Shown: positions 1-64,000 of the stretch, piece after piece
How the letters are laid out: the number at the start of each line of letters is the position of its first letter
Position numbering within the stretch: position 1 is the first letter of the stretch
Assembly: GCF_001905465.1 (NCBI RefSeq)
Contig: NZ_LISX01000002.1
Location: 95,763-159,762 of the forward strand
DNA from: Kitasatospora sp. CB01950
GTDB taxonomy: Bacteria > Actinomycetota > Actinomycetes > Streptomycetales > Streptomycetaceae
Reading direction: 5' to 3'
Length of the DNA: 64,000 bases
Position numbers and translations under genes: made by a program
Notes under the pieces: generated by a model
Databases searched by the model: none
What the model saw: only the letters and a program-made list of their open reading frames with translations
What the model was told of the DNA's origin: nothing

Positions 1-996
1 CTGCCCGACTACGCGCGCGGCATGAAGACGCTCGCCGAGGCGACGTACATCCGCGACCACGTGATCGCCCAACTCGACCTGGCGTCCGCGTCGATGGACG
101 AGCAGGAACGGGCCTCCCGGCTCCAGTTCGTGGTGGTCGGCGGCGGCTACGCGGGCACCGAGACGGCGGCCTGCCTCCAACGGCTGACCACGGCGGCGAT
201 CAAGCGCTACCCGCGCCTCGACCCGGACCTGATCAAGTGGCATCTGATCGACATCGCACCGAAGTTGATGCCCGAGCTGGGCGACAAGCTCGGCCAGACC
301 GCGATGGAGATCCTCCGCAAGCGCGGCGTGGACGTGTCGCTGGGCGTCTCGGTCGCGGAGGTCGGCGCGGAGACGGTGAAGTTCACCGACGGCCGCACGC
401 TGCCCTGCCGGACACTGATCTGGACGGCGGGCGTGGCCGCGTCGCCGCTGATCGGCACCCTGGACGCGGAGACGGTGCGCGGACGCCTCGCGGTGACCGC
501 GGAGATGCGGGTGCCGCAGTTCGAGGGCGTGTTCGCGCTCGGCGACGCCGCCGCGGTGCCGGACCTCGCCAAGGGCGACGGCGCGGTCTGCCCGCCGACC
601 GCGCAGCACTCGGCCCGGCAGGGCAAGCGGGTCGCCGAGAACCTGGTGGCGGCGGTGCGCAACCAGCCGCTGCAGCCGTACTTCCACAAGGACCTGGGCC
701 TGGTCGTCGACCTCGGCGGCAAGGACGCGGTATCCAAGCCGATGGGCGTCGAACTGCACGGCCTGCCCGCCCAGTTGGTGGCCCGCGGCTACCACGTGAT
801 GGCGATGCGCACCAACTCCGCGAAGTACCGCACCAGCGCGAATTGGCTGCTGAACGCCACCGCCGGCGACGACTTCGTCCGCACCGGCTTCCTGGCCCGC
901 CAGCCCGCCCGCCTGCGCGACTTCGAGTACACCGACGCCTACCTCTCCCGCGACCAGGTCCGCGAACACGCCCAGGCCCTCCTCGCCAAGGACTGA
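1..996 (+). CDS. ndh: Type II NADH dehydrogenase (NAD(P)/FAD oxidoreductase), 5' end outside window
   Basis: Membrane-associated single-subunit flavoenzyme expected to pass electrons from NADH to quinone without pumping protons. The frame is open from base 1, so the start and the N-terminal FAD-binding fold lie upstream. Visible are a second nucleotide-binding motif VVVGGGYAG about 45 residues in, and the FAD-binding motif GVFALGDAAAV near residue 180. The C-terminal part ends RDFEYTDAYLSRDQ, which fits the hydrophilic tail of actinobacterial NDH-2 proteins. A hairpin terminator follows the stop. Family assignment is by motif recognition; a related ferredoxin or thioredoxin-type reductase is less likely because of the long C-terminal region. 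Confidence 0.85.
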   Translation: MPDYARGMKTLAEATYIRDHVIAQLDLASASMDEQERASRLQFVVVGGGYAGTETAACLQRLTTAAIKRYPRLDPDLIKWHLIDIAPKLMPELGDKLGQTAMEILRKRGVDVSLGVSVAEVGAETVKFTDGRTLPCRTLIWTAGVAASPLIGTLDAETVRGRLAVTAEMRVPQFEGVFALGDAAAVPDLAKGDGAVCPPTAQHSARQGKRVAENLVAAVRNQPLQPYFHKDLGLVVDLGGKDAVSKPMGVELHGLPAQLVARGYHVMAMRTNSAKYRTSANWLLNATAGDDFVRTGFLARQPARLRDFEYTDAYLSRDQVREHAQALLAKD

Positions 997-1013
997 CCGC
1001 CCCGCCCCCTCAC

Positions 1014-1042
1014 AAGCCCCCGCCCGCCCCGGACGGGGGCTT
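1014..1042. terminator. Hairpin terminator after the NADH dehydrogenase gene
   Basis: Perfect 9-bp inverted repeat AAGCCCCCG / CGGGGGCTT with an 11-base loop, 18 bases after the stop codon. It lies between two convergent genes and may serve both strands. There is no long T run, which is usual for actinobacterial terminators. Confidence 0.7.
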
Positions 1043-1117
1043 CGTCACAGCACGTCCAGCAGGTCCAGTCGACGGCGAGGAGGCGCTTCGGGTCCGTCGA
1101 CTTCGTACGGCGGCGGG

Positions 1118-2461
1118 TCAGGTGACGCGGGAGGCGTGGGGCGGGCCGTGGAGGGCGGCGGCGACGGCGGTGGCGAGGGCGGGGGCTTCGGCGGGGTGGA
1201 GGGTGGCGACGGAGATGCGGACGGCGGGCGGGGAGGCAAGGCGAAAGCGGGAGCCGGGGGCGACCACCCAGCCGTGGTGGAGGAGGGCGGCGGCGACGGC
1301 GGTCTCGTCGGGGACGGGCACCCACACGTTGAGGCCGCTCTCCCCGTGGGCGCGGATGCCGTGCGCGGCGAGCGCGCCGAGCAGCGCGTCGCGCCGGGCC
1401 CGGTAGGCGGCGGCGACGGTCGCGGCGGGCGCGGCGTCGGTGCGGCGCAGTTCGACGACGGCGCGTTGCAGCAGGTGGCTGACCCAGCCGACGTCCAGGC
1501 GCTGGCGGCCGAGGACCCGGGCGACGGTGTCGGCGTCGCCGGTGAGGACGGCGACCCGCAGGTCGGGCCCGAGGGCCTTGGCGGCGGAGCGGATCAGCGC
1601 CCAGTGGTGGACGGTGGCGGCGCCGCGGCCGTCGGCGGCGAGCGACTGGAAGGGCTGGTCGACCATGCCGTGCCCGTGGTCGTCCTCGATCAGCACGGTG
1701 TGCGGGCGGGCGGCGAGGACGGTGCGCAGCGCGGCGGCGCGGGCGGGGGTGAGGGCGGCGCCGGTGGGGTTCTGGGCGCGGCTGGTGACGATCAGGGCGC
1801 GGGCGCCGGCGTCGAGGGCGGCGGCGACGGCGGCGGGGAGCGGGCCTTCGTCGTCGACGGGGACGGGCGCGGTGCGCAGGCCGAGGGCGGGGAGCAGGTC
1901 GAGGACGCTGCCCCAGCCCGGGTCTTCGACGGCGACGGTGTCGCCGGTCCGCAGGGTGGCGGCGAGGACGCGGCCGATGGTGTCCAACGCGCCGGAGCAG
2001 ACGGCGAGTTCGCCGTCGGGGGCGCCGTCGGCGCGGAATTCGGCGCGGAAGCCGTCGAGGAGTTCGGGTTCGGCGACGGCGTCGCCGTAGAGCGCGGCGG
2101 GGCCGGTCGCGGCGGCGGCGAGGGCGGGGCCGAGCGGGGGCAGCAGGGCGGGGTCGGGGTTGCCGGCGGACAGGTCGCGGGCGCCGGGCGGGACGGGCAG
2201 TCGGGCCTCGTCGCGGGGGGTGGTGGCGGGCCGGGGGCGGATGCGGCTGCCGCGGCGGCCGGCGGTCTCGATGACGCCGCGTTCGCGCAGCAGGCGGTAG
2301 GCGGCGGCCACCGTGTTGGGGTTGACGCCGAGTTCGCCGGCCAGGTCGCGCAGTGGTGGCAGGGCGGCGCCGGGTTCCAGTTGTCCGTCGGCGATGGCGC
2401 GTTCGACGTCGGCGGCGATCTCGCTGGCCCGCCGACCGGTGATCCGATACTCTCCTAGCAC
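1118..2461 (-). CDS. MocR-type GntR regulator with aminotransferase-like domain
   Basis: 447-residue transcription factor. Residues 1-75 form a GntR winged helix (PLRDLAGELGVNPNTVAAAYR recognition region), joined to a class I aminotransferase-like effector domain. The fold-type I features are present: NPTGAAL, EDDHGHG and a likely PLP-lysine in RSAAKALGPDLR. MocR proteins usually sense PLP or an amino-acid adduct rather than catalyse transamination. The start is GTG at 2461 (LGEYRI follows). It is divergent from a pair of flavin-binding split-barrel genes only 35 bases away, the arrangement typical of a local regulator controlling its neighbours. A PdxR-like role in vitamin B6 balance is inference. 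Confidence 0.85.
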   Translation of the reverse strand: MLGEYRITGRRASEIAADVERAIADGQLEPGAALPPLRDLAGELGVNPNTVAAAYRLLRERGVIETAGRRGSRIRPRPATTPRDEARLPVPPGARDLSAGNPDPALLPPLGPALAAAATGPAALYGDAVAEPELLDGFRAEFRADGAPDGELAVCSGALDTIGRVLAATLRTGDTVAVEDPGWGSVLDLLPALGLRTAPVPVDDEGPLPAAVAAALDAGARALIVTSRAQNPTGAALTPARAAALRTVLAARPHTVLIEDDHGHGMVDQPFQSLAADGRGAATVHHWALIRSAAKALGPDLRVAVLTGDADTVARVLGRQRLDVGWVSHLLQRAVVELRRTDAAPAATVAAAYRARRDALLGALAAHGIRAHGESGLNVWVPVPDETAVAAALLHHGWVVAPGSRFRLASPPAVRISVATLHPAEAPALATAVAAALHGPPHASRVT

Positions 2462-2496
2462 AAACGCAATTATGCACTAGTACATAGGGGGTTGTC
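2455..2496. promoter_or_regulatory. Compact divergent promoter/operator between MocR and split-barrel genes
   Basis: Only 35 bases separate the two start codons. The stretch is unusually A/T-rich for this genome and holds an imperfect inverted repeat, CTAGCACA (2455-2462) and TGCACTAG (2473-2480), matching at 6 of 8 positions, followed by a GGGGG ribosome site for the rightward gene. The repeat overlaps the MocR start, so autoregulation is plausible. This is a candidate from position and symmetry only. Confidence 0.4.
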
Positions 2497-3162
2497 ATGT
2501 CGGACACGCCGAAGGACGCCTACGCCCGCAACGATCTCACCACCCCCACCCGGGACAAGGAGCGGGCCTCCTGGGACCGGGACGCGGTGCACGCGGTCCT
2601 CGACGCCGGGTACCTGTGCCACCTGGGCTTCGTCCGGGACGGCGCGCCCGTGGTGCTGCCCACGCTGTACGCGCGGGTCGGCGAGCGGCTGTACATCCAC
2701 GGTTCCACCGGCAGCCGCCCGCTGCGCGGGGCCCGCGACGAGCAGGGCCTGCCGGTGTGCGTGACGGTGACGCACCTGGACGGGCTGGTGCTGGCGAAGT
2801 CCGCGTTCAACCACTCCGTCAACTACCGCTCGGTGGTGGCGCACGGCACCGCGTACCAGGTCACCGACCCGGAGGAGCTGCGGGCGGCGCTGGACGCGAT
2901 CGTCGAGCAGGTGGTGCCGGGGCGCGCCGCGGACTGCCGGCCGGGCAGCCCGAAGGAGCTGGCGGCGACGGCGGTGATCCGGCTGGAGCTGGACCAGGTG
3001 TCGGCGAAGAGCCGCACCGGCGGCGTGAACGACGAGGAGGAGGACCTCGGCCTGCCGTACTGGGCGGGCGTGGTGCCGGTCTCCGCGGTGTACGGCGCGC
3101 CGGAGCCCTCCCCGCACTCGTCCCTCCCGCTGCCCGGCTACCTGGCGGGGCCGGCATGCTGA
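2497..3162 (+). CDS. Pyridoxamine 5'-phosphate oxidase-family flavin-binding protein
   Basis: 221-residue split-barrel protein related to the FMN-binding pyridoxamine-phosphate-oxidase superfamily (nitroimidazole-resistance/NimA-like branch). Recognisable parts are LCHLGFVRDGAPVVLPTLYA near the N-terminus, the IHGSTGSRP loop, CVTVTHLDGLVLAKSAFNHS in the core and a C-terminal SRTGG..EEDLGLPYWAGVVP segment. The true substrate is unknown; the family includes flavin reductases, F420-related enzymes and heme binders. It is preceded by GGGGG seven bases before ATG. It overlaps the next gene by 7 bases and is divergent from the MocR regulator, suggesting co-regulation. Confidence 0.8.
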   Translation: MSDTPKDAYARNDLTTPTRDKERASWDRDAVHAVLDAGYLCHLGFVRDGAPVVLPTLYARVGERLYIHGSTGSRPLRGARDEQGLPVCVTVTHLDGLVLAKSAFNHSVNYRSVVAHGTAYQVTDPEELRAALDAIVEQVVPGRAADCRPGSPKELAATAVIRLELDQVSAKSRTGGVNDEEEDLGLPYWAGVVPVSAVYGAPEPSPHSSLPLPGYLAGPAC

Positions 3163-3803
3163 TCCGGGGCTGGGACCGCGGCACCGAACGCGAGTGGCAG
3201 GAGTGGCTGGCGGCCGGGCGGGACTTCGGCACGCTGGCCGCCAACGGCCCCGAGGGCCCGGTCCTGGTGCCCACGCACTTCCTGCTGGACGTCGCGGCGG
3301 GCGAGGTCCTGCTGCACCTGGCCGCCCCCAACCCGCTGCTGGCGGCGGTGCGCGCCGACCCGCACGTGACGCTGGCGGTCACCGACGACTACGCCTTCGC
3401 CCCGGGCCGCTGGCGCGACGCACCGTACACGCCGACCAGCTACTACGCCTCGGTGCAGTTCTCCTGCACGGCCGAGCTGGTGGACGACCCGGCGCAGAAG
3501 GCGGAGATCCTCAACCGGCAGCTGGCGCACTTCCAGCCCGAGAACACCGAGGACCGGGTGACGGTCGGCGCGGCCCCGTACGGCGGGCTGCTGACCGGCC
3601 TGCGCGGGCTGCGGCTGACGGTGCGCCGGGTGCGGGCGAAGTTCAAGTACGACGACAAGAAGCCGGTCGAGAGGCAGTTGGACATCGCCGAGCGCCTCGC
3701 CGAACGGCACGCCGCGACCGGCAATCCGCAGGACGCCGCGGCCCGCGTCCAGATGCTGCGCCGCCGCACCCGCCGCCCGGCGCTCGGCCCTTCGTCGGAC
3801 TGA
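3156..3803 (+). CDS. FMN-binding PaiB-type protein
   Basis: 215-residue protein of the PaiB / FMN-binding negative transcriptional regulator family, a second split-barrel flavoprotein. Family features are VPTHFLLD near residue 35, HLAAPNPLL, the YASVQFSCTAELV strand and PYGGLLTGLRGLRLTV toward the C-terminus. The ATG overlaps the previous stop (ATGCTGA), so the two genes are probably translationally coupled. PaiB was named for repressing sporulation and degradative genes in Bacillus, but many homologues are plain flavin-binding proteins, so regulation here is not assumed. Confidence 0.8.
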   Translation: MLIRGWDRGTEREWQEWLAAGRDFGTLAANGPEGPVLVPTHFLLDVAAGEVLLHLAAPNPLLAAVRADPHVTLAVTDDYAFAPGRWRDAPYTPTSYYASVQFSCTAELVDDPAQKAEILNRQLAHFQPENTEDRVTVGAAPYGGLLTGLRGLRLTVRRVRAKFKYDDKKPVERQLDIAERLAERHAATGNPQDAAARVQMLRRRTRRPALGPSSD

Positions 3804-3915
3804 CAGCCCGTCGGTCGCGGGCGTGTCGGAGCCGTGTCACGGGGTAGCCGCTGGTCGAATGACCTCCGGATATGTCCGCCCGTCACCGGACGGATCGTCA
3901 CGTAGGGAGAGAGCA

Positions 3916-5322
3916 CTGGCTACCCACTCCTCCGCCGTCCGGGACGAGCACCTCGGGCATGTGGTGTTCATCTCCGCCGCCGCCGCGATGGGCGGTTTCC
4001 TGTTCGGCTACGACAGTGCGGTGATCAACGGCGCGGTCACCGGCATCCAGAAGCACTTCGGCGTCGGCAACGGCGAGACCGCGTTCGTGGTGGCGATCGC
4101 GCTGCTCGGCTCGGCGGCCGGCGCCGTGGTGGCCGGCTGGCTGGCCGACCACCTGGGCCGGGTGCGGACCATGCTGATGGCGGCGACGCTGTTCGCGATC
4201 AGCGGCATCGGCTCGATGTTCCCGCCCAGCATCCAGGTGCTGGGCGTGTGGCGCGTGGTCGGCGGCATCGCGATCGGCATCGCCTCGGTGATCGCCCCGA
4301 CGTACATCGCCGAGGTCGCGCCGACCGCCTACCGGGGCCGGCTCGCCTCGTTCCAGCAGATGGCGATCGTGCTCGGCATCACCGTCTCGCAGCTCGCCAA
4401 CTGGGCGCTCAACCAGGCCGCGGGCGGCGAGTCCACCAACCACCTGGGGGGCATCCAGGCCTGGCAGTGGATGCTCGGCGTGGAGGCCGTGCCCGCCCTG
4501 GTGTACGGCCTGATGGCGCTGTCCATCCCCGAGTCGCCGCGCTACCTGATCGCCGACCGGCGCGAGGAGCAGGCCCGCAAGGTGCTGGTCGAGGTCGAGG
4601 GCCCGAACGTCGACCTGGACGCCCGGATCGCGGAGATCCGCCGGGTGCTGGAGACCCGCCGCAAGCCGCGGCTGTCGGACCTGCTCGGCGGGCGGTTCGG
4701 CCTGCTGCCGATCGTCTGGGTCGGCATCGGCGCCTCGGTGTTCCAGCAGTTCGTCGGCATCAACGTGATCTTCTACTACTCGTCGTTCCTGTGGCAGTCG
4801 GTCGGCATCAAGGAGTCCGACTCTCTGCTGCTGTCGCTGTCCACCTCGATCATCAACGTCATCGGCACGGTCATCGCGATGGCGCTGGTCGACCGGATCG
4901 GCCGCAAGCCGCTGGCGCTGGCCGGCTCGGCCGGCATGACGGTCGCGCTGGCGTTGGCCGCCTGGGCGTTCTCCTACCGGCACGGCACCGGCAACACCGC
5001 GACGCTCGACAACACCCACGCCGTGGTGGCACTGGTCGCCGCGCACCTCTTCGTGCTGTGCTTCGCGTTCTCCTGGGGCGTGGTGGTGTGGGTGCTGCTC
5101 GGCGAGATGTTCCCGAACGCGATCCGGGCGCTGGCCCTGTCGGTCGCCGCGTCCGCGCAGTGGATCGCCAACTGGGCGATCACCGTCTCCTTCCCGACCC
5201 TGTCGGACTGGAACCTGTCCGCGACGTACGTGATCTACGCCTGCTTCGCACTGCTGTCGATCCCGTTCGTGGTCTTCTGCATCAAGGAGACCAAGGGCAA
5301 AGCGTTGGAAGAGATGGGCTGA
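3916..5322 (+). CDS. Sugar porter, major facilitator superfamily (GlcP/XylE-like)
   Basis: Twelve-helix sugar/proton symporter of about 468 residues. Signature elements are GGFLFGYDSAVINGA in helix 1, DHLGRVR in the 2-3 loop, PESPRYLI after helix 6, QQFVGINVIFYYSS in helix 7, DRIGRKPL in the second half and a C-terminal PETKG-like KETKGK. The N-terminus resembles the glucose permease GlcP of Streptomyces. No ATG or GTG fits: the best start is CTG at 3916 (LATHSS) with TAGGGAGAGA just upstream. An in-frame ATG/GTG further upstream would add about 30 poorly conserved residues. The gene stands alone, without binding-protein genes. Confidence 0.85.
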   Translation: MATHSSAVRDEHLGHVVFISAAAAMGGFLFGYDSAVINGAVTGIQKHFGVGNGETAFVVAIALLGSAAGAVVAGWLADHLGRVRTMLMAATLFAISGIGSMFPPSIQVLGVWRVVGGIAIGIASVIAPTYIAEVAPTAYRGRLASFQQMAIVLGITVSQLANWALNQAAGGESTNHLGGIQAWQWMLGVEAVPALVYGLMALSIPESPRYLIADRREEQARKVLVEVEGPNVDLDARIAEIRRVLETRRKPRLSDLLGGRFGLLPIVWVGIGASVFQQFVGINVIFYYSSFLWQSVGIKESDSLLLSLSTSIINVIGTVIAMALVDRIGRKPLALAGSAGMTVALALAAWAFSYRHGTGNTATLDNTHAVVALVAAHLFVLCFAFSWGVVVWVLLGEMFPNAIRALALSVAASAQWIANWAITVSFPTLSDWNLSATYVIYACFALLSIPFVVFCIKETKGKALEEMG

Positions 5323-5433
5323 ACACTTCCTGACACACCCTCACCGCGCCGGAGTCGGCGGCGAATTCGGGCCTAGAGTGCCAGACAAACCTTCCTGCCC
5401 GCCGCCGCGCGCGGCCACCCCGACGGAGAGGCC

Positions 5434-6129
5434 ATGGGCGCTGCCCGCCAGAACGTCAGCTTCGCCGGACACTCCGGCCGGACCGTGCACGGCTACCTGG
5501 CGGTGCCGCCCGCCCGGGTCGGCCCCGGAGTCCTGGTGATCCAGGAGTGGTGGGGGCTGACCCGGCACATCGCCGAACTCACCGACCGGCTCGCCGCCGA
5601 GGGCTTCCTCGCCCTCGCGCCCGACCTGTACGGCGGCACCGTCACCCACGACCGGGACGCCGCCGCCCGGATGAAACGCGAACTGCCCGCCGAACGCGCC
5701 GCGGAGGAACTCGCCGCGGCCGTCTCCCACCTGCTGGCGCACCCCGGCTCGGTCGGCGACGCGATCGGCGCGGTCGGCTTCTGCATGGGCGGCGGCCTCG
5801 CCCTGCGCCTCGCCGCCGCCGAGGGCGACCGGGTCGCCGCCGTCGTCCCGTTCTACGGCCTGCCCGGCGACCCCGACTACGACTACCGCGGCCTGACCGC
5901 GCACGTCCTCGGCCACTTCGGCGAACAGGACGCCTCGCTGCCCGCCGCCGCCGTCGACGAGGCCGCCATCCGCATCGGCGAGGCCACCGACCGCCGCCCC
6001 GAGATCCACTTCTACCCGGCCGGCCACGCCTTCATGAACGACGAGAAGACCCCCAGCAGCTACGACCCCCTCCAGGCCGCCATCGCCTGGCGCCGCACCC
6101 TCACCTTCCTCTGGGCGCACCTCGGCTGA
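5434..6129 (+). CDS. Dienelactone hydrolase-family protein
   Basis: 231-residue alpha/beta hydrolase with the dienelactone hydrolase pattern: nucleophile cysteine in GFCMGGG (about residue 115), an Asp in the GEQDASL turn, and the catalytic His in PAGHAFMND. The N-terminal LVIQEWWGL corresponds to the conserved EWWG loop. Classical members open the dienelactone ring in chloroaromatic breakdown, but isolated actinobacterial copies act on unknown esters or lactones. The start ATG has GACGGAGAGG upstream. It is followed after 65 bases by an MFS gene on the same strand. Confidence 0.85.
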   Translation: MGAARQNVSFAGHSGRTVHGYLAVPPARVGPGVLVIQEWWGLTRHIAELTDRLAAEGFLALAPDLYGGTVTHDRDAAARMKRELPAERAAEELAAAVSHLLAHPGSVGDAIGAVGFCMGGGLALRLAAAEGDRVAAVVPFYGLPGDPDYDYRGLTAHVLGHFGEQDASLPAAAVDEAAIRIGEATDRRPEIHFYPAGHAFMNDEKTPSSYDPLQAAIAWRRTLTFLWAHLG

Positions 6130-6194
6130 CGAAAGCCTCCGGCCGGGGCCGCTCGCGGACGGCCGGGGGCCCTGAAATTCGGTGGACAGGGCCG

Positions 6195-7475
6195 GTGTTG
6201 GCGATCCATCGTCTGGCGGTGGGCATCAACTATCCGGCGTGGGCCGGCAGGAACTATCGGATCCAGACCGCCTCGACGGTGGTGAGCGGGCTGGGCAACG
6301 CCGCCGCGCCGATCGCCACCGCGTTCGCGGTGCTGGGCGCGGGCTGGGGCACCGCCGAGGTCGGGTACGTGACGGCGGCGCGGACGGTGCCGCTGGTGGT
6401 GCTGATGCTGATCGGCGGGGCGGTGGCCGACCGGTGGCCGCGGCACGTGGTGATGGTGAGCGCCAACGTGTTCAACGCGGTGTCGCAGGGCGTGCTGGCC
6501 GCGCTGGTGCTGATGGGGCATCCGCCGCTGTGGACGCTGCTGGCGCTGTCCGCGGCGGGCGGCGCCGGGCAGGCGTTCTACGCCCCGGCCGCCGAGGGCG
6601 TGATCCTCCGGGCGGTGTCGGCCGAGCACGCGTCGAAGGCGCTCTCGGTGTTCAAGATGGGCATGAACGGCGCGCAGATCGCCGGCGCCGCGCTCGGTGG
6701 CCTGCTCGCCGCGGTGGCCGATCCGGGCTGGGTGCTGGCGGGCGACGCGGCCTGTTTCGCGGTGGCCGCGCTGATGCGCTCCGGCCTGACGCAGGTCGGC
6801 GGGCGGCGCGAGTCCGGGCCCAGCCTGGTGCACGAACTGCGGGTCGGTTGGCGGGAGTTCGTCTCGCGCCGCTGGCTGTGGGCGATCGTCGTGCAGTTCT
6901 CCCTGATGAACGCCTGCGTGCTGGCCGTCGAGACGGTGTACGGGCCGGTGATCGCCGAGGACCGGATGGGCGGCGCCGGGGCGTGGGGCACCGCGATGGC
7001 CGCGCTCAGCGTCGGCATGGTGGCGAGCGCGGTGCTGATGGCCCGCTGGCAGCCCCGCCGGATCCTGCTGGTCGGCAACGGCGGCGTGTTCCTGTTCGGC
7101 CTCCCCGCACTGGCGTTGGCGCTCGGACTGCCGCTGATCCCCGTCGTGGTGGCGATGTTCCTGTCCGGGGTCGGCGTCACGGTGTTCGTGGTGGGCTGGA
7201 TGGTGGCGCTCCGTCAGGAGATCCCCGAGGAGCTGCTGTCGCGGATCTCCGCGTACGACGCCTTCGGCTCCTTCGCGCTGCTGCCGGCGGGCACCGCGCT
7301 GGCCGGCCCGGCGGCGGACCTGCTGGGCCGCTCCGGTGCGCTGTGGGCCTGCGCGTTGACGTGCCTGGGCCTGGCCGCAGCGGTGCTGCTGGTGCCGGAG
7401 GTACGGCAGTTGGAGCGCAAGGTGCCCGAGGCGCGCGGCAACCTGCCGCAACCGGAACCTGCCACGTCCGGGTGA
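6195..7475 (+). CDS. MFS transporter (exporter type)
   Basis: About 426 residues with ten to twelve hydrophobic helices and the MFS loop motif GGAVADRWPRH between helices 2 and 3. Typical of the MFS_3/enterobactin-exporter-like group: YRIQTASTVVSGLGNAAAPI at the start, FKMGMNGAQIAGAALGG in mid-protein and RISAYDAFGSFALLPAG late. The GTG at 6195 follows GGACAGGG; GTG at 6219 is an alternative. Substrate unknown; an efflux role is inferred from the group. It is the second gene after a hydrolase with a short gap, so partial cotranscription is possible. Confidence 0.75.
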   Translation: MLAIHRLAVGINYPAWAGRNYRIQTASTVVSGLGNAAAPIATAFAVLGAGWGTAEVGYVTAARTVPLVVLMLIGGAVADRWPRHVVMVSANVFNAVSQGVLAALVLMGHPPLWTLLALSAAGGAGQAFYAPAAEGVILRAVSAEHASKALSVFKMGMNGAQIAGAALGGLLAAVADPGWVLAGDAACFAVAALMRSGLTQVGGRRESGPSLVHELRVGWREFVSRRWLWAIVVQFSLMNACVLAVETVYGPVIAEDRMGGAGAWGTAMAALSVGMVASAVLMARWQPRRILLVGNGGVFLFGLPALALALGLPLIPVVVAMFLSGVGVTVFVVGWMVALRQEIPEELLSRISAYDAFGSFALLPAGTALAGPAADLLGRSGALWACALTCLGLAAAVLLVPEVRQLERKVPEARGNLPQPEPATSG

Positions 7476-7554
7476 CTGCCGCCCCGGCCTGCAACCCCCG
7501 GCGGCCGAAATGCGTCCGTGCGGACAACTGGCCACGACCCGGTGAGGAAAGCGC

Positions 7555-8073
7555 ATGGGCAAGCCGCTGCTCTACCTTGACGTCGACGGGGTGCTGAACC
7601 CGGTGTTCCCGAACCCCGAGGACGACTTCGACTCCCACACCCTGCTCGGCTACTCGGTGCTGCTTTCACCGCGCCACGGCGAGTGGCTGCACGAACTGGC
7701 CGAGCACTACGAGCTGGTGTGGGCGACCACGTGGGAGTTCGAGGCGAATCGGTACATCGCCCCGCTGCTGGGCCTTCCGCAGCTCCCCGTGGTGAAGTTC
7801 AGCGGGTACGTGCCGCAGCCCGGCGACCCGCGGGTGCCGCTGATGGAGCTGTTCTCGGCGTTCAAATGGGCGCCGCTGCTGCGGCACGCCCAGGGCCGCC
7901 CGTTCGCCTGGATCGACGACTGCATTCCGTCGCGGCTGGTGCGCCGCAGCCTGCTGCGCGCGGACCGGCTGCTGATGCCGATCGACCCCGCGCAGGGCCT
8001 GCGCCGCGAGCACGTGGACCGGCTGCTGCGCCGCCCTCCGACCCGGGCCTGGCTCAACCGGCGGGCGGGCTGA
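7555..8073 (+). CDS. HAD-like domain protein
   Basis: 172-residue protein. It starts with a HAD motif I, YLDVDGVLNPV, where the two aspartates would be nucleophile and acid/base. WATTWEFEANRY could carry motif II (Thr), and FAWIDDCIPS is a motif IV-like IDD acidic pair. It is close to the streptomycete 'HAD domain-containing secreted or hypothetical protein' group; no signal peptide is visible. Phosphatase activity is likely but the substrate is unknown. The ribosome site GAGGAAAG precedes ATG. Its last 20 bases overlap the end of a convergent small gene. Confidence 0.7.
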   Translation: MGKPLLYLDVDGVLNPVFPNPEDDFDSHTLLGYSVLLSPRHGEWLHELAEHYELVWATTWEFEANRYIAPLLGLPQLPVVKFSGYVPQPGDPRVPLMELFSAFKWAPLLRHAQGRPFAWIDDCIPSRLVRRSLLRADRLLMPIDPAQGLRREHVDRLLRRPPTRAWLNRRAG

Positions 8074-8344
8074 CCGGCGCCGGGCCGCCCACCTCCACCC
8101 AGATCCGCTCCCAGCGGGCGGTGCGGCTGTGCCCGAAGCGGTCGCCGTACCCGAGCACCCGCAGCACCGCCTGCGTCTGGGTGCGGTCGGGGTGCTCGTC
8201 GATCTTCAGGCTGACGGTGGTGACGCCGCCGCGGGTCTCGCTCAGCGGTTTGCGTCCCATGAGCTTGTGCAGGGCGTCCTCGATGCGGCGGATCCGGGCC
8301 TCGTCGCGCTCGTGGCCCCCGTGCCAGTCCTGTTCGCCGCCCAT
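8054..8344 (-). CDS. Small conserved hypothetical protein
   Basis: 96-residue charged protein (start HERDEARIRRIEDALHKL, then SLKIDEHPDRTQTQAVLRVL and WERIWVEVGG). I do not recognise a domain. The coding call rests on a strong GAGGGGAG ribosome site six bases before ATG, amphipathic helix-like N-terminal half and normal codon bias. It is convergent with the HAD-like gene, overlapping its 3' end by 20 bases. Possibly a small DNA- or protein-binding factor; this is a guess. Confidence 0.6.
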   Translation of the reverse strand: MGGEQDWHGGHERDEARIRRIEDALHKLMGRKPLSETRGGVTTVSLKIDEHPDRTQTQAVLRVLGYGDRFGHSRTARWERIWVEVGGPAPVSPPAG

Positions 8345-8450
8345 GCCGCTCCCCTCGCCCGACGGCGCGTCGCCGCGCCGCCGCGCCCACCGGGCTTCAC
8401 CCTACCGGCAGTTGACCGGCCACCGGGGCGGATCGGTCAGGACGGATCGG

Positions 8451-9239
8451 TCAGGACGGCAGCCAGCTGACGTGCCCGGCCAGCAGCGCGAAGCCGATGA
8501 AGCCGACCGTGTCGATCAGGCCGTGCGCGGCGACCAGCGGGCCGACCCGGCGCCAGCGGCGGTACAGCAGGCAGAACACCACGCCCATCACCACGTTGCC
8601 GACCAGCCCGCCGATGCCCTGGTACAGGTGGTAGGAGCCGCGCAGCAGGGAGCTGGCCGCGATGATCGCCGGCCAGGTCCAGCCCATCTGGTGCAGGCGG
8701 CGCACCAGGTAGCCGACCACCACGACCTCTTCCAGGATCGCGTTCTGCCAGGCGGCGGCGATCAGCACGGGGATCCGCCACCACACGTCGGGCAGGCCGG
8801 AGGCGGCGACGGTCAGGTTGAAGCCGGCCGCCTGCATGCCCAGGTAGAACGCCAGCCCGGAGCCGCCGATGGCCGCGGCGAGCAGCGTGCCGCGGCCGAG
8901 GTCGGAGAGCTTGTGGCGCAGGTCGAACCCGATGGTGCGCAGCGAGGCGCCCTCGCGGACCAGCAGGTAGCCGACCAGCGCGACGGGCATCAGGGCGCGG
9001 GCGATGTAGTAGAGCTGCCAGGCGAGGTCGAGCCAGGGGCGGCCGGGGGCGCGGGAGGCGTTGAGGGTGGCGACCTGCTGGCCGAGGCCGATGGGTTCGG
9101 TGAGCGAGCCGACGAAGCTGATCAGCGCGGAGACGCCGCTCGCGCCGAGCGAGAGCCCAAGGACGATCAGCAGTTCGACGGCGAGCAGCCGGCGCGAGAG
9201 GGGCTTGGTGGTGGCCGGCTCGGCCGAGGCGGTGGTCAC
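8451..9239 (-). CDS. CPBP (Abi/CAAX-like) intramembrane metalloprotease
   Basis: 262-residue membrane protein with about seven to eight hydrophobic segments. Conserved CPBP motifs are the paired glutamates in ILEEVVVVGYLVRRL, a histidine in GSYHLYQG and HGLIDTVGF near the C-terminus, which would bind the catalytic metal. Bacterial members cleave membrane substrates or protect against self-made peptides; the target here is unknown. The preferred start is GTG at 9239 with GGGGAG four bases upstream, rather than ATG at 9296, which would add a Pro/Gly-rich tail. Confidence 0.8.
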   Translation of the reverse strand: MTTASAEPATTKPLSRRLLAVELLIVLGLSLGASGVSALISFVGSLTEPIGLGQQVATLNASRAPGRPWLDLAWQLYYIARALMPVALVGYLLVREGASLRTIGFDLRHKLSDLGRGTLLAAAIGGSGLAFYLGMQAAGFNLTVAASGLPDVWWRIPVLIAAAWQNAILEEVVVVGYLVRRLHQMGWTWPAIIAASSLLRGSYHLYQGIGGLVGNVVMGVVFCLLYRRWRRVGPLVAAHGLIDTVGFIGFALLAGHVSWLPS

Positions 9240-9344
9240 TGGTCTCCCCGGGGACGGATGCGGCCCGGAGCTCACTCCCGGCTCCGGGCCGATCATCCTT
9301 TCACAGCACGATGAGACGTTCCTGGACCCCCGGTGAGGTGTTGG

Positions 9345-10844
9345 TCAGTCCACCGGCCAGGTGTGCACGGGCTCACCGCTGCGCATGCCCTCGATGTAGC
9401 GGCGGGTCATGGCGGCGATCGCGGCGTTCGGGTCGAGGCCGTGGCGTTCGCGCAGGCGGTGCACGACGGCGGCCTGCCAGGCGGCGCCGTTGGTGCGGCG
9501 CAGGCAGCGCTGTTCGATGATGCCGAGGTAGTGGTCGCGGTCCCGGGCGGCGATGCCCCAGCGGTCGAGGCCCTGGTGGGCGAGCGGCAGCAGTTCGTTC
9601 AGCACCAGGTCGGTGGCGGGCAGTTCGACCAGGCCGCGGGCGCCGCGCCCGGAGCGGGGCCACCACTGGACGGCGTCGATGCCGTGCCGGGCGCCGTTCC
9701 GGAAGTTCTCGTCGGCCTTCTCGAACGGGAGCCTGGTCCAGATCGGACGGGGCTGTTCGGCCAGCACCCGGACCAGGCCGTAGTAGAAGGCCGCATTGGC
9801 GAGGACGTCGGCGACGGTGGGCCCGGCGGGCAGGCAGCGGTTCTCCACCCGCAGGTGGGCGACGCCGTCGGCGACGTCGTAGATGGGGCGGTTCCAGCGG
9901 TAGATGACGCCGTTGTGCAGCCGCATCTCGCCGAGCCGCGGCGCGCCGCCGGAGGCCAGCACCTTGACCGGGTCCTCGTCGTCGCAGATCGGCAGCAGCG
10001 CCGGGAAGTACCGCAGGTTCTCCTCGAACAGGTCGTAGACGGAGTCGACCCAGCGCTCCCCGAACCAGGTGATCGGACGCACCCCCTGCGCCTTGAGTTC
10101 GGCCGTCCGGGTGTCGCAGGCCTGCTGGAACAGCACCGGGCGGGTCTCGCGCCACAGCTCGCGGCCGAACAGGAACGGCGAGTTCGCGCCGAGGGCGAGT
10201 TGGACGCCGCAGATGGCCTGGGCGGCGTTCCACACCGAGGCGAACCGGGCGGGGGTGACCTGCAGGTGCAGTTGCACGGAGGTGGCGGCGGCCTCGGCGA
10301 CCATCGACACCGAGTCGACGGTCAGCCGTTCGACGCCGTCGATGTCGAGCGCGATGTCCTCGCCGCGGGCGGCCAGGATCTGGTCGCTGAGCAGGGTGTA
10401 GCGGTCGTTGCTGGACATCGCCTCCCGTCCGGCGTGCGCCAGGTCCAGGGTGGGCAGGATGCCGACCATGACGAGGCGTCCGCCGGCCTGCTCGGCCCGC
10501 CGGTCGGCGTAGCGCAGGGCGGCGCCGAGTTCCTCGCGCAGGTCCTCGAAGACGTGTCCGCCGAGGCGGCGGGCGGCGACGTTCAGCTCGATGTTGAAGC
10601 GGCCCAGCTCGGTCTGGAAGTCGGTGGAGGCGATCGCGTCCAGCACCTGTTCGTTGCCGAGCATGGGCAGTCCCTGCTCGTCGGCCAGGTTGATCTCGAT
10701 CTCCACGCCCATCATGGCTTTCGGGCGGTCGAACCGCTCCTCCCTGAGCATCCGCCCCAGCACGTCCAGACAGGACTGGAGCTTGCGGCGGTACAGCTGC
10801 CGGTCGGCCAGCTCCGCCCGGGTCGCGACGACTTTCTCGCCCAC
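9345..10844 (-). CDS. Glutamate-cysteine ligase-family enzyme (GCS2-like)
   Basis: 499-residue protein of the carboxylate-amine ligase group seen in actinobacteria. Visible motifs are MGVEIEINLAD near residue 50, the Glu-rich ATP/Mg site; GRFNIELNVAA; GANSPFLFGRELW in the middle; and PHR-like basic patches RLHNGVIYRWNRPIYD and HLRVENRCLPAGPT. Streptomycetes make mycothiol rather than glutathione, so this ligase probably joins glutamate to another amine; the substrate is unknown. The start is GTG at 10844 after GGGAGGGAAGG; an ATG 14 codons upstream lacks this support. Monocistronic, with 105 bases to the CPBP gene. Confidence 0.75.
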   Translation of the reverse strand: MGEKVVATRAELADRQLYRRKLQSCLDVLGRMLREERFDRPKAMMGVEIEINLADEQGLPMLGNEQVLDAIASTDFQTELGRFNIELNVAARRLGGHVFEDLREELGAALRYADRRAEQAGGRLVMVGILPTLDLAHAGREAMSSNDRYTLLSDQILAARGEDIALDIDGVERLTVDSVSMVAEAAATSVQLHLQVTPARFASVWNAAQAICGVQLALGANSPFLFGRELWRETRPVLFQQACDTRTAELKAQGVRPITWFGERWVDSVYDLFEENLRYFPALLPICDDEDPVKVLASGGAPRLGEMRLHNGVIYRWNRPIYDVADGVAHLRVENRCLPAGPTVADVLANAAFYYGLVRVLAEQPRPIWTRLPFEKADENFRNGARHGIDAVQWWPRSGRGARGLVELPATDLVLNELLPLAHQGLDRWGIAARDRDHYLGIIEQRCLRRTNGAAWQAAVVHRLRERHGLDPNAAIAAMTRRYIEGMRSGEPVHTWPVD

Positions 10845-11206
10845 GGGTGCCTTCCCTCCCCTCGGTCGACAGTGCCTGTGCATCATGCCCAGCGCGAAGA
10901 TTTCTAGCCTCGGGTGCGAACAGCCGAACGGGGGAGGGTTTCTGACGGTCTGTCAGCTCACACCGGCTTGCGCCGCACCACGGAAAGTGATATGAAGGTC
11001 ACCCTGCGCACTTGTTCGAGTAGAATTCGCACGCCGCTCAGGCCAGGTCAGGGCCGTCCGAGAAACCCCCACTGTCGAGGGACTCGTCGACGACCCGCCC
11101 ACCCCCTCGGCGCTCTTGCCCAACCGGACACGGCCAGACCCCGTCAATGTCGACGCCATGCCGGTATGCCGCAGTACGCCGATCTCGAACGGAGAGGCGA
11201 CTCACC
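10845..11206. other. Intergenic region between divergent genes
   Basis: About 360 bases without a convincing gene. The part near 10985-11035 is relatively A/T-rich (GTGATATGAAGG, TAGAATTCGC) and probably holds promoters for one or both flanking genes. No clear palindrome or RNA structure was recognised. Confidence 0.4.
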
Positions 11207-11890
11207 ATGACGCTGCACCTGTCCCAGCCCCCGGCCGGCGCCCTGCACGCCGTACGCTCGGCCCTCGCGCCCGGGGCGGCCCTGCCGCCGTCGGCGGCCG
11301 CCGTCCTCCGCCATAGCGCCGACCGCCCGGAGCCGCTGCTCGCGCTGCCCGTGCACGCCCTGCGCGGGCCCGAGCCCCGGCTGGCCGGGGCGGAGTGCAT
11401 CGGCTGGCGGTTCCTGCTGCGCGCCTGCCTGCCCGAGGCGGCGGGGCCGCAGTGCCCGCACGGCGGCGGCTGCGACGGGGCGGTCGGCGCGAGGGCGGAG
11501 CGGACGGAACGCCCGCTGGTTACCGGCGAGTTCAGCGAGGACGGGCTGGAGCAGGTGGTGGCCGCCGCCGAGGTCGCCGCCGGCGCGGACGGGCCGGTGT
11601 TCTCCCACCTGGCCGCCGGCCCGTACCTGGACTCCACGGTCCGGGCGCTGCGGCAGGCCTGGCAGCTGGTGCACCTCTCCCCCGCCCGCTACGAGCCGCG
11701 GCTGCTGTCGCTGCCCGAGCACTACGCGTCCGCGCTGTGGCTGCACGGCGCGCTGCCCGGCGAGGACCTGCTGATCCCGCTGGCGCCCGCGCCGGTCGGG
11801 GTGGCGGCCCACCAGGTGCTGTCCGCCGCCGAGCTGCTGGCCCGGCTGGCGAACGCCCCGGCGGCCCGGGCGACGGCGCTGATCGGCTGA
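11207..11890 (+). CDS. Streptomycete hypothetical protein
   Basis: 227-residue soluble protein, unrecognised. It is Ala/Leu-rich with a cysteine pair region CLPEAAGPQCPHGGGCDG (about residues 75-95) that could bind a metal, followed by alternating helix-like stretches (DGLEQVVAAAEVAAGADG, SLPEHYASALWLHGALPG). No signal peptide or membrane segment. The start ATG at 11207 has GGAGAGG ten bases upstream; an ATG 60 bases earlier lacks a good site. Isolated gene with its own upstream region. Confidence 0.65.
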   Translation: MTLHLSQPPAGALHAVRSALAPGAALPPSAAAVLRHSADRPEPLLALPVHALRGPEPRLAGAECIGWRFLLRACLPEAAGPQCPHGGGCDGAVGARAERTERPLVTGEFSEDGLEQVVAAAEVAAGADGPVFSHLAAGPYLDSTVRALRQAWQLVHLSPARYEPRLLSLPEHYASALWLHGALPGEDLLIPLAPAPVGVAAHQVLSAAELLARLANAPAARATALIG

Positions 11891-11954
11891 CGCCCCCCTG
11901 GTGACGCTCTGTCACCGCCCGACTCCGCACCACCCGGACGGGCCATGCCGTACT

Positions 11955-11968
11955 GATCCGATCGGATC
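11955..11968. promoter_or_regulatory. 14-bp perfect palindrome GATCCGATCGGATC
   Basis: Perfect palindrome in the 347-base gap (11891-12237) between the hypothetical gene and the DUF5999 gene, flanked by further GATC-rich sequence. It may be an operator for the small downstream gene, but it lies about 270 bases from its start. The rest of the gap has no gene that I can support. Confidence 0.35.
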
Positions 11969-12237
11969 GGTCCGGGATGGCCCGTCCGTGCGCGGATCGG
12001 AGCACCCGCGGCCCGGTAGGGTGATCTCGCCGGATCTTCTGTGGCGCATGTCACCAAATGCCTGCGCGCACGCCCGGAGAGTCGGACACTGGTGTCGGTC
12101 GGGAGGAAGACCACACCTCCTACCCGGCTGACGCCGTTTCACACCTGTGGCGGTGAAGAAACTTTCCGTCGACAGGGCGGGCGCCCAGGGGGGTGGCCGT
12201 GCGGCGGCGCGAATCACGAGTGAAGCGAGGTACAACG

Positions 12238-12429
12238 ATGTGCCAGCACCGAACCGACTGCCCGTCCGCCGAGTCGTCGGACCGTGAGGCGGCCGAATCG
12301 GTCGCCAGCCACCCCGAGCAGGGCTGGAGCCTGCTCTGCAACGGGGTGCTGCTGTTCGACGACACCGGCGAACTGCTGCCGGACGGCCGCGTGATCGCCC
12401 CGCGCCGCACCCTGCTGATCGCCGCCTGA
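12238..12429 (+). CDS. DUF5999 family small protein
   Basis: 63-residue protein matching the streptomycete DUF5999 pattern: MCQHRTDCP start, DREAAESVASHPEQGWS, LLCNGVLLFDDTGELLPDG, ending VIAPRRTLLIAA. Function is unknown; the conserved Cys/His pairs at the start and the mid Cys might bind zinc. ATG at 12238 fits the conserved N-terminus; GAGG lies ten bases upstream. A longer GTG reading adds unrelated residues. Confidence 0.85.
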   Translation: MCQHRTDCPSAESSDREAAESVASHPEQGWSLLCNGVLLFDDTGELLPDGRVIAPRRTLLIAA

Positions 12430-12561
12430 ACGCCCCGGTTCTCCGCTGTCGACCGATCGACCGGATCGACCCGTCGACCGAGCACCCCGCCCGCCCGGAG
12501 TTGCGCCCTCCCGGCGGGCGTCGGCGTTCCCCGAGGAGTCGTCAGGAACCGCCAGGAGCCG

Positions 12562-13257
12562 TCAGGAGCCGCCGACCGGCAGGTCGGAGGGCGTGGACGG
12601 GTCGTACCAGAGGCTGAGCATCGGGGCGTGCCACTGCCAGCCGAGGGTCGCGTAGAGGGCGCGCCCCTGGGTGGTGCCGACCAGCAGGCCGGTGCGCGCG
12701 CCCTCCGCGTGCGCCTCGCTCTGCAGGGTGCGCATCAGCAGCGAGCCGAGGCCGCGGCGGCGGTGCTCGGGGGCGGTCTCCACCTGGTCGACGACGGCAA
12801 CCGGGTCCTCCCCCCGGCCGATCCCCGGGCCGACCCCTATCTGCCCGCGGGCGGCGTACTCGCCGTCGACGGTGCGCACCAGGGCGCGGATCACGCCGCC
12901 GCGGCTCCAGGTGGTGATCCGGTAGCCGGCCGGGACGGCCGGGGTCTCGGGGCGCAGCCGGCAGGTCATCAGGTGGCCGGGGACGTCGATGTGCCAGCCC
13001 GGTCCGATCCAGGGCAGGGCGTGTTCGTCGACGCCGAAGAGCTTGAGCCAGGTCCACGGGACGGTGGTGCCCTCGGTCAGTGTGCGGACGTCCGCCTCGA
13101 CGGGGGCGGGCAGCACGTGCCGCCAGGGGTGGCGGTACTGGCCGACGTCGATCGTCCAGCCCCAGGGCTCGGGTTGGGGGTCGGCGGCGCCGCGGGAGAC
13201 CGTCCAGCCGCTGATCCAGGCCCGGACGAGGGCGGGGACGGTCGGGTCGTCGGGCAT
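12562..13257 (-). CDS. GNAT-family N-acetyltransferase
   Basis: 231 residues. The C-terminal half carries the GNAT acetyl-CoA motif: DQVETAPEHRRRGLGSLLMRTL with the Q/RxxGxG/A-type loop RRRGLG, then GLLVGTTQGRALYATLGWQW, the usual YxxxGW end. The N-terminal ~100 residues (AWISGWTVSRGAADPQPEPWGW) resemble the streptomycete two-domain GNAT proteins. Substrate unknown. ATG at 13257 has CGGAG nine bases upstream and is preferred to the longer start at 13287. Confidence 0.8.
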   Translation of the reverse strand: MPDDPTVPALVRAWISGWTVSRGAADPQPEPWGWTIDVGQYRHPWRHVLPAPVEADVRTLTEGTTVPWTWLKLFGVDEHALPWIGPGWHIDVPGHLMTCRLRPETPAVPAGYRITTWSRGGVIRALVRTVDGEYAARGQIGVGPGIGRGEDPVAVVDQVETAPEHRRRGLGSLLMRTLQSEAHAEGARTGLLVGTTQGRALYATLGWQWHAPMLSLWYDPSTPSDLPVGGS

Positions 13258-13408
13258 GGGCACACTCCGCGCTAGGTAAGGGTCCAATGGCTTTTGCGGA
13301 TCTTACTTGTCCGGGGCGGGGGCCGTCATCGAATTTCTCTGCCCACTCCCGCCGGGGCGAGATGTCTGTACAGGTTGCGGAGCGCGTCATCCGCCGGACA
13401 TCCGCCGC

Positions 13409-13424
13409 ACTGGTCCAGTCCACT
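13409..13424. promoter_or_regulatory. Candidate DasR-responsive (dre) operator
   Basis: The 16-mer ACTGGTCCAGTCCACT lies 67 bases before the phospholipase C start. It fits the known dre pattern of the GntR regulator DasR (core TGGTCTAGACCA and natural variants with TAGTCCA). DasR links N-acetylglucosamine status to exoenzyme and developmental genes in streptomycetes. One T-to-C change from common variants lowers confidence. Confidence 0.45.
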
Positions 13425-13490
13425 TGGGCGGCTTAGGAATGGTCGCGGCCGGGCGGAGCGACGCCCGGCACCGTGCACGAGGAGCCCCCG

Positions 13491-16400
13491 ATGAGTCCCG
13501 AACTGTCGCGCCGTACCCTGCTGGGCGGCGCCGCCGCCGCGGCCGTGCTGTCCGCACTGCCGCTGAGCGTCCGTCAGGCGCTGGCCGCCCCCGCCCGCCC
13601 GGGCAAGCTGGAGGACATCCAGCACGTGGTGATCTTCATGCAGGAGAACCGGGCGTTCGACCACTACTTCGGCACCCTGCCCGGTGTGCGCGGCTTCGGC
13701 GACCGCGCCGCGGTGCGCGGCGTCAACGGCCGTTCGATCTTCCACCAGCCCGACCCGTCCCGGGCCGAGGGCTACCTGCTGCCGTTCGCGATGAACGCCG
13801 CGCACACCAGCGCCTACCAGCAGGGCGCGCCCTCGTTCGGCTACGGCGACTCGATGAGCGCCTGGAACGACGGCCGGGCGGACGGCTCGGTGACCCGGCG
13901 CTCGTCCGGCTGGCTCGGCCAGGGCTACTACGAGAGCGCCGACATGCCCTTCTACCACGCGCTGGCCTCGGTGTTCACCACCTGCGACGCGTACTACGCC
14001 TCGGTGCAGTGCAACACCAATACCAACCGCGAGCACCTGATGTCGGGCACCAGCGGCGGCACCGTCCGCGACCTCCCGATGACCGACAACTCCGAGCCCG
14101 CCGCCGGGTTCGAGTGGACCACCTACGCGGAGCGGCTGGAGCGCGCCGGCGTCAGCTGGCAGACGTACCAGGCGCTGGACAACTTCGACGACAACGCCTT
14201 GGCCTGGTTCACCAACTTCATCAAGGCGAAGCCCGGTTCGGCGCTGTACGAGCGCGGCCTGCGGCAGGTCGGCGACCCGGCGAAGCAGGGCGACCCGTTC
14301 GCGATGGGCGACGCGCTGGTCGAGGCGTTCGCCGCCGACGTGCGGGACGACAAGCTGCCGCAGGTGTCCTGGCTGATCGCGCCCGCCGCGCTGTCCGAGC
14401 ACGCCAACTACGCCCCGCCGAACGGCGAGCACCTGACGGCCCGGCTGCTGACGGCGCTGACCGCCAACCCGGACGTGTGGGCGAAGACCGTGTTCATCCT
14501 CAACTACGACGAGCACGGCGGTTTCTTCGACCACCAGCTGCCGCCCGTCCCGCCGCTGGCCGCCGGGCGCGGCGCGTCCACCGTGCCGGTGGACGGCGAG
14601 GTGGTGGTGCGGGTCTCCAAGGGCGGCTCGACGTACCACCGGGTGGTCGGGCAGGACGGCCGCTACCGGGTCAGGAACGCGGACGGCAGCCTGGGTTGGT
14701 CCGCCGCGCTGCCCGCCGGGGAGACCCTGGTGGCCGGGCCGTTCCCGATGGGCCTGGGCGTGCGGGTGCCGATGGTGGTGGTCTCGCCGTGGACCCGCGG
14801 CGGCGTGGTCGACTCCACGGTGTACGACCACACCTCGGTGATCCGGCTGCTGGAGAAGCGCTTCGGCGTCGCCGAGCCGAACATCTCGCCGTGGCGGCGG
14901 GCCGTCACCGGCGACCTCACCAACCTGTTCGACTTCTCCGGCCAGGACCCGGTGTGGCCCGCGCTGCCCGACACCTCCGGCAACCGGCAGAAGGTCACCG
15001 ACACCGGCAAGCTGCCCGCGCCGACCGTCCCCAAGCCGCAGGCCTTCCCGCAGCAGCCGCGCGCCACCCGCACCGCCCGGCCCGTCCCGTACCACCTGCA
15101 GGTCAAGGCCCGGGTCCGCAAGGGCGTGCTCACCCTCGACCTGGCCAACCCCGGCAGGCAGGGCGCGGTGATCGCCGCCTACCCCGAGCCCGGCGCCGCG
15201 CCCCGGCACTACACCGTGGACGTCAAGGGCAAGCTCTCCGACACCTGGCAGATCGGCCCCGACGGCTACGACCTGCGCCTGCACGGCCCGAACGGCGCGC
15301 TGTGGCACCTGCGCGGCGACGCGGCCGGCTCCTACGAGACGAGCGTCTCCGAGGACGGCGGGGGCGGCTGGCAGCTGGCCGTCGAGGTCGCCAACCGCAC
15401 CGACGTCAGCCGGGTGATGACCATCGGCGACCTCGCCTACGGCGGCGGGCAGCGCGAGGTGCGACTCGGCGCGGGCGAGTCCGCGGTCGTCAACCTGCCG
15501 GTGGGCAAGGAGGGTTGGTACGACGTCGTGGTCACCGCCCGGGACGACGCCCGCTACCGCTTCCGCCGGGCCGGGCGCCTGCCGAACCAGGCCGTGGGCT
15601 TCACCGACCCGGCGATCGGCCTCGCCGACCCGCTGGTCGTGGACGTCACGCTGGGCTCCGCGTCCGCCACCATCGACGAACCGCTGCTGCTGCCCGGCCG
15701 GCCCGCCCGGCTCAAGGCCCGGTTCACCGCCACCGCCGACCTCGCCGCCCTGGAGGCCGCGCCGGTGCTGCCCGCCGGCTGGCCCGCGGCCGCCGCGGTG
15801 ACCGCCCTTCCCTCAACTCTCAGTGCCGGCCACACCGTTGAGGCCGAGTGGGAGATCCTGCCGCCCGCGACGCTCTCCACCTCCTCGGCCGGCCGCCTGC
15901 TGGTCACCGCCCGCGCCACCGCCGCCGGCCGCTACGCCGTCGCCGACGGCGAGCTCGCGGCACGCACCGCCCCGTCGATGACCGGCCACCTGCTCGGCGA
16001 GGACTTCGAGTCGCTGGCCCCGCAGCTCACCGCCGTCTCCGGCGTGCTCGGCTGGACCGCGAAGGCCCCCGCCGGCTGGACGGTCGTCAACGCGCCCGGC
16101 ATGCCGCAGGGCACCGTCCGCCTCCAGGGCTGGACCTTCCACACCAAGCGCGAGTGGTCCACCCCCGCCGGCCAGGACCGCGGCAACTTCACCCGCGGCC
16201 TCGGCATCCTCGCCGTCGCCGACCCCGACGACTGGGACGACACCGGATCCCCCTCCGCGAAGGGCAAGTTCGACTCCACCCTGGTCTCCCCCGCCGTCCC
16301 CGTCCCCGCCGGCACCACCACCCTCCACCTCGCCTTCGACTCCCACTACCGCCAGGAGGCCCCCCAGAAGGCCACCGTCACCGCCGTCTTCGACACCGGC

Positions 16401-16610
16401 GCCGAAACCCGCCTGCTCACCTACAGCAGCGACGCCACCGGCAACGACAACGCCGGCAAGGACGCCGAGAACGCCTTCATCACCCGCCAGTTCGCCGTCC
16501 CCGCGGGCGCGAAGTCGGTGACCCTCAGGTTCCGCATGTACGACGCCGGCAACAACTGGTACTGGGCCGTCGACCACATCCGCCTCGACACCCGCCCGAT
16601 CACCGCCTGA
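13491..16610 (+). CDS. Secreted phosphocholine-specific phospholipase C with C-terminal extension
   Basis: 1039-residue Tat-exported enzyme predicted to hydrolyse phosphatidylcholine outside the cell. A twin-arginine signal (SRRTLLGG, residues 6-13) is followed by a hydrophobic stretch and cleavage near ALA-AP. The phosphoesterase domain has the hallmark ENRAFDHYFGTL (about 55-66), later NYDEHGGFFDH and SPWTRGGVV. Two DUF756-type beta domains follow (about 535-700). Most non-hemolytic PLC proteins end near 680-720. This one adds an NEW3/Ig-like segment (about 715-825) and a ~200-residue beta-sandwich module (LGEDFESLAP ... NNWYWAVDHIRLD) like that on secreted actinobacterial metallophosphoesterases, perhaps for surface or substrate binding. 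The start has GAGGAGC upstream. A terminator follows. Confidence 0.88.
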   Translation: MSPELSRRTLLGGAAAAAVLSALPLSVRQALAAPARPGKLEDIQHVVIFMQENRAFDHYFGTLPGVRGFGDRAAVRGVNGRSIFHQPDPSRAEGYLLPFAMNAAHTSAYQQGAPSFGYGDSMSAWNDGRADGSVTRRSSGWLGQGYYESADMPFYHALASVFTTCDAYYASVQCNTNTNREHLMSGTSGGTVRDLPMTDNSEPAAGFEWTTYAERLERAGVSWQTYQALDNFDDNALAWFTNFIKAKPGSALYERGLRQVGDPAKQGDPFAMGDALVEAFAADVRDDKLPQVSWLIAPAALSEHANYAPPNGEHLTARLLTALTANPDVWAKTVFILNYDEHGGFFDHQLPPVPPLAAGRGASTVPVDGEVVVRVSKGGSTYHRVVGQDGRYRVRNADGSLGWSAALPAGETLVAGPFPMGLGVRVPMVVVSPWTRGGVVDSTVYDHTSVIRLLEKRFGVAEPNISPWRRAVTGDLTNLFDFSGQDPVWPALPDTSGNRQKVTDTGKLPAPTVPKPQAFPQQPRATRTARPVPYHLQVKARVRKGVLTLDLANPGRQGAVIAAYPEPGAAPRHYTVDVKGKLSDTWQIGPDGYDLRLHGPNGALWHLRGDAAGSYETSVSEDGGGGWQLAVEVANRTDVSRVMTIGDLAYGGGQREVRLGAGESAVVNLPVGKEGWYDVVVTARDDARYRFRRAGRLPNQAVGFTDPAIGLADPLVVDVTLGSASATIDEPLLLPGRPARLKARFTATADLAALEAAPVLPAGWPAAAAVTALPSTLSAGHTVEAEWEILPPATLSTSSAGRLLVTARATAAGRYAVADGELAARTAPSMTGHLLGEDFESLAPQLTAVSGVLGWTAKAPAGWTVVNAPGMPQGTVRLQGWTFHTKREWSTPAGQDRGNFTRGLGILAVADPDDWDDTGSPSAKGKFDSTLVSPAVPVPAGTTTLHLAFDSHYRQEAPQKATVTAVFDTGAETRLLTYSSDATGNDNAGKDAENAFITRQFAVPAGAKSVTLRFRMYDAGNNWYWAVDHIRLDTRPITA

Positions 16611-16617
16611 CCCACCG

Positions 16618-16653
16618 CCGGGCCCCGCCGTCTACGTCAACGGCGGGGCCCGG
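16618..16653. terminator. Strong bidirectional hairpin terminator
   Basis: Perfect 14-bp stem CCGGGCCCCGCCGT / ACGGCGGGGCCCGG with an 8-base loop, eight bases after the phospholipase stop and just before the end of the convergent crystallin-fold gene. Confidence 0.85.
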
Positions 16654-16662
16654 TACGGCAGT

Positions 16663-17034
16663 TCAGACGATCTGGATGGCGCGGACCTGCGGCGGGCGGT
16701 TGGGGAAGGTGATGTCCGTCCAGCGGTCGATGCGGACCGAGTCGCCGTTGACGTCGTAGTAGATCAGGTCGTTGTTGCCGGTGGAGATGCGATCCACCCA
16801 CCAGCCGCCGAAGTCGGTGGTGCCGCCGTTGGCGTAGCAGTCGACGCTGTCCCGGCCGTCCAGGTGCGACCAGATCTTCAGGAAGTTCTCGCCGCCGACG
16901 CACTGGATGTGGTCGATGGCGAACGCGTGGCCGCTCGGCACGGTGACGGTGAACGCGAGCGCCGCCGCGAACGCGGTGGCCAGCGAGCAGACGACCCTCT
17001 TGGTCCTCGAGAACACGGGTTTTCCCCTTCGCAC
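16663..17034 (-). CDS. Secreted beta/gamma-crystallin-fold protein (SKLP-like)
   Basis: 123 residues: a Sec signal (basic start, then VVCSLATAFAAALAFTVTV, cleavage near GHAFA-ID) and a mature domain of about 84 residues. IDHIQCVGGENFLKIWSH, a Cys in DCYANGGTTDF, then WWVDRISTGNND and the VRIDRWTDITFPNRPP segment match the small exported crystallin-fold family that includes the Streptomyces killer-toxin-like protein SKLP. Two cysteines could form one disulfide. Role is unknown; antimicrobial or protease-inhibitor activity is only suggested by relatives. Monocistronic. Confidence 0.75.
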   Translation of the reverse strand: MRRGKPVFSRTKRVVCSLATAFAAALAFTVTVPSGHAFAIDHIQCVGGENFLKIWSHLDGRDSVDCYANGGTTDFGGWWVDRISTGNNDLIYYDVNGDSVRIDRWTDITFPNRPPQVRAIQIV

Positions 17035-17186
17035 GAAGCCGGCCGACGAACGGCCCGCTGCCGCCGCCCGGTCCGGGAGTCCTCAACGTAGCGAGGGCGG
17101 TACCCCGTTCGGCCGCAACACTCCGAACGCGAACCGCCCTCCTACGACTTCACCCATTCGTGTGAGGACCGCATCCCGGGCGGTGC

Positions 17187-17939
17187 TCAGGCGCGCGTGA
17201 AGAACGGTTGCTGGTCGAGGGGTTGGGCCAGGAAGGCCAGTTGGAGGCCGTGGTCGAGGCGCAGGCGGAGGGTGTCGTCGGCGGCCAGGGCCTGGCCGAG
17301 GCGGGTGGCGAGGGGGCGGGGGTCCGCGGTGGGGTCGGCGAGGACGAGGGCGAGGGTGGCGTCCGCGTCGGGGGCCGGGGCGAGGTGGGCGGCGGCGATC
17401 TCGGGTTCGGCGGCCAGCAGTTCGCGCAGGGCGCGGTGCACCTCGGGGTCGGTGTGCGGCGGCAGGTAGGGCCGGTTCTCGGCGACGGCGCGCAGCCGGG
17501 CGCCGTCGAGCTGGTAGCTGACCGGGCCTGCCGGGTCGACCAGGACGATGGAGGCGCGCTCCGAGAACGCCACCATCGCGGCCTGCGGGGCGGCGACCGG
17601 CGCGGGCCGGGCGTCCGCACGCCAGCGGGCCATGGTCTCCATCGAGGTGAACGCCGGCAACGCGCGCCGCCCGTCGGCGGCCTCCAGGACGGGCACCGCC
17701 ATGTCGCTGGTCTTCTCGCGCTTGTGCCCGTTCTCGTCGTACTCCACCTCCCCGAGCACGGCCACGATCGGCACCATCAGCCGACTCGGCGTCAACGCGG
17801 CCAGCAACTCGCCCTCGGCGGACGGGTCCTGCTGCCAGGCGGCGAGGGCCGCGGCGAGGACGGGGTCGGCGGTGCCGTCGTCCTCGGCGAACCCGGGGTT
17901 GGGGATGTTCTTGCGCTCCACCCGTCGAGCGTATGCCAC
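17187..17939 (-). CDS. SseB family protein
   Basis: 250-residue cytoplasmic protein of the SseB family (named for enhanced serine sensitivity in E. coli; mechanism unclear). Recognised by KNIPNPGFAEDDGTADP at the start, LMVPIVAVLGEVEYDE, KTSDMAVPVLEAADGRRALP and AFTSMETMARW, all typical of streptomycete SseB proteins. The GTG at 17939 follows GAGG by five bases and fits the conserved N-terminus; longer in-frame readings run through unrelated sequence. The 152 bases to the crystallin-fold gene contain no evident gene. Confidence 0.85.
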   Translation of the reverse strand: MAYARRVERKNIPNPGFAEDDGTADPVLAAALAAWQQDPSAEGELLAALTPSRLMVPIVAVLGEVEYDENGHKREKTSDMAVPVLEAADGRRALPAFTSMETMARWRADARPAPVAAPQAAMVAFSERASIVLVDPAGPVSYQLDGARLRAVAENRPYLPPHTDPEVHRALRELLAAEPEIAAAHLAPAPDADATLALVLADPTADPRPLATRLGQALAADDTLRLRLDHGLQLAFLAQPLDQQPFFTRA

Positions 17940-18107
17940 GTTTACCTCGGGCCGGTCGCCGGTGCGGGGCCACCGCCGGGACCGGGGCCGGGGTCGACTG
18001 TACGGGTGGGCCTGGCGGTCTCCCCGCTGCGGGTGCGGCGGGGGTGCGGCAGGCTGGGCGGACCGGTGCCGGTGGTACCTGTGGTGCCGGTGGAGAGGAC
18101 GATCATC

Positions 18108-18419
18108 GTGGGAACGTACGACCCGATGTTCGCGGTGCGCGGCGCCGCGGACGCGGTGACCGTGGCGGCGAAGGACGTGGCCGGCGGGCGCGCCGGATGG
18201 CACCGGCCGGCGGACGCCACCAACTCGCTGGAGCGGATGGACCACCTGGTCACCGCCCTGTCCGACCTGCTGCGGCACCAGGCCCTGGCGCTGCCGCAGC
18301 TCACCCGGGACCCGCAGGCGGCGCAGGCCGCCAAGCTGGTCGCCGAGGCCGCGACCGCCGCCGCCCAACTGGCCGAGCAGATCCGGAAGGCCACCGCCAC
18401 CACCCGCGCGGTGCGCTGA
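18108..18419 (+). CDS. Small helical hypothetical protein
   Basis: 103 residues, predicted mostly alpha-helical: VRGAADAVTVAAKDVAGG, LERMDHLVTALSDLLRHQAL, then PQAAQAAKLVAEAATAAAQLAEQIRKA. No signal or membrane segment. I do not recognise the family; the repeated heptad-like spacing suggests a helical bundle or coiled coil. GTG at 18108 has GGAGAGGA nine bases upstream. Lies between divergent SseB and a binding-protein-like gene, with no clear operon partner. Confidence 0.65.
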   Translation: MGTYDPMFAVRGAADAVTVAAKDVAGGRAGWHRPADATNSLERMDHLVTALSDLLRHQALALPQLTRDPQAAQAAKLVAEAATAAAQLAEQIRKATATTRAVR

Positions 18420-18462
18420 CCGGCATCATGGTGGCTCGGACAACTCGTGGGGCGGGAGTGGC

Positions 18463-19503
18463 GTGGGCATGGACGCGATACGGATCGGCGTGCTGGTGCC
18501 GTTGAGCCGACCCGGATGGGTCGAGGCCGGTCGACAGCTGCTGGGCGGCATGGAGTCGGCCGTCCGCGAGCTCAACGCGGCGGGCGGCGCGGCCGGGCGG
18601 CCGGTGGAGCTGCTGGTGCGGGACACGGCGGCGGATCCGGAGCGCGCGGCGGCGGCCGTCGGCGAGCTCGCCGGGCTCCAAGTGGACGCCCTGGCAGGCG
18701 AGTTCCACAGCGTGGCGGCCCGGGCGGCGGCGGCCCGGGCGGAGCAGGCGGGGGTGCCGTTCCTCTGTTCCTCGGCGGTGCTGGACGCGCTGACCGAGCA
18801 GCCGACGGACCTGGTGGCGCGCCTCGCCCCCGCCCAGTCGCACGGGTGGCGGGTGTACGCGGACTTCCTGCTCGGTGCCGGGCACCGCCGCGTCGCCGTG
18901 GTCACCCAGGGCGGCGCGTACTGGGAGTCCGGCACCCGCATCCTGCGGGAGCGCCTCGCGGCGCACGGCGGCGACGTGGTCGAGCTCGACCCGGTCGGCG
19001 TGCCCGACGCGCTGGCCGCGTCCGGCGCGAGCGCCGTCCTGCTGCTGACGGGCTTCCCGGACCCGGCGGTCCCGATCGTCCGGGCCGTCCGCCGGGACCC
19101 GCGGCTCGCCGATGTGCTGATCGGCGCCCCGGCCGGGCAGCCCGAGTTCACCGAATGGGCGTCCCTGCTGGGCCCGGACGGCGCCGGGGTGCCGTTCCTG
19201 CGCTACCTGCCGGAGCGGCTCGACCCGGTGGGCGCGCGGGTCGCCGCCGTACTGCGTGAGGATTTCGGCAGGGAGCCGTCGTTCGTCGCGTTCGAGGGCT
19301 GGGACACCGTCAACGTGCTTGCGGCGATGCTCGGTTCGGGCGAGGCGGAGTGGTCACGGGTGCAGCTGGCCGGCACCCGGGGACCGATCCGGTTCGAGCG
19401 GGTGCCGGGCATCGGCGTGTGGCAGTGGGCATGGGCCCCGGTCCAGGTCGCCGACCGCGACCCGGCCGACCCGGGGCGGTGGCGGGTGCTGCACACCGGC
19501 TGA
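18463..19503 (+). CDS. Cytoplasmic periplasmic-binding-type protein (Leu/Ile/Val-binding fold)
   Basis: 346 residues with the type I periplasmic-binding fold: RIGVLVPLSRPGWVEAGRQ start, GMESAVRELNAAGGAAGRPV, then VDALAGEFHSVAA, RRVAVVTQGGAYWESG, and the FEGWDTVNVLAAM region as in branched-chain amino-acid binding proteins. There is no signal peptide, lipobox or membrane segment, and no permease or ATPase nearby. It therefore probably works inside the cell as a ligand sensor, as AmiC does, or is a stand-alone remnant. GTG 18463 and ATG 18469 are both possible starts. Confidence 0.7.
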   Translation: MGMDAIRIGVLVPLSRPGWVEAGRQLLGGMESAVRELNAAGGAAGRPVELLVRDTAADPERAAAAVGELAGLQVDALAGEFHSVAARAAAARAEQAGVPFLCSSAVLDALTEQPTDLVARLAPAQSHGWRVYADFLLGAGHRRVAVVTQGGAYWESGTRILRERLAAHGGDVVELDPVGVPDALAASGASAVLLLTGFPDPAVPIVRAVRRDPRLADVLIGAPAGQPEFTEWASLLGPDGAGVPFLRYLPERLDPVGARVAAVLREDFGREPSFVAFEGWDTVNVLAAMLGSGEAEWSRVQLAGTRGPIRFERVPGIGVWQWAWAPVQVADRDPADPGRWRVLHTG

Positions 19504-19909
19504 GCCCGGACGTCGTGGGCCGCGAGGCACGGGCGGTCGGCGCCCGGCGGTGGACCCGGCATGCCGGAGAGGACCGCAGCGGCCGGGGCCGCCCGGGTTC
19601 AGCTCGTGCTCCGCGTCCAGTGCGAGCGGGGCCTGCGGCCGCGGCTGGGGTTGCGCCCGGGAAGCCGGACCGGGGGTGCGCCACGCGCGCAGCAGCCGGC
19701 TGCGCACGTACTCCACTTCTCGGTCCGCTCCGACCCGTCGAGTGCCGCACCCGGCAGCTCGGCACGCGCGTCGGCTGCCGGCGTTGCACACCGGTCGGGG
19801 CGTCGCCCCGCGCCGATGGAAGTCGGCCCTCGGGCGGCCCGCGCCCGCGTCGCGGATTGGCGCGGCGAAGGATCTACCGCCCGGTAGGGCGATGTGGCAG
19901 TCTGCGGCC
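19504..19909. other. Intergenic region without a recognised gene
   Basis: About 400 bases after the binding-protein-like gene. Frames across it give Arg/Pro/Ala-rich sequence with no conserved motif. The last 40 bases (ACCGCCCGGTAGGGCGATGTGG) contain a short CCGCCCGGTAGGGCG hairpin and probably the promoter of the next gene. Confidence 0.4.
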
Positions 19910-21130
19910 ATGGCTCTCGCTGAAACCACCGTGACCAGTGGCACCGTCTCCGACCGTGCCCGCTACGACCGGGCGACGGCCCACCTGGACGCGCCGCTGG
20001 CGATCGTCGATCTGGCGGCGTTCGACGCGAACGCGGCGGACCTGGTGCGGCGGGCGGGCGGGAAGCCGATCCGGGTGGCGTCGAAGTCGGTGCGGTGCCG
20101 GGCGCTGCTGGAACGGGTGTTGGCGCGGGACGGCTTCGCGGGGGTCATGAGTTTCACCCTCGCGGAGTCGCTGTGGCTGGTGCGCAGCGGCTTCACGGAC
20201 GTGCTGCTGGCGTACCCGTCGGCGGACCGGGCCGGGTTCGGGCAGCTGACGGCGGACGAGGAGTCGGCCCGGCAGATCACCGTGCTGGTGGACGACGTGG
20301 CGCAGCTGGAGTTGATCGACGCGGCCCGGGAGGGTTCGGCGACGGTGCGGGTGTGTCTGGAGCTGGACACCTCGTTGCAGCTGCTGGGCGGCCGGGTCCG
20401 GGTGGGCGCGCGGCGGTCGCCGTTGCGGACGCCCGAGCAGGTGGGCCGGCTGGCCGAGGCGGTGAACGCGCGGCGCGGCTTCGAGGTGGTCGGGCTGATG
20501 GCGTACGAGGGCCATGTGGCGGGCGTCGGGGACGCGGTGCCGGGTCGGCCGGTGCGGTCGGCGGCGATCCGGTTGATGCAGACGAAGGCGCGGGCGGAGT
20601 TGGCGCGGCGGCGGGCCGAGGTGGTGCGCCGGGTGCGGCAGGTCGCGGATCTGGAGTTCGTGAACGGCGGCGGCACGGGCAGTGTGGAGTCGACGGTGGC
20701 GGAGCGCGCGGTGACGGAGGTGGCGGCCGGGTCGGGCCTGTTCGTGCCCCGGCTGTTCGACAACTACCGTGCGTTCCGGGGCCGTCCGGCGGCGCTGTTC
20801 GCGCAGCCGGTGGTGCGCCGTCCCGGGGTGGGTGTGGTGACGGTGCTCGGCGGCGGCTATCCGGCGTCCGGTCCGGCGGGGGCGGACCGCTCCCCCGTCC
20901 CGTACCTGCCGGCCGGGTTGCGGTACGACCCGCAGGAGGGCGCGGGCGAGGTGCAGACGCCGCTGCTGGGTTCGGCGGCGGACGACCTGCTGATCGGTGA
21001 CCGGGTGTGGTTCCGGCACGCGAAGGCGGGCGAGCTGTGCGAGCGTTTCGCGCAGTTGCACCTGGTCGAGGGCGATGCGGTGGTCGCGACGGCGCCGACG
21101 TACCGCGGCGAGGGCCACACCTTCCTGTAG
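19910..21130 (+). CDS. PLP-dependent amino acid deaminase/aldolase (alanine racemase-like fold)
   Basis: 406-residue fold-type III PLP enzyme of the D-threonine aldolase / D-serine dehydratase group. PLP lysine candidate is in IRVASKSVRCRALL (about residue 57-63). LAYPSADRAG, VCLELDTSLQLLGGRVRVG, LMAYEGHVAGVGD and FVNGGGTGSVEST match the streptomycete 'amino acid deaminase/aldolase' family. GEGHTFL at the end fits. The ATG at 19910 follows weak purines; the N-terminus LDAPLAIVDLAAFDANAADL is the usual beginning. Single gene; a hairpin follows. Confidence 0.82.
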   Translation: MALAETTVTSGTVSDRARYDRATAHLDAPLAIVDLAAFDANAADLVRRAGGKPIRVASKSVRCRALLERVLARDGFAGVMSFTLAESLWLVRSGFTDVLLAYPSADRAGFGQLTADEESARQITVLVDDVAQLELIDAAREGSATVRVCLELDTSLQLLGGRVRVGARRSPLRTPEQVGRLAEAVNARRGFEVVGLMAYEGHVAGVGDAVPGRPVRSAAIRLMQTKARAELARRRAEVVRRVRQVADLEFVNGGGTGSVESTVAERAVTEVAAGSGLFVPRLFDNYRAFRGRPAALFAQPVVRRPGVGVVTVLGGGYPASGPAGADRSPVPYLPAGLRYDPQEGAGEVQTPLLGSAADDLLIGDRVWFRHAKAGELCERFAQLHLVEGDAVVATAPTYRGEGHTFL

Positions 21131-21159
21131 TCGGCCGGTCGGCGGTCGAAGATCTTTCG

Positions 21160-21193
21160 GGAGCCGTGTCGAGAACCCTGTCACGGCTCCGTC
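21160..21193 (+). promoter_or_regulatory. Candidate ECF42-type promoter, overlapping a hairpin
   Basis: TGTCGA at 21167-21172 and CGTC at 21190-21193 are 17 bases apart, 55 bases before the yciI start. From memory, ECF42 promoters in Streptomyces venezuelae have TGTCGA at -35 and CGA/TC at -10, so this fits autoregulation by the downstream sigma factor. The same stretch forms a 9-bp inverted repeat GGAGCCGTG / CACGGCTCC (21160-21168, 21182-21190), which may instead end transcription of the upstream gene. Confidence 0.5.
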
Positions 21194-21247
21194 CCCGGGT
21201 TGAAGGCGACCACAATGGGGTCGCGTCACCACCGAGGAGTGAGAGCC

Positions 21248-21658
21248 ATGGCGAAGTACCTGATGCTGAAGCACTACCGGGGCAACCCGGAGGCCGTGAA
21301 CTGCGTGCCGATGGACGAGTGGACGCCGGAGGAGGTCTCGGCGCACATCCAGTACATGAACGACTTCGCGGACCGGCTGCGGGAGACCGGCGAGTTCGTC
21401 GACGCGCAGGCGCTCGCCCCGCGGGGTGTGTGGGTGCGGTACGACGGCGAGGGCCGGCCGCCGGTCACCGACGGGCCGTTCGCCGAGACCAAGGACCTGA
21501 TCGCCGGCTGGATGGCGATCGACGTGGACTCCTACGAGCGGGCGCTGGAGCTGGCCGCCGAGCTGTCCGCGGCGCCGGGCGCGAACGGCGAGCCGATCCA
21601 CGAGTGGCTGGAGCTGCGCCCGTTCCTCACCGAGTACCCGGACACCGTCACCGAGTGA
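21248..21658 (+). CDS. YciI-like (DGPF domain) protein
   Basis: 136-residue protein of the YCII-related/DGPF family: AKYLMLKHYRG start, MDEWTPEEVSAHIQYMNDF, RYDGEGRPPVTDGPFAETKD with the DGPF-type loop TDGPFAETK, and GWMAIDVDSYERALELAAEL. These small ferredoxin-fold proteins are regularly encoded next to, and controlled by, ECF42 sigma factors. ATG at 21248 has GAGTGAGAG just upstream. Its stop overlaps the sigma-factor GTG (GTGA), indicating coupled translation. Confidence 0.88.
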   Translation: MAKYLMLKHYRGNPEAVNCVPMDEWTPEEVSAHIQYMNDFADRLRETGEFVDAQALAPRGVWVRYDGEGRPPVTDGPFAETKDLIAGWMAIDVDSYERALELAAELSAAPGANGEPIHEWLELRPFLTEYPDTVTE

Positions 21659-22905
21659 ACGACGACCGCGAGCGGGACGACCGGGAGCGGGACGACCGCG
21701 AGCGGAACGACCGCGAGCGGAACGACCGCGAGCGGGACGGCCGGCCGGGCGCGATGGACGAGGCGCTGCTGCGTGTCCTGACGCCCGAGGTGCTGGCCGT
21801 CCTGGTGCGGCGCGGCGCGGATTTCGCGGCCGCCGAGGACGCCGTGCAGGAGGCGCTGCTGGAGGCGGTGCGGACCTGGCCGGCCGATCCGCCGCGCGAC
21901 CCGAAGGGCTGGCTGATCACCGTCGGCTGGCGGCGTTTCCTGGACGCGGCCCGTTCGGACGCCTCGCGCCGCCGCCGCGAGGACCTGGTGGAGGACCAGC
22001 CGGAGCCCGGCCCGGTGCCGGACGCCGACGACTCGCTGCAGCTGTACTTCCTGTGCGCGCACCCGTCGTTGACACCGGCCTCGGCGGTGGCGCTGACGCT
22101 GCGCGCGGTCGGCGGGCTGACCACCCGGCAGATCGCGCAGGCGTACCTGGTGCCGGAGGCGACCATGGCGCAGCGGATCAGCCGGGCGAAGCGGACGGTG
22201 GGCGGGGCGCGGCTGGACCGGCCGGGCGACCCGGCGACGGTGCTGCGGGTGCTGTACCTGGTGTTCAACGAGGGCTACTCGGGGGACGTCGACCTGGCGG
22301 CCGAGGCGATCCGGCTGACCCGGCAGCTGGCGGCCCGGATCGACCACCCGGAGGTGTCGGGCCTGCTGGCGCTGATGCTGCTGCACCACGCCCGCCGGGC
22401 CGGTCGGACCGCGCCGGACGGCAGTCTCGTCCCGCTGGCCGAGCAGGACCGCGGCCGCTGGGACACCGCGATGATCGCCGAGGGCGTGACGATTCTGCAG
22501 GCGGCGCTGGCCCGCGACCGGCTGGGCGAGTTCCAGGCGCAGGCCGCGATCGCGGCGCTGCACGCGGACGCGCCGACCGCCGAGGAGACCGACTGGGTGC
22601 AGATCGTCGAGTGGTACGACGAACTGGCCGCGCTGACGGACAGCCCCGTGGTGCGCCTGAACCGGGCCGTCGCGGTCGGCGAGGCGGACGGCCCGCGGGC
22701 GGGTCTGGCCGCGCTCGCTGCGCTGGACGACACGCTGCCCCGGCACACCGCCGCGTCCGCGTACCTGCACGAGCGGGCCGGCGACCTGCGGGCGGCGGCC
22801 CGGCTGTACGCGCAGGCCGCGGCGAAAGCCGGGGCGGTGGCCGAGCGGGACCATCTGGTGCGGCAGGCAGCGCGGCTCAACACCCTTCTACGGGACGGGA
22901 GTTGA
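21655..22905 (+). CDS. ECF42-type RNA polymerase sigma factor with C-terminal TPR-like extension
   Basis: 416 residues. Sigma-2 region: DFAAAEDAVQEALLEAVRTWP and PKGWLITVGWRRFLDAARSD (about 55-105). Sigma-4 region: LTPASAVALTLRAVGGLTTR and ATMAQRISRAKRTV, lacking the -35 helix spacing of housekeeping factors. A long C-terminal domain (VLRVLYLVFNEGYSG onward) has helical repeats such as HTAASAYLHERAGDLRAA, which ECF42 members need for activity. No anti-sigma gene is adjacent. The overlapping GTG at 21655 gives an odd N-terminal tail of five (D/N)DRER repeats; ATG at 21754 (MDEALLRV) is the alternative start that would remove it. Confidence 0.87.
   Translation: MNDDRERDDRERDDRERNDRERNDRERDGRPGAMDEALLRVLTPEVLAVLVRRGADFAAAEDAVQEALLEAVRTWPADPPRDPKGWLITVGWRRFLDAARSDASRRRREDLVEDQPEPGPVPDADDSLQLYFLCAHPSLTPASAVALTLRAVGGLTTRQIAQAYLVPEATMAQRISRAKRTVGGARLDRPGDPATVLRVLYLVFNEGYSGDVDLAAEAIRLTRQLAARIDHPEVSGLLALMLLHHARRAGRTAPDGSLVPLAEQDRGRWDTAMIAEGVTILQAALARDRLGEFQAQAAIAALHADAPTAEETDWVQIVEWYDELAALTDSPVVRLNRAVAVGEADGPRAGLAALAALDDTLPRHTAASAYLHERAGDLRAAARLYAQAAAKAGAVAERDHLVRQAARLNTLLRDGS
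21661..21735 (+). repeat. Five tandem 15-bp repeats encoding (D/N)DRER
   Basis: Units GACGACCGCGAGCGG with one or two base changes begin at 21661, 21676, 21691, 21706 and 21721, then a partial unit. The 15-base period keeps frame, so unit number can change without breaking the sigma-factor gene. The encoded charged tail lies before the conserved sigma-2 region. Confidence 0.9.
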
Positions 22906-22924
22906 GCCGCGCTGCGGTGCCGCT

Positions 22925-24085
22925 TCAGGTGGTGGTGCCGGCGCCCGGTCCGCCCTGGAAGGTGGCGATGCCCTTGAGGATGGTGTCCATCTGATCGAGG
23001 CCGGGGGCCTTGTCGGCGATGTCGAAGCCGAAGTGGACGGCGGTCAGCGCCTTGCCGTCGGCAGTCGGGAAGACCACCGTCTGCACGTACCCGCTGTTGC
23101 CCTTGGACACCGTCACCTGCCAGCGCACCAGGTAGCCGGAGCGGCCGGCCACCGTGACCGCCTCGCTCTTCAGCTCCTGGTGGCCGGTGATGTCGGGGTA
23201 CGCCTCCTTGGCGGCGTTCTCGATGTCCTGCTGCGCGGCCTGCTTGACGTCGGTGCCGCCGCCGTTGCCGGTGCCGGCGATCCGGCCCGTGGTGACACCG
23301 CCGAGCGAGCAGCTGCCCTGGCCGTCGGCGCAGGTGTAGTCGCCGACGGTGGCGCCGGCGAAGCCGTCGGAGCTGGTGCCGCCCTTCCAGCCGCTGGGGA
23401 CCGGCAGGGAGATGCCGTTGACGAGGTCGACGGCGACGCCCTTGCCGTTGCTGTTGCCGCCGCTGCCACCGCTGCCGCCGCCCTGGCCGGGGAAGCTCGG
23501 CAGGCCGTCGCCCGGGACGTTCTGGCCGTTCTGGCCGTTCTGGCCGTTCTGGCCGCCGTCGCCGCTGCCCTGGTGACCGGACCGGCCCTCCAGGGACGGC
23601 CGGGCGGAGGCGGACTTGTCGGTGCGCCCGTCCATCACCAGGTAGGTGGCGCCGGAGCCGACCGCCAGGCCGAGCAGCGCGGCCACCGCGGCCGTGATCA
23701 GTACCGGCCTGGACGGGCGGCGGCGCGGCTTGGACGGCGGCAGCTCGGCGTACGGGGGCGGCGGCGGGTAGTGGACGGACTGCCCGGAGGCGTCCAGCAC
23801 GGTGCCCTCCAGGACGGTGGTGTCCTCGACGCCGGGCATGCCGGGCGCGGGCGTGCCGGGCGCGGGCGGCGGCACGGCGTCGGTCGGCGTGCCGGGCGCG
23901 GCCTCGGTGTCCGTGGCCGTGGCCGTGGCCGTGGCTGCGGGCGCGGGCGTGTCGGCGGGGGCGGCCGAGGCCGGGCGGGTGCTGGCGGTCCAGCCCTTGC
24001 CGTCCCACCAGCGCTCGGGGCGGGGGTCGCTGTCGGTGTCGACGGGGTCCGGGTACCACCCGGCCGGAATCTGCTGCTCACTCAC
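22925..24085 (-). CDS. DUF2510 membrane-anchored protein with low-complexity linkers
   Basis: 386 residues. The N-terminal DUF2510 motif IPAGWYPDPVDTDSDPRPER and WWDGKGWT is followed by an Ala/Thr/Pro-rich linker (residues ~45-110) and one transmembrane helix, VLITAAVAALLGLAVGSGA (about 128-147). Then come Gly/Gln/Asn repeats (GQNGQNGQNGQN and SGGSGG) and an extracellular domain of ~170 residues (GISLPVPSGWKGG ... DQMDTILKGIATFQGG) similar to lipoprotein LpqN/PsbP-like stress domains. A role in envelope stress or signalling is inference. GTG at 24085 has AGGG eight bases upstream. Convergent with the sigma factor gene. Confidence 0.75.
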   Translation of the reverse strand: MSEQQIPAGWYPDPVDTDSDPRPERWWDGKGWTASTRPASAAPADTPAPAATATATATDTEAAPGTPTDAVPPPAPGTPAPGMPGVEDTTVLEGTVLDASGQSVHYPPPPPYAELPPSKPRRRPSRPVLITAAVAALLGLAVGSGATYLVMDGRTDKSASARPSLEGRSGHQGSGDGGQNGQNGQNGQNVPGDGLPSFPGQGGGSGGSGGNSNGKGVAVDLVNGISLPVPSGWKGGTSSDGFAGATVGDYTCADGQGSCSLGGVTTGRIAGTGNGGGTDVKQAAQQDIENAAKEAYPDITGHQELKSEAVTVAGRSGYLVRWQVTVSKGNSGYVQTVVFPTADGKALTAVHFGFDIADKAPGLDQMDTILKGIATFQGGPGAGTTT

Positions 24086-24303
24086 ACCCACGACCCTAGG
24101 GGGCCGCGGATAAACGGGAAATCAGCGCGCGGCCGGAATCCGGGGTTCGGCGATGAGATTCGGGTGAGAATCGCGCACAACCGCCGTCCGGGTGATCCAG
24201 GTACGCCAACCGGGGCGCATTCTGTGCTCCACGCGCCTGACGGGGCGCACATCGGTCGTGGGTCGCACCACCCGGGGCGCGACCGCGCGACAGAATCCGC
24301 GCC

Positions 24304-25026
24304 ATGACCTCTCGCCCCGTGATCGGGATCAGCACCTTCCTCCTCGACGCCGCCTGGGGCCGGTGGGACTCCATGCGCTCGGTGCTGCTCCCCGAGCGCT
24401 ACCCGGCGCTCTTCCAGCAGGTCGGCGGCATCGCCGTCATGCTCCCGCCCGACGCCCCCGAGCACGCGGCGGCCGCGGTGGCCCGCCTGGACGGCCTGGT
24501 GATCGCGGGCGGCGAGGACGTCTCCCCCGCCCTCTACGGCGAACCCGCCCACCCGGAGACGGTGGCCGACGCCCCCGAACGCGACCTGTGGGAAGCCGCG
24601 CTGATCCGCGTTGCCCTCGCCGCCGGCACCCCGCTGCTGGGCATCTGCCGGGGCATGCAACTGCTCAACGTGGTCTGCGGCGGCTCACTGATCCAGCACC
24701 TGCCGGACGTCGTCGGCCCCGATCTCGAACACCGCGGCACCCGCACCGGGTACAACCGGCACGCGATCCACCCCGTCCCCGGCACCCTGCTCGCCGGCCT
24801 CCTCCCCGAGCCCTCGGTCACCGTCCCCACCAACCACCACCAGGCCGTGGCCCGCCTCGGCGAAGGCCTCACCGTCTGCGCCCACGCCGCCGACGGCACC
24901 GTCGAAGCCGTCGAGGGCCCCGGCTTCGCCCTCGGCGTCCAGTGGCACCCGGAACAGGGCGAGGACCTCCGCGTCGCCCGCGCCCTCGTCCACGCGACCC
25001 GCCCGGCGCCCGTCCCGGCCGCCTGA
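24304..25026 (+). CDS. Gamma-glutamyl-gamma-aminobutyrate hydrolase-type class I amidotransferase
   Basis: 240-residue peptidase C26/PuuD-like enzyme. The catalytic cysteine is in GICRGMQLLN (about residue 120), with His and Glu in GVQWHPEQGE near residue 218. The family loop GGEDVSPALYGEP (about 70) and TNHHQAV are also present. PuuD members release GABA from gamma-glutamyl-GABA; other members act on different gamma-glutamyl compounds. No puu or glutamine-synthetase-like genes adjoin, so the substrate is open. ATG follows a short upstream region with no strong ribosome site. Confidence 0.85.
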   Translation: MTSRPVIGISTFLLDAAWGRWDSMRSVLLPERYPALFQQVGGIAVMLPPDAPEHAAAAVARLDGLVIAGGEDVSPALYGEPAHPETVADAPERDLWEAALIRVALAAGTPLLGICRGMQLLNVVCGGSLIQHLPDVVGPDLEHRGTRTGYNRHAIHPVPGTLLAGLLPEPSVTVPTNHHQAVARLGEGLTVCAHAADGTVEAVEGPGFALGVQWHPEQGEDLRVARALVHATRPAPVPAA

Positions 25027-25063
25027 GCGCCGTCGCGAGGAACACGGCGAGTCCACAGCTCTG

Positions 25064-25285
25064 CTAACGGGGCCGCACGGCGAGGTAGTAGAGCGTGATG
25101 TCCTCCGGGGCGTGGACCCGCATGGACCCGCTGGGTCCACCCCCCACCAGGTCCAACTGCAGGTGGCTGCGGTCGCCGTACGGGAGCCACCCGGTGATGA
25201 CGAACGGGCCCTCACCGTTCTGGGCCCAGACGTGGTCTCCGAAGCGGACCGTGCGATTGTCCTTCGTTCGAAATTTCGGCCTCAT
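25064..25285 (-). CDS. Small hypothetical protein
   Basis: 73 residues, beta-rich: NRTVRFGDHVWAQNGEGPFV, TGWLPYGDRSHLQLDLVGG, then EDITLYYLAVRPR. It looks like a small SH3- or RNA-binding-like barrel but I do not recognise a family. No good ribosome site precedes the ATG. Composition is less GC-biased than the surroundings (third positions include A/T), which may mean recent transfer or low expression. Lies alone between convergent/divergent genes. Confidence 0.55.
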   Translation of the reverse strand: MRPKFRTKDNRTVRFGDHVWAQNGEGPFVITGWLPYGDRSHLQLDLVGGGPSGSMRVHAPEDITLYYLAVRPR

Positions 25286-25353
25286 GGTCCATGGCTACCA
25301 CTCGCCCCGCCCCGCAGGGAGCGGTTTTTCCGACATCGAGACACCAACTCCTG

Positions 25354-26544
25354 CTACGGGAGCGCGAGTTCGCACAGGGCGGCGACGGTGCCGAGAGCGC
25401 CGGCGGCCAGCAGGCAGGGGACGACGCCCCGGCGCAGGACGAGCAGCCACAGCGCGGCGAGGCCCAGGATCGCGTACTGCCACGGCTGGTGGAGGGCCAG
25501 CGCCAGCGGGAGTGCGGAGCCGGCGATGGCGCCGATGACGGCCGGGCCGGCGCCGGTGAGGAAGTCCTGGACGGCGGTGTTGGCGCGCAGGCGGTCGAAG
25601 TGGGCGGCGCCGAGCAGGACGAGCAGGAAGGACGGGCCGAACGCCACCGCCGCCGCGAACAGTCCGCCGAGCACGCCCGCCGCCGCGTAGCCGACCACTG
25701 CGACGGTCTGGACGACCGGGCCGGGGGTGATCTGGCCGAGGGCGACGGCGTTCAGGAACTGACCGTCCGTCATCCAGTGGTAGCGGTGCACCGCGTCCTG
25801 CTGCATCAGCGGGATGATCACGAAGCCGCCGCCGTAGGAGAGCGCGCCCACCTTGAGGGCGACCCAGGCGAGCGCGCCGAGTCCGCCGGTCGCGGCCAGG
25901 CCGGGGACGAGCAGTGGCAGGGCGGCCCGAGGGGCGTCACCCTCGGGTCGGGGCGGTGCGGTGTCACCCGTTCGGCTGGTTCGGCGGGCGGGGCGCCGGA
26001 AGGCGATCTCGGCGGCGCCGGTGGCCAGCAGGACGAGCACCAGCCACGGTCCGGTGAGGATCGCCGCCGCCGCGCCGAGCAGCAGGTAGCAGACCCAGCG
26101 GACCCGGGCCGCGCCACCGCCCGAGCGCTGCAGGCTGGCCGGCACCAGCGCGCCCGCGGCCTGCACGGCCACCGCCGCAACGGCCGCGCCCGCCCCGGCC
26201 GCCGCACCGAGCACCCAGCGCGGCGGGTCGCCGGCCAGGAACAGCGCGGCCAGCAGCAGGATCAGCACCAGCCCGGGCACGATGAACGCCGCCCCGCCGA
26301 CCAGCGCCCCGGCCGTGCCGCGCACCCGCCAGGCCGTGAAGATCGCCAGCTGGGTGGAGGCCGGACCGGGCAGCAGGTTGGTCGCGGCGATGCCGTCCTC
26401 GAACTCGCTCGCCGCGAGCCAGCCGCGCTGCTCCACGCACAGCCGGCGCAGCAGCAGGATGTGCGCGGGCGGCCCGCCGAACCCGAGGACGCCGATCCGA
26501 CCCCACTCCTTGGCGATCACTCTCAGCGGCACCTGCTCCGCCAT
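25354..26544 (-). CDS. chrA: ChrA chromate transporter
   Basis: 396-residue two-domain (long-chain) chromate ion transporter. N-terminal half: IGVLGFGGPPAHILLLRR and LPGPASTQLAIFTAW; C-terminal half repeats the pattern as VGALSYGGGFVIIPLMQQDA and ALGQITPGPVVQTV. About ten to twelve membrane helices. It exports chromate, or sulfate-like anions, from the cell. ATG at 26544 lies seven bases after GGGGGAG. It is divergent from a CDF metal exporter, with a shared 177-base promoter region, suggesting a small metal-resistance locus. Confidence 0.9.
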   Translation of the reverse strand: MAEQVPLRVIAKEWGRIGVLGFGGPPAHILLLRRLCVEQRGWLAASEFEDGIAATNLLPGPASTQLAIFTAWRVRGTAGALVGGAAFIVPGLVLILLLAALFLAGDPPRWVLGAAAGAGAAVAAVAVQAAGALVPASLQRSGGGAARVRWVCYLLLGAAAAILTGPWLVLVLLATGAAEIAFRRPARRTSRTGDTAPPRPEGDAPRAALPLLVPGLAATGGLGALAWVALKVGALSYGGGFVIIPLMQQDAVHRYHWMTDGQFLNAVALGQITPGPVVQTVAVVGYAAAGVLGGLFAAAVAFGPSFLLVLLGAAHFDRLRANTAVQDFLTGAGPAVIGAIAGSALPLALALHQPWQYAILGLAALWLLVLRRGVVPCLLAAGALGTVAALCELALP

Positions 26545-26721
26545 CGCTCCGCTCCCCCGTCGGTGGCTCGAAAACCCGCACGACCTGCGCGGATGCGGGC
26601 CGCACCCTACCTGACCCGAATGGCCTACAGGAGAACGACAACGGTCACCAGTGCAGCCTTTGGATCTTCCTCCGAATTGGGGTTCACTTCGGGGTCGGAG
26701 ACCGGAGCGGAGGGACCCTCG

Positions 26722-27798
26722 ATGGCGGACCACGAGCACGACCACGAGCACGGCGGCCACGACGACGACCATGGCGGCCACGGCGGCCACGGCGGTCACG
26801 GCGGTCACAGCCACGCCGTCTCGGCGGACGCCGACCGCCGCTGGCTGTGGAGCGCGCTGATCCTGCTGGTGGTGTTCATGGCCGGCGAGGTCGTGGTCGG
26901 CTTCGCGGCGCAGTCGCTGGCGCTGATCTCGGACGCGGCGCACATGCTGACCGACGCGGCGTCGATCGCGCTGGCCCTGGTGGCGATGCGGCTGGCGGCC
27001 CGTCCGGCGCGCGGCGGCTACACGTACGGGCTGAAGCGGGCGGAGATCCTGTCGGCGCAGGCGAACGGGGTGACGCTGCTGGTGCTGTCGGCGTGGCTGG
27101 GGTACGAGGCGGTCGCCCGGCTGATCGCGCCGCCGGCGGTGACGGGGTCGCTGGTGCTGGTGACGGCACTGGTGGGCGTGGTGGTGAACATCGCGGCGAC
27201 CTGGTGCATGTCGAAGGCGAACCGGTCCTCGCTGAACGTGGAAGGCGCTTTCCAGCACGTCCTGACCGACCTGTACGCGTTCGTCGCGACGGCGGTCGCC
27301 GGTGCGGTGGTACTGCTCACCGGGTTCGTCCGGGCGGACGCGATCGCCTCGCTGGTGGTGGTGGCGCTGATGCTGCGGGCCGGGATCGGGCTGGTGCGGG
27401 ACTCGGCGCGGATCTTCCTGGAGGCGGCGCCCGCCGGGATCGACCCCGACCAGGTCGCGGACCGGCTGGTGGCGACGCCGCAGGTGGAGGAGATCCACGA
27501 CCTGCACATCTGGGAGATCACCTCCAACCAGCCCGCCCTGTCGGCGCACATCCTGGTCGCGCCGGGCGGTGACTGCCACGCGGTGCAGCACGAGTTGCAG
27601 CGCCGGCTGCGCGAGGACTACCGGATCACCCACGCCACCCTCCAGGTCGACCACGTCGGCGCGGGCGGCACGGGCGACGCGGACGGGCTGCTGCAGATCT
27701 CGTCCAGCAGCGCGGCGGCGGCCGCCGAGCAGGAGGCCCGCGAACACTGCGAGGACGCCCACGGCCCGATCCACCGCTCGGGCCCCCACCCGCACTGA
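26722..27798 (+). CDS. Cation diffusion facilitator, Zn/Co/Cd exporter
   Basis: 358-residue CDF transporter (CzcD/ZnT-like). Six helices; metal-binding HxxxD pairs SDAAHMLTDA in helix 2 and FQHVLTDL in helix 5. The N-terminus is a 32-residue histidine-rich arm (HEHDHEHGG, HGGHGGHGGHSH) that can chelate metal before transport. A cytoplasmic C-terminal domain follows (VEEIHDLHIWEITSNQPALS). The tail adds HCEDAHGPIHRSGPHPH, a second His cluster. ATG at 26722 has GGAGCGGAGGG upstream. Divergent from chrA. Confidence 0.9.
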   Translation: MADHEHDHEHGGHDDDHGGHGGHGGHGGHSHAVSADADRRWLWSALILLVVFMAGEVVVGFAAQSLALISDAAHMLTDAASIALALVAMRLAARPARGGYTYGLKRAEILSAQANGVTLLVLSAWLGYEAVARLIAPPAVTGSLVLVTALVGVVVNIAATWCMSKANRSSLNVEGAFQHVLTDLYAFVATAVAGAVVLLTGFVRADAIASLVVVALMLRAGIGLVRDSARIFLEAAPAGIDPDQVADRLVATPQVEEIHDLHIWEITSNQPALSAHILVAPGGDCHAVQHELQRRLREDYRITHATLQVDHVGAGGTGDADGLLQISSSSAAAAAEQEAREHCEDAHGPIHRSGPHPH

Positions 27799-27846
27799 CC
27801 CCGCGTCAGGCCCTGACTGTCACCGGCATACGGCATGATCGGGGGG

Positions 27847-28776
27847 GTGACCCCACCCCACGCACCGCGCCTGATGCTGCTCGACACCGCCAGCCTCTAC
27901 TTCCGCGCCTACTTCGGCGTCCCGGACTCGCTCCGCTCCCCGCAGGGCGAGCCGGTGAACGCGGTGCGCGGCCTGCTCGACTTCATCACCCGCCTCGTCC
28001 AGGACCACGGCCCGGACCACCTGGTCGCCTGCATGGACGCGGACTGGCGTCCGCAGTGGCGGGTCGACCTCATCCCCACCTACAAGACCCACCGGGTGGC
28101 GGAGGCCGCGACCGACGGCGAGGAGGAGGTGCCGGACACCCTCGCCCCGCAGGTCCCGGTGATCGAGCAGGTGCTGGACGCGATCGGCATCGCCCGCGTC
28201 GGCGTCCCCGACTACGAGGCCGACGACGTGATCGGCACCCTCGCCACCCGCGCCACCGGCCCGGTCGAGATCGTCACCGGCGACCGCGACCTCTTCCAAC
28301 TGGTCGACGACGCCCGCGCGGTGACGGTCCTCTACCCGGCCAAGGGCATCGGCGCGGCCCAGCGCATGGACGACGCGGCGCTCCTGGAGAAGTACGGCGT
28401 CCCCGGCTCCTCCTACGCCGATCTCGCCGCCCTGCGCGGCGACGCCAGCGACGGCCTGCCGGGCGTCAAGGGCATCGGCGAGAAGACCGCCACCCAACTG
28501 ATCCAGACCTACGGCGACCTGCCGGCCGTCCGGGCCGCCGCCGCCGACCCCGCCTCCAATCTCACCCCGGCCCGCCGCAAGAACCTCCTCGAAGCGGCCC
28601 CCTACCTCGACGTCGCCCGCACCGTCGTCCGCGTCGCCACCGACATCCAACTCCCGCCCTTCGACCCCCAGTTGCCCCACGAGCCCCGCGACCCCATGGC
28701 CCTCGAAGCCCTCGCCGACCGCTGGGCCCTCGGCACCTCCCTCACCCGCCTCCTGGAGGTCCTGGCCACCCGTTGA
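27847..28776 (+). CDS. 5'-3' exonuclease (FEN/PolA N-terminal-type)
   Basis: 309-residue stand-alone flap/5'-3' exonuclease. The acidic metal-binding motifs are in MLLDTASLYFRAYFG, ACMDADWRPQWR, DYEADDVIGTLA and IVTGDRDLFQLVDD. A helix-hairpin-helix DNA-binding element GLPGVKGIGEKTATQL follows. Likely acts in DNA replication or repair by removing flaps or RNA primers. GTG at 27847 fits the conserved N-terminus; ATG at 27835 is an alternative four codons earlier. Convergent with the helicase gene, with a terminator between. Confidence 0.88.
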   Translation: MTPPHAPRLMLLDTASLYFRAYFGVPDSLRSPQGEPVNAVRGLLDFITRLVQDHGPDHLVACMDADWRPQWRVDLIPTYKTHRVAEAATDGEEEVPDTLAPQVPVIEQVLDAIGIARVGVPDYEADDVIGTLATRATGPVEIVTGDRDLFQLVDDARAVTVLYPAKGIGAAQRMDDAALLEKYGVPGSSYADLAALRGDASDGLPGVKGIGEKTATQLIQTYGDLPAVRAAAADPASNLTPARRKNLLEAAPYLDVARTVVRVATDIQLPPFDPQLPHEPRDPMALEALADRWALGTSLTRLLEVLATR

Positions 28777-28778
28777 AC

Positions 28779-28823
28779 CGCGAAGGGCCCGGCCGCTCAA
28801 GGAGAGTGACCGGGCCCTTCGCG
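28779..28823. terminator. Bidirectional hairpin terminator
   Basis: Perfect 14-bp stem CGCGAAGGGCCCGG / CCGGGCCCTTCGCG with a 17-base loop, three bases after the exonuclease stop and just before the helicase stop on the other strand. Confidence 0.85.
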
Positions 28824-28836
28824 TGCGGAAAAGCGG

Positions 28837-31695
28837 TTACCCGACGGAGGAGTACGCGATGATGCCGCGGCGCATGCCGTCGACGGCCTTGCGGGCGGTG
28901 CGGCGGAGTTCGAGGTTGTCGCCGGCGGCGTCCTGGATCTGGCCGAGGACGTCGATGAGTTGCTTGGTCCAGCGGACGAAGTCGCCGGCGGGCATGTCGG
29001 CGTCGCGGAGGACCGCGTCGAGGTCGTGGCCGAGGGCCCAGCGGTAGGCGGCCCAGGCGAAGCCGAGGTCGGGTTCGCGCTGGCCGACGCCCTCGTCGGT
29101 GGAGATCTTGTGCTGTTCCTCCAGGGCGTCGAGCTTGCCCCAGATGCGGACCATCCGGCCGAGCGCGTCCTTGGCGCCGCCTTCGGGGACGCGGGGGGCG
29201 GTGGCGTCGTCGGACTGCCGGGCCTCGTAGACCAACGCCGAGGCGCAGGCGGCGAGTTCGGCGGCGGCGAGGCCGTCCCAGATGCCTTCGCGGATGCATT
29301 CGGAGGCGAGCAGGTCGAGTTCGCCGTAGAGCCGGGCGAGGCGCTTGCCGTCGGCGGTGACGGTGTCGCCGCTGAGGTAGCCGAGCTCGGTGAGCAGGCC
29401 GCAGACCCGGTCGAAGGTGCGGGCGATGGTGTGGGTGCGGGAGCGCATGCGGCGTTCCAGCAGTTCGGTGTCCCGGTGGAGGCGGTGGTAGCGCTCGGAC
29501 CAGCGGGCGTGGTCCTCGCGTTCGTCGCAGCCGTGGCAGGGGTGCTGGCGCAGGGCGCTGCGGAGCCGGGCGATCTCGGGGTCGTCGGCGGCGGCGGCGC
29601 GGCCCTTGCGGAAGCGCTCGGGTTCGAGGTGGCCGGCCTTGGTGCGCAGGGCGGAGGCGAGGTCGCGGCGGGACTGCGGGCTGCGCGGGTTGAAGGACTT
29701 GGGGATGCGCATCCGGTCCATGGCGGCGACCGGGTACGGGAAGTCGATCATCGCGAGGCGCTTGACCTGGCGTTCGGCGGTGAGCACGACGGGGCGCGGC
29801 CCGTCCTGGTAGTCGGGGTGGCGGGGGCCGGTGCGCCCGTGCCGGCCGCGGACGTCCGGCGGGAGGCCGGGGTCGAGGACGAGCGCGAGGCCGGCGAACT
29901 TGCCGGTGGGGACGTGGATGATGTCGCCGGGCTTGAGCTGCTCGATGGCTTCGACGGCGGCGGCGTGGCGCTGGGTGGAGCCTTCGCGGGCGAGTTCGTT
30001 CTCGCGGTCCTTGAGTTTCCGGCGCAGCGACATGTACTCGTCGAAGTCGCCGAGGTGGCAGGTCATCGACTCGCGGTAGCCGTCGAGGCCTTCTTCGTTG
30101 CGCTGGACCTGGCGGGAGATGCCGACGACCGAGCGGTCGGCCTGGAACTGTGCGAAGGAGGTTTCCAGCAGTTCGCGGGAGCGGTGGCGTCCGAACTGGC
30201 CGACCAGGTTGACGGCCATGTTGTAGGACGGTCGGAAGGACGACTTCAGCGGGTAGGTGCGGGTGCCGGCCAGGCCGGCCAGCGCCTCCGGGTCGAGGCC
30301 GCGCTGCCACAGGACCACGGCGTGGCCCTCGATGTCGATGCCGCGGCGGCCGGCCCGGCCGGTGAGCTGGGTGTATTCGCCGGGGGTGATGTCGGCGTGG
30401 GTCTCGCCGTTCCACTTGACGAGCTTCTCCATGACCACCGAGCGGGCGGGCATGTTGATGCCGAGGGCGAGGGTCTCGGTGGCGAAGACCGCCTTGACCA
30501 GGCCCTGGACGAAGAGTTCCTCGACGACTTCCTTGAACCGGGGCAGCATGCCGGCGTGGTGGGCGGCGATGCCGCGCTCCAGGCCGTCGAGCCACTCGAA
30601 GTAGCCGAGCACGTTGAGGTCCTCGTCGGGGATGTCGCGGCAGCGTTCCTGGACGAACTGGCGGACCTTGAGGCGGTCGGTGTCCCGGTTCAGGCGCAGG
30701 CCGGAGTTGAGGCACTGCTGGACGGCGGCCTCGCAGCCGGCCCGGCTGAAGATGAAGGTGATGGCGGGGAGCAGGCCTTCGGCGTCGAGCCGGTCGATGA
30801 CGTCGACGCGGCTGGGCGTCCAGACCCGGCCGGGGCGGCCGGCGGGCATCGAGCGGCCTCGGCCGCGGGCGAACCGGTCGCGGCCGCGGTCGCTCTCGGA
30901 GCGGGCCAGGCGCACCAGTTCGGGGTTGACGGCCTTGGCGGGGTTCTTCACGCTGCCCTTGGGGCGGCCGTCCCGGTCGGGGCTGGCGAACAGGTCGTAC
31001 ATCCGGTTGCCGGCCATCACGTGCTGCCAGAGCGGGACGGGGCGGTGCTCGGAGACGATCACCTCGGTGCCGCCGCGGACGGTGTCCAGCCAGTCGCCGA
31101 ACTCCTCGGCGTTGGAGACGGTCGCGGAGAGCGACACCAGCGTCACGGACTCGGGGAGGTGGATGATGACCTCCTCCCAGACGGCGCCGCGGAACCGGTC
31201 GGCGAGGTAGTGGACCTCGTCCATCACCACGTAGCCGAGGCCGTCGAGGGCGCTGGAGCCCGCGTACAGCATGTTCCGCAGGACCTCGGTGGTCATCACG
31301 ACGACCGGGGCGTCCCCGTTGACGGAGTTGTCGCCGGTGAGCAGGCCGACCTTGGCCTGGCCGTAGCGCTTGACCAGGTCTCCGTACTTCTGGTTGGACA
31401 GCGCCTTGATGGGCGTGGTGTAGAAGCACTTGCGCCCGGCGGCCAGCGCCAGGTGGACGGCGAACTCGCCGACGATGGTCTTGCCGCTGCCGGTGGGGGC
31501 GGCGACCAGGACGCCCTTGCCGCTCTCCAGCGTCTCGCAGGCGCGGATCTGGAAGTCGTCGAGCGGGAAGTCGTACAACTGCTGGAAGCCGTAGAGGGCC
31601 GTTGCCTGCTCCCTGGCGCGCTCGCGGGAGGCCGCGTAGCGCTCGGCGGGGCTGAGCTGCTCTTCGGGCGTGGGGTTGCCGTGCACTGGCGTCAC
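28837..31695 (-). CDS. helY: HelY-like superfamily II (Ski2/Mtr4-type) RNA helicase
   Basis: 952-residue DExH helicase. Walker A APTGSGKTIVGEFAVHLA (about residues 65-82), Walker B VMDEVHYLADRFRG, motif III SLSATVSNAEEFGDW, motif VI QLTGRAGRRGIDIEG, and a C-terminal DSHCT domain (YLSGDTVTADGKRLARLYGE onward) as in Mtr4/Ski2. Actinobacterial HelY proteins are thought to assist RNA turnover or remodelling. The start is GTG at 31695 after GAAGAAAAG. The divergent gene 303 bases away heads the permuted tRNA-like locus, so this RNA helicase is a possible but unproven partner. Confidence 0.9.
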   Translation of the reverse strand: MTPVHGNPTPEEQLSPAERYAASRERAREQATALYGFQQLYDFPLDDFQIRACETLESGKGVLVAAPTGSGKTIVGEFAVHLALAAGRKCFYTTPIKALSNQKYGDLVKRYGQAKVGLLTGDNSVNGDAPVVVMTTEVLRNMLYAGSSALDGLGYVVMDEVHYLADRFRGAVWEEVIIHLPESVTLVSLSATVSNAEEFGDWLDTVRGGTEVIVSEHRPVPLWQHVMAGNRMYDLFASPDRDGRPKGSVKNPAKAVNPELVRLARSESDRGRDRFARGRGRSMPAGRPGRVWTPSRVDVIDRLDAEGLLPAITFIFSRAGCEAAVQQCLNSGLRLNRDTDRLKVRQFVQERCRDIPDEDLNVLGYFEWLDGLERGIAAHHAGMLPRFKEVVEELFVQGLVKAVFATETLALGINMPARSVVMEKLVKWNGETHADITPGEYTQLTGRAGRRGIDIEGHAVVLWQRGLDPEALAGLAGTRTYPLKSSFRPSYNMAVNLVGQFGRHRSRELLETSFAQFQADRSVVGISRQVQRNEEGLDGYRESMTCHLGDFDEYMSLRRKLKDRENELAREGSTQRHAAAVEAIEQLKPGDIIHVPTGKFAGLALVLDPGLPPDVRGRHGRTGPRHPDYQDGPRPVVLTAERQVKRLAMIDFPYPVAAMDRMRIPKSFNPRSPQSRRDLASALRTKAGHLEPERFRKGRAAAADDPEIARLRSALRQHPCHGCDEREDHARWSERYHRLHRDTELLERRMRSRTHTIARTFDRVCGLLTELGYLSGDTVTADGKRLARLYGELDLLASECIREGIWDGLAAAELAACASALVYEARQSDDATAPRVPEGGAKDALGRMVRIWGKLDALEEQHKISTDEGVGQREPDLGFAWAAYRWALGHDLDAVLRDADMPAGDFVRWTKQLIDVLGQIQDAAGDNLELRRTARKAVDGMRRGIIAYSSVG

Positions 31696-31998
31696 CTTTT
31701 CTTCCCGTGGGTGTGGCTGGACGGGGTCGCAGACGGCGACGCCTGCGGCTGCGGGGCCGTGGCCCGGGCGGGCGACGGGGCGCAGCGGGTGCGTGGGGTG
31801 TGGTGATCGAGCATCTCAGCCTGAGATTACCCGTCTGGAGTGACATCAACAGCCGAGTTTTCCGGCAGCTGAAAAGGGTTCCGGACGCTGGTGCGAAGCG
31901 TGATCGGACGGCTGCCGGGGGTGATCGAAAAGGGGGCGGCGGCGAGCGTCCGGAAAACCGGGTGCGGATCGAACGGGCGTTCCGTTAGCGTCCTCGCC
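31696..31998. promoter_or_regulatory. Divergent promoter region with palindrome
   Basis: 303-base gap between the helicase gene and the gene heading the RNA locus. It is A/T-richer than average in 31800-31870. A 7+7 palindrome ATCTCAG-C-CTGAGAT sits at 31813-31827 and is a candidate operator. TTAGCGT at 31985-31991 is a possible -10 only about 8 bases before the GTG at 31999, which would give a leaderless message. Confidence 0.4.
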
Positions 31999-32730
31999 GT
32001 GGCCAAGTTGAACCAGATCATCGCCGTGGAAAAAGGCGTCAAGTCGAAGTCGTTCCAGGAGCTGACGCAGGCTCACCAGGACCTGCAGAAGCCCGCGCTG
32101 CTGGCCGGCATCTCCCGGTCGTACCAGCCGAAGGACGAGGAGGGCGAGCAGTTGCCGCCCGAGTCGACCCGGGTCCAGGTCAAGGCGGAGGACGTGATGC
32201 GGGCCACCGCCGCCACGCTCACCCGGCTGTTCGACGTCACCGCGACGAAGGACTGGGCCAACACCGAGGCCCGGGCGGACGTGGTGGTGGACGGGCGGAC
32301 GCTGGTGGCCGGTGTGCCCGTGACGTACCTGCTGTTCCTGGAGAAGCAGTTGACCGACCTGCGGACGTTCGTCCGCAAGCTGCCGGTGCTGGACGCCGCC
32401 GAGTTCTGGTCGCACGACCCGTCCTCGGACGCGTGGAAGACCGAGGCGGTGCGCACCATCCGCACCAAGAAGGTGCCGCGCAACCACGTGAAGGCGGAGG
32501 CGACGGAGAAGCACCCGGCGCAGGTCGAGGTGTACTACGAGGACGTCGCGATCGGGTACTGGACGACCGTGAAGTTCTCCGGCGCGCTGCCGGCGCGGCG
32601 GGTGAACGAGCTGTTGGAGCGGGTGGAGAAGCTCCAGCAGGCGGTGCAGTTCGCCCGTGAGGAGGCGAACGCCGCGGAGGTCACCGACCGCCGGGTCGGC
32701 GACGCCGTGTTCGGCTACCTGTTCGGGTAG
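31999..32730 (+). CDS. Conserved actinobacterial protein of unknown function heading the tRNA-like RNA locus
   Basis: 243 residues; I recall close relatives annotated only as a DUF. No signal or membrane segment. Features: a basic N-terminus AKLNQIIAVEKGVKSKSFQE, the conserved KPALLAGISRSYQPKDEEGE, LTRLFDVTATKDWAN, VPVTYLLFLEKQLTDLRTFV and a lysine/histidine-rich RTKKVPRNHVKAEATEKHPA that could touch nucleic acid, then a C-terminal coiled helix RVNELLERVEKLQQAV. GTG at 31999 fits the conserved start; ribosome site is weak, so it may be leaderless. Its stop is directly followed by hairpins and two permuted tRNA-like elements, so a role in making or using that RNA is inferred. Confidence 0.8.
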   Translation: MAKLNQIIAVEKGVKSKSFQELTQAHQDLQKPALLAGISRSYQPKDEEGEQLPPESTRVQVKAEDVMRATAATLTRLFDVTATKDWANTEARADVVVDGRTLVAGVPVTYLLFLEKQLTDLRTFVRKLPVLDAAEFWSHDPSSDAWKTEAVRTIRTKKVPRNHVKAEATEKHPAQVEVYYEDVAIGYWTTVKFSGALPARRVNELLERVEKLQQAVQFAREEANAAEVTDRRVGDAVFGYLFG

Positions 32731-32800
32731 CCCCAAGAGCCCCCCGGGTGAGACCGGGGGTGGCGCGAAAAGCGCAAGCTGACACTGAAGTTGAAGCTGA

Positions 32801-32889
32801 CTTCGGGGTACACGGTGGAGGTTCGAATCCTCCCCCCGGCACCATCACGCGCCGGGGTGGCCCAAATGGCAGAGGCAGCCCCGTGAAAC
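32801..32889 (+). ncRNA. Permuted tRNA-like element A (3' half before 5' half)
   Basis: 3' half first: possible anticodon-stem strand GGGGT (32805-32809), T-stem GGAGG (32817-32821), canonical T-loop TTCGAAT (32822-32828), CCTCC (32829-32833), acceptor strand CCCCGGC (32834-32840) and an encoded ACCA (32841-32844). After a 6-base linker comes the 5' half: acceptor strand GCCGGGG (32851-32857), TG, D-arm GCC / CAAATGGCAGA / GGC (32860-32876), A, then GCCCC (32878-32882) that pairs with GGGGT. Acceptor pairing is 7 of 7. The loop after GCCCC reads GTGAAAC, giving GAA at anticodon position if intact. The 7-base variable region is atypical. Confidence 0.65.
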
Positions 32890-32953
32890 TCAGACTCTCG
32901 CTCACGTCTCAGCATTCGCCGCCGAGCGCCGGATCGACCGGTCGAGGGCCGGT

Positions 32954-33032
32954 GACGTCGGATGCGGGTTCGACTCCCGCCTGCGCCTCTCCGTGGCGCG
33001 GTAGCTTCAATGGCAAAGCACGACGTCGTGAG
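32954..33032 (+). ncRNA. Permuted tRNA-like element B (3' half before 5' half)
   Basis: 3' half: GACGTCG (32954-32960), T-stem GCGGG (32964-32968), canonical T-loop TTCGACT (32969-32975), CCCGC (32976-32980), acceptor strand CTGCGCC (32981-32987). A 7-base linker leads to the 5' half: acceptor GGCGCGG (32995-33001), TA, D-arm GCTT / CAATGGCA / AAGC (33004-33019), A, then CGACGTC (33021-33027) that pairs with GACGTCG over 7 bases. Acceptor pairing is six Watson-Crick plus one G-U. CCA is not encoded. The anticodon stem looks extended, without a normal 7-base loop, so decoding function is doubtful. Confidence 0.62.
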
Positions 33033-33085
33033 AGTGACCCTCGGCCTTAAACGTGCCGACGCAGAGCAATTGGGTGGCACCTCGA

Positions 33086-33117
33086 GGACCCGGGAGCTGG
33101 ATACCGCTCCCGGGTCC
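33086..33117 (+). terminator. 12-bp hairpin terminator closing the tRNA-like array
   Basis: Perfect stem GGACCCGGGAGC / GCTCCCGGGTCC (33086-33097, 33106-33117) with loop TGGATACC. It ends the RNA locus about 200 bases before the next gene. Confidence 0.85.
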
Positions 33118-33313
33118 GTCACGTTCCGGGGCGGGCGTTCGGGCGAAGTGTTCACATCCTGATGTGCAAATGTCTTCAAGTGGTCACCGGTCCGGCACTT
33201 CTCGATCGGAAACCGTCCAGCTTCGAACGATTTCGCTCAACACTCGGCCGAACTGCGATCCGGTTCCTACAGTCGTGCCGACCGACCCGGCCGCAACAGC
33301 AGGAGGACAGGCG

Positions 33314-33688
33314 ATGGCGAATCTCGAAACCTCGCTCAAGGAAGCCATGACCATCGAAGGCGCCATCGGCGTGGCCCTGGTGGACTACGGCAGCGGAATG
33401 GCCCTGGGGACGCTGGGCGACGGAGGCGAGATCGACCTGAATGTCGCCGCGGCCGCCAACACCGACCTGGTCCGTGCCAAGATGCGGGCGATGGAGATGC
33501 TCAACCTCCACGACGACGGCATCGAGGACATCCTGGTCACCCTGACCGGCCAGTACCACCTGATCCGCCCGCTCACCACGACGGGCGGGCGCGGCCTGTT
33601 CCTCTACCTCGCGCTCAACCGCAGCCGGTCCAACCTGGCGATGGCCCGGCACCAGTTGAAGCGGATCGAGGCGTCCCTGGAGGTCTGA
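33314..33688 (+). CDS. Roadblock/LC7-like small protein
   Basis: 124 residues with the single roadblock-like domain pattern: helix NLETSLKEAMTIEGAIGV, strand ALVDYGSGMALG, later EDILVTLTGQYHLIRPL and a C-terminal helix NRSRSNLAMARHQLKRIEAS. About 70% identical by eye to the product at 42880, so it is a dispersed copy of that cluster. In streptomycete conservons, roadblock proteins act with small Ras-like GTPases and sensor kinases, but none is adjacent here. AGGAGG precedes ATG at ideal spacing, suggesting strong translation; TACAGT near 33265 could be a -10 box. Confidence 0.8.
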   Translation: MANLETSLKEAMTIEGAIGVALVDYGSGMALGTLGDGGEIDLNVAAAANTDLVRAKMRAMEMLNLHDDGIEDILVTLTGQYHLIRPLTTTGGRGLFLYLALNRSRSNLAMARHQLKRIEASLEV

Positions 33689-33696
33689 GCGCGGGG

Positions 33697-33716
33697 CGGC
33701 GGCCTGCGGGCCGCCG
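33697..33716 (+). terminator. Short GC hairpin between roadblock and ArsR genes
   Basis: CGGCGGCC / GGCCGCCG, 8 bp with a 4-base loop, nine bases after the roadblock stop and 19 bases before the ArsR start. It may attenuate read-through rather than end transcription fully. Confidence 0.45.
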
Positions 33717-33734
33717 GAAACAAGGGGAGGAAGC

Positions 33735-34064
33735 ATGCCCGTACCGCTGTACCAGGCCAAGGCCGAGTTCTTCCGGATGCTCGGCCATCCGGTCCGGATC
33801 CGAGTGCTCGAACTGCTCCAGGCCGGGCCGACGCCCGTCCGCGACCTGCTGCCCGAGCTCGACGTCGAACCGTCCAGCCTCTCCCAGCAGTTGGCGATCC
33901 TGCGCCGCTCCGGCCTGGTCACCTCCACCCGCGAGGGCTCCACGGTGGTCTACGCCCTGGCCGGCGCCGACGTCGCCGAACTGCTGCGCACCGCCCGCCG
34001 GATACTCACCGAGCTGCTCGCCGACCAGGGCATGCTGCTGGAGGAGCTCCGCGCCGCCCGCTGA
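33735..34064 (+). CDS. ArsR/SmtB-family winged-helix regulator
   Basis: 109 residues: FFRMLGHPVRIRVLELLQAG start, PTPVRDLLPELDVEPSSLSQ QLAILRRSGLV recognition helix and wing, and TSTREGSTVVYALAG. The cysteine metal-binding ELCVCDL motif is absent, so it probably responds to something other than arsenic or senses through other residues. GGGGAGG precedes ATG. Follows the roadblock gene by 46 bases; a 10-bp terminator lies after it. Confidence 0.85.
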   Translation: MPVPLYQAKAEFFRMLGHPVRIRVLELLQAGPTPVRDLLPELDVEPSSLSQQLAILRRSGLVTSTREGSTVVYALAGADVAELLRTARRILTELLADQGMLLEELRAAR

Positions 34065-34072
34065 CACCCCGA

Positions 34073-34097
34073 CGGGCCACCCGCACCGGGTGGCCCG
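34073..34097. terminator. Hairpin terminator after the ArsR gene
   Basis: Perfect 10-bp stem CGGGCCACCC / GGGTGGCCCG with a 5-base loop, nine bases after the stop. Confidence 0.8.
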
Positions 34098-34188
34098 CCC
34101 ATGGGCACCGGACGAACATTCGTGCTGTGTGACATTTCACAGGTCACACTTCTAGCCGAACCGACCCTCCTGCCGCCACCATCGGCAG

Positions 34189-36276
34189 GTGACCCACACC
34201 GACACCTTTCTCGCGCTGAGCGCCGCCACCGGCCGCTTCGGCTACGGCTCCCCACGCGCGGTCACCCTCGCCGCCGACGCGAGCCGCGCCCTGTTCCTGC
34301 GCTCCACCGGCCCGACCGACCCGGTCGAGCGGCTGTGGAGCTACGACCTGACGACCCATCAGGAGCGCCTGGTCGCCGACCCGTCGGCGCTCGCGCCCGA
34401 GCGCACCGGCGCGGTCGCCGACCTGCCGCCGGTGGAGCGCCACCTGCGCGAGCGGGTCCGGATCTGGGCGCCCGGCATCGGCTGGTTCGCCGCCACCCCC
34501 GACCTCGCCACCGCCGTCTTCACCCTCGACGGCCGCCTGTTCCGGTGCGACACCGCAACCGGCGAGTGCGCGGAACTCCCCGTCGCGGGGCCCGCGTGGG
34601 ACCCGCGACCGAACCCGGACGGCACCCGCGTCGCGTACGTCGCCGACGACGCGCTGCACCTGGTGCCGGGCGGCCGGCTCAGCCCGGCGGACGGGGCCCG
34701 CTGGGGCGTCGCGGAGTTCGCGGCGGCGGAGGAGCTGGGCCGCTCCCGGGGCCACTGGTGGTCGCCCGACGGCGCCGCCGTGCTGGCCGCCCGGGTGGAC
34801 GAATCCGCGCTTCCCATGCGGCACTTGGGCGACCTCGCGCACCCGGAGCGGGCGGCCGACTCGTTCGCCTACCCGCAGGCGGGCGGCCCGAACGCGGACG
34901 TCCAGCTCTGGGTGCTGCGGCTGGACGGCGAGCAGGTCCGACTGCGCTGGGACGACGTCGACTTCCCGTACCTGCTGGCCGCGGAGTGGGACGGCGACGC
35001 GGAGCTCCTGCTGACCGTCGCGGACCGCCTCCAGCAGCGGGTGCTGCTGCTGAGCGCCGACCCGGCGACCGGCGTGACGCGTGAACTCTCGCGCACCGAG
35101 GACGAGTTCTGGGTGGACCCGCTGCCGGGCACCCCGCTGCGGCTGTCCGACGGACGGGTGCTGACCTCGGCGGACACCCCGGCGGCACGCGGGCTGGCGC
35201 TGGACGGCAAGCCGCTGACCGACGAGAGCCTGCAGGTCCGGCGCGTCCTCGGCCCGTGGCAGGGCGGCCTGCTGGTGGAGGCCGGCGACGGCGACCCGGC
35301 CGACCAGCAGGTCTTCCTGCTCGACCCGGACGGCGGCACCCCGCAGCGGCTCACCGGGGACCCGGGCGTGCACACCGTGGCCGCGCACGGCGAGGGCGTG
35401 CTGCTGCTCACCTCGGCCGACCTCGACGGCATCCGCCGCGAGTGGCGCCACACCGGCACCGGCAGCCACGTCCCGTTCGCCGACCTGTCCGCCGAACTCC
35501 CCTACCGGCCGCAGCCGTTGCTGCAGCGCGTCACCGAGCACGGCCTGCCGACGGCGGTGCTGTACCCGCGCGGCCACGTGGCGGGCCGGCGGCTGCCGGT
35601 GCTGCTGGACGTGTACGGCGGCCCGGGCTTCCAGGCGGTGGCGAACGAGCCGCGCCGCTGGCAGCTGAAGCAGTGGTGGGCCGACCAGGGCTTCGCCGTG
35701 GTGACCGTCGACAACCGCGGCACGCCGTTCGTGTCGCCGGAGTTCACCCGGGCGATCTTCCGCCGCTTCTCGCAGGTGGCGATCGACGACCAGGTCGCGG
35801 CCCTGCAGGCGCTGGCCGCGGTGCACCCGGACCTGGACCTGTCCCGGGTGGGCGCGCGCGGCTGGTCGTACGGCGGGTACTTCGCGGCACTGGCGGTGCT
35901 GCGCCGCCCGGACGTGTTCCACGCGGCGAGCGCGGGCGCACCGCCGACCGACTTCCGGCTGTACGACACGGCGTACACCGAGCGTTACCTGGGTCTGCCG
36001 CAGGACAACCCGGAGGGCTACGAGGCGGACTGCCTGCTGGCCGACGCGCCGGCGCTGAGCCGTCCGCTGCTGCTGATCCACGGCCTGGCGGACGACAACG
36101 TGCACCCGTCGCACACGATGCTGCTGTCGCAGGCGCTGACCCGGGCGGGCCGTCCGCATGCGGTGCTTCCGCTGCCCGGGGTGAGCCACATGCTGCCGGA
36201 CGGCGAGCTGGAGCGCGTGGTGGCGGTGGAACTGGAGTTCCTGCGTCGGGAGTTGGGCGCAACCCCTTCCACATGA
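34189..36276 (+). CDS. S9 prolyl oligopeptidase-family (DPP IV-like) serine peptidase
   Basis: 695 residues. An N-terminal beta-propeller-like region (about 1-430; repeated segments such as WSYDLTTHQERLVADPS and RLDGEQVRLRWDDVDFPYL) precedes the catalytic alpha/beta-hydrolase domain. LLDVYGGPGFQAVANEPRRW starts that domain. The nucleophile Ser is in GARGWSYGGYFAAL, Asp in HGLADDNVHPSHT and His in PGVSHMLPDG, a full triad in family order. Expected to remove N-terminal dipeptides or cut short peptides in the cytoplasm; no signal peptide. GTG at 34189 has only GGCAG upstream. Sits before a secreted M6 protease, so both may serve peptide use. Confidence 0.87.
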   Translation: MTHTDTFLALSAATGRFGYGSPRAVTLAADASRALFLRSTGPTDPVERLWSYDLTTHQERLVADPSALAPERTGAVADLPPVERHLRERVRIWAPGIGWFAATPDLATAVFTLDGRLFRCDTATGECAELPVAGPAWDPRPNPDGTRVAYVADDALHLVPGGRLSPADGARWGVAEFAAAEELGRSRGHWWSPDGAAVLAARVDESALPMRHLGDLAHPERAADSFAYPQAGGPNADVQLWVLRLDGEQVRLRWDDVDFPYLLAAEWDGDAELLLTVADRLQQRVLLLSADPATGVTRELSRTEDEFWVDPLPGTPLRLSDGRVLTSADTPAARGLALDGKPLTDESLQVRRVLGPWQGGLLVEAGDGDPADQQVFLLDPDGGTPQRLTGDPGVHTVAAHGEGVLLLTSADLDGIRREWRHTGTGSHVPFADLSAELPYRPQPLLQRVTEHGLPTAVLYPRGHVAGRRLPVLLDVYGGPGFQAVANEPRRWQLKQWWADQGFAVVTVDNRGTPFVSPEFTRAIFRRFSQVAIDDQVAALQALAAVHPDLDLSRVGARGWSYGGYFAALAVLRRPDVFHAASAGAPPTDFRLYDTAYTERYLGLPQDNPEGYEADCLLADAPALSRPLLLIHGLADDNVHPSHTMLLSQALTRAGRPHAVLPLPGVSHMLPDGELERVVAVELEFLRRELGATPST

Positions 36277-36340
36277 TGCATGACATGTGAAATATTACCG
36301 CCCATTCCTTTACCTCCCCTTCAACCAAGGAGCAGGTCAC

Positions 36341-38698
36341 TTGCGCAGACTCTCCACAGCCCTTCTGGCTGCGCTGACCACCGGCGCGATAGCGCTGTCC
36401 GCCGTCCCGTCCCACGCCGAACCGTCCGCTGCCGCAGGCCGGTTGACGGTCGACCGGGCGGAGGAGGGCCGTGAGGCCCCGCCGTCGCCGCTGCCGCCGC
36501 AGGAGCGGGCCCGGCAGGCGCTGAAGGCGCAGGCCATGGCGCAGGTCAACCAGGGCAAGGTCGCCAAGAGCAACAAGGGCACCACCCCGGCCAAGGTCAA
36601 GATCGGCAACGATTACGTCCAGCTGGCCCACCAGCGCACCGACAAGGTGTTCGTGATCCTCGCCCAGTTCGGCGACCAGGTCGACAACACCACGCTGTAC
36701 GACGGCAAGCCGCGCTACGGCGGCACCCCGGGCCCGCAGCACAACCGGATTCCGCAGCCTGGCGCGAACGACACGCACACCTACTGGCAGCGCGACTTCA
36801 GCCGCGACTCCTACCAGAAGATGTTCTTCGACGACGCGCCGGGCGCGAACTCGATGCGCAACTTCTACCGCACCCAGTCCTCGGGCCGGTACGACATCGA
36901 GGGCACCGTCACCGACTGGGTCACCCTGCCGTGGAACGAGGCCCGCTACGGCTCCAACAAGGGCCCGCAGGGCGGCGGCGGCTGGACCCAGGCGCAGGAG
37001 TTCGTCCGCGACGCCACCAAGGCCTGGTACGACGGCGAGATCGCCAAGGGCCGTTCGGCGGCGAACGTCAAGGCGGAGCTGGCGCAGTACGACGTCCAGG
37101 ACCGCTACGACTTCGACAAGGACGGGAACTTCGACGAGCCGGACGGCTACCTCGACAACGTGATCGTGGTGCACGCCGGCGTCGACGAGACCTGGGGCGG
37201 CGGCGCGCAGGGCGGCGACGCCCTGTGGGCGCACCGCAGTTGGACCTTCCCCGACCCGGCCGGGCAGACCGGCCCGGCGGGCAACCGGATCGGCGGCGCG
37301 CCGGTCGGCGACACCGGCCTGTACGTGTACGACTACGTGCAGGCGGGCGAGAACAGCGGGGTCGGCCTGTTCTCCCACGAGTTCGGGCACAACCTGGGCC
37401 TGCCGGACCTGTACTCGACCAACGGCGGTGACAACTCCGTCGCCTTCTGGTCGCTGATGTCCTCGGGCTCGTACCTGGGCAAGGGACGCAACACCACCGG
37501 CGCGTACCCGGGCGACCTGGACGCCTGGAGCAAGCTGCAGATGGGCTGGCTGAACTACGACGAGGCGCAGGCCGCGACCCGTTCCAGCCACACCCTGGGC
37601 GTGTCCGGCTACAACACCGACCAGGCGCAGGCCGTCCTGGTGCACCTGCCGCCGGGTTCGACCACGACCTCGCTGACCGACCCCTTCGAGGGCGGCGCGC
37701 ACTGGTGGAGCGACACCGGCGACAACATGGACGCCTCGCTGGCCCGCACCGTGGACCTGACCGGGAAGACCTCCTCGGCCGCCCTGGACACGGCCGCCTG
37801 GTGGGACACCGAGCAGGACTACGACTTCTTCACCGTCGAGGCCTCCGCCGACGGCGGCCGCACCTGGACGCCGCTGCACGGCACCGTCGACGGGCAGCCG
37901 ATCGGCGACACCAGCGCCAAGACCCCCGGCCTGAGCGGAAGTTCGGGCGGCTGGAAGCAGCTGCACATCCCGCTGGACGGGTTCCTGGGCAAGCAGGTGC
38001 AGGTGCGCTTCCACGTCACCTCCGACACCAACACGCACGGCAAGGGCGTGCTGGTGGACGCGGTGAAGCTGACCGCGGACGGCGCGGTGCTGCTGTCCGA
38101 CGGCGCGGAGGGCGGCCCGGGCGACTGGGCGGCCGTCGGGTTCTCCGTCGTCCACGGCAAGAACGTCGTCAAGCAGCACCCGCGGGCGTACCTGGTGGAG
38201 AACCGCCGCTACGCCGGCTACGGCGCGTTCCTGAAGACCGGGCCGTACAACTTCGGGTACTCGGGCGTGCCGGGCAAGAGCGACGTGATCGACAACTACC
38301 CGTACCAGGAGGGTGTGCTGGTGTGGCTGTGGGACACCTCCTACGGCGACAACAACACCGTCGACCACCTGGGCGGCGGGCTGATCCTACCGGTGGACGC
38401 GCACCCGAAGGCGCTGCGGTTCGCGGACGGCTCGCTCACCAACGGGCGTTCGCAGCCCTACGACGCGACGTTCTCGCTGAAGAAGACCGACGCGTTCACC
38501 CTGCACAAGGCGGGCGTGGCGACCAAGGTTCCGTCGGAGCCGGCGGTGCCCGCGTTCAACGACCACAGCGGGGTGTACAGCGACCCGGCGATCCCGCAGC
38601 TCGGGGTGAAGGTGCCGGACACCAACACCAAGATCGAGGTGGTCCGCGAGACCCAGGACGGCAAGCTGACCACCGTCCGGGTGGGCCCGGCGTCCTGA
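36341..38698 (+). CDS. Secreted M6 (immune inhibitor A) metalloprotease
   Basis: About 785 residues. A Sec signal (RRLSTALLAALTTGAIALSA, cleavage near SHA-EP) and a pro-region precede the M6 catalytic domain. The zinc site is HEFGHNLGLPDLYS, with the family MSSGSYLG turn later. YDFDKDGNFDEPDGYLDNV just before it is a typical EF-like calcium site. The C-terminal half holds a beta-sandwich (MAM-like) domain, GGWKQLHIPLDGFLGKQVQV. Degrades proteins outside the cell. TTG at 36341, eight bases after AAGGAG, gives a proper signal start; GTG at 36287 would add 18 residues before it. No ATG is available. Confidence 0.88.
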   Translation: MRRLSTALLAALTTGAIALSAVPSHAEPSAAAGRLTVDRAEEGREAPPSPLPPQERARQALKAQAMAQVNQGKVAKSNKGTTPAKVKIGNDYVQLAHQRTDKVFVILAQFGDQVDNTTLYDGKPRYGGTPGPQHNRIPQPGANDTHTYWQRDFSRDSYQKMFFDDAPGANSMRNFYRTQSSGRYDIEGTVTDWVTLPWNEARYGSNKGPQGGGGWTQAQEFVRDATKAWYDGEIAKGRSAANVKAELAQYDVQDRYDFDKDGNFDEPDGYLDNVIVVHAGVDETWGGGAQGGDALWAHRSWTFPDPAGQTGPAGNRIGGAPVGDTGLYVYDYVQAGENSGVGLFSHEFGHNLGLPDLYSTNGGDNSVAFWSLMSSGSYLGKGRNTTGAYPGDLDAWSKLQMGWLNYDEAQAATRSSHTLGVSGYNTDQAQAVLVHLPPGSTTTSLTDPFEGGAHWWSDTGDNMDASLARTVDLTGKTSSAALDTAAWWDTEQDYDFFTVEASADGGRTWTPLHGTVDGQPIGDTSAKTPGLSGSSGGWKQLHIPLDGFLGKQVQVRFHVTSDTNTHGKGVLVDAVKLTADGAVLLSDGAEGGPGDWAAVGFSVVHGKNVVKQHPRAYLVENRRYAGYGAFLKTGPYNFGYSGVPGKSDVIDNYPYQEGVLVWLWDTSYGDNNTVDHLGGGLILPVDAHPKALRFADGSLTNGRSQPYDATFSLKKTDAFTLHKAGVATKVPSEPAVPAFNDHSGVYSDPAIPQLGVKVPDTNTKIEVVRETQDGKLTTVRVGPAS

Positions 38699-38723
38699 TC
38701 CCGCCGATCCCGTCGATCCCGCA

Positions 38724-38740
38724 CCGACCGTGACGGTCGG
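38724..38740 (+). terminator. Short hairpin terminator after the M6 protease
   Basis: CCGACCG / CGGTCGG, 7 bp with TGA loop, 26 bases after the stop. Confidence 0.6.
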
Positions 38741-38760
38741 CGGCCGGTCCGCTCGCTTGT

Positions 38761-38786
38761 AAAGCATCTTTTAGAAAGATAGCTTT
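38761..38786. promoter_or_regulatory. A/T-rich near-palindromic operator before the wHTH regulator
   Basis: AAAGCATCTTT - TAG - AAAGATAGCTTT: the arms are complementary except for one extra A on the right. It lies 6 bases before the ATG and is strikingly A/T-rich for this genome. It probably contains the promoter and the binding site of the encoded ArsR-like regulator. Confidence 0.6.
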
Positions 38787-38791
38787 CCATC

Positions 38792-39364
38792 ATGAGCGAA
38801 CCGCCGCCGACCGTTCGGCTGACCGATCCGCGCGCCCTGCGCGCCTACGCCCACCCGACCCGGATGGCTCTGGTGGGCCTGCTCCGCGTGCACGGGCCGC
38901 TGACCGCGACCCGCGCCGCGGAGCTGCTCGGTACCGAGTCCGTCGCCAGCTGCTCGTTCCACCTGCGCCAACTCGCCAAGTACGGACTGGTGGAGGAGGC
39001 CGGCGGCGGGCGCGGTCGGGAGAAGCCCTGGCAGGCCACCGCCGCGTTCACCGGTTGGGACGCCTCCCCCGCCGACCCCGAGCAGGCCGCCGCCGTCGAC
39101 ACCCTGCAACGCGCCGTGCTGGACGGCTGGTTCGCCCGCGCCGCCGCCTGGCTGGCGCACCGCGCCGAGGACCCGCCCGAGTGGCGCGAGGCGGCCGGCT
39201 TCGGCGACACCGTGGTCCGCGTCACCGCCGAGGAGCTCGCCGAACTCAACGCCCGCATCGAGGAGTTGACCCGGCCGTACGTGGAGCGGACGGCCGACCG
39301 GCCGGACGGCGCACGCGCGGTCCAGCTGATCCGACTGGCCGTCCCGACGGACGTGCGCCCGTGA
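38792..39364 (+). CDS. ArsR-like winged-helix regulator
   Basis: 190 residues. N-terminal winged helix: LRAYAHPTRMALVGLLRVHG, TATRAAELLGTESVASCSFH LRQLAKYGLVEEA. The C-terminal half is an effector-type helical region (AAAVDTLQRAVLDGWFARAA AWLAHRAEDP) as in the group that controls adjacent MFS exporters. Its stop overlaps the transporter GTG by GTGA, giving coupled translation. With the palindrome at its own start, it is probably an autoregulated repressor of the exporter pair. Ligand unknown. Confidence 0.83.
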   Translation: MSEPPPTVRLTDPRALRAYAHPTRMALVGLLRVHGPLTATRAAELLGTESVASCSFHLRQLAKYGLVEEAGGGRGREKPWQATAAFTGWDASPADPEQAAAVDTLQRAVLDGWFARAAAWLAHRAEDPPEWREAAGFGDTVVRVTAEELAELNARIEELTRPYVERTADRPDGARAVQLIRLAVPTDVRP

Positions 39365-40659
39365 CCGGCCGCCCGCTGATACCCCCGCTGCTGCGCGAGC
39401 CGGCCTTCCGCCGCTACTGGAGCGGGCAGACCGTCTCCTCGCTGGGCGACCAGATCACCCTGCTGGTGATCCCGCTGATCGCGGTGTCCGCGCTGCACGC
39501 CGACGCCGCGCAGATGGGCTACCTGGCCGCCGCCGGCTACCTGCCGTACCTGCTGCTGTCGCTGCACGCGGGCAGTTGGGCCGACCGCTACGGGCGCCGC
39601 CGCCGGGTGATGATCGCCGCCGACCTGGGGCGCGCCGCGGTGCTGCTGACGGTGCCGCCGGCCTGGGCGGCGGGCGCGCTGACGCTGGTCCAGCTGTACG
39701 CCGTGGTGCTGGCCGTCGGCTCGCTGTCGGTGTTCTTCAACGTCTGCAACCCGCCGCTGTTCGTCGCGCTCGTCCCCGCCGACCAGTACCTGCGCGGCAA
39801 CGCGCTGATCAACGGCAGCCGCGCCGCCACCTACGTGGCGGGCCCGGGCCTCGGCGGCCTGCTGGTCCAACTGCTGGCGGCGCCCATGGCGTTGGTGGTG
39901 GACGCGCTGTCCTTCCTGGTGTCCGCGCTGTTCCTGCACCGGATCGACCCGGCGGAGCCGCCGCCCGCCGAGGCCGGGCGCGGCTCGGCCGGCGAGGGCC
40001 TGCGCTGGATCCGCCGCTCCCCCGTGATGCGGGCCTCGCTGCTCGGCACCGCGACCGTCAACCTGTTCACCTTCGTCATCGGCGCGCTGTTCGTGCTCTA
40101 CGCGACGCGTGAACTCGGCTTCAGTCCGGGCCTGTTGGGCGCGGTGCTGGCCGCCGCGGCGGTCGGCACGCTGCTCGGCGCGGCGGTCACCGGACGGCTG
40201 GCCGCCCGGATCGGCGTCGGCCCGGCGTTCCTGTTCGGCCTGGTCCTGTTCCCCGCGCCGCTGCTGCTGATCCCGCTGGCCGGCGGCTCGACCGCCACCG
40301 CCGCCGCGCTGCTGTTCGGCGCGGAGTTCCTGTCCGGCGTCGGCGTGATGATCCTCGACATCTCCGCCGGCACGATCTTCGCCGCGTGCATCCCCGACGA
40401 CCTGCGCTCGCGGGTGTTCGGCGCCTACCAGGCCGTCAACTACGGCGTGCGGCCGCTCGGTTCGCTGCTCGGCGGCCTGCTGGGCTCCACCCTGGGCCTG
40501 CGGCCCGCACTCTGGATCGCCGCGATCGGAGCGGTGGCCTCCGGACTGTGGGTGGTTTTCTCGCCGATCCCGCGGCTGCGCGAACTGCCCGCCCAGAACC
40601 GGCCGGTGGAGCAGAATCAGCGGCCCGACCAGCCGAAACCGGTCGAACATCCGGTCTGA
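39361..40659 (+). CDS. MFS exporter paired with ArsR-like regulator
   Basis: 432 residues, about twelve helices. MFS_3 group features: LREPAFRRYWSGQTVSSLGD Q start, HAGSWADRYGRRRRVMI between helices 2 and 3, NGSRAATYVAGPGLGGLLVQ and RSRVFGAYQAVNYGVRPLGS late. Such transporters export drugs or siderophore-like compounds and are often behind a wHTH gene, as here. The overlapping GTG at 39361 is the only start consistent with the conserved N-terminus. The C-terminal tail is polar and Pro/Gln-rich. Confidence 0.83.
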   Translation: MTGRPLIPPLLREPAFRRYWSGQTVSSLGDQITLLVIPLIAVSALHADAAQMGYLAAAGYLPYLLLSLHAGSWADRYGRRRRVMIAADLGRAAVLLTVPPAWAAGALTLVQLYAVVLAVGSLSVFFNVCNPPLFVALVPADQYLRGNALINGSRAATYVAGPGLGGLLVQLLAAPMALVVDALSFLVSALFLHRIDPAEPPPAEAGRGSAGEGLRWIRRSPVMRASLLGTATVNLFTFVIGALFVLYATRELGFSPGLLGAVLAAAAVGTLLGAAVTGRLAARIGVGPAFLFGLVLFPAPLLLIPLAGGSTATAAALLFGAEFLSGVGVMILDISAGTIFAACIPDDLRSRVFGAYQAVNYGVRPLGSLLGGLLGSTLGLRPALWIAAIGAVASGLWVVFSPIPRLRELPAQNRPVEQNQRPDQPKPVEHPV

Positions 40660-40693
40660 CGGCGGCTCGGAAGGGCGAGGCACGATAGCGCAT

Positions 40694-40709
40694 TCGGGCA
40701 TATGCCCGA
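40694..40709. promoter_or_regulatory. 16-bp perfect palindrome upstream of the roadblock operon
   Basis: TCGGGCATATGCCCGA, perfectly symmetric, 130 bases before the first gene of the roadblock group and 35 bases after the MFS stop. Perfect 16-mers are rare by chance, so it is a candidate operator. GATGGATATGG just downstream may be part of a promoter. Confidence 0.5.
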
Positions 40710-40838
40710 TGGATATGGCCGAAAGTCTCGCCCTCCGGGGGCCCCGCCGGTAGCGTTGCGTCCCGGTCAGACTACCGCAGGTGAAGGCGGTGGCCAGGGA
40801 CGCACCGTGCCGCGCACGGTGGGGAGGGAACGCCGTAC

Positions 40839-41222
40839 GTGCCCGGGATCGAAGAGTGCCTTGCGGAAGCCATGGGGATCACCGGCGCCCTGGGAGTCAG
40901 CCTGGTCGACTGGACCAACGGCCTGGCCATCGGGACGGCCGGTCTGGGCCCCGACGGCGACCACGAGGTCGGGGCGGCCGACGCCACCGAACTCGCCCGG
41001 GCCGTCACCCAGACCCCGTCGTTCGCCGACCCGGACTCCGGAGCCCCGCCCGCCGAGGACGTCATCGTCACCTCGGCCGGCCACTACCACCTGATCCGGT
41101 TCGTCCCCGCCGCCTTCGACGCGAACGTCTTCCTCTACCTCCGGCTGGACCGCGACCACGCCAACCTGGCCATGGCCCGGCTCCGCCTCGCCGCCGTCGC
41201 CGACCGACTGGTGCTCGCCTGA
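40839..41222 (+). CDS. Divergent roadblock-like protein
   Basis: 127 residues, clearly related to the products at 33314 and 42880 by order of motifs: GIEECLAEAMGITGALGVSL, VDWTNGLAIGTAG, EDVIVTSAGHYHLIRFVPA and VFLYLRLDRDHANLAMARLR. The central region is diverged and lacks the conserved D(L)NVAAA(A)NT segment. Possible role as a scaffold or GTPase-activating-type partner, but no GTPase is adjacent. GTG with GGGGAGGGAA upstream. Its stop overlaps the next ATG by one base (TGATG). Confidence 0.75.
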   Translation: MPGIEECLAEAMGITGALGVSLVDWTNGLAIGTAGLGPDGDHEVGAADATELARAVTQTPSFADPDSGAPPAEDVIVTSAGHYHLIRFVPAAFDANVFLYLRLDRDHANLAMARLRLAAVADRLVLA

Positions 41223-42310
41223 TGTGGCCCACCGACACCCTCACCGCGCCGACCCTCACCGCCCCGGCCCTCACCGCCCCGACCCTCCCCGCGCCGACCC
41301 TCCCCGTGCAGCTCGCGCCGGCCGTCCCTCCGCAGCTCGCGCCGGCCGTCGGCGCCCTCGTCCCGCGGCCCGTCCCGCCGATGCCGGCGGTGCCGCCGCT
41401 GCTGGTCTCCTCTCCCCGACTCGCCCCGCCCGAGCCGCAGTCGGCGCGGCGCGGACCCCGCACCCCGGCCGCCCCGCTGCCCCGCCGCCGGCGTTCCAGC
41501 TGCGCGCCAGCGACCACCTTCGAGGCGGCGCTGACCGAACTCGCCGCCCAGGGCGCGACCGGCGTCCTGCACGGCCCGGACGGCGCGGTGCACCTGGCGG
41601 AGGGCCTGGTGGTGCACGCCGAGTCCGCGCGCGGGGCGAGCGTCGGCCACCTGCTCCACGGTGCGGGACGGATCACCGTCCGCGACTGGGAGGAGGCCGT
41701 GCGGCGGGACGCCGGGAGCCCGGCCGACCACCTGTTCACGGCCGGTCTGGTCGGCCGCGCCGAACTCGAACTCGCGCGCCTCACCGCGACCTTGGACGGC
41801 GCGTTCGACGCACTCGCCCAGCACGGCGGCGAGCTGCGCTTCGACCCCGTCGCCCGCCCGGCGTTCCGGCTGGCCCGCCCGCTGTCCGTGCTGGAGCTGC
41901 GCGGCGCGGTCGGCCGGCGGCGCGCCCTGCTGGACGCCTGCTGGCCGTCCGCCGAGCTCGACTCCGTCCCGCCGGCCGTCACCGGCGCCGCGCCGGTCCG
42001 CCGCACCGCCGTGCCGCGCCGCCGCCTTCAGGCGCTGCTGGCCGCCGCCGACGGCACCCGCACGGCACCCGAACTGGCCCGGCTGCTGGGCCGTTCCACC
42101 TTCGGCACCCTGCTGGACGTCCGGCAGCTGGCCGCCGCCGGGCTGCTCGCGTCCGGCCGGCCCGCCGTCCTCCCCGACCCGCCACCGGCCGCCGTGCCGC
42201 CGACGGCGCCTCCGGCCGAGCTGTCGCCGCCCGGCCCGCGCCCCCACGACTCCTCGGACCCGGAGGTGGGCCTGCTGCTCCGTCTACGCGCCGCCCTGGA
42301 GGCCCTGTGA
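41222..42310 (+). CDS. Pro/Ala-repeat protein with DUF4388-like domain, in roadblock operon
   Basis: 362 residues. Residues 1-100 are disordered, with repeats such as TLTAPTLTAPALTAP and PQLAPAVGAL. From about 100, FEAALTELAAQGATGVLHGP DGAVHLAEGLVVHAES resembles the DUF4388 'PatA-like' effector strand pattern often found with response regulators and small GTPases. A second helical region (RRLQALLAAADGTRTAPELA RLLGR) looks like a winged helix. Another disordered tail follows. Function unknown; the domain pairing suggests signalling. Translationally coupled to the previous gene. Confidence 0.65.
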   Translation: MWPTDTLTAPTLTAPALTAPTLPAPTLPVQLAPAVPPQLAPAVGALVPRPVPPMPAVPPLLVSSPRLAPPEPQSARRGPRTPAAPLPRRRRSSCAPATTFEAALTELAAQGATGVLHGPDGAVHLAEGLVVHAESARGASVGHLLHGAGRITVRDWEEAVRRDAGSPADHLFTAGLVGRAELELARLTATLDGAFDALAQHGGELRFDPVARPAFRLARPLSVLELRGAVGRRRALLDACWPSAELDSVPPAVTGAAPVRRTAVPRRRLQALLAAADGTRTAPELARLLGRSTFGTLLDVRQLAAAGLLASGRPAVLPDPPPAAVPPTAPPAELSPPGPRPHDSSDPEVGLLLRLRAALEAL

Positions 42311-42392
42311 CCGCCCTGCCCGCCCGCCCCTGCCAGCAGCCGTTCGAGTCATGAAGCGCACGTTCCGTCAACTGACCGCGAGGAGGACGCCC

Positions 42393-42782
42393 GTGCTGCC
42401 GGAAGCCGAGGTGCACGCCGAACTGCGCGGCCTGCGGTCCCGCGTCCCGCACCTGACGGGTTCGCTGGTCGCCACCATCGACGGCCTGGTGGTGGCGCAC
42501 GACACCAGTGCCCTGGAGGCGGAGAGCGTGGCCGCGCTGACCGCCGCCGCGCTCGGCGTCGGTGCGCGGCTCACGGAGGCCACCGGGCAGGGCGCCTTCC
42601 TGGAGCTGATCACCCGCGGCGAGCGCGGCTACACGGCGACGTACGCCGCCGGCTCGTACACGGTGCTCACCCTGATGGCCGGCGCGCAGGCCAACGTCGG
42701 CCGCCTGCACCTGGAGGCGCGCCGGGCCGGGGCGCGGATAGCCGCCCTCGCCGACGCGGACCTCGACCGCGGCCCGCTCTGA
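42393..42782 (+). CDS. Roadblock/LC7-domain protein
   Basis: 129 residues in the classic roadblock order: VHAELRGLRSRVPHLTGSLV, strand ATIDGLVVAHDTSA, helix AESVAALTAAALGVGARLTE, strands GAFLELITRGERGYTATYAA and SYTVLTLMAGAQANVGRLHL, then helix. It is closer to the MglB/CvnB-type roadblock proteins than its three neighbours. GTG at 42393 directly follows GAGGAGG; ATG at 42351 would add 14 basic residues. Third gene of the group. Confidence 0.75.
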   Translation: MLPEAEVHAELRGLRSRVPHLTGSLVATIDGLVVAHDTSALEAESVAALTAAALGVGARLTEATGQGAFLELITRGERGYTATYAAGSYTVLTLMAGAQANVGRLHLEARRAGARIAALADADLDRGPL

Positions 42783-42879
42783 TCCGGTCGCCCCTGCGAC
42801 GCTCGTCCCATTCTCGCAACAGCCGGGTGCGCCGATCCGACGCGCCTTCAACTTGCCCAACGGAAGAGGTACTTGCACG

Positions 42880-43254
42880 ATGTCTGGTCTGGAAACCGCC
42901 CTCAAGGAGATCATGGCTTCGGTCGAGGGCACCATCGGTGTCGCCCTGGTCGACTACAACAGCGGGATGGCCCTGGGCCTGATCGGCGGCGGCCCGGACC
43001 TGGACCTGAACGTCGCCGCCGCCGGCAACACCGACGTGGTCCGGGCCAAGCTGCGCGCGATGGAACTGCTCAACCTGGACGAGGCGATCGAGGACATCCT
43101 GATCACCCTCTCCTCCCAGTACCACCTGATCCGCCCGCTCACCTCCCGCTCCGGCAAGGGTCTGTTCCTGTACCTGGCGCTGGACCGCAACCGGGCGAAC
43201 CTGGCGATGGCCCGTCACCAGCTGAAGAAGGTGGAGACCGACCTGGAGGTCTGA
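42880..43254 (+). CDS. Roadblock-like protein, close paralogue of 33314 product
   Basis: 124 residues: GLETALKEIMASVEGTIGVA, LVDYNSGMALGLIGGGPDLD, EDILITLSSQYHLIRPLTSR, GKGLFLYLALDRNRANLAMA RHQLKKVE. About 70% identical to the protein at 33314, with the same length and end (DLEV / SLEV), so duplication is recent compared with the other members. ATG has GGAAGAGG upstream. Its stop is three bases from the end of the convergent galactosidase gene, with no terminator visible between. Confidence 0.8.
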   Translation: MSGLETALKEIMASVEGTIGVALVDYNSGMALGLIGGGPDLDLNVAAAGNTDVVRAKLRAMELLNLDEAIEDILITLSSQYHLIRPLTSRSGKGLFLYLALDRNRANLAMARHQLKKVETDLEV

Positions 43255-43257
43255 CGG

Positions 43258-45018
43258 CTACTCGGCCCTGGTGAGCGTGAGCAGGCCCCCGGTGGGCACC
43301 CGGACGGCGAGTTCCGTCCCGTCGACCGGGGTCTGCGCCCGCGCGACTTCGCCGCCCAGGCAGTCCTGGACCAGCAGTTCGACCCGGCCCGGCGGCCGGT
43401 CGAACTCGATCCGCACCAGGGTGTCGGGGTCGGAGTTGGCCACCAGCAGCAGGTCCCACTCGCCGGCCGCCCGCAGCGGCAGCGGCGCGTACCGGCCGAA
43501 CGCGAGCTGCCGGCGGCTCCGCGCCTCGATCATCGGGTACGCCAACTCGGGCCGGTGCGGCCGTAGTTCGCCGCGCTGCAGCAGCCCGCGGTGCTCGGTC
43601 ATGACGCCCAGCCAGAAGCGCAGCGCGGCGAGCTGCTCGGGGCGCTGCGCGGCGAGGTCCACGGAGACCTGGGCGGTGGAGAACAGCACCGACTGGAGCA
43701 GCACGGCGATCTGCTCGGGGCTCTCGTCGGGGTGCCAGGTCAGCGGGTCGGCGTGCACGGCGAGCGGCCCGGCGGTCAGCCGCAGGTCCACGGTGCGGAC
43801 CCGGTTCTCCACCACGTTGTGCGGGCAGTCGGCGGCCCGGACCATGGTGGCGTACGGCCACAGCCCCGCGCTCACGTAGTCCTGCCGGTGCTCGACCAGC
43901 ACCTGCGGCGTGGTGGCGCGCAGCCGGATGTCGAGCGCGGCGAGCAGCTCGCTGACGCCTTCGGCGACGGTCGGGCGGTCGGCCTCCGGGGACGCGGTGT
44001 CGGCGGGGCGGGCGAAGGTGTCGATGAAGTCGATCTTCAGTCCGTCCACGCCGTGCTGCTCGACGGCGGCGGCGAGCCGGTCGACCAGGTGGGCGCGGAC
44101 GCCGGGGCTGCGCGGGTCGAGGACGTGCGTCTCCAGCTGCGGCAGGTGCGCGAGGGTGTGCCCGGCGAGGCGCTGCGCGGCGGCGCTGCGGTCGCCGGCG
44201 AACGGGATCGCGTGCCACAACAGGTAGGCCAGGCCTAGCTGTTGGATCCGCTTCACGTGCGCGCCGAAGTCCGGGAACGCCTCCGGGGCGGGCTGCCAGT
44301 CGCCGGTGGTGGCGTAGGAGCGGGTGCGTTCGTCGGTCTGCCAGCCGTCGTCGACGATCAGGGACCGGAAGCCGAGCGGGGCGGCGAGCGCGGCGAGGCG
44401 TTCGACGTCGGTGTGCGTCATCGCGAGGTGCAGGGCGTACCAGGTGCAGAACACCGGCAGGTACGCGAGGTCCGGGACGGGGGGCCGGGCGGGCAGGCTC
44501 GCTTCCCACCAGGTGGAGACGTCGGCGAGGGTGTCGGCGAAGTGGCGTCCGCTCAGGTCGAGGCGCAGGGAGAGCGTCGGCCCGTCGTGCTCGGCCCACC
44601 AGGCGAACCGACCGGTCTCCTCCACCGCGCCCTCGCCGATCGTCACCGGCCGGACCAGCTCGCCGAGCGCGAAGGTGCACAACGCCCGGTCGCCCGCGCC
44701 GATCAGGCTGCCCACGGGGGCGCCCTTCGCCACCGAGGTCTCCCGAGGCCGGGCCCAACTGGGCGGCAGCCAGCGGGAGTTGGTGTTGGGCGTCCAGTAC
44801 GCGGCGGCTCCGGTGCAGGGCAGCTGCCACTCGATCCGCAGCCGCTCGCCGTCCGCCTCGACCACCACCACCCCGGCGTCCTGCACCACCCGCACCACGG
44901 GCGGCACCTCGCTCCCGACCGCCGTCACCCGCACCACCAGTCCCCCGGCCTCGACGGTCCGGGAGGTCTCGACCAGACCGGACGGCGGCGCGGAGCCGTC
45001 CCACGACAGAGCAGTCAC
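43258..45018 (-). CDS. Alpha-galactosidase, GH36-like
   Basis: 586 residues. An N-terminal beta-supersandwich region is followed by a (beta/alpha)8 barrel: FRSLIVDDGWQTDERTR, then the catalytic DGLKIDFIDTFARPAD, where the Asp after KI is the likely nucleophile, and VLVEHRQDYVSAGLWPYATM. A C-terminal beta domain ends LVQDCLGGEVARAQTPVDGT. It removes terminal alpha-galactosyl groups; substrate may be melibiose- or raffinose-type. No signal peptide, so cytoplasmic. GTG at 45018 follows GGAAGGAAC. Downstream of, and on the same strand as, an ABC importer operon, but separated by a strong hairpin. Confidence 0.78.
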   Translation of the reverse strand: MTALSWDGSAPPSGLVETSRTVEAGGLVVRVTAVGSEVPPVVRVVQDAGVVVVEADGERLRIEWQLPCTGAAAYWTPNTNSRWLPPSWARPRETSVAKGAPVGSLIGAGDRALCTFALGELVRPVTIGEGAVEETGRFAWWAEHDGPTLSLRLDLSGRHFADTLADVSTWWEASLPARPPVPDLAYLPVFCTWYALHLAMTHTDVERLAALAAPLGFRSLIVDDGWQTDERTRSYATTGDWQPAPEAFPDFGAHVKRIQQLGLAYLLWHAIPFAGDRSAAAQRLAGHTLAHLPQLETHVLDPRSPGVRAHLVDRLAAAVEQHGVDGLKIDFIDTFARPADTASPEADRPTVAEGVSELLAALDIRLRATTPQVLVEHRQDYVSAGLWPYATMVRAADCPHNVVENRVRTVDLRLTAGPLAVHADPLTWHPDESPEQIAVLLQSVLFSTAQVSVDLAAQRPEQLAALRFWLGVMTEHRGLLQRGELRPHRPELAYPMIEARSRRQLAFGRYAPLPLRAAGEWDLLLVANSDPDTLVRIEFDRPPGRVELLVQDCLGGEVARAQTPVDGTELAVRVPTGGLLTLTRAE

Positions 45019-45057
45019 AACAAACGTTCCTTCCGAGCGAATCAACAAGGACAACTG

Positions 45058-45086
45058 CCCCCGCGCCCCGTCACGGGGCGCGGGGG
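45058..45086. terminator. Hairpin between ABC importer operon and galactosidase gene
   Basis: Perfect 13-bp stem CCCCCGCGCCCCG / CGGGGCGCGGGGG with a 3-base loop, 15 bases after the stop of the last importer gene (leftward). It may end the operon or reduce read-through into the galactosidase gene. Confidence 0.75.
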
Positions 45087-45100
45087 GCCGGACGCGGCTG

Positions 45101-46117
45101 CTACGTCTCCGGGTAGTGGCACGCCACCTGCTGCGCCCGTGTGGTGAGCGTCAGCAGCGGGGCCTCCTCGCGGCACCGCGCCTGCGCCTTCGGGCAGCGC
45201 GGGTGGAACGTGCACCCCGACGGAGGGTTCGCCGGGCTGGGCGGGTCGCCGAGCAGCACGATCCGCTCGCGCGCCCGTTCCGCGGCCGGGTCGGGCAGCG
45301 GGACGGCCGACAGCAGCGCCTTGGTGTACGGATGCGCCGGCCGCTGGTAGACGTCGTCCTTGTCGCCGATCTCGACGATCCGCCCGAGGTACATCACCGC
45401 GACCCGGTGGCTGATGTGCTTCACCACGGCGAGGTCGTGCGCGATGAACACGTAGGCGACGCCGAGCTCGCGCTGCAGGCGCTCCATCAGTCCGACGATC
45501 TGCGCCTGGATCGAGACGTCGAGCGCGGACACCGGTTCGTCGGCCACCACGAGCTCGGGCCGGGTGGCGAGCGCGCGCGCGATCCCGATCCGCTGGGCCT
45601 GTCCGCCCGAGAACTGGTGCGGGTAGCGCTCCAGGTGCTCCGGGGCGAGTCCGACCAGCTGGACCAGGTCACGGACCTCGCGCGCGATCTCCCCGGACGA
45701 TGCCCCCTGGGCCCGCAGCGGCGCGGCGATGATCTGCTGCACGGTCTGCCGCGGGTTCAGCGAGGCGAACGGGTCCTGGAAGATCATCTGGAACTTGCTG
45801 CGCAGCGGCCGCAGCCGTCCCTGCGAGGTCCGGGTGATGTCCTGGCCGCGGAAGGCGACGGTGCCCGCCGTCGGGTCCAGCAGCCGCACCAGCATCCGCC
45901 CGGTGGTGGACTTCCCGCAGCCGGATTCGCCGACCAGTCCGAGCGTCTCGCCGGGCCGGACGTCGAAGCTGACGCCGTCGACGGCCCGGACGCCGGGCAT
46001 TCGGCGCAGCACGCCGCGTGCGCCGGGGAAGGTCATGCCGAGGTCGCGGACGCTCAACAGGGCGTCGGAGAGCGCGGGTTGGGCACGGTCGGCGGCGTGG
46101 AGGGTCTCGGTGGTCAT
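45101..46117 (-). CDS. Peptide-type ABC transporter ATP-binding protein (OppF/DppF-like)
   Basis: 338 residues. Walker A LGLVGESGCGKSTTGRML, Q-loop QMIFQDPFASLNPRQ, signature HQFSGGQAQRIGIARAL, Walker B ELVVADEPVSALDVS, H-loop AHDLAVVKHI. The C-terminal oligopeptide-ABC domain has CTFHPRCPKAQARC with the cysteines that bind a 4Fe-4S cluster in this family. One of two ATPases energising import. Starts ATGA overlapping the stop of the upstream ATPase gene. Confidence 0.92.
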   Translation of the reverse strand: MTTETLHAADRAQPALSDALLSVRDLGMTFPGARGVLRRMPGVRAVDGVSFDVRPGETLGLVGESGCGKSTTGRMLVRLLDPTAGTVAFRGQDITRTSQGRLRPLRSKFQMIFQDPFASLNPRQTVQQIIAAPLRAQGASSGEIAREVRDLVQLVGLAPEHLERYPHQFSGGQAQRIGIARALATRPELVVADEPVSALDVSIQAQIVGLMERLQRELGVAYVFIAHDLAVVKHISHRVAVMYLGRIVEIGDKDDVYQRPAHPYTKALLSAVPLPDPAAERARERIVLLGDPPSPANPPSGCTFHPRCPKAQARCREEAPLLTLTTRAQQVACHYPET

Positions 46118-47100
46118 GCGGTCACCTCATCGAGGACGCAGGCGCTGCGGTGTCCGTCGGCGACGGTGCGCAGCGGCGGCCGGTCGCCGGTGCAGCGGCC
46201 GTCGGAGGTCGCGGCGTAGGCGGGGCAGCGCGGGTGGAAGGCGCAGCCGGCGGGTGGGGCGAGCAGGGAGGGCGGGGAGCCGGGGATGGCGCGCAGTTCG
46301 GCGCCGTCCTCGTCGTCGAGGCGGGGCAGCGAGTCGAGCAGGCCGCGGGTGTACGGGTGCCGGGGTGCGGTGAACAGCTTCTCCGCGGGGGCCTGTTCGA
46401 CGGCGGAGCCGCCGTACATGACGAGGACTTCGTCGGCGACCCGGGCGATCACGCCGAGGTCGTGGGTGATCATGACGATGCCGAGTCCGCGTTCCTGTTG
46501 GAGGCGCATCAGCAGTTCGAGGACCTGGGCCTGGACGGTGACGTCGAGGGCGGTGGTCGGTTCGTCCGCGATGATCAGGTCGGGGTCGCAGGACAGCGCG
46601 AGGGCGATCATGGCGCGTTGGCGCATGCCGCCGGAGAACTGGTGCGGGTGTTCGCGGGCGCGGCGGGCGGGTTCGGGGATGCCGACGTCGCCGAGGACGT
46701 CGACGGCGCGGGCGAGGGCGGCTTTGCGGGTGCCGCCGAAGTGCTGGCGGTAGGCCTCGGCGATCTGGTCGCCGACGGTGAAGTAGGGGTGCAGTGCGGT
46801 GAGGGCGTCCTGGAACACCATCGCCATCTTCCGGCCGCGCAGGGCGCGGAGCCGGTCGTCGGGGGTGCCGATCAGTTCGGTGCCGTCGAGTTTCGCGGAG
46901 CCGGTGACGGTGGCGCCGCGGTGGAGTCCCATGACCGCGAGCGAGGTGACGGACTTTCCGGAGCCGGATTCGCCGACGATGCCGAGGGTGCGTCCGCGTT
47001 CGACGGTGAAGTCGATGCCTTTGACGGCGCGGACGGTTCCTTCGGCGGTGGGGAACTCGACGGCGAGGTCGCGGACTTCGAGCAGCGGGTGGGGGGTCAT
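46114..47100 (-). CDS. Peptide-type ABC transporter ATP-binding protein (OppD/DppD-like)
   Basis: 328 residues. Walker A LGIVGESGSGKSVTSLAV, Q-loop MVFQDALTALHPYFTV, signature HQFSGGMRQRAMIALALS, Walker B DLIIADEPTTALDVT, H-loop THDLGVIARV. C-terminal CAFHPRCPAY is the conserved cysteine tail. ATG at 47100 overlaps the end of the permease gene by 4 bases; the gene also overlaps the next ATPase. The pair forms the importer's motor. Confidence 0.92.
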   Translation of the reverse strand: MTPHPLLEVRDLAVEFPTAEGTVRAVKGIDFTVERGRTLGIVGESGSGKSVTSLAVMGLHRGATVTGSAKLDGTELIGTPDDRLRALRGRKMAMVFQDALTALHPYFTVGDQIAEAYRQHFGGTRKAALARAVDVLGDVGIPEPARRAREHPHQFSGGMRQRAMIALALSCDPDLIIADEPTTALDVTVQAQVLELLMRLQQERGLGIVMITHDLGVIARVADEVLVMYGGSAVEQAPAEKLFTAPRHPYTRGLLDSLPRLDDEDGAELRAIPGSPPSLLAPPAGCAFHPRCPAYAATSDGRCTGDRPPLRTVADGHRSACVLDEVTA

Positions 47101-48086
47101 GACAGCCTCGCCCTCGGGTCGATCCAGGCGTAGACGAGGTCCACGACCAGGTTGGAGGTGACGATGAAGAAGGAGGCGAGCAGCGTCACGCCCATGATCA
47201 CCGGTTGGTCGGACTTGTTGAGGGAGTCGGCGAAGAGTTTGCCGATGCCGGGGAGGCTGAACAGCGATTCGGTGATGAGGGCGCCGGCGAGCAGTCCGCC
47301 GAGGTCCATGCCGAGCATGGTGGCGACGGGGGTGAGGGCGGGCCGCAGTCCGTGTTTGCCGACGACCCGGCGTTCGGGCAGGCCCTTGGCGCGGGCGGTG
47401 CGGACGTACGGTTCGGCCATCGTCTCGATGACGGAGTTGCGGGTCATCCGGGCGTAGATGGCGGCGTTCAGCAGGGCGAGGGTGATCCACGGGAGGATCA
47501 GGTTGGTGATCCAGCCGACGGGGTTCTCGCCGAAGGCGATGTACCGGGGGTAGGGCAGGATGCCTGCGACGGTGACGACCAGGTAGAGCAGGATCATCGC
47601 GGTGAAGTAGACCGGCAGGGCGGCGATGCCGATGGTGCCGATCATCAGGGTGCGGTCGATCCAGGTGCCGCGGCGCAGGGCGGAGATCACGCCGGCGCCG
47701 ACGCCGAGGAGCAGCCAGAGGGTGGCCGCGCCGAGTGCGAGGGAGATGCTGGTGGGGAGCCGGTCCATCATCAACGCCCAGACGGGCTGGGCGGATTGGA
47801 AGGAGTAGCCGAAGCACGGGAAGCCGCACTGCACGGCGTACTGGCCGGTGCCGAGGGTCTGGCCTGCGAAGATGCCGCGGACGTAGTGCCAGAACTGGAC
47901 GATCAGGGGGTCGGCCAGTCCGAGCTGCTGCCGGACGAGTTCGATGCGTTCGGTGGAGCAGTCCTTGCCGCAGAACTGGGCGGCGGGGTCGCTGGGGAGC
48001 AGGTAGAAGACGGCGAAGGTGAGCGCGCAGACGATCAGCAGGGTGGCTGCCATCGCGGCGAGCCGGCGGAGCAGGTATCCGATCAT
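47097..48086 (-). CDS. ABC importer permease (OppB/DppB-like)
   Basis: 329 residues, six helices. First helix LAAMAATLLIVCALTFAVFY, then an external loop with FCGKDCS and VQCGFPCFGYSF; these two cysteine pairs recur in actinobacterial homologues. EAA-type loop: RNSVIETMAEPYVRTARAKG LPERRVV. It lies after the C-type permease gene (order A-C-B-D-F, instead of the usual A-B-C-D-F). Overlaps both neighbours by 4 bases. Confidence 0.9.
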   Translation of the reverse strand: MIGYLLRRLAAMAATLLIVCALTFAVFYLLPSDPAAQFCGKDCSTERIELVRQQLGLADPLIVQFWHYVRGIFAGQTLGTGQYAVQCGFPCFGYSFQSAQPVWALMMDRLPTSISLALGAATLWLLLGVGAGVISALRRGTWIDRTLMIGTIGIAALPVYFTAMILLYLVVTVAGILPYPRYIAFGENPVGWITNLILPWITLALLNAAIYARMTRNSVIETMAEPYVRTARAKGLPERRVVGKHGLRPALTPVATMLGMDLGGLLAGALITESLFSLPGIGKLFADSLNKSDQPVIMGVTLLASFFIVTSNLVVDLVYAWIDPRARLS

Positions 48087-49042
48087 GCCCGGCTGCCCTT
48101 CGGGTCGAGGGCGTCCCGCAGGGCGTCGCCGACCAGGGTGAAGGCGAGGACGACCAGGAAGAGGCAGGCGCTGGGGAGGATGAAGAACATCGGGTCGACC
48201 TTGTAGTAGAGCACCGCGTCGGAGATCATCTGGCCCCACGAGGGCGTGGGCGGCCGGATGCCGACGCCGAGGAAGCTGAGCGCGGCTTCGGTGCCGATCA
48301 GGCCGGGGACGGCGAGGGTGACGTAGACGACGATGGTGCCGGTGAGGTTGGGCAGGATCTCGCCGAACAGGATGCGGGCGTTGCCGGTGCCGCTGGCCCG
48401 GGCGGCCTCGACGTATTCGCGGTGCCGGAGCGAGAGGGTCTGGCCGCGGACCACGCGGGCGATGTACGGCCAGGAGAACAGCGACATGACGCCGATCAGC
48501 AGCACGACGCGGTTGACGTCCCGGGCGACGGAGAGCAGCGCGATCATGAAGATCAGGCTGGGGAAGGACATCATGACGTCCATGAAGCGGCTGATCAGGG
48601 CGTCGATGCGGCCGCCGAAGTAGCCGGCGGTGATGCCGAGGACGGTGCCGATGAGGGTGATCAGCAGGGCGGCGCTGAAGGCGACGAGCAGGCTGATCTG
48701 GGCGCCGTAGAGGAGTCGGGCGAAGATGTCGCGGCCGAGCAGCGGTTCGACGCCGAGCCAGTGGTGCGAGCTGATGCCGCCGAGGGAGCCGCGGGGCAGG
48801 CCGCCGAGGTAGGGGTCGATGGCCTTCTTGTCGACCGTGTCGGGGCGGGTGCCGCTGATCGCGGTGAGCACGGGGGCGAGGAGGGCGGCGAGCACGAAGA
48901 AGCCGATGATGCCGGCGCCGACGAGGGCGGCCTTGCGGCGGCGCAGGCGGTGCAGGGCGAGGGCCCAGGGGGAGGCGGGGGCCTCGGCAGCGGCCGGGGC
49001 CCCCGCTCCCTCGGCCGGGGCCGTGGGGAGCGGGGTGGTCAT
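48083..49042 (-). CDS. ABC importer permease (OppC/DppC-like)
   Basis: 319 residues. N-terminal tail (Ala/Pro-rich) then helix GAGIIGFFVLAALLAPVLTA; HHWLGVEPLLGRDIFARLLY is the family 'G(T)D.LGRDVFSR' segment; EAA loop REYVEAARASGTGNARILFG. C-terminal PSWGQMISDAVLYYKVDPMF. Binding-protein gene lies 16 bases upstream; ATG at 49042. Confidence 0.9.
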   Translation of the reverse strand: MTTPLPTAPAEGAGAPAAAEAPASPWALALHRLRRRKAALVGAGIIGFFVLAALLAPVLTAISGTRPDTVDKKAIDPYLGGLPRGSLGGISSHHWLGVEPLLGRDIFARLLYGAQISLLVAFSAALLITLIGTVLGITAGYFGGRIDALISRFMDVMMSFPSLIFMIALLSVARDVNRVVLLIGVMSLFSWPYIARVVRGQTLSLRHREYVEAARASGTGNARILFGEILPNLTGTIVVYVTLAVPGLIGTEAALSFLGVGIRPPTPSWGQMISDAVLYYKVDPMFFILPSACLFLVVLAFTLVGDALRDALDPKGSRA

Positions 49043-49058
49043 GGTCTGGACTCCGGCT

Positions 49059-50798
49059 CTACTTGGCGGACTTGAGGCCGATGGCCGCGTAGTCGAGCTG
49101 GCCGGCCCAGACCGGGTGGGCGTAGGCGCCGGCGATGTTGGAGCCGACCAGGACGGGCTTCTTCTGCCAGACCAGCGGGACGGCGGGCGAGAGGTCCATG
49201 ATCTTGGCGTCCAGGGCGAGCCAGGCGGCGTTGGCCTTCTGGAGGTCGTCCATGCCGGCGATCCGGTCGAGTTCGGCGTTGACGGACGGGTCGTTGAACC
49301 GGGTCATGTTGCCGTTGTTGCTCTTGTCCTTGATCGCCCGGCCGTCGAAGATCATCGGCAGGAAGGTACCGGCGGACGGGTAGTCGGGACACCAGCCGAG
49401 GCTGGTGAGTCCGGGCTGCTTGTCCTTGTCGCCGACGATGGAGTTGACGGCGGTGGGGTCGACGGTGGTGATGGTGACGTCCACGCCGACGCGCTTCAGG
49501 GAGGCCTGGATGGACTCGGCCTGCGGCTTGCCGCCGGTGGAGGTGACCATCTCGGTGGAGAAGCCGTTCGGGAAGCCGGCTTCGGCGAGCAGCTGCTTGG
49601 CCTTCTCGGGGTCGCCGGCGGGCTTGATCATGAAGTGGTCGACGGCCGCGCCGGCGGTGAGCACGGGCGGCAGGTAGGTGGTGGCGATCTCGTTGAACGC
49701 GGGGCCGCCCATGGCGCCGGCGAAGGACTCCTTGTCCACCGCGTACTGCATCGCCAGGCGGACCTTGGCGTTGTCGAACGGGGCCTTGGTGTTGTTCATG
49801 TCCAGCTTGGTGGTGCAGCCGGCGTTCTCGCTGACCAGGCGCTTCTTCACGTCGGGGTTGGTGAGCACCTCGGAGATCTTCGAGGGAACCAGGTCGACGT
49901 AGGAGACGGCGTTCTTGTCGTCGCCCTGGTCGGCGATCAGGCGGTCGGCGATGCCGCCGCCCTTGAGGGTCTGGTCGACGACGATCTTGTCGGGGTAGGC
50001 CTTGCGGACCGGGTCGGTGGCCTGGTCCCAGTTGGTGTTGCGGACCAGCACCATGCGCTTGCCGCGGTCGTAGCTCTCGATCTTGTAGGGGCCGGAGGAG
50101 ACCGGGTGGTTGGAGTAGTTGGCGCCGGCCTCCTTCGCCTTGGGCACCGGCGAGAAGGTGGGCAGGGAGGTGGTGAAGGCGAACTCGGCGACCGGGCGCT
50201 TGAGGTGGAAGACGATGGTCTTGGCGTCGGGGACCTCGATGGCCTCCTTGCCGAGCCGCTCGCCGCTCAGCGGGCCCTGGTAGCCGGCCGGGGCGTTGAG
50301 GTAGCGCACCGCGTAGTCGGGGCCGCCGGCCAGCTCCGGCGAGTACGACCGCTCGACGTTGTACTTGATGTCGTCGGCGGTGATCGGGGTGCCGTCCTCG
50401 TACTTGAGGTTGTCCTTCAGGTGGAAGGTCCAGGTCTTCGCGCCGTCGCTGGAGGTGCCGAGGTCGGTGGCCAGGTCGGCTTCGAGCTTCAGGCCCTCGG
50501 CGCCGGGGGCGGCCTTGAAGGTGGTCAGGGTGCGGTAGAGCATCCGCACGCCGACGTCCATCACGGGCATGGTCCAGTTGCGGGCCGGGTCGAGCTGGTC
50601 GAAGTCCTGGTTGGACAGGATGGTCAGGGTGCCGCCCTTGACCGGGGTGCCGCCGATGATGCCGTCGCCCGCGGTGGTCACCCCCTGCTGTCCGCCGTTG
50701 TCGCCGCCGTCGTTGGAGGTGCTGCTGCACGCGCCGAGGGCGAGGGTGAGGGATGCCGTGATGACCGCCGCGAGGGCGGCGTGGGTACGCCTGTTCAT
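49059..50798 (-). CDS. ABC importer solute-binding lipoprotein (SBP family 5)
   Basis: 579 residues. Lipoprotein signal with lipobox LALGAC (Cys at about residue 24), a Ser/Asn/Gly linker, then the family-5 binding fold: GTLTILSNQDFDQLDPARNW, YRTLTTFKAA, KTWTFHLKDNLKYEDGTPIT A, and PLVWQKKPVLVGSNI near the end. Family 5 proteins bind peptides, nickel or sugars; here ligand is unknown, and the galactosidase downstream leaves open an oligosaccharide. ATG at 50798 has CGGAG upstream. Confidence 0.9.
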   Translation of the reverse strand: MNRRTHAALAAVITASLTLALGACSSTSNDGGDNGGQQGVTTAGDGIIGGTPVKGGTLTILSNQDFDQLDPARNWTMPVMDVGVRMLYRTLTTFKAAPGAEGLKLEADLATDLGTSSDGAKTWTFHLKDNLKYEDGTPITADDIKYNVERSYSPELAGGPDYAVRYLNAPAGYQGPLSGERLGKEAIEVPDAKTIVFHLKRPVAEFAFTTSLPTFSPVPKAKEAGANYSNHPVSSGPYKIESYDRGKRMVLVRNTNWDQATDPVRKAYPDKIVVDQTLKGGGIADRLIADQGDDKNAVSYVDLVPSKISEVLTNPDVKKRLVSENAGCTTKLDMNNTKAPFDNAKVRLAMQYAVDKESFAGAMGGPAFNEIATTYLPPVLTAGAAVDHFMIKPAGDPEKAKQLLAEAGFPNGFSTEMVTSTGGKPQAESIQASLKRVGVDVTITTVDPTAVNSIVGDKDKQPGLTSLGWCPDYPSAGTFLPMIFDGRAIKDKSNNGNMTRFNDPSVNAELDRIAGMDDLQKANAAWLALDAKIMDLSPAVPLVWQKKPVLVGSNIAGAYAHPVWAGQLDYAAIGLKSAK

Positions 50799-50878
50799 GA
50801 GTGCACTCCGGTACTGGGGGCCGCTCAACCGGGGATCCGTGCCGCCCGGGGACTGGCCCGCTCTGAGGTGTGACCCGT

Positions 50879-50908
50879 AACATAGTAATGTGAAATTGCA
50901 CTGCGCAA
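50879..50908 (-). promoter_or_regulatory. Candidate promoter of the ABC importer operon
   Basis: On the minus strand TTGCGC (50908-50903) and TATGTT (50884-50879) are 18 bases apart, about 80 bases before the start of the binding-protein gene. The region is clearly A/T-rich. TGCAATTTCACATTAC in the spacer may also hold a regulator site. Confidence 0.5.
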
Positions 50909-51017
50909 TGAGGCGGTCGGACCGTTACCGAGACGTGTCATTGACTCCCGCCCGAAAGTGCAACTGATTTTTCCACCACGCCTGTTGACCGCGCCCCCGC
51001 GAAGGAGCCCGCCCCCG

Positions 51018-52469
51018 ATGGCCGACCAGTCCGTGCTGCACACCGGCAGCCACGACCTCCCCGTCACCCCCGCCCTGTCCGCCTACATGTCCGACCAGTG
51101 GGCCCCGACCCCGCTCTCCGCCGACCTGCGGGTCCCCGGCCACGGGTACCTCGCGGGCCGCCTGGCCCGGATCGCCGCCGCCTTCCCGGGCGAGCGACTG
51201 CTCGTTCCCGCCGGGCAGTTGAAGGTCCGCAGCAACGACTGCGACTACCGTTTCCGCCCGAACAGCGCCTACGCCCACCTCACCGGACTGACCGGCGAGG
51301 AGCAGGTCGGCCACGTCCTGGTGATCGAGCCCGACGGCGAGGGCGTCCTCTACCTGCGGCCGCGCTCCGACCGGTCCGACGGCACCGGCGCGTTCTTCCG
51401 CGACCGCCGCTACGGCGAGCTCTGGGTCGGCCGGCGCGCCGACCTCGCCGAGGCCGCGAACCTCACCGGCCTCCGCGCCGCCCACCTCGACGACCTGCCG
51501 AAGCTGTTCACCGGCTCCGTCCCCACCCGCGTCCTCTCCGACGTCGACCCCGTCCTCGACGCGCTGACCGGCCGCCCGCACGCCGACCACACCGTCCGCG
51601 ACGGCCAGCTGGCCGCCGCGCTCAGCGAGCTGCGTCTGATCAAGGACCCGTGGGAGGTCGAGCAGCTGCAGCTCTCCGTCGACCACACCGCCGCCGGCTT
51701 CGCCGACGTGGTCCGCGCCCTGCCCGCCGCGCTGCGCCACCACCGCGGCGAGCGCATCCTGGAGGGCGCGTTCAACGCCCGTGCCCGCGCCGAGGGCAAC
51801 GGCACCGGCTACGAGACCATCGTCGCCTCCGGCGCGCACGCCTGCGTGCTGCACTGGATCCGCAACGACGGGCCGCTCGACCCCACCCAGCTCCTGCTGC
51901 TGGACGCGGGCGTGGAGACCGACACCCTCTACACCGCGGACATCACCCGCACCCTCCCGCTGTCCGGCACCTTCTCCTCCGCCCAGCGCGACGTCTACGA
52001 ACTCGTCCTCGCCGCCCAGAGCGCCGGCATCGCCACGCTGCGCCCCGGCGCGTCGTTCCGCGACTTCCACCGCGCGGCAATGCGGGTGATCGCCGAGGGC
52101 CTCTCCGAGTGGGGCGTGCTGCCCGTCTCCGCCGAGGAGGCGCTGCGCGAGGACTCCGGCCTGTACCGCCGCTACACCCTGTGCGCCAGCGGCCACATGC
52201 TCGGCCTGGACGTCCACGACTGCGCGAAGGCCCGCGCCGAGACGTACCTGGACGGCGTCCTGGAGGAGGGCATGGTGCTCACCGTCGAACCCGGCCTCTA
52301 CCTGCAGCCCGACGACCTCACCCTGCCGCCCGCGCTGCGCGGCACCGGCGTCCGCATCGAGGACGACCTGGTCATCACCGCCGACGGCGCCCGGCTGATG
52401 TCCTCCGCGCTGCCGCGCACGGTGGACGGCATCGAGACCTGGATGGGCGAGCTGCTGTCGGAGCGCTGA
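51018..52469 (+). CDS. Aminopeptidase P-family (Xaa-Pro) metallopeptidase
   Basis: 483 residues of the M24B family. An N-terminal creatinase-like domain (about 50-220: NDCDYRFRPNSAYAHLTGLT) is followed by the pita-bread domain. Metal ligands are the two Asp in LLDAGVETDTLYTADITRT, His in ASGHMLGLDVHD, Glu in LTVEPGLYLQP and Glu in GVRIEDDLVIT. Removes an N-terminal residue before proline. ATG at 51018 has GAAGGAG eleven bases upstream. Divergent from the peptide-type importer, so both may serve peptide use. Confidence 0.9.
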   Translation: MADQSVLHTGSHDLPVTPALSAYMSDQWAPTPLSADLRVPGHGYLAGRLARIAAAFPGERLLVPAGQLKVRSNDCDYRFRPNSAYAHLTGLTGEEQVGHVLVIEPDGEGVLYLRPRSDRSDGTGAFFRDRRYGELWVGRRADLAEAANLTGLRAAHLDDLPKLFTGSVPTRVLSDVDPVLDALTGRPHADHTVRDGQLAAALSELRLIKDPWEVEQLQLSVDHTAAGFADVVRALPAALRHHRGERILEGAFNARARAEGNGTGYETIVASGAHACVLHWIRNDGPLDPTQLLLLDAGVETDTLYTADITRTLPLSGTFSSAQRDVYELVLAAQSAGIATLRPGASFRDFHRAAMRVIAEGLSEWGVLPVSAEEALREDSGLYRRYTLCASGHMLGLDVHDCAKARAETYLDGVLEEGMVLTVEPGLYLQPDDLTLPPALRGTGVRIEDDLVITADGARLMSSALPRTVDGIETWMGELLSER

Positions 52470-52518
52470 CCCGACAACCGGATGATCGGGTGGGCGGTGC
52501 TGTGCAGGCTCGGCTGCC

Positions 52519-53898
52519 ATGACCGACCGCATCGCCCGCCTGCCGGCGCAGCTCCCCGATCTGAACAGCGTCACCGGCGTCCGGGCGGTGGCCGAGGACG
52601 GCTCGCGCAGGGCGACCCCGCCTTCCTCGCCGACCTCGGCCTCGCCGAACGTCTTGACGAATGCCCCGGCGGCGCCGGGGAGGTGTGGCAGTACCGGAGC
52701 GTCTTCGACCACCTGGTCCGGCTGCTGACGACCACGCCCGGCGCGGAGCACGTCCGCCGGGCGCTCGGCCTGCTCACCACCGCACCGGCCGCCGACCGGC
52801 GGGTGCAGCGCCTCGCCGCCTCGATGCCGGCGTCCGGTCAGCGGCCCGCGGCCCTCGACGCGGTGTTCGCCGACCCCGCCTCGCAGGAGCTGCGGGCCTG
52901 CCTGGTCCACGAGTTGGTGCTGCGGAGCACGAACGTCGCCGCGCTGCCCCGGCTCCTCGCCTGGGCGACGCCCGCCCCCATCGCCCACCATCCGCTGGGC
53001 GCTTCGCCGACCCCGCCTCGCAGGAGCTGCGGGCCTGCCTGGTCCACGAGTTGGTGCTGCGGAGCACGAACGTCGCCGCGCTGCCCCGGCTCCTCGCCCG
53101 GGCAACGGCGCCCCCTTCACCCACCATCCGCTGGGCGCTTCGCCGACCCCGCCTCGCAGGAGCTGCGGGCCTGCCTGGTCCACGAGTTGGTGCTGCGGAG
53201 CACGAACGTCGCCGCGCTGCCCCGGCTCCTCGCCCGGGCAACGGCGCCCCCTTCACCCACCATCCGCTGGGCCCACTGCCGCTGACGCGCTCGCCGCTGG
53301 AGATCCTCGCCGACCTGCCGAGCCTCGGCGCGCAGGTCACGAGCCGTGCGCCCGCCCCGGGCAAGCAACTGACGTCCCGTCGCGGCGCGGTGCTCCCGCC
53401 CGCCGCCGCCGAGACCACCACGCCCGAGCTGGGCGCTGCGCCGGCCCGGGCCGTGGCCGGCTGGGCGGAGGAGTCCAACGGCCGGATCGAGCCCGGGTGT
53501 TCGCGTTCGCCGAACCGCTGCCCGTCGCGTCCGTGCCCGGGGCCCTGCACGCCCTCGGCCTGGAGTGCCTGGCCGGTGTGCGGCCCGCCGCCTTCTCGGT
53601 CTCCACCTGCCCGCCCGCCGAGGCCTGGCGCATCCTGTTCGCCGCAGCCTCCGCCGGTGGCGCCTACAGTTCCGGCAGCCGCGGCGCGTACGGCCGCCTC
53701 GCCGCCCGGAAGTCCGTCACCGCCCTCGCCGACGTCGGCCGCGACACCGTCGAGTCCCGCGCCGCCGCGTACCGCCGGTTCACCTTCGACGCCCCCACCT
53801 CCCCCTGGTTCGACCGCATCGCCCGGGACGTCGCGCTCGCCGCCCTCACTCCCGACGGCCGCCGCCTCGCCGTCCTCGCGGCCACCGACACCGACTGA
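52519..53898 (+). pseudogene. Decayed DUF6183-type gene with internal repeats
   Basis: Starts MTDRIARLPAQLPDLNSVTG, but the frame breaks near 52600. The sequel in another frame (GDPAFLADLGLAERL, WQYRSVFDHLVRLL) then meets repeats of 137 and 136 bases that shift frame again. The C-terminal part resumes at 53497 as FAFAEPLPVASVPGALHALG and GGAYSSGSRGAYGRLAA, which is the conserved end of streptomycete DUF6183 proteins. At least three frame changes are needed, so this is inactive. Function of the family unknown. Confidence 0.75.
52866..53272 (+). repeat. Three tandem ~137-bp direct repeats inside the pseudogene
   Basis: Copies start at 52866, 53003 and 53139 (TTCGCCGACCCCGCCTCGCA). Period 137 then 136 bases; copies are nearly identical over the first ~95 bases, and copies 2 and 3 also share the GGGCAACGGCGCCCCCTTCA spacer. 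Each encodes ELRACLVHELVLRSTNVAAL in a different frame. High identity points to recent duplication after or during gene decay. Confidence 0.9.
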
Positions 53899-53907
53899 CG
53901 CGCGCCG

Positions 53908-54585
53908 TCAACTCCCCTTCGGCGCATACCGCAGCAGCACCACGTCGCCGACCGTCTCGACGCCCAGCAGCAGCATCCGGTGCGCGCTGCCGCCCGGGAA
54001 CGCCGCCGGGTACACGAACCGCGGCGCCCCGGCCTCGCCGACCAGCAGCGGCGCCACCGCCAACTGGATCTCGTCGGCGAGGCCCTGCGCCAGGAACTGC
54101 GTGTGGATCCGCCCCCCGCCCTCCACCATCAGCCGCCGCACGCCGCGACCGGCCAGGTCGTCGAGCACCGCGCCGAAGTCGACCGCCTCCCCGGTGGCGA
54201 CCACCTCGGCCAGCCCGTCCAGGGTGTCGCGCAGCTTCGACGCGGCCGCGTCGGTGGTGTAGACGACCTTCTCGCCGCCGAAGTGCCAGAAGTTGAGCCC
54301 CCGCGGGAGGTCGCCGTTCGCCGTGACCGTCACCTTCAGCGGGTACGCCGGCCTGCCCGCCGCCACCCGCGCGGCCCGCCGCTGCTCGCTGTTGACGAGC
54401 AGCCGCGGATTGTCCGACCGCAGCGTGTTCCCGCCGACCAGGATCGCGTCCGACTCGGCCCGCACCCGGTCCACCCGGTCGAAGTCGGCGGCGTTCGACA
54501 GCAGCAGCCGCTCTGCCGAGGCGTCGTCGATGTACCCGTCGATCGAGGTGGCGACGCTCAGCAGCACGAAGGGCCGCTCGGCCAT
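53908..54585 (-). CDS. RibD C-terminal / dihydrofolate reductase-family protein
   Basis: 225 residues of the RibD-C reductase fold. FVLLSVATSIDGYIDDASAE start, ILVGGNTLRSDNPRLLV, GVRRLMVEGGGRIHTQFLAQ GLADEIQLAVAPLLVG are the hallmarks of pyrimidine reductase/riboflavin-type enzymes. No deaminase domain and no riboflavin genes nearby, so it is likely a paralogue with an unknown substrate. ATG at 54585; the next gene upstream on the same strand ends 29 bases away, so a two-gene operon with the nitronate monooxygenase-like gene is likely. Confidence 0.85.
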   Translation of the reverse strand: MAERPFVLLSVATSIDGYIDDASAERLLLSNAADFDRVDRVRAESDAILVGGNTLRSDNPRLLVNSEQRRAARVAAGRPAYPLKVTVTANGDLPRGLNFWHFGGEKVVYTTDAAASKLRDTLDGLAEVVATGEAVDFGAVLDDLAGRGVRRLMVEGGGRIHTQFLAQGLADEIQLAVAPLLVGEAGAPRFVYPAAFPGGSAHRMLLLGVETVGDVVLLRYAPKGS

Positions 54586-54614
54586 GGTGGCTCCGTTCTT
54601 CGGGTCGTGGGGGG

Positions 54615-55631
54615 TCACGCGCGCCGGGCTTCCTCCCACAGCGCGCGGGTGACCTCCGCCGCGCCGCCCTCGCGGGCCGAGGCGTGGGCGGTGCCCGCCC
54701 ACAGGTGCATGCCGGAGGGGTCGTCGTGGCGGGCGGCGGCGGCGCGCAGCGGCTGGGTGAGGTGGTGGACCTCGGGGTACGCGGCGGGGGCGTGGCCGTC
54801 GTGGCGGGCGATGAAGGCGTTGCGCAGGGCGCGGGCGGGGCGGCCGGTGAAGACCCGGGTGACGGTGGTGTCGGGGATCTCCACGAGGGCCCGGCGGTGG
54901 GCGGCGGAGGCCCCGGACTCGTCGGTGCGCAGGTACGCGGTGCCGAGTTGGGCGGCGATCGCGCCCGCGCGCAGGGCGGCGGCGACGGCCGGTCCGTCGC
55001 CGAGGCCGCCCGCGGCGATCAGCGGGAGCGGCGTCACTTCCCGTACGGTGGCGAGGAGTTGGATCAGCGGGAGGGTGCCGGGGACGTCCTCGGCGCGGTG
55101 GGTGCCGCGGTGGCCGCCCGCCTCCGGGCCCTGGACGACCAGGGCGTCGAGGCCGAGCGCGGTGGCGGCGCGGGCCTCCTCCGGGCCGGTGACGGTGCCG
55201 AGTTGGCGGATCCCGGCGGCCCGGATCGCGGCGGCCTCGTCCGGCCCGGGCAGGCCGAAGGTGTAGGAGACGTACGGCACCGGGTCGCGCAGCAGGGCCT
55301 CCAGCTTGGCCTCCCAGCCGTCCCGGTCGGGCCGGATGCCGGCGGGCAGCTCGACGCCCCACCGCTCGGCCTCGGGGAGCAGCCGCTCACGGTACGCGGC
55401 GACCGGCCCGGGGTCGGACGGCGGCGCGGGCACGAACAGGTTCAGCCCGAACGGGCGGTCCGTCAGCTCGCGGGTGCGGCGGATCTGTTCGAGCGTCGAG
55501 TCGACCGTCCGGTACCCGGCGGCGAGGAAGCCGATGCCGCCCGCGCCGTTCACGGCCGCGACCAGCTCGGGGGTGCTCGGCCCGCCCGCCATCGGGGCCG
55601 CGATCAGCGGCACCTCCCAGTCGAATGCCAT
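54615..55631 (-). CDS. Nitronate monooxygenase-like flavoenzyme
   Basis: 338-residue FMN-dependent TIM barrel (2-nitropropane dioxygenase family). PLIAAPMAGGPSTPELVAAV start; GGIGFLAAGY; LNLFVPAPP; VVQGPEAGGHRGTH with the FMN-site His; PLIAAGGLGDGPAVAAALRA GA phosphate loop; QLGTAYLRTDESGASAAHR. Oxidises alkyl nitronates, a defence against propionate-3-nitronate-type toxins, though physiological substrate is unproven. ATG at 55631 has GAGGGAG upstream. Confidence 0.87.
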   Translation of the reverse strand: MAFDWEVPLIAAPMAGGPSTPELVAAVNGAGGIGFLAAGYRTVDSTLEQIRRTRELTDRPFGLNLFVPAPPSDPGPVAAYRERLLPEAERWGVELPAGIRPDRDGWEAKLEALLRDPVPYVSYTFGLPGPDEAAAIRAAGIRQLGTVTGPEEARAATALGLDALVVQGPEAGGHRGTHRAEDVPGTLPLIQLLATVREVTPLPLIAAGGLGDGPAVAAALRAGAIAAQLGTAYLRTDESGASAAHRRALVEIPDTTVTRVFTGRPARALRNAFIARHDGHAPAAYPEVHHLTQPLRAAAARHDDPSGMHLWAGTAHASAREGGAAEVTRALWEEARRA

Positions 55632-55736
55632 GCCGCTCCCTCGCCTCCACGCGCGCCGATCCGGTCGCCCCCACCCTACGTCCGCGCCCGATCCCCCCGA
55701 CGCTCCCTCGTCCGGCGGCCGTGGGACACTCCCCGG

Positions 55737-56249
55737 ATGCTGCTGACCTGGATCGCCGAAGTGGCGGACGAACCACTGGCGCTGGAGCCGGACGACCGGC
55801 CGGTGGAGTGGAGGACCAACACCTGGCGGCTGAGCACGGACGACGCCGAGCGACGGGCACTGTCCGTGCGGGAGGTGGCGGCCGCCTTCGAGGAGACCGC
55901 CGACCGCATCCGGCGGCGCATCCGGGAGCGGGGCTTCTCCGGGGTCGCCACCTTCTACGTGTGGCACGACGAGCAGGCCGGCCAGCTCCGCTGCTCGACC
56001 GGGTCGGTGCCCGCCGACCGCCTGCCGTTCGGCGCCGCGTACCTGCCGGTCGACGACCTCGGCCCGATCGTCGAGGGCTACCTGCGGGACGAGGAACCGG
56101 GCCTGGTCCCCTGGGCGGGCCTCGTCACCGTCACCGACCGGTCGGTACTCGACGAGCCCGAGCCGGAGTTCCCGCCGTTCCCGGTGTGGGTGCGCGGTGT
56201 CGGCGCGGCCCCGGTTCCGAGGCCGGGAGAGCATCCGCCGGTAGCGTGA
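55737..56249 (+). CDS. Streptomycete hypothetical protein
   Basis: 170 residues, soluble and acidic. LTWIAEVADEPLALEPDDRP, helix REVAAAFEETADRIRRRIRE, strands GVATFYVWHDEQAGQLRCST and AYLPVDDLGPIVEGYLRDEE. Unrecognised family; looks like a small alpha/beta protein. Divergent from the nitronate monooxygenase gene with about 105 bases between. ATG at 55737; ribosome site weak (CCCCGG), so leaderless translation is possible. Confidence 0.65.
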   Translation: MLLTWIAEVADEPLALEPDDRPVEWRTNTWRLSTDDAERRALSVREVAAAFEETADRIRRRIRERGFSGVATFYVWHDEQAGQLRCSTGSVPADRLPFGAAYLPVDDLGPIVEGYLRDEEPGLVPWAGLVTVTDRSVLDEPEPEFPPFPVWVRGVGAAPVPRPGEHPPVA

Positions 56250-56334
56250 CGGGCGTCACATCTGCAGGGTCGTCACATTCGGGGGGCCTGTTCGGTCAGT
56301 CCTTGCAGAAGCACACACGACAAGGAGCCCGACC

Positions 56335-56808
56335 GTGGACGCACGCATCGACTACTTCGGCAACCCGCTCGCCGGGAAGATCCTCAAGCACATCAACTCG
56401 GCCGGCGCCGCCATCGGCGGGTCCGCGCTGCCCGCCGCCACCCAGGAGCTGGTGAAGATCCGCGCCAGCCAGATCAACGGCTGCGGCTTCTGCACCGACA
56501 TGCACACCAAGGACGCCGTGCACGCCGGCGAGACCCACCAGCGCCTGCACCTGGTCGCCGCCTGGCGCGAGGCCACCTGCTTCACCGAGGCCGAGCGTGC
56601 CGCACTCGAACTCACCGAGCAGGGCACCCGGATCGCCGACGCGGCGGGCGGGGTCGGTGACGAGGCCTGGGCGGAGGCCGCCAAGCACTTCGACGAGGAG
56701 CAGCTGATCGCCCTGGTCGGCCTGATCGCGCTGATCAACACCTACAACCGGGTCAACGTGATCATCCGCCAGCCGGCGGGCGACTACGTCCCCGGACAGT
56801 TCGCCTGA
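56335..56808 (+). CDS. AhpD-like / carboxymuconolactone decarboxylase-family protein
   Basis: 157 residues with the AhpD core: LVKIRASQINGCGFCTDMHT KDA, where CGFC is the redox CxxC and the following His completes the peroxidatic site; ALELTEQGTRIAD helix; LVGLIALINTYNRVNV. Likely a thiol-dependent peroxidase. ATG-equivalent start is GTG at 56335 with AAGGAG eight bases upstream. A strong terminator follows. Upstream GACGGGCGTCACATCTG-CAGGGTCGTCACATTC contains direct CGTCACAT repeats. Confidence 0.88.
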   Translation: MDARIDYFGNPLAGKILKHINSAGAAIGGSALPAATQELVKIRASQINGCGFCTDMHTKDAVHAGETHQRLHLVAAWREATCFTEAERAALELTEQGTRIADAAGGVGDEAWAEAAKHFDEEQLIALVGLIALINTYNRVNVIIRQPAGDYVPGQFA

Positions 56809-57313
56809 CGCCCCGCCCCTGTCGCGGCGCCCCCGGGCCCCGCGACAGGGGCGGACACCCGCGCGGCGGCCGCCCGGACGTCCGCCTCCCGGACGACGAA
56901 CTCCGCCGGCGTCCACCGTCCGCCGCAGCACCAGCAGTACTGGTTGAGCAGCCTGGCCAGCGCCTTCTCGTCCTCGCCCACGCCACGTAGCTCGCGCTCG
57001 GTCACCGCCCTGGCGAACTCCAGCGGCGTCATCCTCCCCGCCACCGCCCGGCCCGCGAGGCTCCGCAGCAACCACCGTTCCCCGTCGGCCTGTTCGGGCC
57101 GGCTCAGCCCGAACTCGTCCACCACCTGCCGCAGCAGCGCCTCCAGCTCGAACGCCGACTCCCGCCGCCCCCGCCCCGCCCCGCCAGGTCGCACAACGTC
57201 GGTGAGTCGCACCCTTCGGCCACCAACTCGGCTGCTGCCATGGGCAGTTCGTCGGTGCTCAGCTCTTCCGCCCGATACCGCAGCGCCACCTCTCGCACGC
57301 GCTGCACGTCCAC
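56784..57313 (-). pseudogene. Frameshifted member of a tandem gene pair
   Basis: From GTG at 57313: VDVQRVREVALRYRAEELST and ELPMAAAELVAEGCDSPTLC DLAGRG, then the frame fails in a G-rich run near 57175 (minus strand GGCGGGGCGGGGCGGGGGCGG). The matching continuation ESAFELEALLRQVVDEFGLS and QYCWCCGGRWTPAEFVVREA lies in another frame. The whole aligns with the intact neighbour at 57428. The tail runs into the terminator, so its original end is unclear. A sequencing slip in the G run is possible. Confidence 0.65.
56813..56854. terminator. 15-bp hairpin terminator
   Basis: Perfect stem CCGCCCCTGTCGCGG / CCGCGACAGGGGCGG around a 12-base loop, five bases after the AhpD-like stop. It also lies at the end of the leftward frameshifted gene. 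Confidence 0.85.
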
Positions 57314-57427
57314 CGTCCCGCTCACCGCTCCCCCGCCTCCCCACCCGAACGCACCCAGCACCCAGCACCCAGCACCCGAGGCACTGGCTCGCACCGCGGC
57401 TTCAACGCCGCTCCGCCCATGGACACT

Positions 57428-57907
57428 TCACTCGCCGACACGGCGCCCCTCGGCCACGAGCGCCGCCGCGGCGGCCCGCACCCTCGCCTCCCACTCGGCG
57501 AGCACCTCGGGGTTCCCGTCCGCGACGCACCCCTCGCAGCAACCCTCCATGACGCTCCGGCAGAACGCCGACTCCCGTTCGCCCTCCGCGTACTCCAGTC
57601 CGCCGACCGTCGCCACCGCTTCGGCCAACGAGTCGAGCTCACCGGAGTACAGACGGCCGGCGAGGTCGCGCAGCGCCCACCGCTGGGCCTCCTCCTGCCC
57701 GGGCCGCTGCACGCCGAGCTCGTCGAGCGCCTGCCCCCACAGCTGCTCCAGCTCGTCGCGCGGCTCCCGGCCGTTGCACCCGGCCAACTCCCGCAGCGCC
57801 GGCGAGTCGTCGCCTTCGGCCAGCAACTCGGCTGCCACCATGGGCAGTTGCTCGTAGCGCAGCTGCCCGACGACCTGACGCATCGCCATCACACGCAGAG
57901 ACTCCAT
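57428..57907 (-). CDS. Hypothetical protein, intact copy of the tandem pair
   Basis: 159 residues, helical and acidic: SLRVMAMRQVVGQLRYEQLP, MVAAELLAEGDDSPALRELA, DELEQLWGQALDELGVQRPG, then a Cys-rich segment CRSVMEGCCEGC that may bind metal. It aligns with the frameshifted gene immediately downstream on the same strand (shared ELPM.AAEL.AEG.DSP.L..LAG). Family unrecognised. Ribosome site near ATG at 57907 is weak. Confidence 0.65.
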   Translation of the reverse strand: MESLRVMAMRQVVGQLRYEQLPMVAAELLAEGDDSPALRELAGCNGREPRDELEQLWGQALDELGVQRPGQEEAQRWALRDLAGRLYSGELDSLAEAVATVGGLEYAEGERESAFCRSVMEGCCEGCVADGNPEVLAEWEARVRAAAAALVAEGRRVGE

Positions 57908-57968
57908 GCGCCGCAGCCTGCCAGCCGAGGCACCCTCCCGACCAGCGGTTTTCCCGTGGCTCGGCGGG

Positions 57969-58340
57969 TCAGGCGCGGCTGGTGTCGATCACGCAGAAGC
58001 GGTTCCCCTCGGTGTCGGCGAGCACCACGAAGTCCGGGTCCTGCGGGTAGCTGTCCCAGTCGACGCGCTGCGCGCCGAGGGCCACCAGCCGTTCGACCTC
58101 GGCGGCCTGCTCCGCTGCATCGGCCGCGTACAGGTCCAGGTGAACCCGCGGGTGCTCCTGCACCGGCGACTCGCTCAGCCCGAGCGCGATCTGCACGCCC
58201 CCGCCCCCTTCGCCGGGCACCAGCACCACCCAGCTCTCCGTCCCCGCCTCCCGGGGCAGGTACCCGAGGGCCCCCTCCCAGAACGCCGCCGCCCGCGCCA
58301 CATCCGAAGCGCCCAACACCACCGACCCGACACTCACCAT
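57969..58340 (-). CDS. VOC/glyoxalase-like protein
   Basis: 123-residue single VOC domain pair: VGSVVLGASDVARAAAFWEG ALGYLPRE, VQIALGLSESPVQEHPRVHL DLYA, and FVVLADTEGNRFCVIDTS. His in HPRVHLDL and Glu in TEGN are candidate metal ligands. Substrate unknown; members range from glyoxalase to antibiotic-resistance proteins. ATG at 58340 preferred to a start 66 bases earlier. Confidence 0.83.
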   Translation of the reverse strand: MVSVGSVVLGASDVARAAAFWEGALGYLPREAGTESWVVLVPGEGGGGVQIALGLSESPVQEHPRVHLDLYAADAAEQAAEVERLVALGAQRVDWDSYPQDPDFVVLADTEGNRFCVIDTSRA

Positions 58341-58410
58341 GCCGCCGATTCTCGCGCAGCCCGGCAACCCCCCAACCCGCCGCCCCCGCAACGGCCGTGA
58401 CCCCACCAGG

Positions 58411-58545
58411 TCAGGGGTTCTGCACGTCGTACGCGCGCCGCGCCCGTTCCACCTCGTCGAGGTTGCTCGCCGCCCACTGCGCGAGGTGCGCGAAGAGCGG
58501 GGCCAGGCTGCGGCCGAGTTCGCTGATCTCGTACTCGACGCAGCG
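58411..58545 (-). pseudogene. C-terminal fragment of an HxlR-type regulator
   Basis: 44 residues in frame to a stop: RCVEYEISELGRSLAPLFAH, LAQWAASNLDEVERARRAYD VQNP. YEISELGRSLAP is the conserved wing and dimer region of HxlR proteins. The DNA-binding N-terminus is missing; the fragment abuts the remnant at 58546. Confidence 0.7.
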
Positions 58546-58919
58546 CTACGTCGCCGCGTTCAGGTAGGCCTTCGCCATCGCCTCGAACACCCGCTTGCGC
58601 CGTCCCGCCGCAGCGCCTCCGCCCTCAGCGTCTCAGCCCGCCGCGCGCAGTCCGCGAAGTACGGCAGCAGTCGAGCGGGCGGCAGGTCCGCGGGGAACGG
58701 CGAGTACCACACCTCCAGCCCGATCTCGCTCGCCGCCTGTGCTGCCACGTCCAGCCGTTCGGGGTCGCCGCCGGTGATCCGCACCGCCCGGCAGTGCAAC
58801 TCCTCGGCGATCACCGCGAGTTCGCGACGCACCTGGGCCGGATCGAAGTGCCGCCGGGTGAGCCGCTCACCGCCGAACGTGCCGGTGTCGTAGGTGATGC
58901 CGAGCGTGCGCGTGCTCAT
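58546..58919 (-). pseudogene. Truncated TIM-barrel-like gene after the TetR gene
   Basis: From ATG at 58919 the protein begins STRTLGITYDTGTFGGERLT RRHFDPAQV and GITYDTG..., a family known in streptomycetes at about 300+ residues. After ~105 residues (DCARRAETLRAEALRRDG) it breaks, and a different frame gives only the likely C-terminus KRVFEAMAKAYLNAAT before TAG at 58546. This suggests an internal deletion of roughly 200 codons. The ATG overlaps the TetR stop by 4 bases, so the start is still coupled. Confidence 0.65.
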
Positions 58920-59524
58920 CGTCCCTCGGCCTGCGCGGAGCCCCGTTCCAGCAGGTCGAAGGCGAGTTCGACCTCCTGCTCCAGAGCGCGGCCCGCCCGC
59001 CCGTCCGGGTCTCCGCCGACCAGGCGGGCGAAGTGGCGTTCCTGCAGGACGGCCAGCGAGGCGGCGATCTGGGCGGCCATCAGCGTGCCCGCCGCTTCGC
59101 CGTGTTCCTCGGCCAGGACGTCGGCGAGGGCCCGGCGCTGCCGGTAGCGGAGGCTGTCGGCGGCGGCCCGCAGCGCAGGGCTGGCCTGGATCACCCGGAC
59201 CCGGGTGAGCAGCGCCGGCAGGTCGGCGGCGGCGACCGGACCGGCCGCCAGGGCGCGGTGGTGCGCGCGCAGCGCGGCGAGCGCGTTCTGTCCGTCGGCG
59301 CGTCCGGCCACTGCGGCGGCCAGGTCGTCGCCGGCGACGCCGTCGAGGACCAGCGCCTCCTTGGTGGGGTAGTAGGCGAACAGCGTCGCCCGGGCCACTT
59401 CGGCGGCCCGGGCGATCTCGCCCATCGTCACGTCCTCGAAGCCGCGCTCGTCGAACAGGCGCAGCGCCTGCTCGGCGATCCGCCGCCCGGTCCGTTCCTT
59501 CTTCATTTCCCGCAGTCCGACCAT
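58916..59524 (-). CDS. TetR/AcrR-family regulator
   Basis: 202 residues. HTH: RIAEQALRLFDERGFEDVTM GEIARAAEVARATLFAYYPT KEAL, with the YYPTKE typical end. C-terminal ligand domain is helical. A perfect 11+11 palindrome lies 14 bases before the start, indicating autoregulation. Its likely partner gene directly downstream is truncated, so the repressor may now control only itself or distant genes. ATG at 59524. Confidence 0.88.
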   Translation of the reverse strand: MVGLREMKKERTGRRIAEQALRLFDERGFEDVTMGEIARAAEVARATLFAYYPTKEALVLDGVAGDDLAAAVAGRADGQNALAALRAHHRALAAGPVAAADLPALLTRVRVIQASPALRAAADSLRYRQRRALADVLAEEHGEAAGTLMAAQIAASLAVLQERHFARLVGGDPDGRAGRALEQEVELAFDLLERGSAQAEGR

Positions 59525-59538
59525 CCGATCACCCTACG

Positions 59539-59570
59539 CTGGACCGAGTGCAAAACCATACTCGGTCCAG
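59539..59570. promoter_or_regulatory. TetR operator palindrome
   Basis: CTGGACCGAGT - 10 bases - ACTCGGTCCAG, an 11-bp perfect inverted repeat immediately upstream of the TetR gene. The spacer GCAAAACCAT is A/T-rich, and minus-strand TATGGTTTTG fits a promoter core between the arms. Confidence 0.75.
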
Positions 59571-59590
59571 AATTCGCGCAGCGGCCCGGA

Positions 59591-60232
59591 TCAGCCCACG
59601 GACCGGATCAGCCCCGCCGCCAGGCCCGCCGCGACGGCCGACGTCCGGGAGTCGACGCCGAGCTTGTCGTAGATGTGCACCAGGTGGGTCTTCACCGTCG
59701 CCTCGCTGATGAACAGCCGCTTGGAGATCTGCCGGTTGGGCAGCCCCTCGGCGAGGAGTTGGAGGATCTCGGCCTCCCGCGGGGACAGCGTGGGGCGGCC
59801 GGCCCGGACGCGGCCGAGCAGCCGGGCGGCGACGGGCGGGGCGAGGACGGTCTCGCCGCGCGCGGTGGCGTGGATGGCGGCGGCGAGGTCCTCGGGCGGG
59901 GCGTCCTTGAGCAGGTAGCCGGTGGCGCCGGCCTCGACGGCGGCGAGGATGTCGGCGTCGGTGGAGTAGGTGGTGAGGATGAGCACGGCGGGCGGGTCGG
60001 GCAGCGCGGTGACCCGGCGGGTCGCCTCGACGCCGTGCATGCCGGCGCCCATCTGCAGGTCCATCAGGACCACGTGCGGGCGCTGCTCGGCGGGCAGCGC
60101 GGCGAGCAGGTCGAGCGCGGCGGCCCCGTCCGCGGCCTCGCCGACGGCGGTGACGTCCGGCAGGTCGTCGACCATGGCGCGCAGGCCGCGCCGCACCACG
60201 GGGTGGTCGTCCACCACCAGCACCCGGATCAC
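59591..60232 (-). CDS. NarL/FixJ-family response regulator
   Basis: 213 residues. Receiver domain with acidic pair VVDDHPVV (D8, D9), phosphoacceptor Asp58 in VVLMDLQM and Lys in GYLLKDAPP; C-terminal LuxR-type HTH LSPREAEILQLLAEGLPNRQ, ISKRLFISEATVKTHLVHIY. Cognate of the histidine kinase whose stop overlaps this GTG (GTGA). GTG at 60232. Confidence 0.93.
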   Translation of the reverse strand: MIRVLVVDDHPVVRRGLRAMVDDLPDVTAVGEAADGAAALDLLAALPAEQRPHVVLMDLQMGAGMHGVEATRRVTALPDPPAVLILTTYSTDADILAAVEAGATGYLLKDAPPEDLAAAIHATARGETVLAPPVAARLLGRVRAGRPTLSPREAEILQLLAEGLPNRQISKRLFISEATVKTHLVHIYDKLGVDSRTSAVAAGLAAGLIRSVG

Positions 60233-61524
60233 CGCAGCACCCCCGCGAGTCGCAGGCGCAGCGCGGTGCCGCCGCCGGGCCGCGCCGGAGGGGCCTTCGG
60301 CTCCTCGGCGGGCGACGCGGGCGGGTCGATGGCGCGCAGCGGCAGGGTGGCGGCGACGGCGGTGCCTTCGCCGGGGGCGGATTCGACGGTGAGGGTGCCG
60401 CCGAGCGCGGCGATGCGTTCGTGCATGCCGTGCAGGCCGAAGGAGCCGGGGGCGGGTGCGTCGGCCGGGTCGAAGCCGGTGCCGTCGTCGTAGACGTCGA
60501 GGGTGACGGTGTCGTCGAGGTAGCCGAGGGTGACGGCGATGTGCTGGGCGGCGGCGTGCCGGACGGCGTTGGCGAGGGCTTCCTGGGTGAGGCGCAGCAG
60601 CGCGACCTCGGCCTCGACGGGCAGCGGGTAGGGCTCGCCGTCGAGGTGGAAGGCGGCGCCGGCGCCGTCGGCGAGGCGGCGCAGCGCGTCGGCGAGGGTG
60701 GTGTCGTCGAGCGCGGGCGGGGTGAGGGCGTGGACGAAGCGGCGGGCCTCGGCGAGGTTGGCGGAGGCGGTCCGTTCGATGTCGCGCAGCAGCGGTGCGG
60801 CGGCGGGTGTCGGGGAGTCCGGCAGCGCGGCGGCGGCTTCGCGGGCCATCAGGACGATCCCGGACAGGCCCTGGGCGAGGGTGTCGTGGATCTCCCGGGC
60901 GAGGCGTTGGCGTTCGGCGAGGCGGCCGGCTTCGCGCTGGCTGGCGGCGAGTTCGTCGCGGGTGCGGACCAGGTCGTCGATGAGTTGCTGGCGGGCCCGG
61001 CTCTCCCGGTAGAGCGCGGCGTAGCCGTAGGCGGTGAGCAGCGCGACGACGACGCCGGCGAGCGGGCCGAGGACCTTGGCGGTGGTGAGGCCGCCGGGGG
61101 TGGTGGCCTGGGCGGCGATCACGGCGGCGGTCAGCCCGGCGACGGCGGTCAGCGCCCAGCGCGGCGGCAGGGCGTGCAGGCAGACGAAGTACAGCGGGAA
61201 CGCGAGGTAGCTGAACTCGGGGTGGTGCAGGGTGAGTTCGATCCACAGCAGGGCGACCGCCAGCAGCCAGGCGCTGCCCACCACCCGCGATTCGCGCACC
61301 TGGCGCAGCACTCCGCCGGCGGCGTACACGGCCGCGAGTGCCCCGGCGAAGGCCCAGCCCGCCGCGTCGAGTGCGCCGTCGGCGGCGGCGCGGACCAGCA
61401 GTACCGCGAGCAGGGTGAAGAACAGGCCGTGCACGGCGAGGTTGGCCAGGCGCAGGGCGGGCGTCGGCCCGACGGCCGAGCGGTGCGGTTCTACGGCGGG
61501 TGGGGGCGGTTCGGTACGGGGCAC
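60229..61524 (-). CDS. Sensor histidine kinase (HisKA_3 type)
   Basis: 431 residues. Five to six N-terminal membrane helices (from LANLAVHGLFFTLLAVLLV), a coiled linker, and the phosphorylated His in AREIHDTLAQGLSGIVLMAR. The ATPase domain has LTQEALANAVRHA (N-box), VYDDGTGFDP (G1) and GLHGMHERIAALGG (G2). Sensing is likely within the membrane. Divergent from an FtsX-type permease and ATPase, a usual partner in actinobacteria; regulation of that exporter is inferred. Confidence 0.92.
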   Translation of the reverse strand: MPRTEPPPPAVEPHRSAVGPTPALRLANLAVHGLFFTLLAVLLVRAAADGALDAAGWAFAGALAAVYAAGGVLRQVRESRVVGSAWLLAVALLWIELTLHHPEFSYLAFPLYFVCLHALPPRWALTAVAGLTAAVIAAQATTPGGLTTAKVLGPLAGVVVALLTAYGYAALYRESRARQQLIDDLVRTRDELAASQREAGRLAERQRLAREIHDTLAQGLSGIVLMAREAAAALPDSPTPAAAPLLRDIERTASANLAEARRFVHALTPPALDDTTLADALRRLADGAGAAFHLDGEPYPLPVEAEVALLRLTQEALANAVRHAAAQHIAVTLGYLDDTVTLDVYDDGTGFDPADAPAPGSFGLHGMHERIAALGGTLTVESAPGEGTAVAATLPLRAIDPPASPAEEPKAPPARPGGGTALRLRLAGVLR

Positions 61525-61642
61525 GCTGTCCGAGGGTACGGGGCGGGGGCGGCCGGTCGGCGCGGCGCGGCATCAACCGTTCGATGGATTTTCGGCTGCA
61601 CCCCTCGGACGGTGCGAAGTCCGCCGTCTCCCTGATGGCAGG

Positions 61643-61657
61643 GCGGTCGAAAACCGC
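61643..61657. promoter_or_regulatory. Inverted repeat in the divergent kinase/permease region
   Basis: GCGGT-CGAAA-ACCGC in the 176-base gap between the divergent operons, 44 bases before the permease GTG. A candidate binding site for the response regulator, which would bind as a dimer; short, so weak evidence. Confidence 0.35.
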
Positions 61658-61700
61658 GAGGGTTGAGTGGTCTCGTCCGCTGTCCGTCGGAAGGTTTCCC

Positions 61701-62756
61701 GTGTTCGTCGCCTTGCGTGACATCCGTTTCGCCCGTGGGCGCTTCGCCCTGATGGGTGCGGTGGTCACCATGATCACAACTCTGGTGGTGTTCCTGTACG
61801 GCCTGACCGGCGGGCTGGCCTCGGCCGCGTCCTCGACGGTCGCCGAGCTCCCGGCGGACGGCGTGGTGTTCGGCGCGCCGGCGGGCGCGGACGCGGAGGT
61901 GTCGTTCGCGTCCAGCACGGTGACGACCGCCCAGCAGGAGCGGGTCGCCGCGGCCCCGGGCACCACCGCCGTCCACCCGCTGGGCGTGGCGATGACGCGG
62001 CTCACGGCGCCGGACGGCGCGGCCTCGGTGAGCGTGCTGGGCACCGACGCGGCGCTGCTGCCCCCGCTGTCGGCGGGCGCGGCCCCGAAGGACGGCGAGG
62101 TCGCCGTGGGCGCCGACACGGCCTCCGCGCACCACCTCTCCCCCGGCTCCCAAGTCACCCTCGGCTCGCAGAAGTTGACGGTCAGCGCGGTCACCGCCGA
62201 GCGTTCCCTGTCGCACGCGCCGAGCGTGTGGACGACCGTCGACACCTGGCAGCAGGTCTCCGGCCAGAAGCAGCCCACCGCCCTCGCGGTGCGCGGCACC
62301 CCGCACGACCTGCCCGCCGACCTGAAGGCCGTCTCCCGGGGCGACGCACTGTCGGGCATCAACGGGTACGCGGCCGAGCAGGGCAGCCTGCAGCTGATCC
62401 AGGGCTTCCTGTTCGCGGTCAGCGCCCTCGTGGTGGGCGCGTTCTTCACGGTGTGGACGGTGCAGCGCCGGCCCGACATCGCGGTCCTCAAGGCGGTCGG
62501 CGCGTCCAGCGGCTACCTGGTGCGCGACGCGCTCGCCCAGGCCGCGGCCGTGCTGCTGGCGGGCGCGCTGCTCGGCGGGGCGATCGGCGCGATCGGCGGG
62601 GCGTTCGCCTCGGCGGCGGTGCCGTTCGACGTGAGCGTGTCGACGATCGCGGTGCCGGTCGCCGCGATGGTGCTGCTCGGCCTGGCGGGCGCGGCCCTCG
62701 CGGTCCGCCGGATCACCGCCGTCGACCCGCTCGCCGCCCTCGGCGCCAACCGCTGA
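61701..62756 (+). CDS. FtsX-type ABC exporter permease
   Basis: 351 residues. FVALRDIRFARGRFALMGAV and helix VTMITTLVVFLYGLTGGLA start, a ~180-residue extracytoplasmic (MacB-like) domain, then three helices: GFLFAVSALVVGAFFTVWTV, AAVLLAGALLGGAIGAIGG, IAVPVAAMVLLGLAGAALAV. RRPDIAVLKAVGAS is the FtsX coupling region. Works with the ATPase encoded next. DevC-like size. GTG at 61701 has GGAAGG eight bases upstream. Confidence 0.85.
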   Translation: MFVALRDIRFARGRFALMGAVVTMITTLVVFLYGLTGGLASAASSTVAELPADGVVFGAPAGADAEVSFASSTVTTAQQERVAAAPGTTAVHPLGVAMTRLTAPDGAASVSVLGTDAALLPPLSAGAAPKDGEVAVGADTASAHHLSPGSQVTLGSQKLTVSAVTAERSLSHAPSVWTTVDTWQQVSGQKQPTALAVRGTPHDLPADLKAVSRGDALSGINGYAAEQGSLQLIQGFLFAVSALVVGAFFTVWTVQRRPDIAVLKAVGASSGYLVRDALAQAAAVLLAGALLGGAIGAIGGAFASAAVPFDVSVSTIAVPVAAMVLLGLAGAALAVRRITAVDPLAALGANR

Positions 62757-62788
62757 CCGCCGCCCCCGACCACCGAAAGGCCCGCGCC

Positions 62789-63487
62789 ATGACCACCACC
62801 ACCGCCGTCCGCACCGGCCTCGCGCTGCGCGGCGTCACCCTCACCTACCCCGACGGCGAGAGCCGCCTGGTCGCCCTCGACAACGTCGAACTCACGGTCG
62901 CCCCGGGCGAGTTCACCGCCGTCGCGGGCCCGTCGGGCTCCGGCAAGTCCAGCCTGCTGGCGGTCGCCGCGACGCTGCAGCGCCCGGACTCCGGCCAGGT
63001 CCTCGTCGACGGCGTGGACGCCGGCACGCTCAGCGACCGGGAGCGGACGACCCTGCGCCGCGAGCGCCTCGGCATCGTCTTCCAGCAGTCCAACCTGCTC
63101 GCCTCGCTCACCGCCGTCGAACAGCTCCTGGTCCTCGAATCCGTCCGCGGCCGCCGCCCCGAGCGCGCCCGCCGGCGCGCCGAGGAACTCCTCGACTCCG
63201 TCGGCCTCGCCGCCGCCAAGCAGCGCCGCCGCCCCCACCAGCTCTCCGGCGGCGAACGCCAGCGCGTGAACATCGCCCGGGCCCTGTTCGGCAACCCATC
63301 GGTCCTTCTCGTCGACGAGCCCACCTCGGCCCTCGACCACGAACGCGGCGCCCAGGTCGTCGAGCTCCTCGCCGACATCACCCGCACCCACAACACCGCC
63401 ACCGTCATGGTCACCCACGACCGCGACCTGCTGACCCGCACCGACCGCACCCTGGAGATGCACGACGGCCGCCTCACCCCCCGCTGA
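62789..63487 (+). CDS. ABC exporter ATPase (LolD/MacB-type)
   Basis: 232 residues. Walker A AGPSGSGKSSLLAVA, Q-loop IVFQQSNLLASLTAVEQL, signature HQLSGGERQRVNIARALF, Walker B VLLVDEPTSALDHE, H-loop VTHDRDLL. Energises the FtsX-type permease encoded 32 bases upstream; lipid, peptide or antibiotic export is typical. ATG at 62789 has GAAAGG upstream. Confidence 0.93.
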   Translation: MTTTTAVRTGLALRGVTLTYPDGESRLVALDNVELTVAPGEFTAVAGPSGSGKSSLLAVAATLQRPDSGQVLVDGVDAGTLSDRERTTLRRERLGIVFQQSNLLASLTAVEQLLVLESVRGRRPERARRRAEELLDSVGLAAAKQRRRPHQLSGGERQRVNIARALFGNPSVLLVDEPTSALDHERGAQVVELLADITRTHNTATVMVTHDRDLLTRTDRTLEMHDGRLTPR

Positions 63488-63530
63488 CCCGCCCCCCGGC
63501 GCGGCCCCGACGGCCCACCCGTCACCGCCG

Positions 63531-64000
63531 CGCCGGGCTTCGGCGTCCCCACCCGGGCGGACCCGCCAGCCACTCGCCGAACACCCGGGCCACGGCCCGG
63601 CGTTCGCCCCCCGCCCACCGGACCCGACAGCCGACGCCACCCCGGCCCCGCCCGACCGCCCACGCACCTACGTCCGCGCCGCACATGCCCCACCGCCCAC
63701 AGGCCCCGTAGGACCCACACGACCGACCACCCCCCGACACTCTCCCCCGCCCCGACAACCGACGCCGCCCCGACCCCGCCCGACCGCCCACGCTGCGTCC
63801 GGCCGCACATGCCCCACCGCCCACAGGCCCCGTAGGACCCACGCGACCGACCACCCCCTGAAACTCTCCCCGCCCCGACAACCGACGCCGCCCCGGCCCC
63901 GCCCGGACCCCCCGCGCCGGGCTCGGCGTCCCCACGGGGGCTGACCCGCCAGCCACTCGCCGAACGCCCGGGCCACGGCCCGGCGTTCGCCCCCCGCCCA
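63531..64000. repeat. C-rich direct-repeat region without a convincing gene
   Basis: About 510 bases after the ATPase gene. A 124-base unit starting GCACATGCCCCACCGCCC repeats at 63681 and 63805, with a partial earlier match near 63613. An ~80-base segment (CGCCGGGCTTCGGCGTCCCC...) at 63531 recurs at 63915. Minus-strand frames give Gly/Arg/Trp-rich sequence made of the same repeats (VLRGLWAVGHV), with no ribosome site. It may continue beyond the window. Confidence 0.7.

Follow-up and report, generated by a model that had tools for sequence, protein, structure and literature searches.

What kind of RNA follows the DUF7873 gene of Kitasatospora sp. CB01950, where two stretches resembling tRNAs with swapped halves stand one behind the other? 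The window considered here is a stretch of 64,000 nucleotides from this organism, and an earlier reading of its letters alone (the sequence-only reading) had picked out two tandem permuted tRNA-like elements beside one protein gene and had taken the whole for a dedicated RNA-protein system. Both elements are real, but their description as a tandem pair has to be corrected: they are the two heads (head A and head B) of one larger folded RNA of about 380 nt, which occupies window positions 32741 to 33117 on the forward strand and adjoins the DUF7873 gene. The features of the locus are as follows.

31999..32730, forward strand: DUF7873 gene (PF25283), 243 aa, GTG start, the predicted protein partner (Pfam, 400.6 bits)
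32741..32760, forward strand: 5' hairpin with loop GUGAGA (sequence; the loop is UGAGC in several phage versions)
32763..32775, forward strand: small GCGC hairpin preceding arm A (helix 1 of the A3 alignment, 92.6% of cells paired, zero double changes)
32776..32913, forward strand: arm A, trunk helix P1 carrying head A (helix 2 of A3)
32817..32840, forward strand: head A, 3' half, T-arm and 3' acceptor strand CCCCGGC (T-stem and acceptor covariation, 32 sequences)
32841..32850, forward strand: linker of head A, ACCATCACGC (length and content vary among relatives)
32851..32876, forward strand: head A, 5' half, acceptor strand GCCGGGG, U8 and D-arm GCC...GGC (D-stem 97.9% paired)
32918..33078, forward strand: arm B, trunk helix P2 carrying head B (helices 7-11 of A3)
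32964..32987, forward strand: head B, 3' half, T-arm and 3' acceptor strand CUGCGCC (covariation, 34 sequences)
32995..33019, forward strand: head B, 5' half, acceptor strand GGCGCGG, U8 and D-arm (alignment and U8 count)
33086..33117, forward strand: 3' hairpin of 12 bp with loop UGGAUACC (helix 15 of A3, double changes in 5/11 pairs)

A direct check of the sequence found the two permuted elements where they had been placed, each with all seven acceptor pairs. The T-arm of head A (GGAGG-TTCGAAT-CCTCC, 32817-32833) runs into the acceptor strand CCCCGGC (32834-32840), which pairs 7/7 with GCCGGGG (32851-32857), and ACCA stands immediately after the 3' acceptor strand. The T-arm of head B (GCGGG-TTCGACT-CCCGC, 32964-32980) runs into CTGCGCC (32981-32987), which pairs 7/7 with GGCGCGG (32995-33001), one pair being G-U, and its D-arm reads GCTT-CAATGGCA-AAGC. 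The two T-loops, the D-arms, the ACCA and the 12-bp end hairpin that had been described are all present.

Covariation of the acceptor strands had been set beforehand as a check on these elements, and compensatory double changes were found in 7/7 acceptor pairs of both. For head A, aligned over 32 sequences from Streptomycetaceae, Nonomuraea and phages (7 long-linker sequences of 39 omitted), 97.3% of acceptor cells and 100% of T-stem cells are paired; for head B, aligned over 34 of the 39 (four long-linker sequences and L076 omitted), acceptor and T-stem cells are 100% paired. The observed values exceeded those of all 500 shuffles and of the slid controls, although these rows were selected for carrying elements and count kin repeatedly, so that the figures describe a pattern, not a probability. 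The further claim that anticodon-stem strands match across the halves survives only in part: the strands of head A (GGGGT/GCCCC) are just 47.5% paired across relatives, and those of head B reach 69.1% across relatives but 91.1% within Streptomycetaceae.

Chance is a poor source of such elements. With a detector demanding a T-arm, at least 6/7 acceptor pairs and a D-arm, dinucleotide-shuffled sequences gave at least one element in 11/2180 cases and two in 0/2180, and the real upstream windows of the same loci gave at least one in 4/320 and two in 1/320. The same detector found two elements in 57 and one in 24 of 81 Streptomycetaceae loci (the window plus the best 80 of at least 531). When the D-arm demand was dropped, head B was recognized in 81/81 of these loci and both heads in 66/81. 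Head A is missing from the remaining 15/81, several of which have a short hairpin at the expected site, and two heads are thus not always needed. The search did not demand U8, and yet it is present in 147/147 elements from Streptomycetaceae and 139/142 viral elements, a conservation that argues for a true tRNA-like fold.

Both heads are borne on trunk helices. The strands of P1, AAGCUGA.ACUGA (32776-32788) and CUCAG..GUCUCAGC (up to 32913), are 97.7% paired with zero double changes in the A3 alignment; P1 is near-invariant, and its pairing is unproven by covariation. The strands of P2 are GCCGCC/GGUGGC and CGCCGG/CCG(A/G)CG, together with an internal loop (AUCGACC / CUUAAACGUG), and its inner helices do covary, with double changes in 8/9 pairs of helix 10 and 5/7 pairs of helix 11. 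This internal loop (AUCGAC opposite CUUAAACGUG) is found again, slightly varied, in Streptomycetaceae, in Nonomuraea and in phages of Arthrobacter, Gordonia and Rhodococcus. At the 5' end, a hairpin with a (T)GAG loop was picked up in 43/81 Streptomycetaceae and 36/91 viral loci by a loose, uncontrolled search, which is suggestive only. At the 3' end, the hairpin loop is often of the GGAUA/GGCUA type or a near variant among relatives; a permissive and uncontrolled rule found a hairpin with GGAT, GGAC, GGCT or GGTA in its loop in 100/108 loci, and in only 22/100 of these does the 9-nt stretch that follows contain 4 or 5 T (no shuffle control). Given the frequent loop type and the scarcity of T behind it, this hairpin is unlikely to be a mere terminator. 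Over the whole RNA, an alignment of 24 Streptomycetaceae sequences yields 88 consensus pairs, 37 of them with compensatory changes, and 97.8% of cells are paired under the consensus for the same stretch versus about 40 to 45% when it is slid.

Searches with established RNA profiles assign this structure to no class. Rfam over 31500-34500 (E up to 10) returned no family at its cut-off, and the sub-threshold matches comprised YrlA (35.7 bits on head B, 32942-33047, and 21.0 on head A, with a cut-off of 69), tRNA and tRNA-Sec at about 21 bits, and one unrelated match on the opposite strand. Neither the tmRNA profile nor those of GOLLD and ROOL matched in the same interval at E up to 10, and ARAGORN likewise called no tmRNA. 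Permuted two-piece tmRNA resembles the present RNA in having a tRNA-like part, swapped halves and an intervening sequence, but here there are two tRNA-like parts. GOLLD and ROOL are, according to the available text of PMC12286853, large structured phage RNAs of unknown function that often lie near tRNA islands; that setting and the structured phage RNA are shared, whereas the present RNA is smaller and has a linked protein gene and tRNA-like heads. Ms1 (scr3559) is also a structured RNA of Streptomyces but occupies another locus, sco3558-sco3559 (PMC9130861, as far as its available text goes).

The adjoining gene belongs to DUF7873, its product matching PF25283 over residues 1-242 far above the gathering score of 27 bits. 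Its closest relative among the matches listed is from Kitasatospora cheerisanensis (98%), and 7292 of 7999 scored proteins are DUF7873 homologues. An AlphaFold2 model built from 76 sequences has a mean pLDDT of 92.8 and a pTM of 0.76, and a structural search with it returned no informative fold match. The protein is not net basic (34 K+R versus 35 D+E). A literature search found no paper naming DUF7873, and among the matches listed none concerned this RNA and none joined permuted tRNA, bacteriophage and noncoding RNA. As a separate observation, the BFVD entry A0A7M1RW91, from uncultured phage cr118_1, resembles the model (probability 1.00, TM 0.44/0.58, E 0.039) and is a possible distant relative of DUF7873.

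How closely gene and RNA keep company was measured with R1, a covariance model of arm B built from 27 sequences. Among 150 sampled Streptomycetaceae genomes, 92 have DUF7873 and 92 have a full-length R1 match of at least 56 bits, and the two sets are identical (92 both, 58 neither, 0 with one alone), with the strong cut chosen post hoc in the gap between 56.8 and 46.8 bits. At E 0.001, some R1 match occurs in 137/150 genomes; the weak ones inspected are tandem tRNAs and Ro60-linked modules. All 93/93 strong matches lie no more than 282 nt from a DUF7873 gene, and 93 of the 94 gene places have a strong RNA, the unpaired one being a divergent second copy in genome G514, where a 33.6-bit full-length match starts 47 nt downstream. 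The expectation that the halves would be found beside nearly all homologues examined is borne out by this figure, as it was by head B in the best-match loci, and the proposal of a dedicated RNA-protein system would fit the exact co-occurrence. Across a phylum-wide sample, the gene is present in 7/396 genomes, and these seven are also the ones with a strong RNA among 392. The surroundings are far less constant: flanks grouped by tblastx fall into 42 clusters upstream of 80 loci and 33 downstream of 77 (best 80 of at least 531). Because the flanks vary while gene and RNA stay together, the pair is a two-part cassette that changes place. In one of the 92 genomes (L207, G411:C62:58725-59052), DUF7873 is present as a match of only 64 residues beside an RNA that still scores 67.2 bits, possibly a decaying gene with a surviving RNA.

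The cassette extends into phages. With tblastn, DUF7873 was found in 73/50,697 phage records (Vibrio 29, Gordonia 12, Rhizobium 12, Klebsiella 7, Serratia 6, Arthrobacter 3, Pseudanabaena 2, Rhodococcus 1 and Microcoleus 1), and heads stand beside it in actinophages, cyanophages and Klebsiella phages at 28 to 57% protein identity. All 13/13 phage loci examined have heads, one of them recognized by eye. Over 28 loci (these 13, 1 from Nonomuraea and 14 from IMG/VR), the detector found at least one head in 27 and two or more in 18. At the 28th, of a Microcoleus phage (L099), the RNA lies about 1.8 kb further down, beyond a HEARO RNA and a CDS; R1 matches it there at full length with 36.3 bits (5292-5446), and the permuted acceptors CCCTCGG/CCGAGGG and CTAGCGC/GCGCTGG can be seen by eye. 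The HEARO RNA, which separates RNA and gene together with the CDS, scores 129 bits, and at this locus (L099:5040-5560) the linker of head B (CTAGCGC/GCGCTGG) seems to nest further small tRNA-like elements.

When R1 was applied to 21 viral loci outside its training set and without near copies of that set, 12 scored 57 to 101 bits (L094, L096, L097, L104, L105, L107, L108 and L110-L114, including the near-copy pairs L104/L105 and L107/L113), compared with 32 bits for tandem tRNAs. The model is weak or silent on cyanophages (36 to 42 bits), L106 (27), Rhizobium phages (28 or none), Vibrio phages (none) and Klebsiella phages (22.5 or none); in the cyanophage, Rhizobium, Vibrio and Klebsiella loci, it is mainly the heads that are recognized, with a single head per locus for Rhizobium and Vibrio. 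A wider IMG/VR scan covered the best 80 of 341 loci, with some contigs repeated, of which 78 had enough sequence. Under the strict rule, 41 of the 78 have two heads, 25 have one and 12 have none. Among these 12, R1 scores 93 to 112 bits in L127, L133, L162 and L176; L148 and L184 have long linkers; L191 and L192 give partial 34-bit R1 matches; and L169 looks similar by eye. In the sequence covered, no RNA was seen in L134, L135 and L156 (3/78 viral loci). In L176 the gene has the RNA on its upstream side, and in L162 the RNA is downstream but on the opposite strand (convergent); in such a placement it is not the 3' UTR of the gene.

Heads that covary, a gene and an RNA that stay linked in our samples, and a distribution that reaches into phages are the observations from which any interpretation has to start. 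We consider it somewhat probable that this conserved two-headed RNA, tied to DUF7873 in sampled Streptomycetaceae and many phages, forms a predicted ribonucleoprotein with the DUF7873 protein whose heads dock on enzymes that grip the tRNA elbow. In such a particle, the RNA would be transcribed as one molecule and the DUF7873 protein would bind its trunk; each head would offer a complete tRNA elbow (T-loop, D-loop and acceptor-T stack) lacking an anticodon loop, and the linker would cap the acceptor end, leaving a head that neither decodes nor is charged. By analogy, the docking partner may be PNPase, as in YrlA, or an enzyme of the TruB/DusA type: the available text of PMC8394870 describes YrlA as holding Rsr (Ro60) by its basal stem and binding PNPase by its head, and TruB and DusA as modifying it. 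The docked particle would tether or occupy such enzymes. In phages, where the gene is often near tRNA genes, the cassette would tune the turnover of RNA or attacks aimed at tRNA in the course of infection, and Streptomycetaceae would retain it for their own RNA metabolism.

We are evenly divided on a broader proposition, in which tmRNA-SmpB and Y RNA-Ro60 are joined by a third kind of ribonucleoprotein that mimics tRNA, found in bacteria as well as phages. It would be a cassette that travels, and its two elbows, permanently capped and devoid of an anticodon, would engage two tRNA-handling enzymes at the same time, either bridging or occupying them; it would have arisen in large phages, and over half of Streptomycetaceae would have domesticated it. 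We rate the system as new because the protein, the two-armed RNA and their linkage match no class that we found, while the topology of the head is itself that of YrlA. The RNA family reaches from Streptomyces as far as the phages of cyanobacteria and Klebsiella, and yet its representative in the window reaches no Rfam cut-off. Should the particle exist, mimicry of the tRNA elbow is not confined to the tmRNA and Ro60 systems, and large phages possess a dedicated tool that touches on tRNA biology. The proposal also gives a testable function to a Pfam family of thousands of proteins (DUF7873) and makes it testable why some RNAs retain tRNA heads that are incapable of translation.

A different purpose for the same heads has to be weighed, namely that phages make them as uncleavable, unchargeable tRNA mimics, held by DUF7873, that soak up the tRNA-attacking nucleases or toxins of the host, and that bacteria adopted the cassette later. 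Published accounts, as far as their available text goes, describe defences that attack tRNA as well as phage tRNAs that escape such attack, and the parts that such enzymes cut, the anticodon loop and the free tail, are absent from the heads. The gene also lies in or beside tRNA arrays in several phages (within them in Arthrobacter, Gordonia Phendrix and Rhodococcus phages), and tRNA genes are present in 18/35 IMG/VR loci scanned. However, the other 17/35 have no tRNA or tmRNA gene, the sole call in L106 overlaps head A of the RNA itself, and a cassette found in 92/150 sampled Streptomycetaceae genomes would be odd for a pure anti-host decoy. This purpose seems to us unlikely, if worth bearing in mind. 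Separately, tmRNA genes were seen near the DUF7873 cassette on phage and viral contigs at L095:572-1100, L163:1476-1873 and L172:6032-6434.

The linkers bear on whether the heads are capped at all. It could be that RNase P together with RNase Z or exonucleases removes them; what is left, much like permuted tmRNA, would be a nicked RNA of two or three pieces that has CCA tails and whose 5' ends are mature and tRNA-like. As this would predict, linkers begin with N-CCA in 31/66 head A elements of Streptomycetaceae and 54/142 viral elements, but just 1/66 head B linkers of Streptomycetaceae begin with CCA, so tails are not conserved. Linker length in Streptomycetaceae ranges from 6 to 47 nt, which means that no reading frame is kept through the RNA stretch; linkers of just 4 nt cap the stem in the viral loci L104 and L114, and those of some other loci measure 62 to 88 nt. 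A complete gene for a 186-aa HNH endonuclease lies inside the head A linker of one viral locus (L127:3857-4417), with the rest of the RNA following it, and this marks the tip of the acceptor stem as a permissive and perhaps removable site. Long and gene-bearing linkers may thus leave room for processing, whereas the 4-nt linkers and the patchy CCA argue for capped heads rather than mature tails, and we regard removal of the linkers as improbable on balance.

A closer known relative is the bacterial Y RNA, YrlA (RF02553), and with it the sequence-only reading has to be set right where it knew of no standard bacterial class: YrlA has the same head topology, a permuted tRNA-like module in the order T-arm, acceptor-like stem and D-arm set on a stem, with a canonical T-loop and D-arm, and both RNAs are linked to a protein gene. 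Our RNA might accordingly be a Y RNA serving Ro60 (Rsr) in trans, since a Ro60-type gene does lie about 350 kb away in the Kitasatospora sp. CB01950 genome and YrlA-like modules scoring 33.6 to 42.2 bits, below the Rfam cut-off, stand near the Ro60 genes of four relatives (L202-L205). The two genes co-occur somewhat above chance (both in 62 of the 150 genomes, DUF7873 only in 30, Ro60 only in 27 and neither in 31; Fisher p 0.017, kinship ignored). Nevertheless, a Ro60 match is absent in 30/92 RNA-bearing genomes and present in 27/58 genomes that lack the RNA, both heads stay well under the 69-bit gathering score, and the neighbor is DUF7873 here and Ro60/Rsr for YrlA. The build differs as well, with two heads on two arms and about 380 nt in our RNA as opposed to one head, a long stem formed from the two ends of the RNA and 90 to 150 nt in YrlA. 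Service to Ro60 is therefore very improbable; the gene counts and the Ro60-linked modules rather indicate that similar heads serve two carriers within one family and that our RNA is independent of Ro60. The Rfam YrlA model may miss actinobacterial Y RNAs. In front of the Ro60/TROVE gene of the Kitasatospora sp. CB01950 genome (L001, G000:C12 475840-479022) stand three imperfect GTGCGCAGGC..GGGG.TACTTC repeats and a sequence resembling a T-arm, which are candidate Ro60-linked Y RNAs uncalled by Rfam.

The likeness to permuted tRNA genes holds for topology and stops there. In algae and the archaeon T. pendens, such genes have swapped halves with complementary acceptors (PMC3978253, in its available text), and the circularly permuted genes of red and green algae and of T. 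pendens share with our heads the 3' half before the 5' half, complementary acceptor strands and a short acceptor linker. Joining the outer ends should then give an anticodon arm, but no anticodon arm is seen in either head: the strands at this position continue as long, conserved helices in the trunk of a larger RNA, and ARAGORN finds zero tRNA in the window; splicing of these elements into decoding tRNAs is hardly credible. Equally remote is the view of them as tandem tRNA gene remnants or as a 3' UTR acting in cis on the DUF7873 mRNA, which is refuted in the main: real tandem tRNAs do match the YrlA and R1 models, but neighboring tRNAs would not pair acceptor with acceptor in all 81 best-match loci with deep covariation, and a 3' UTR would not lie as the RNA does in L176 and L162. 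The Rfam YrlA model scores 33 to 38 bits on tandem tRNAs (L002, L003, L005 and L006), a false-positive trap. In Klebsiella phage Centimanus, an annotated 'tRNA-Stop(tta)' overlaps the RNA (L120:3013-3096) and is likely a misannotation.
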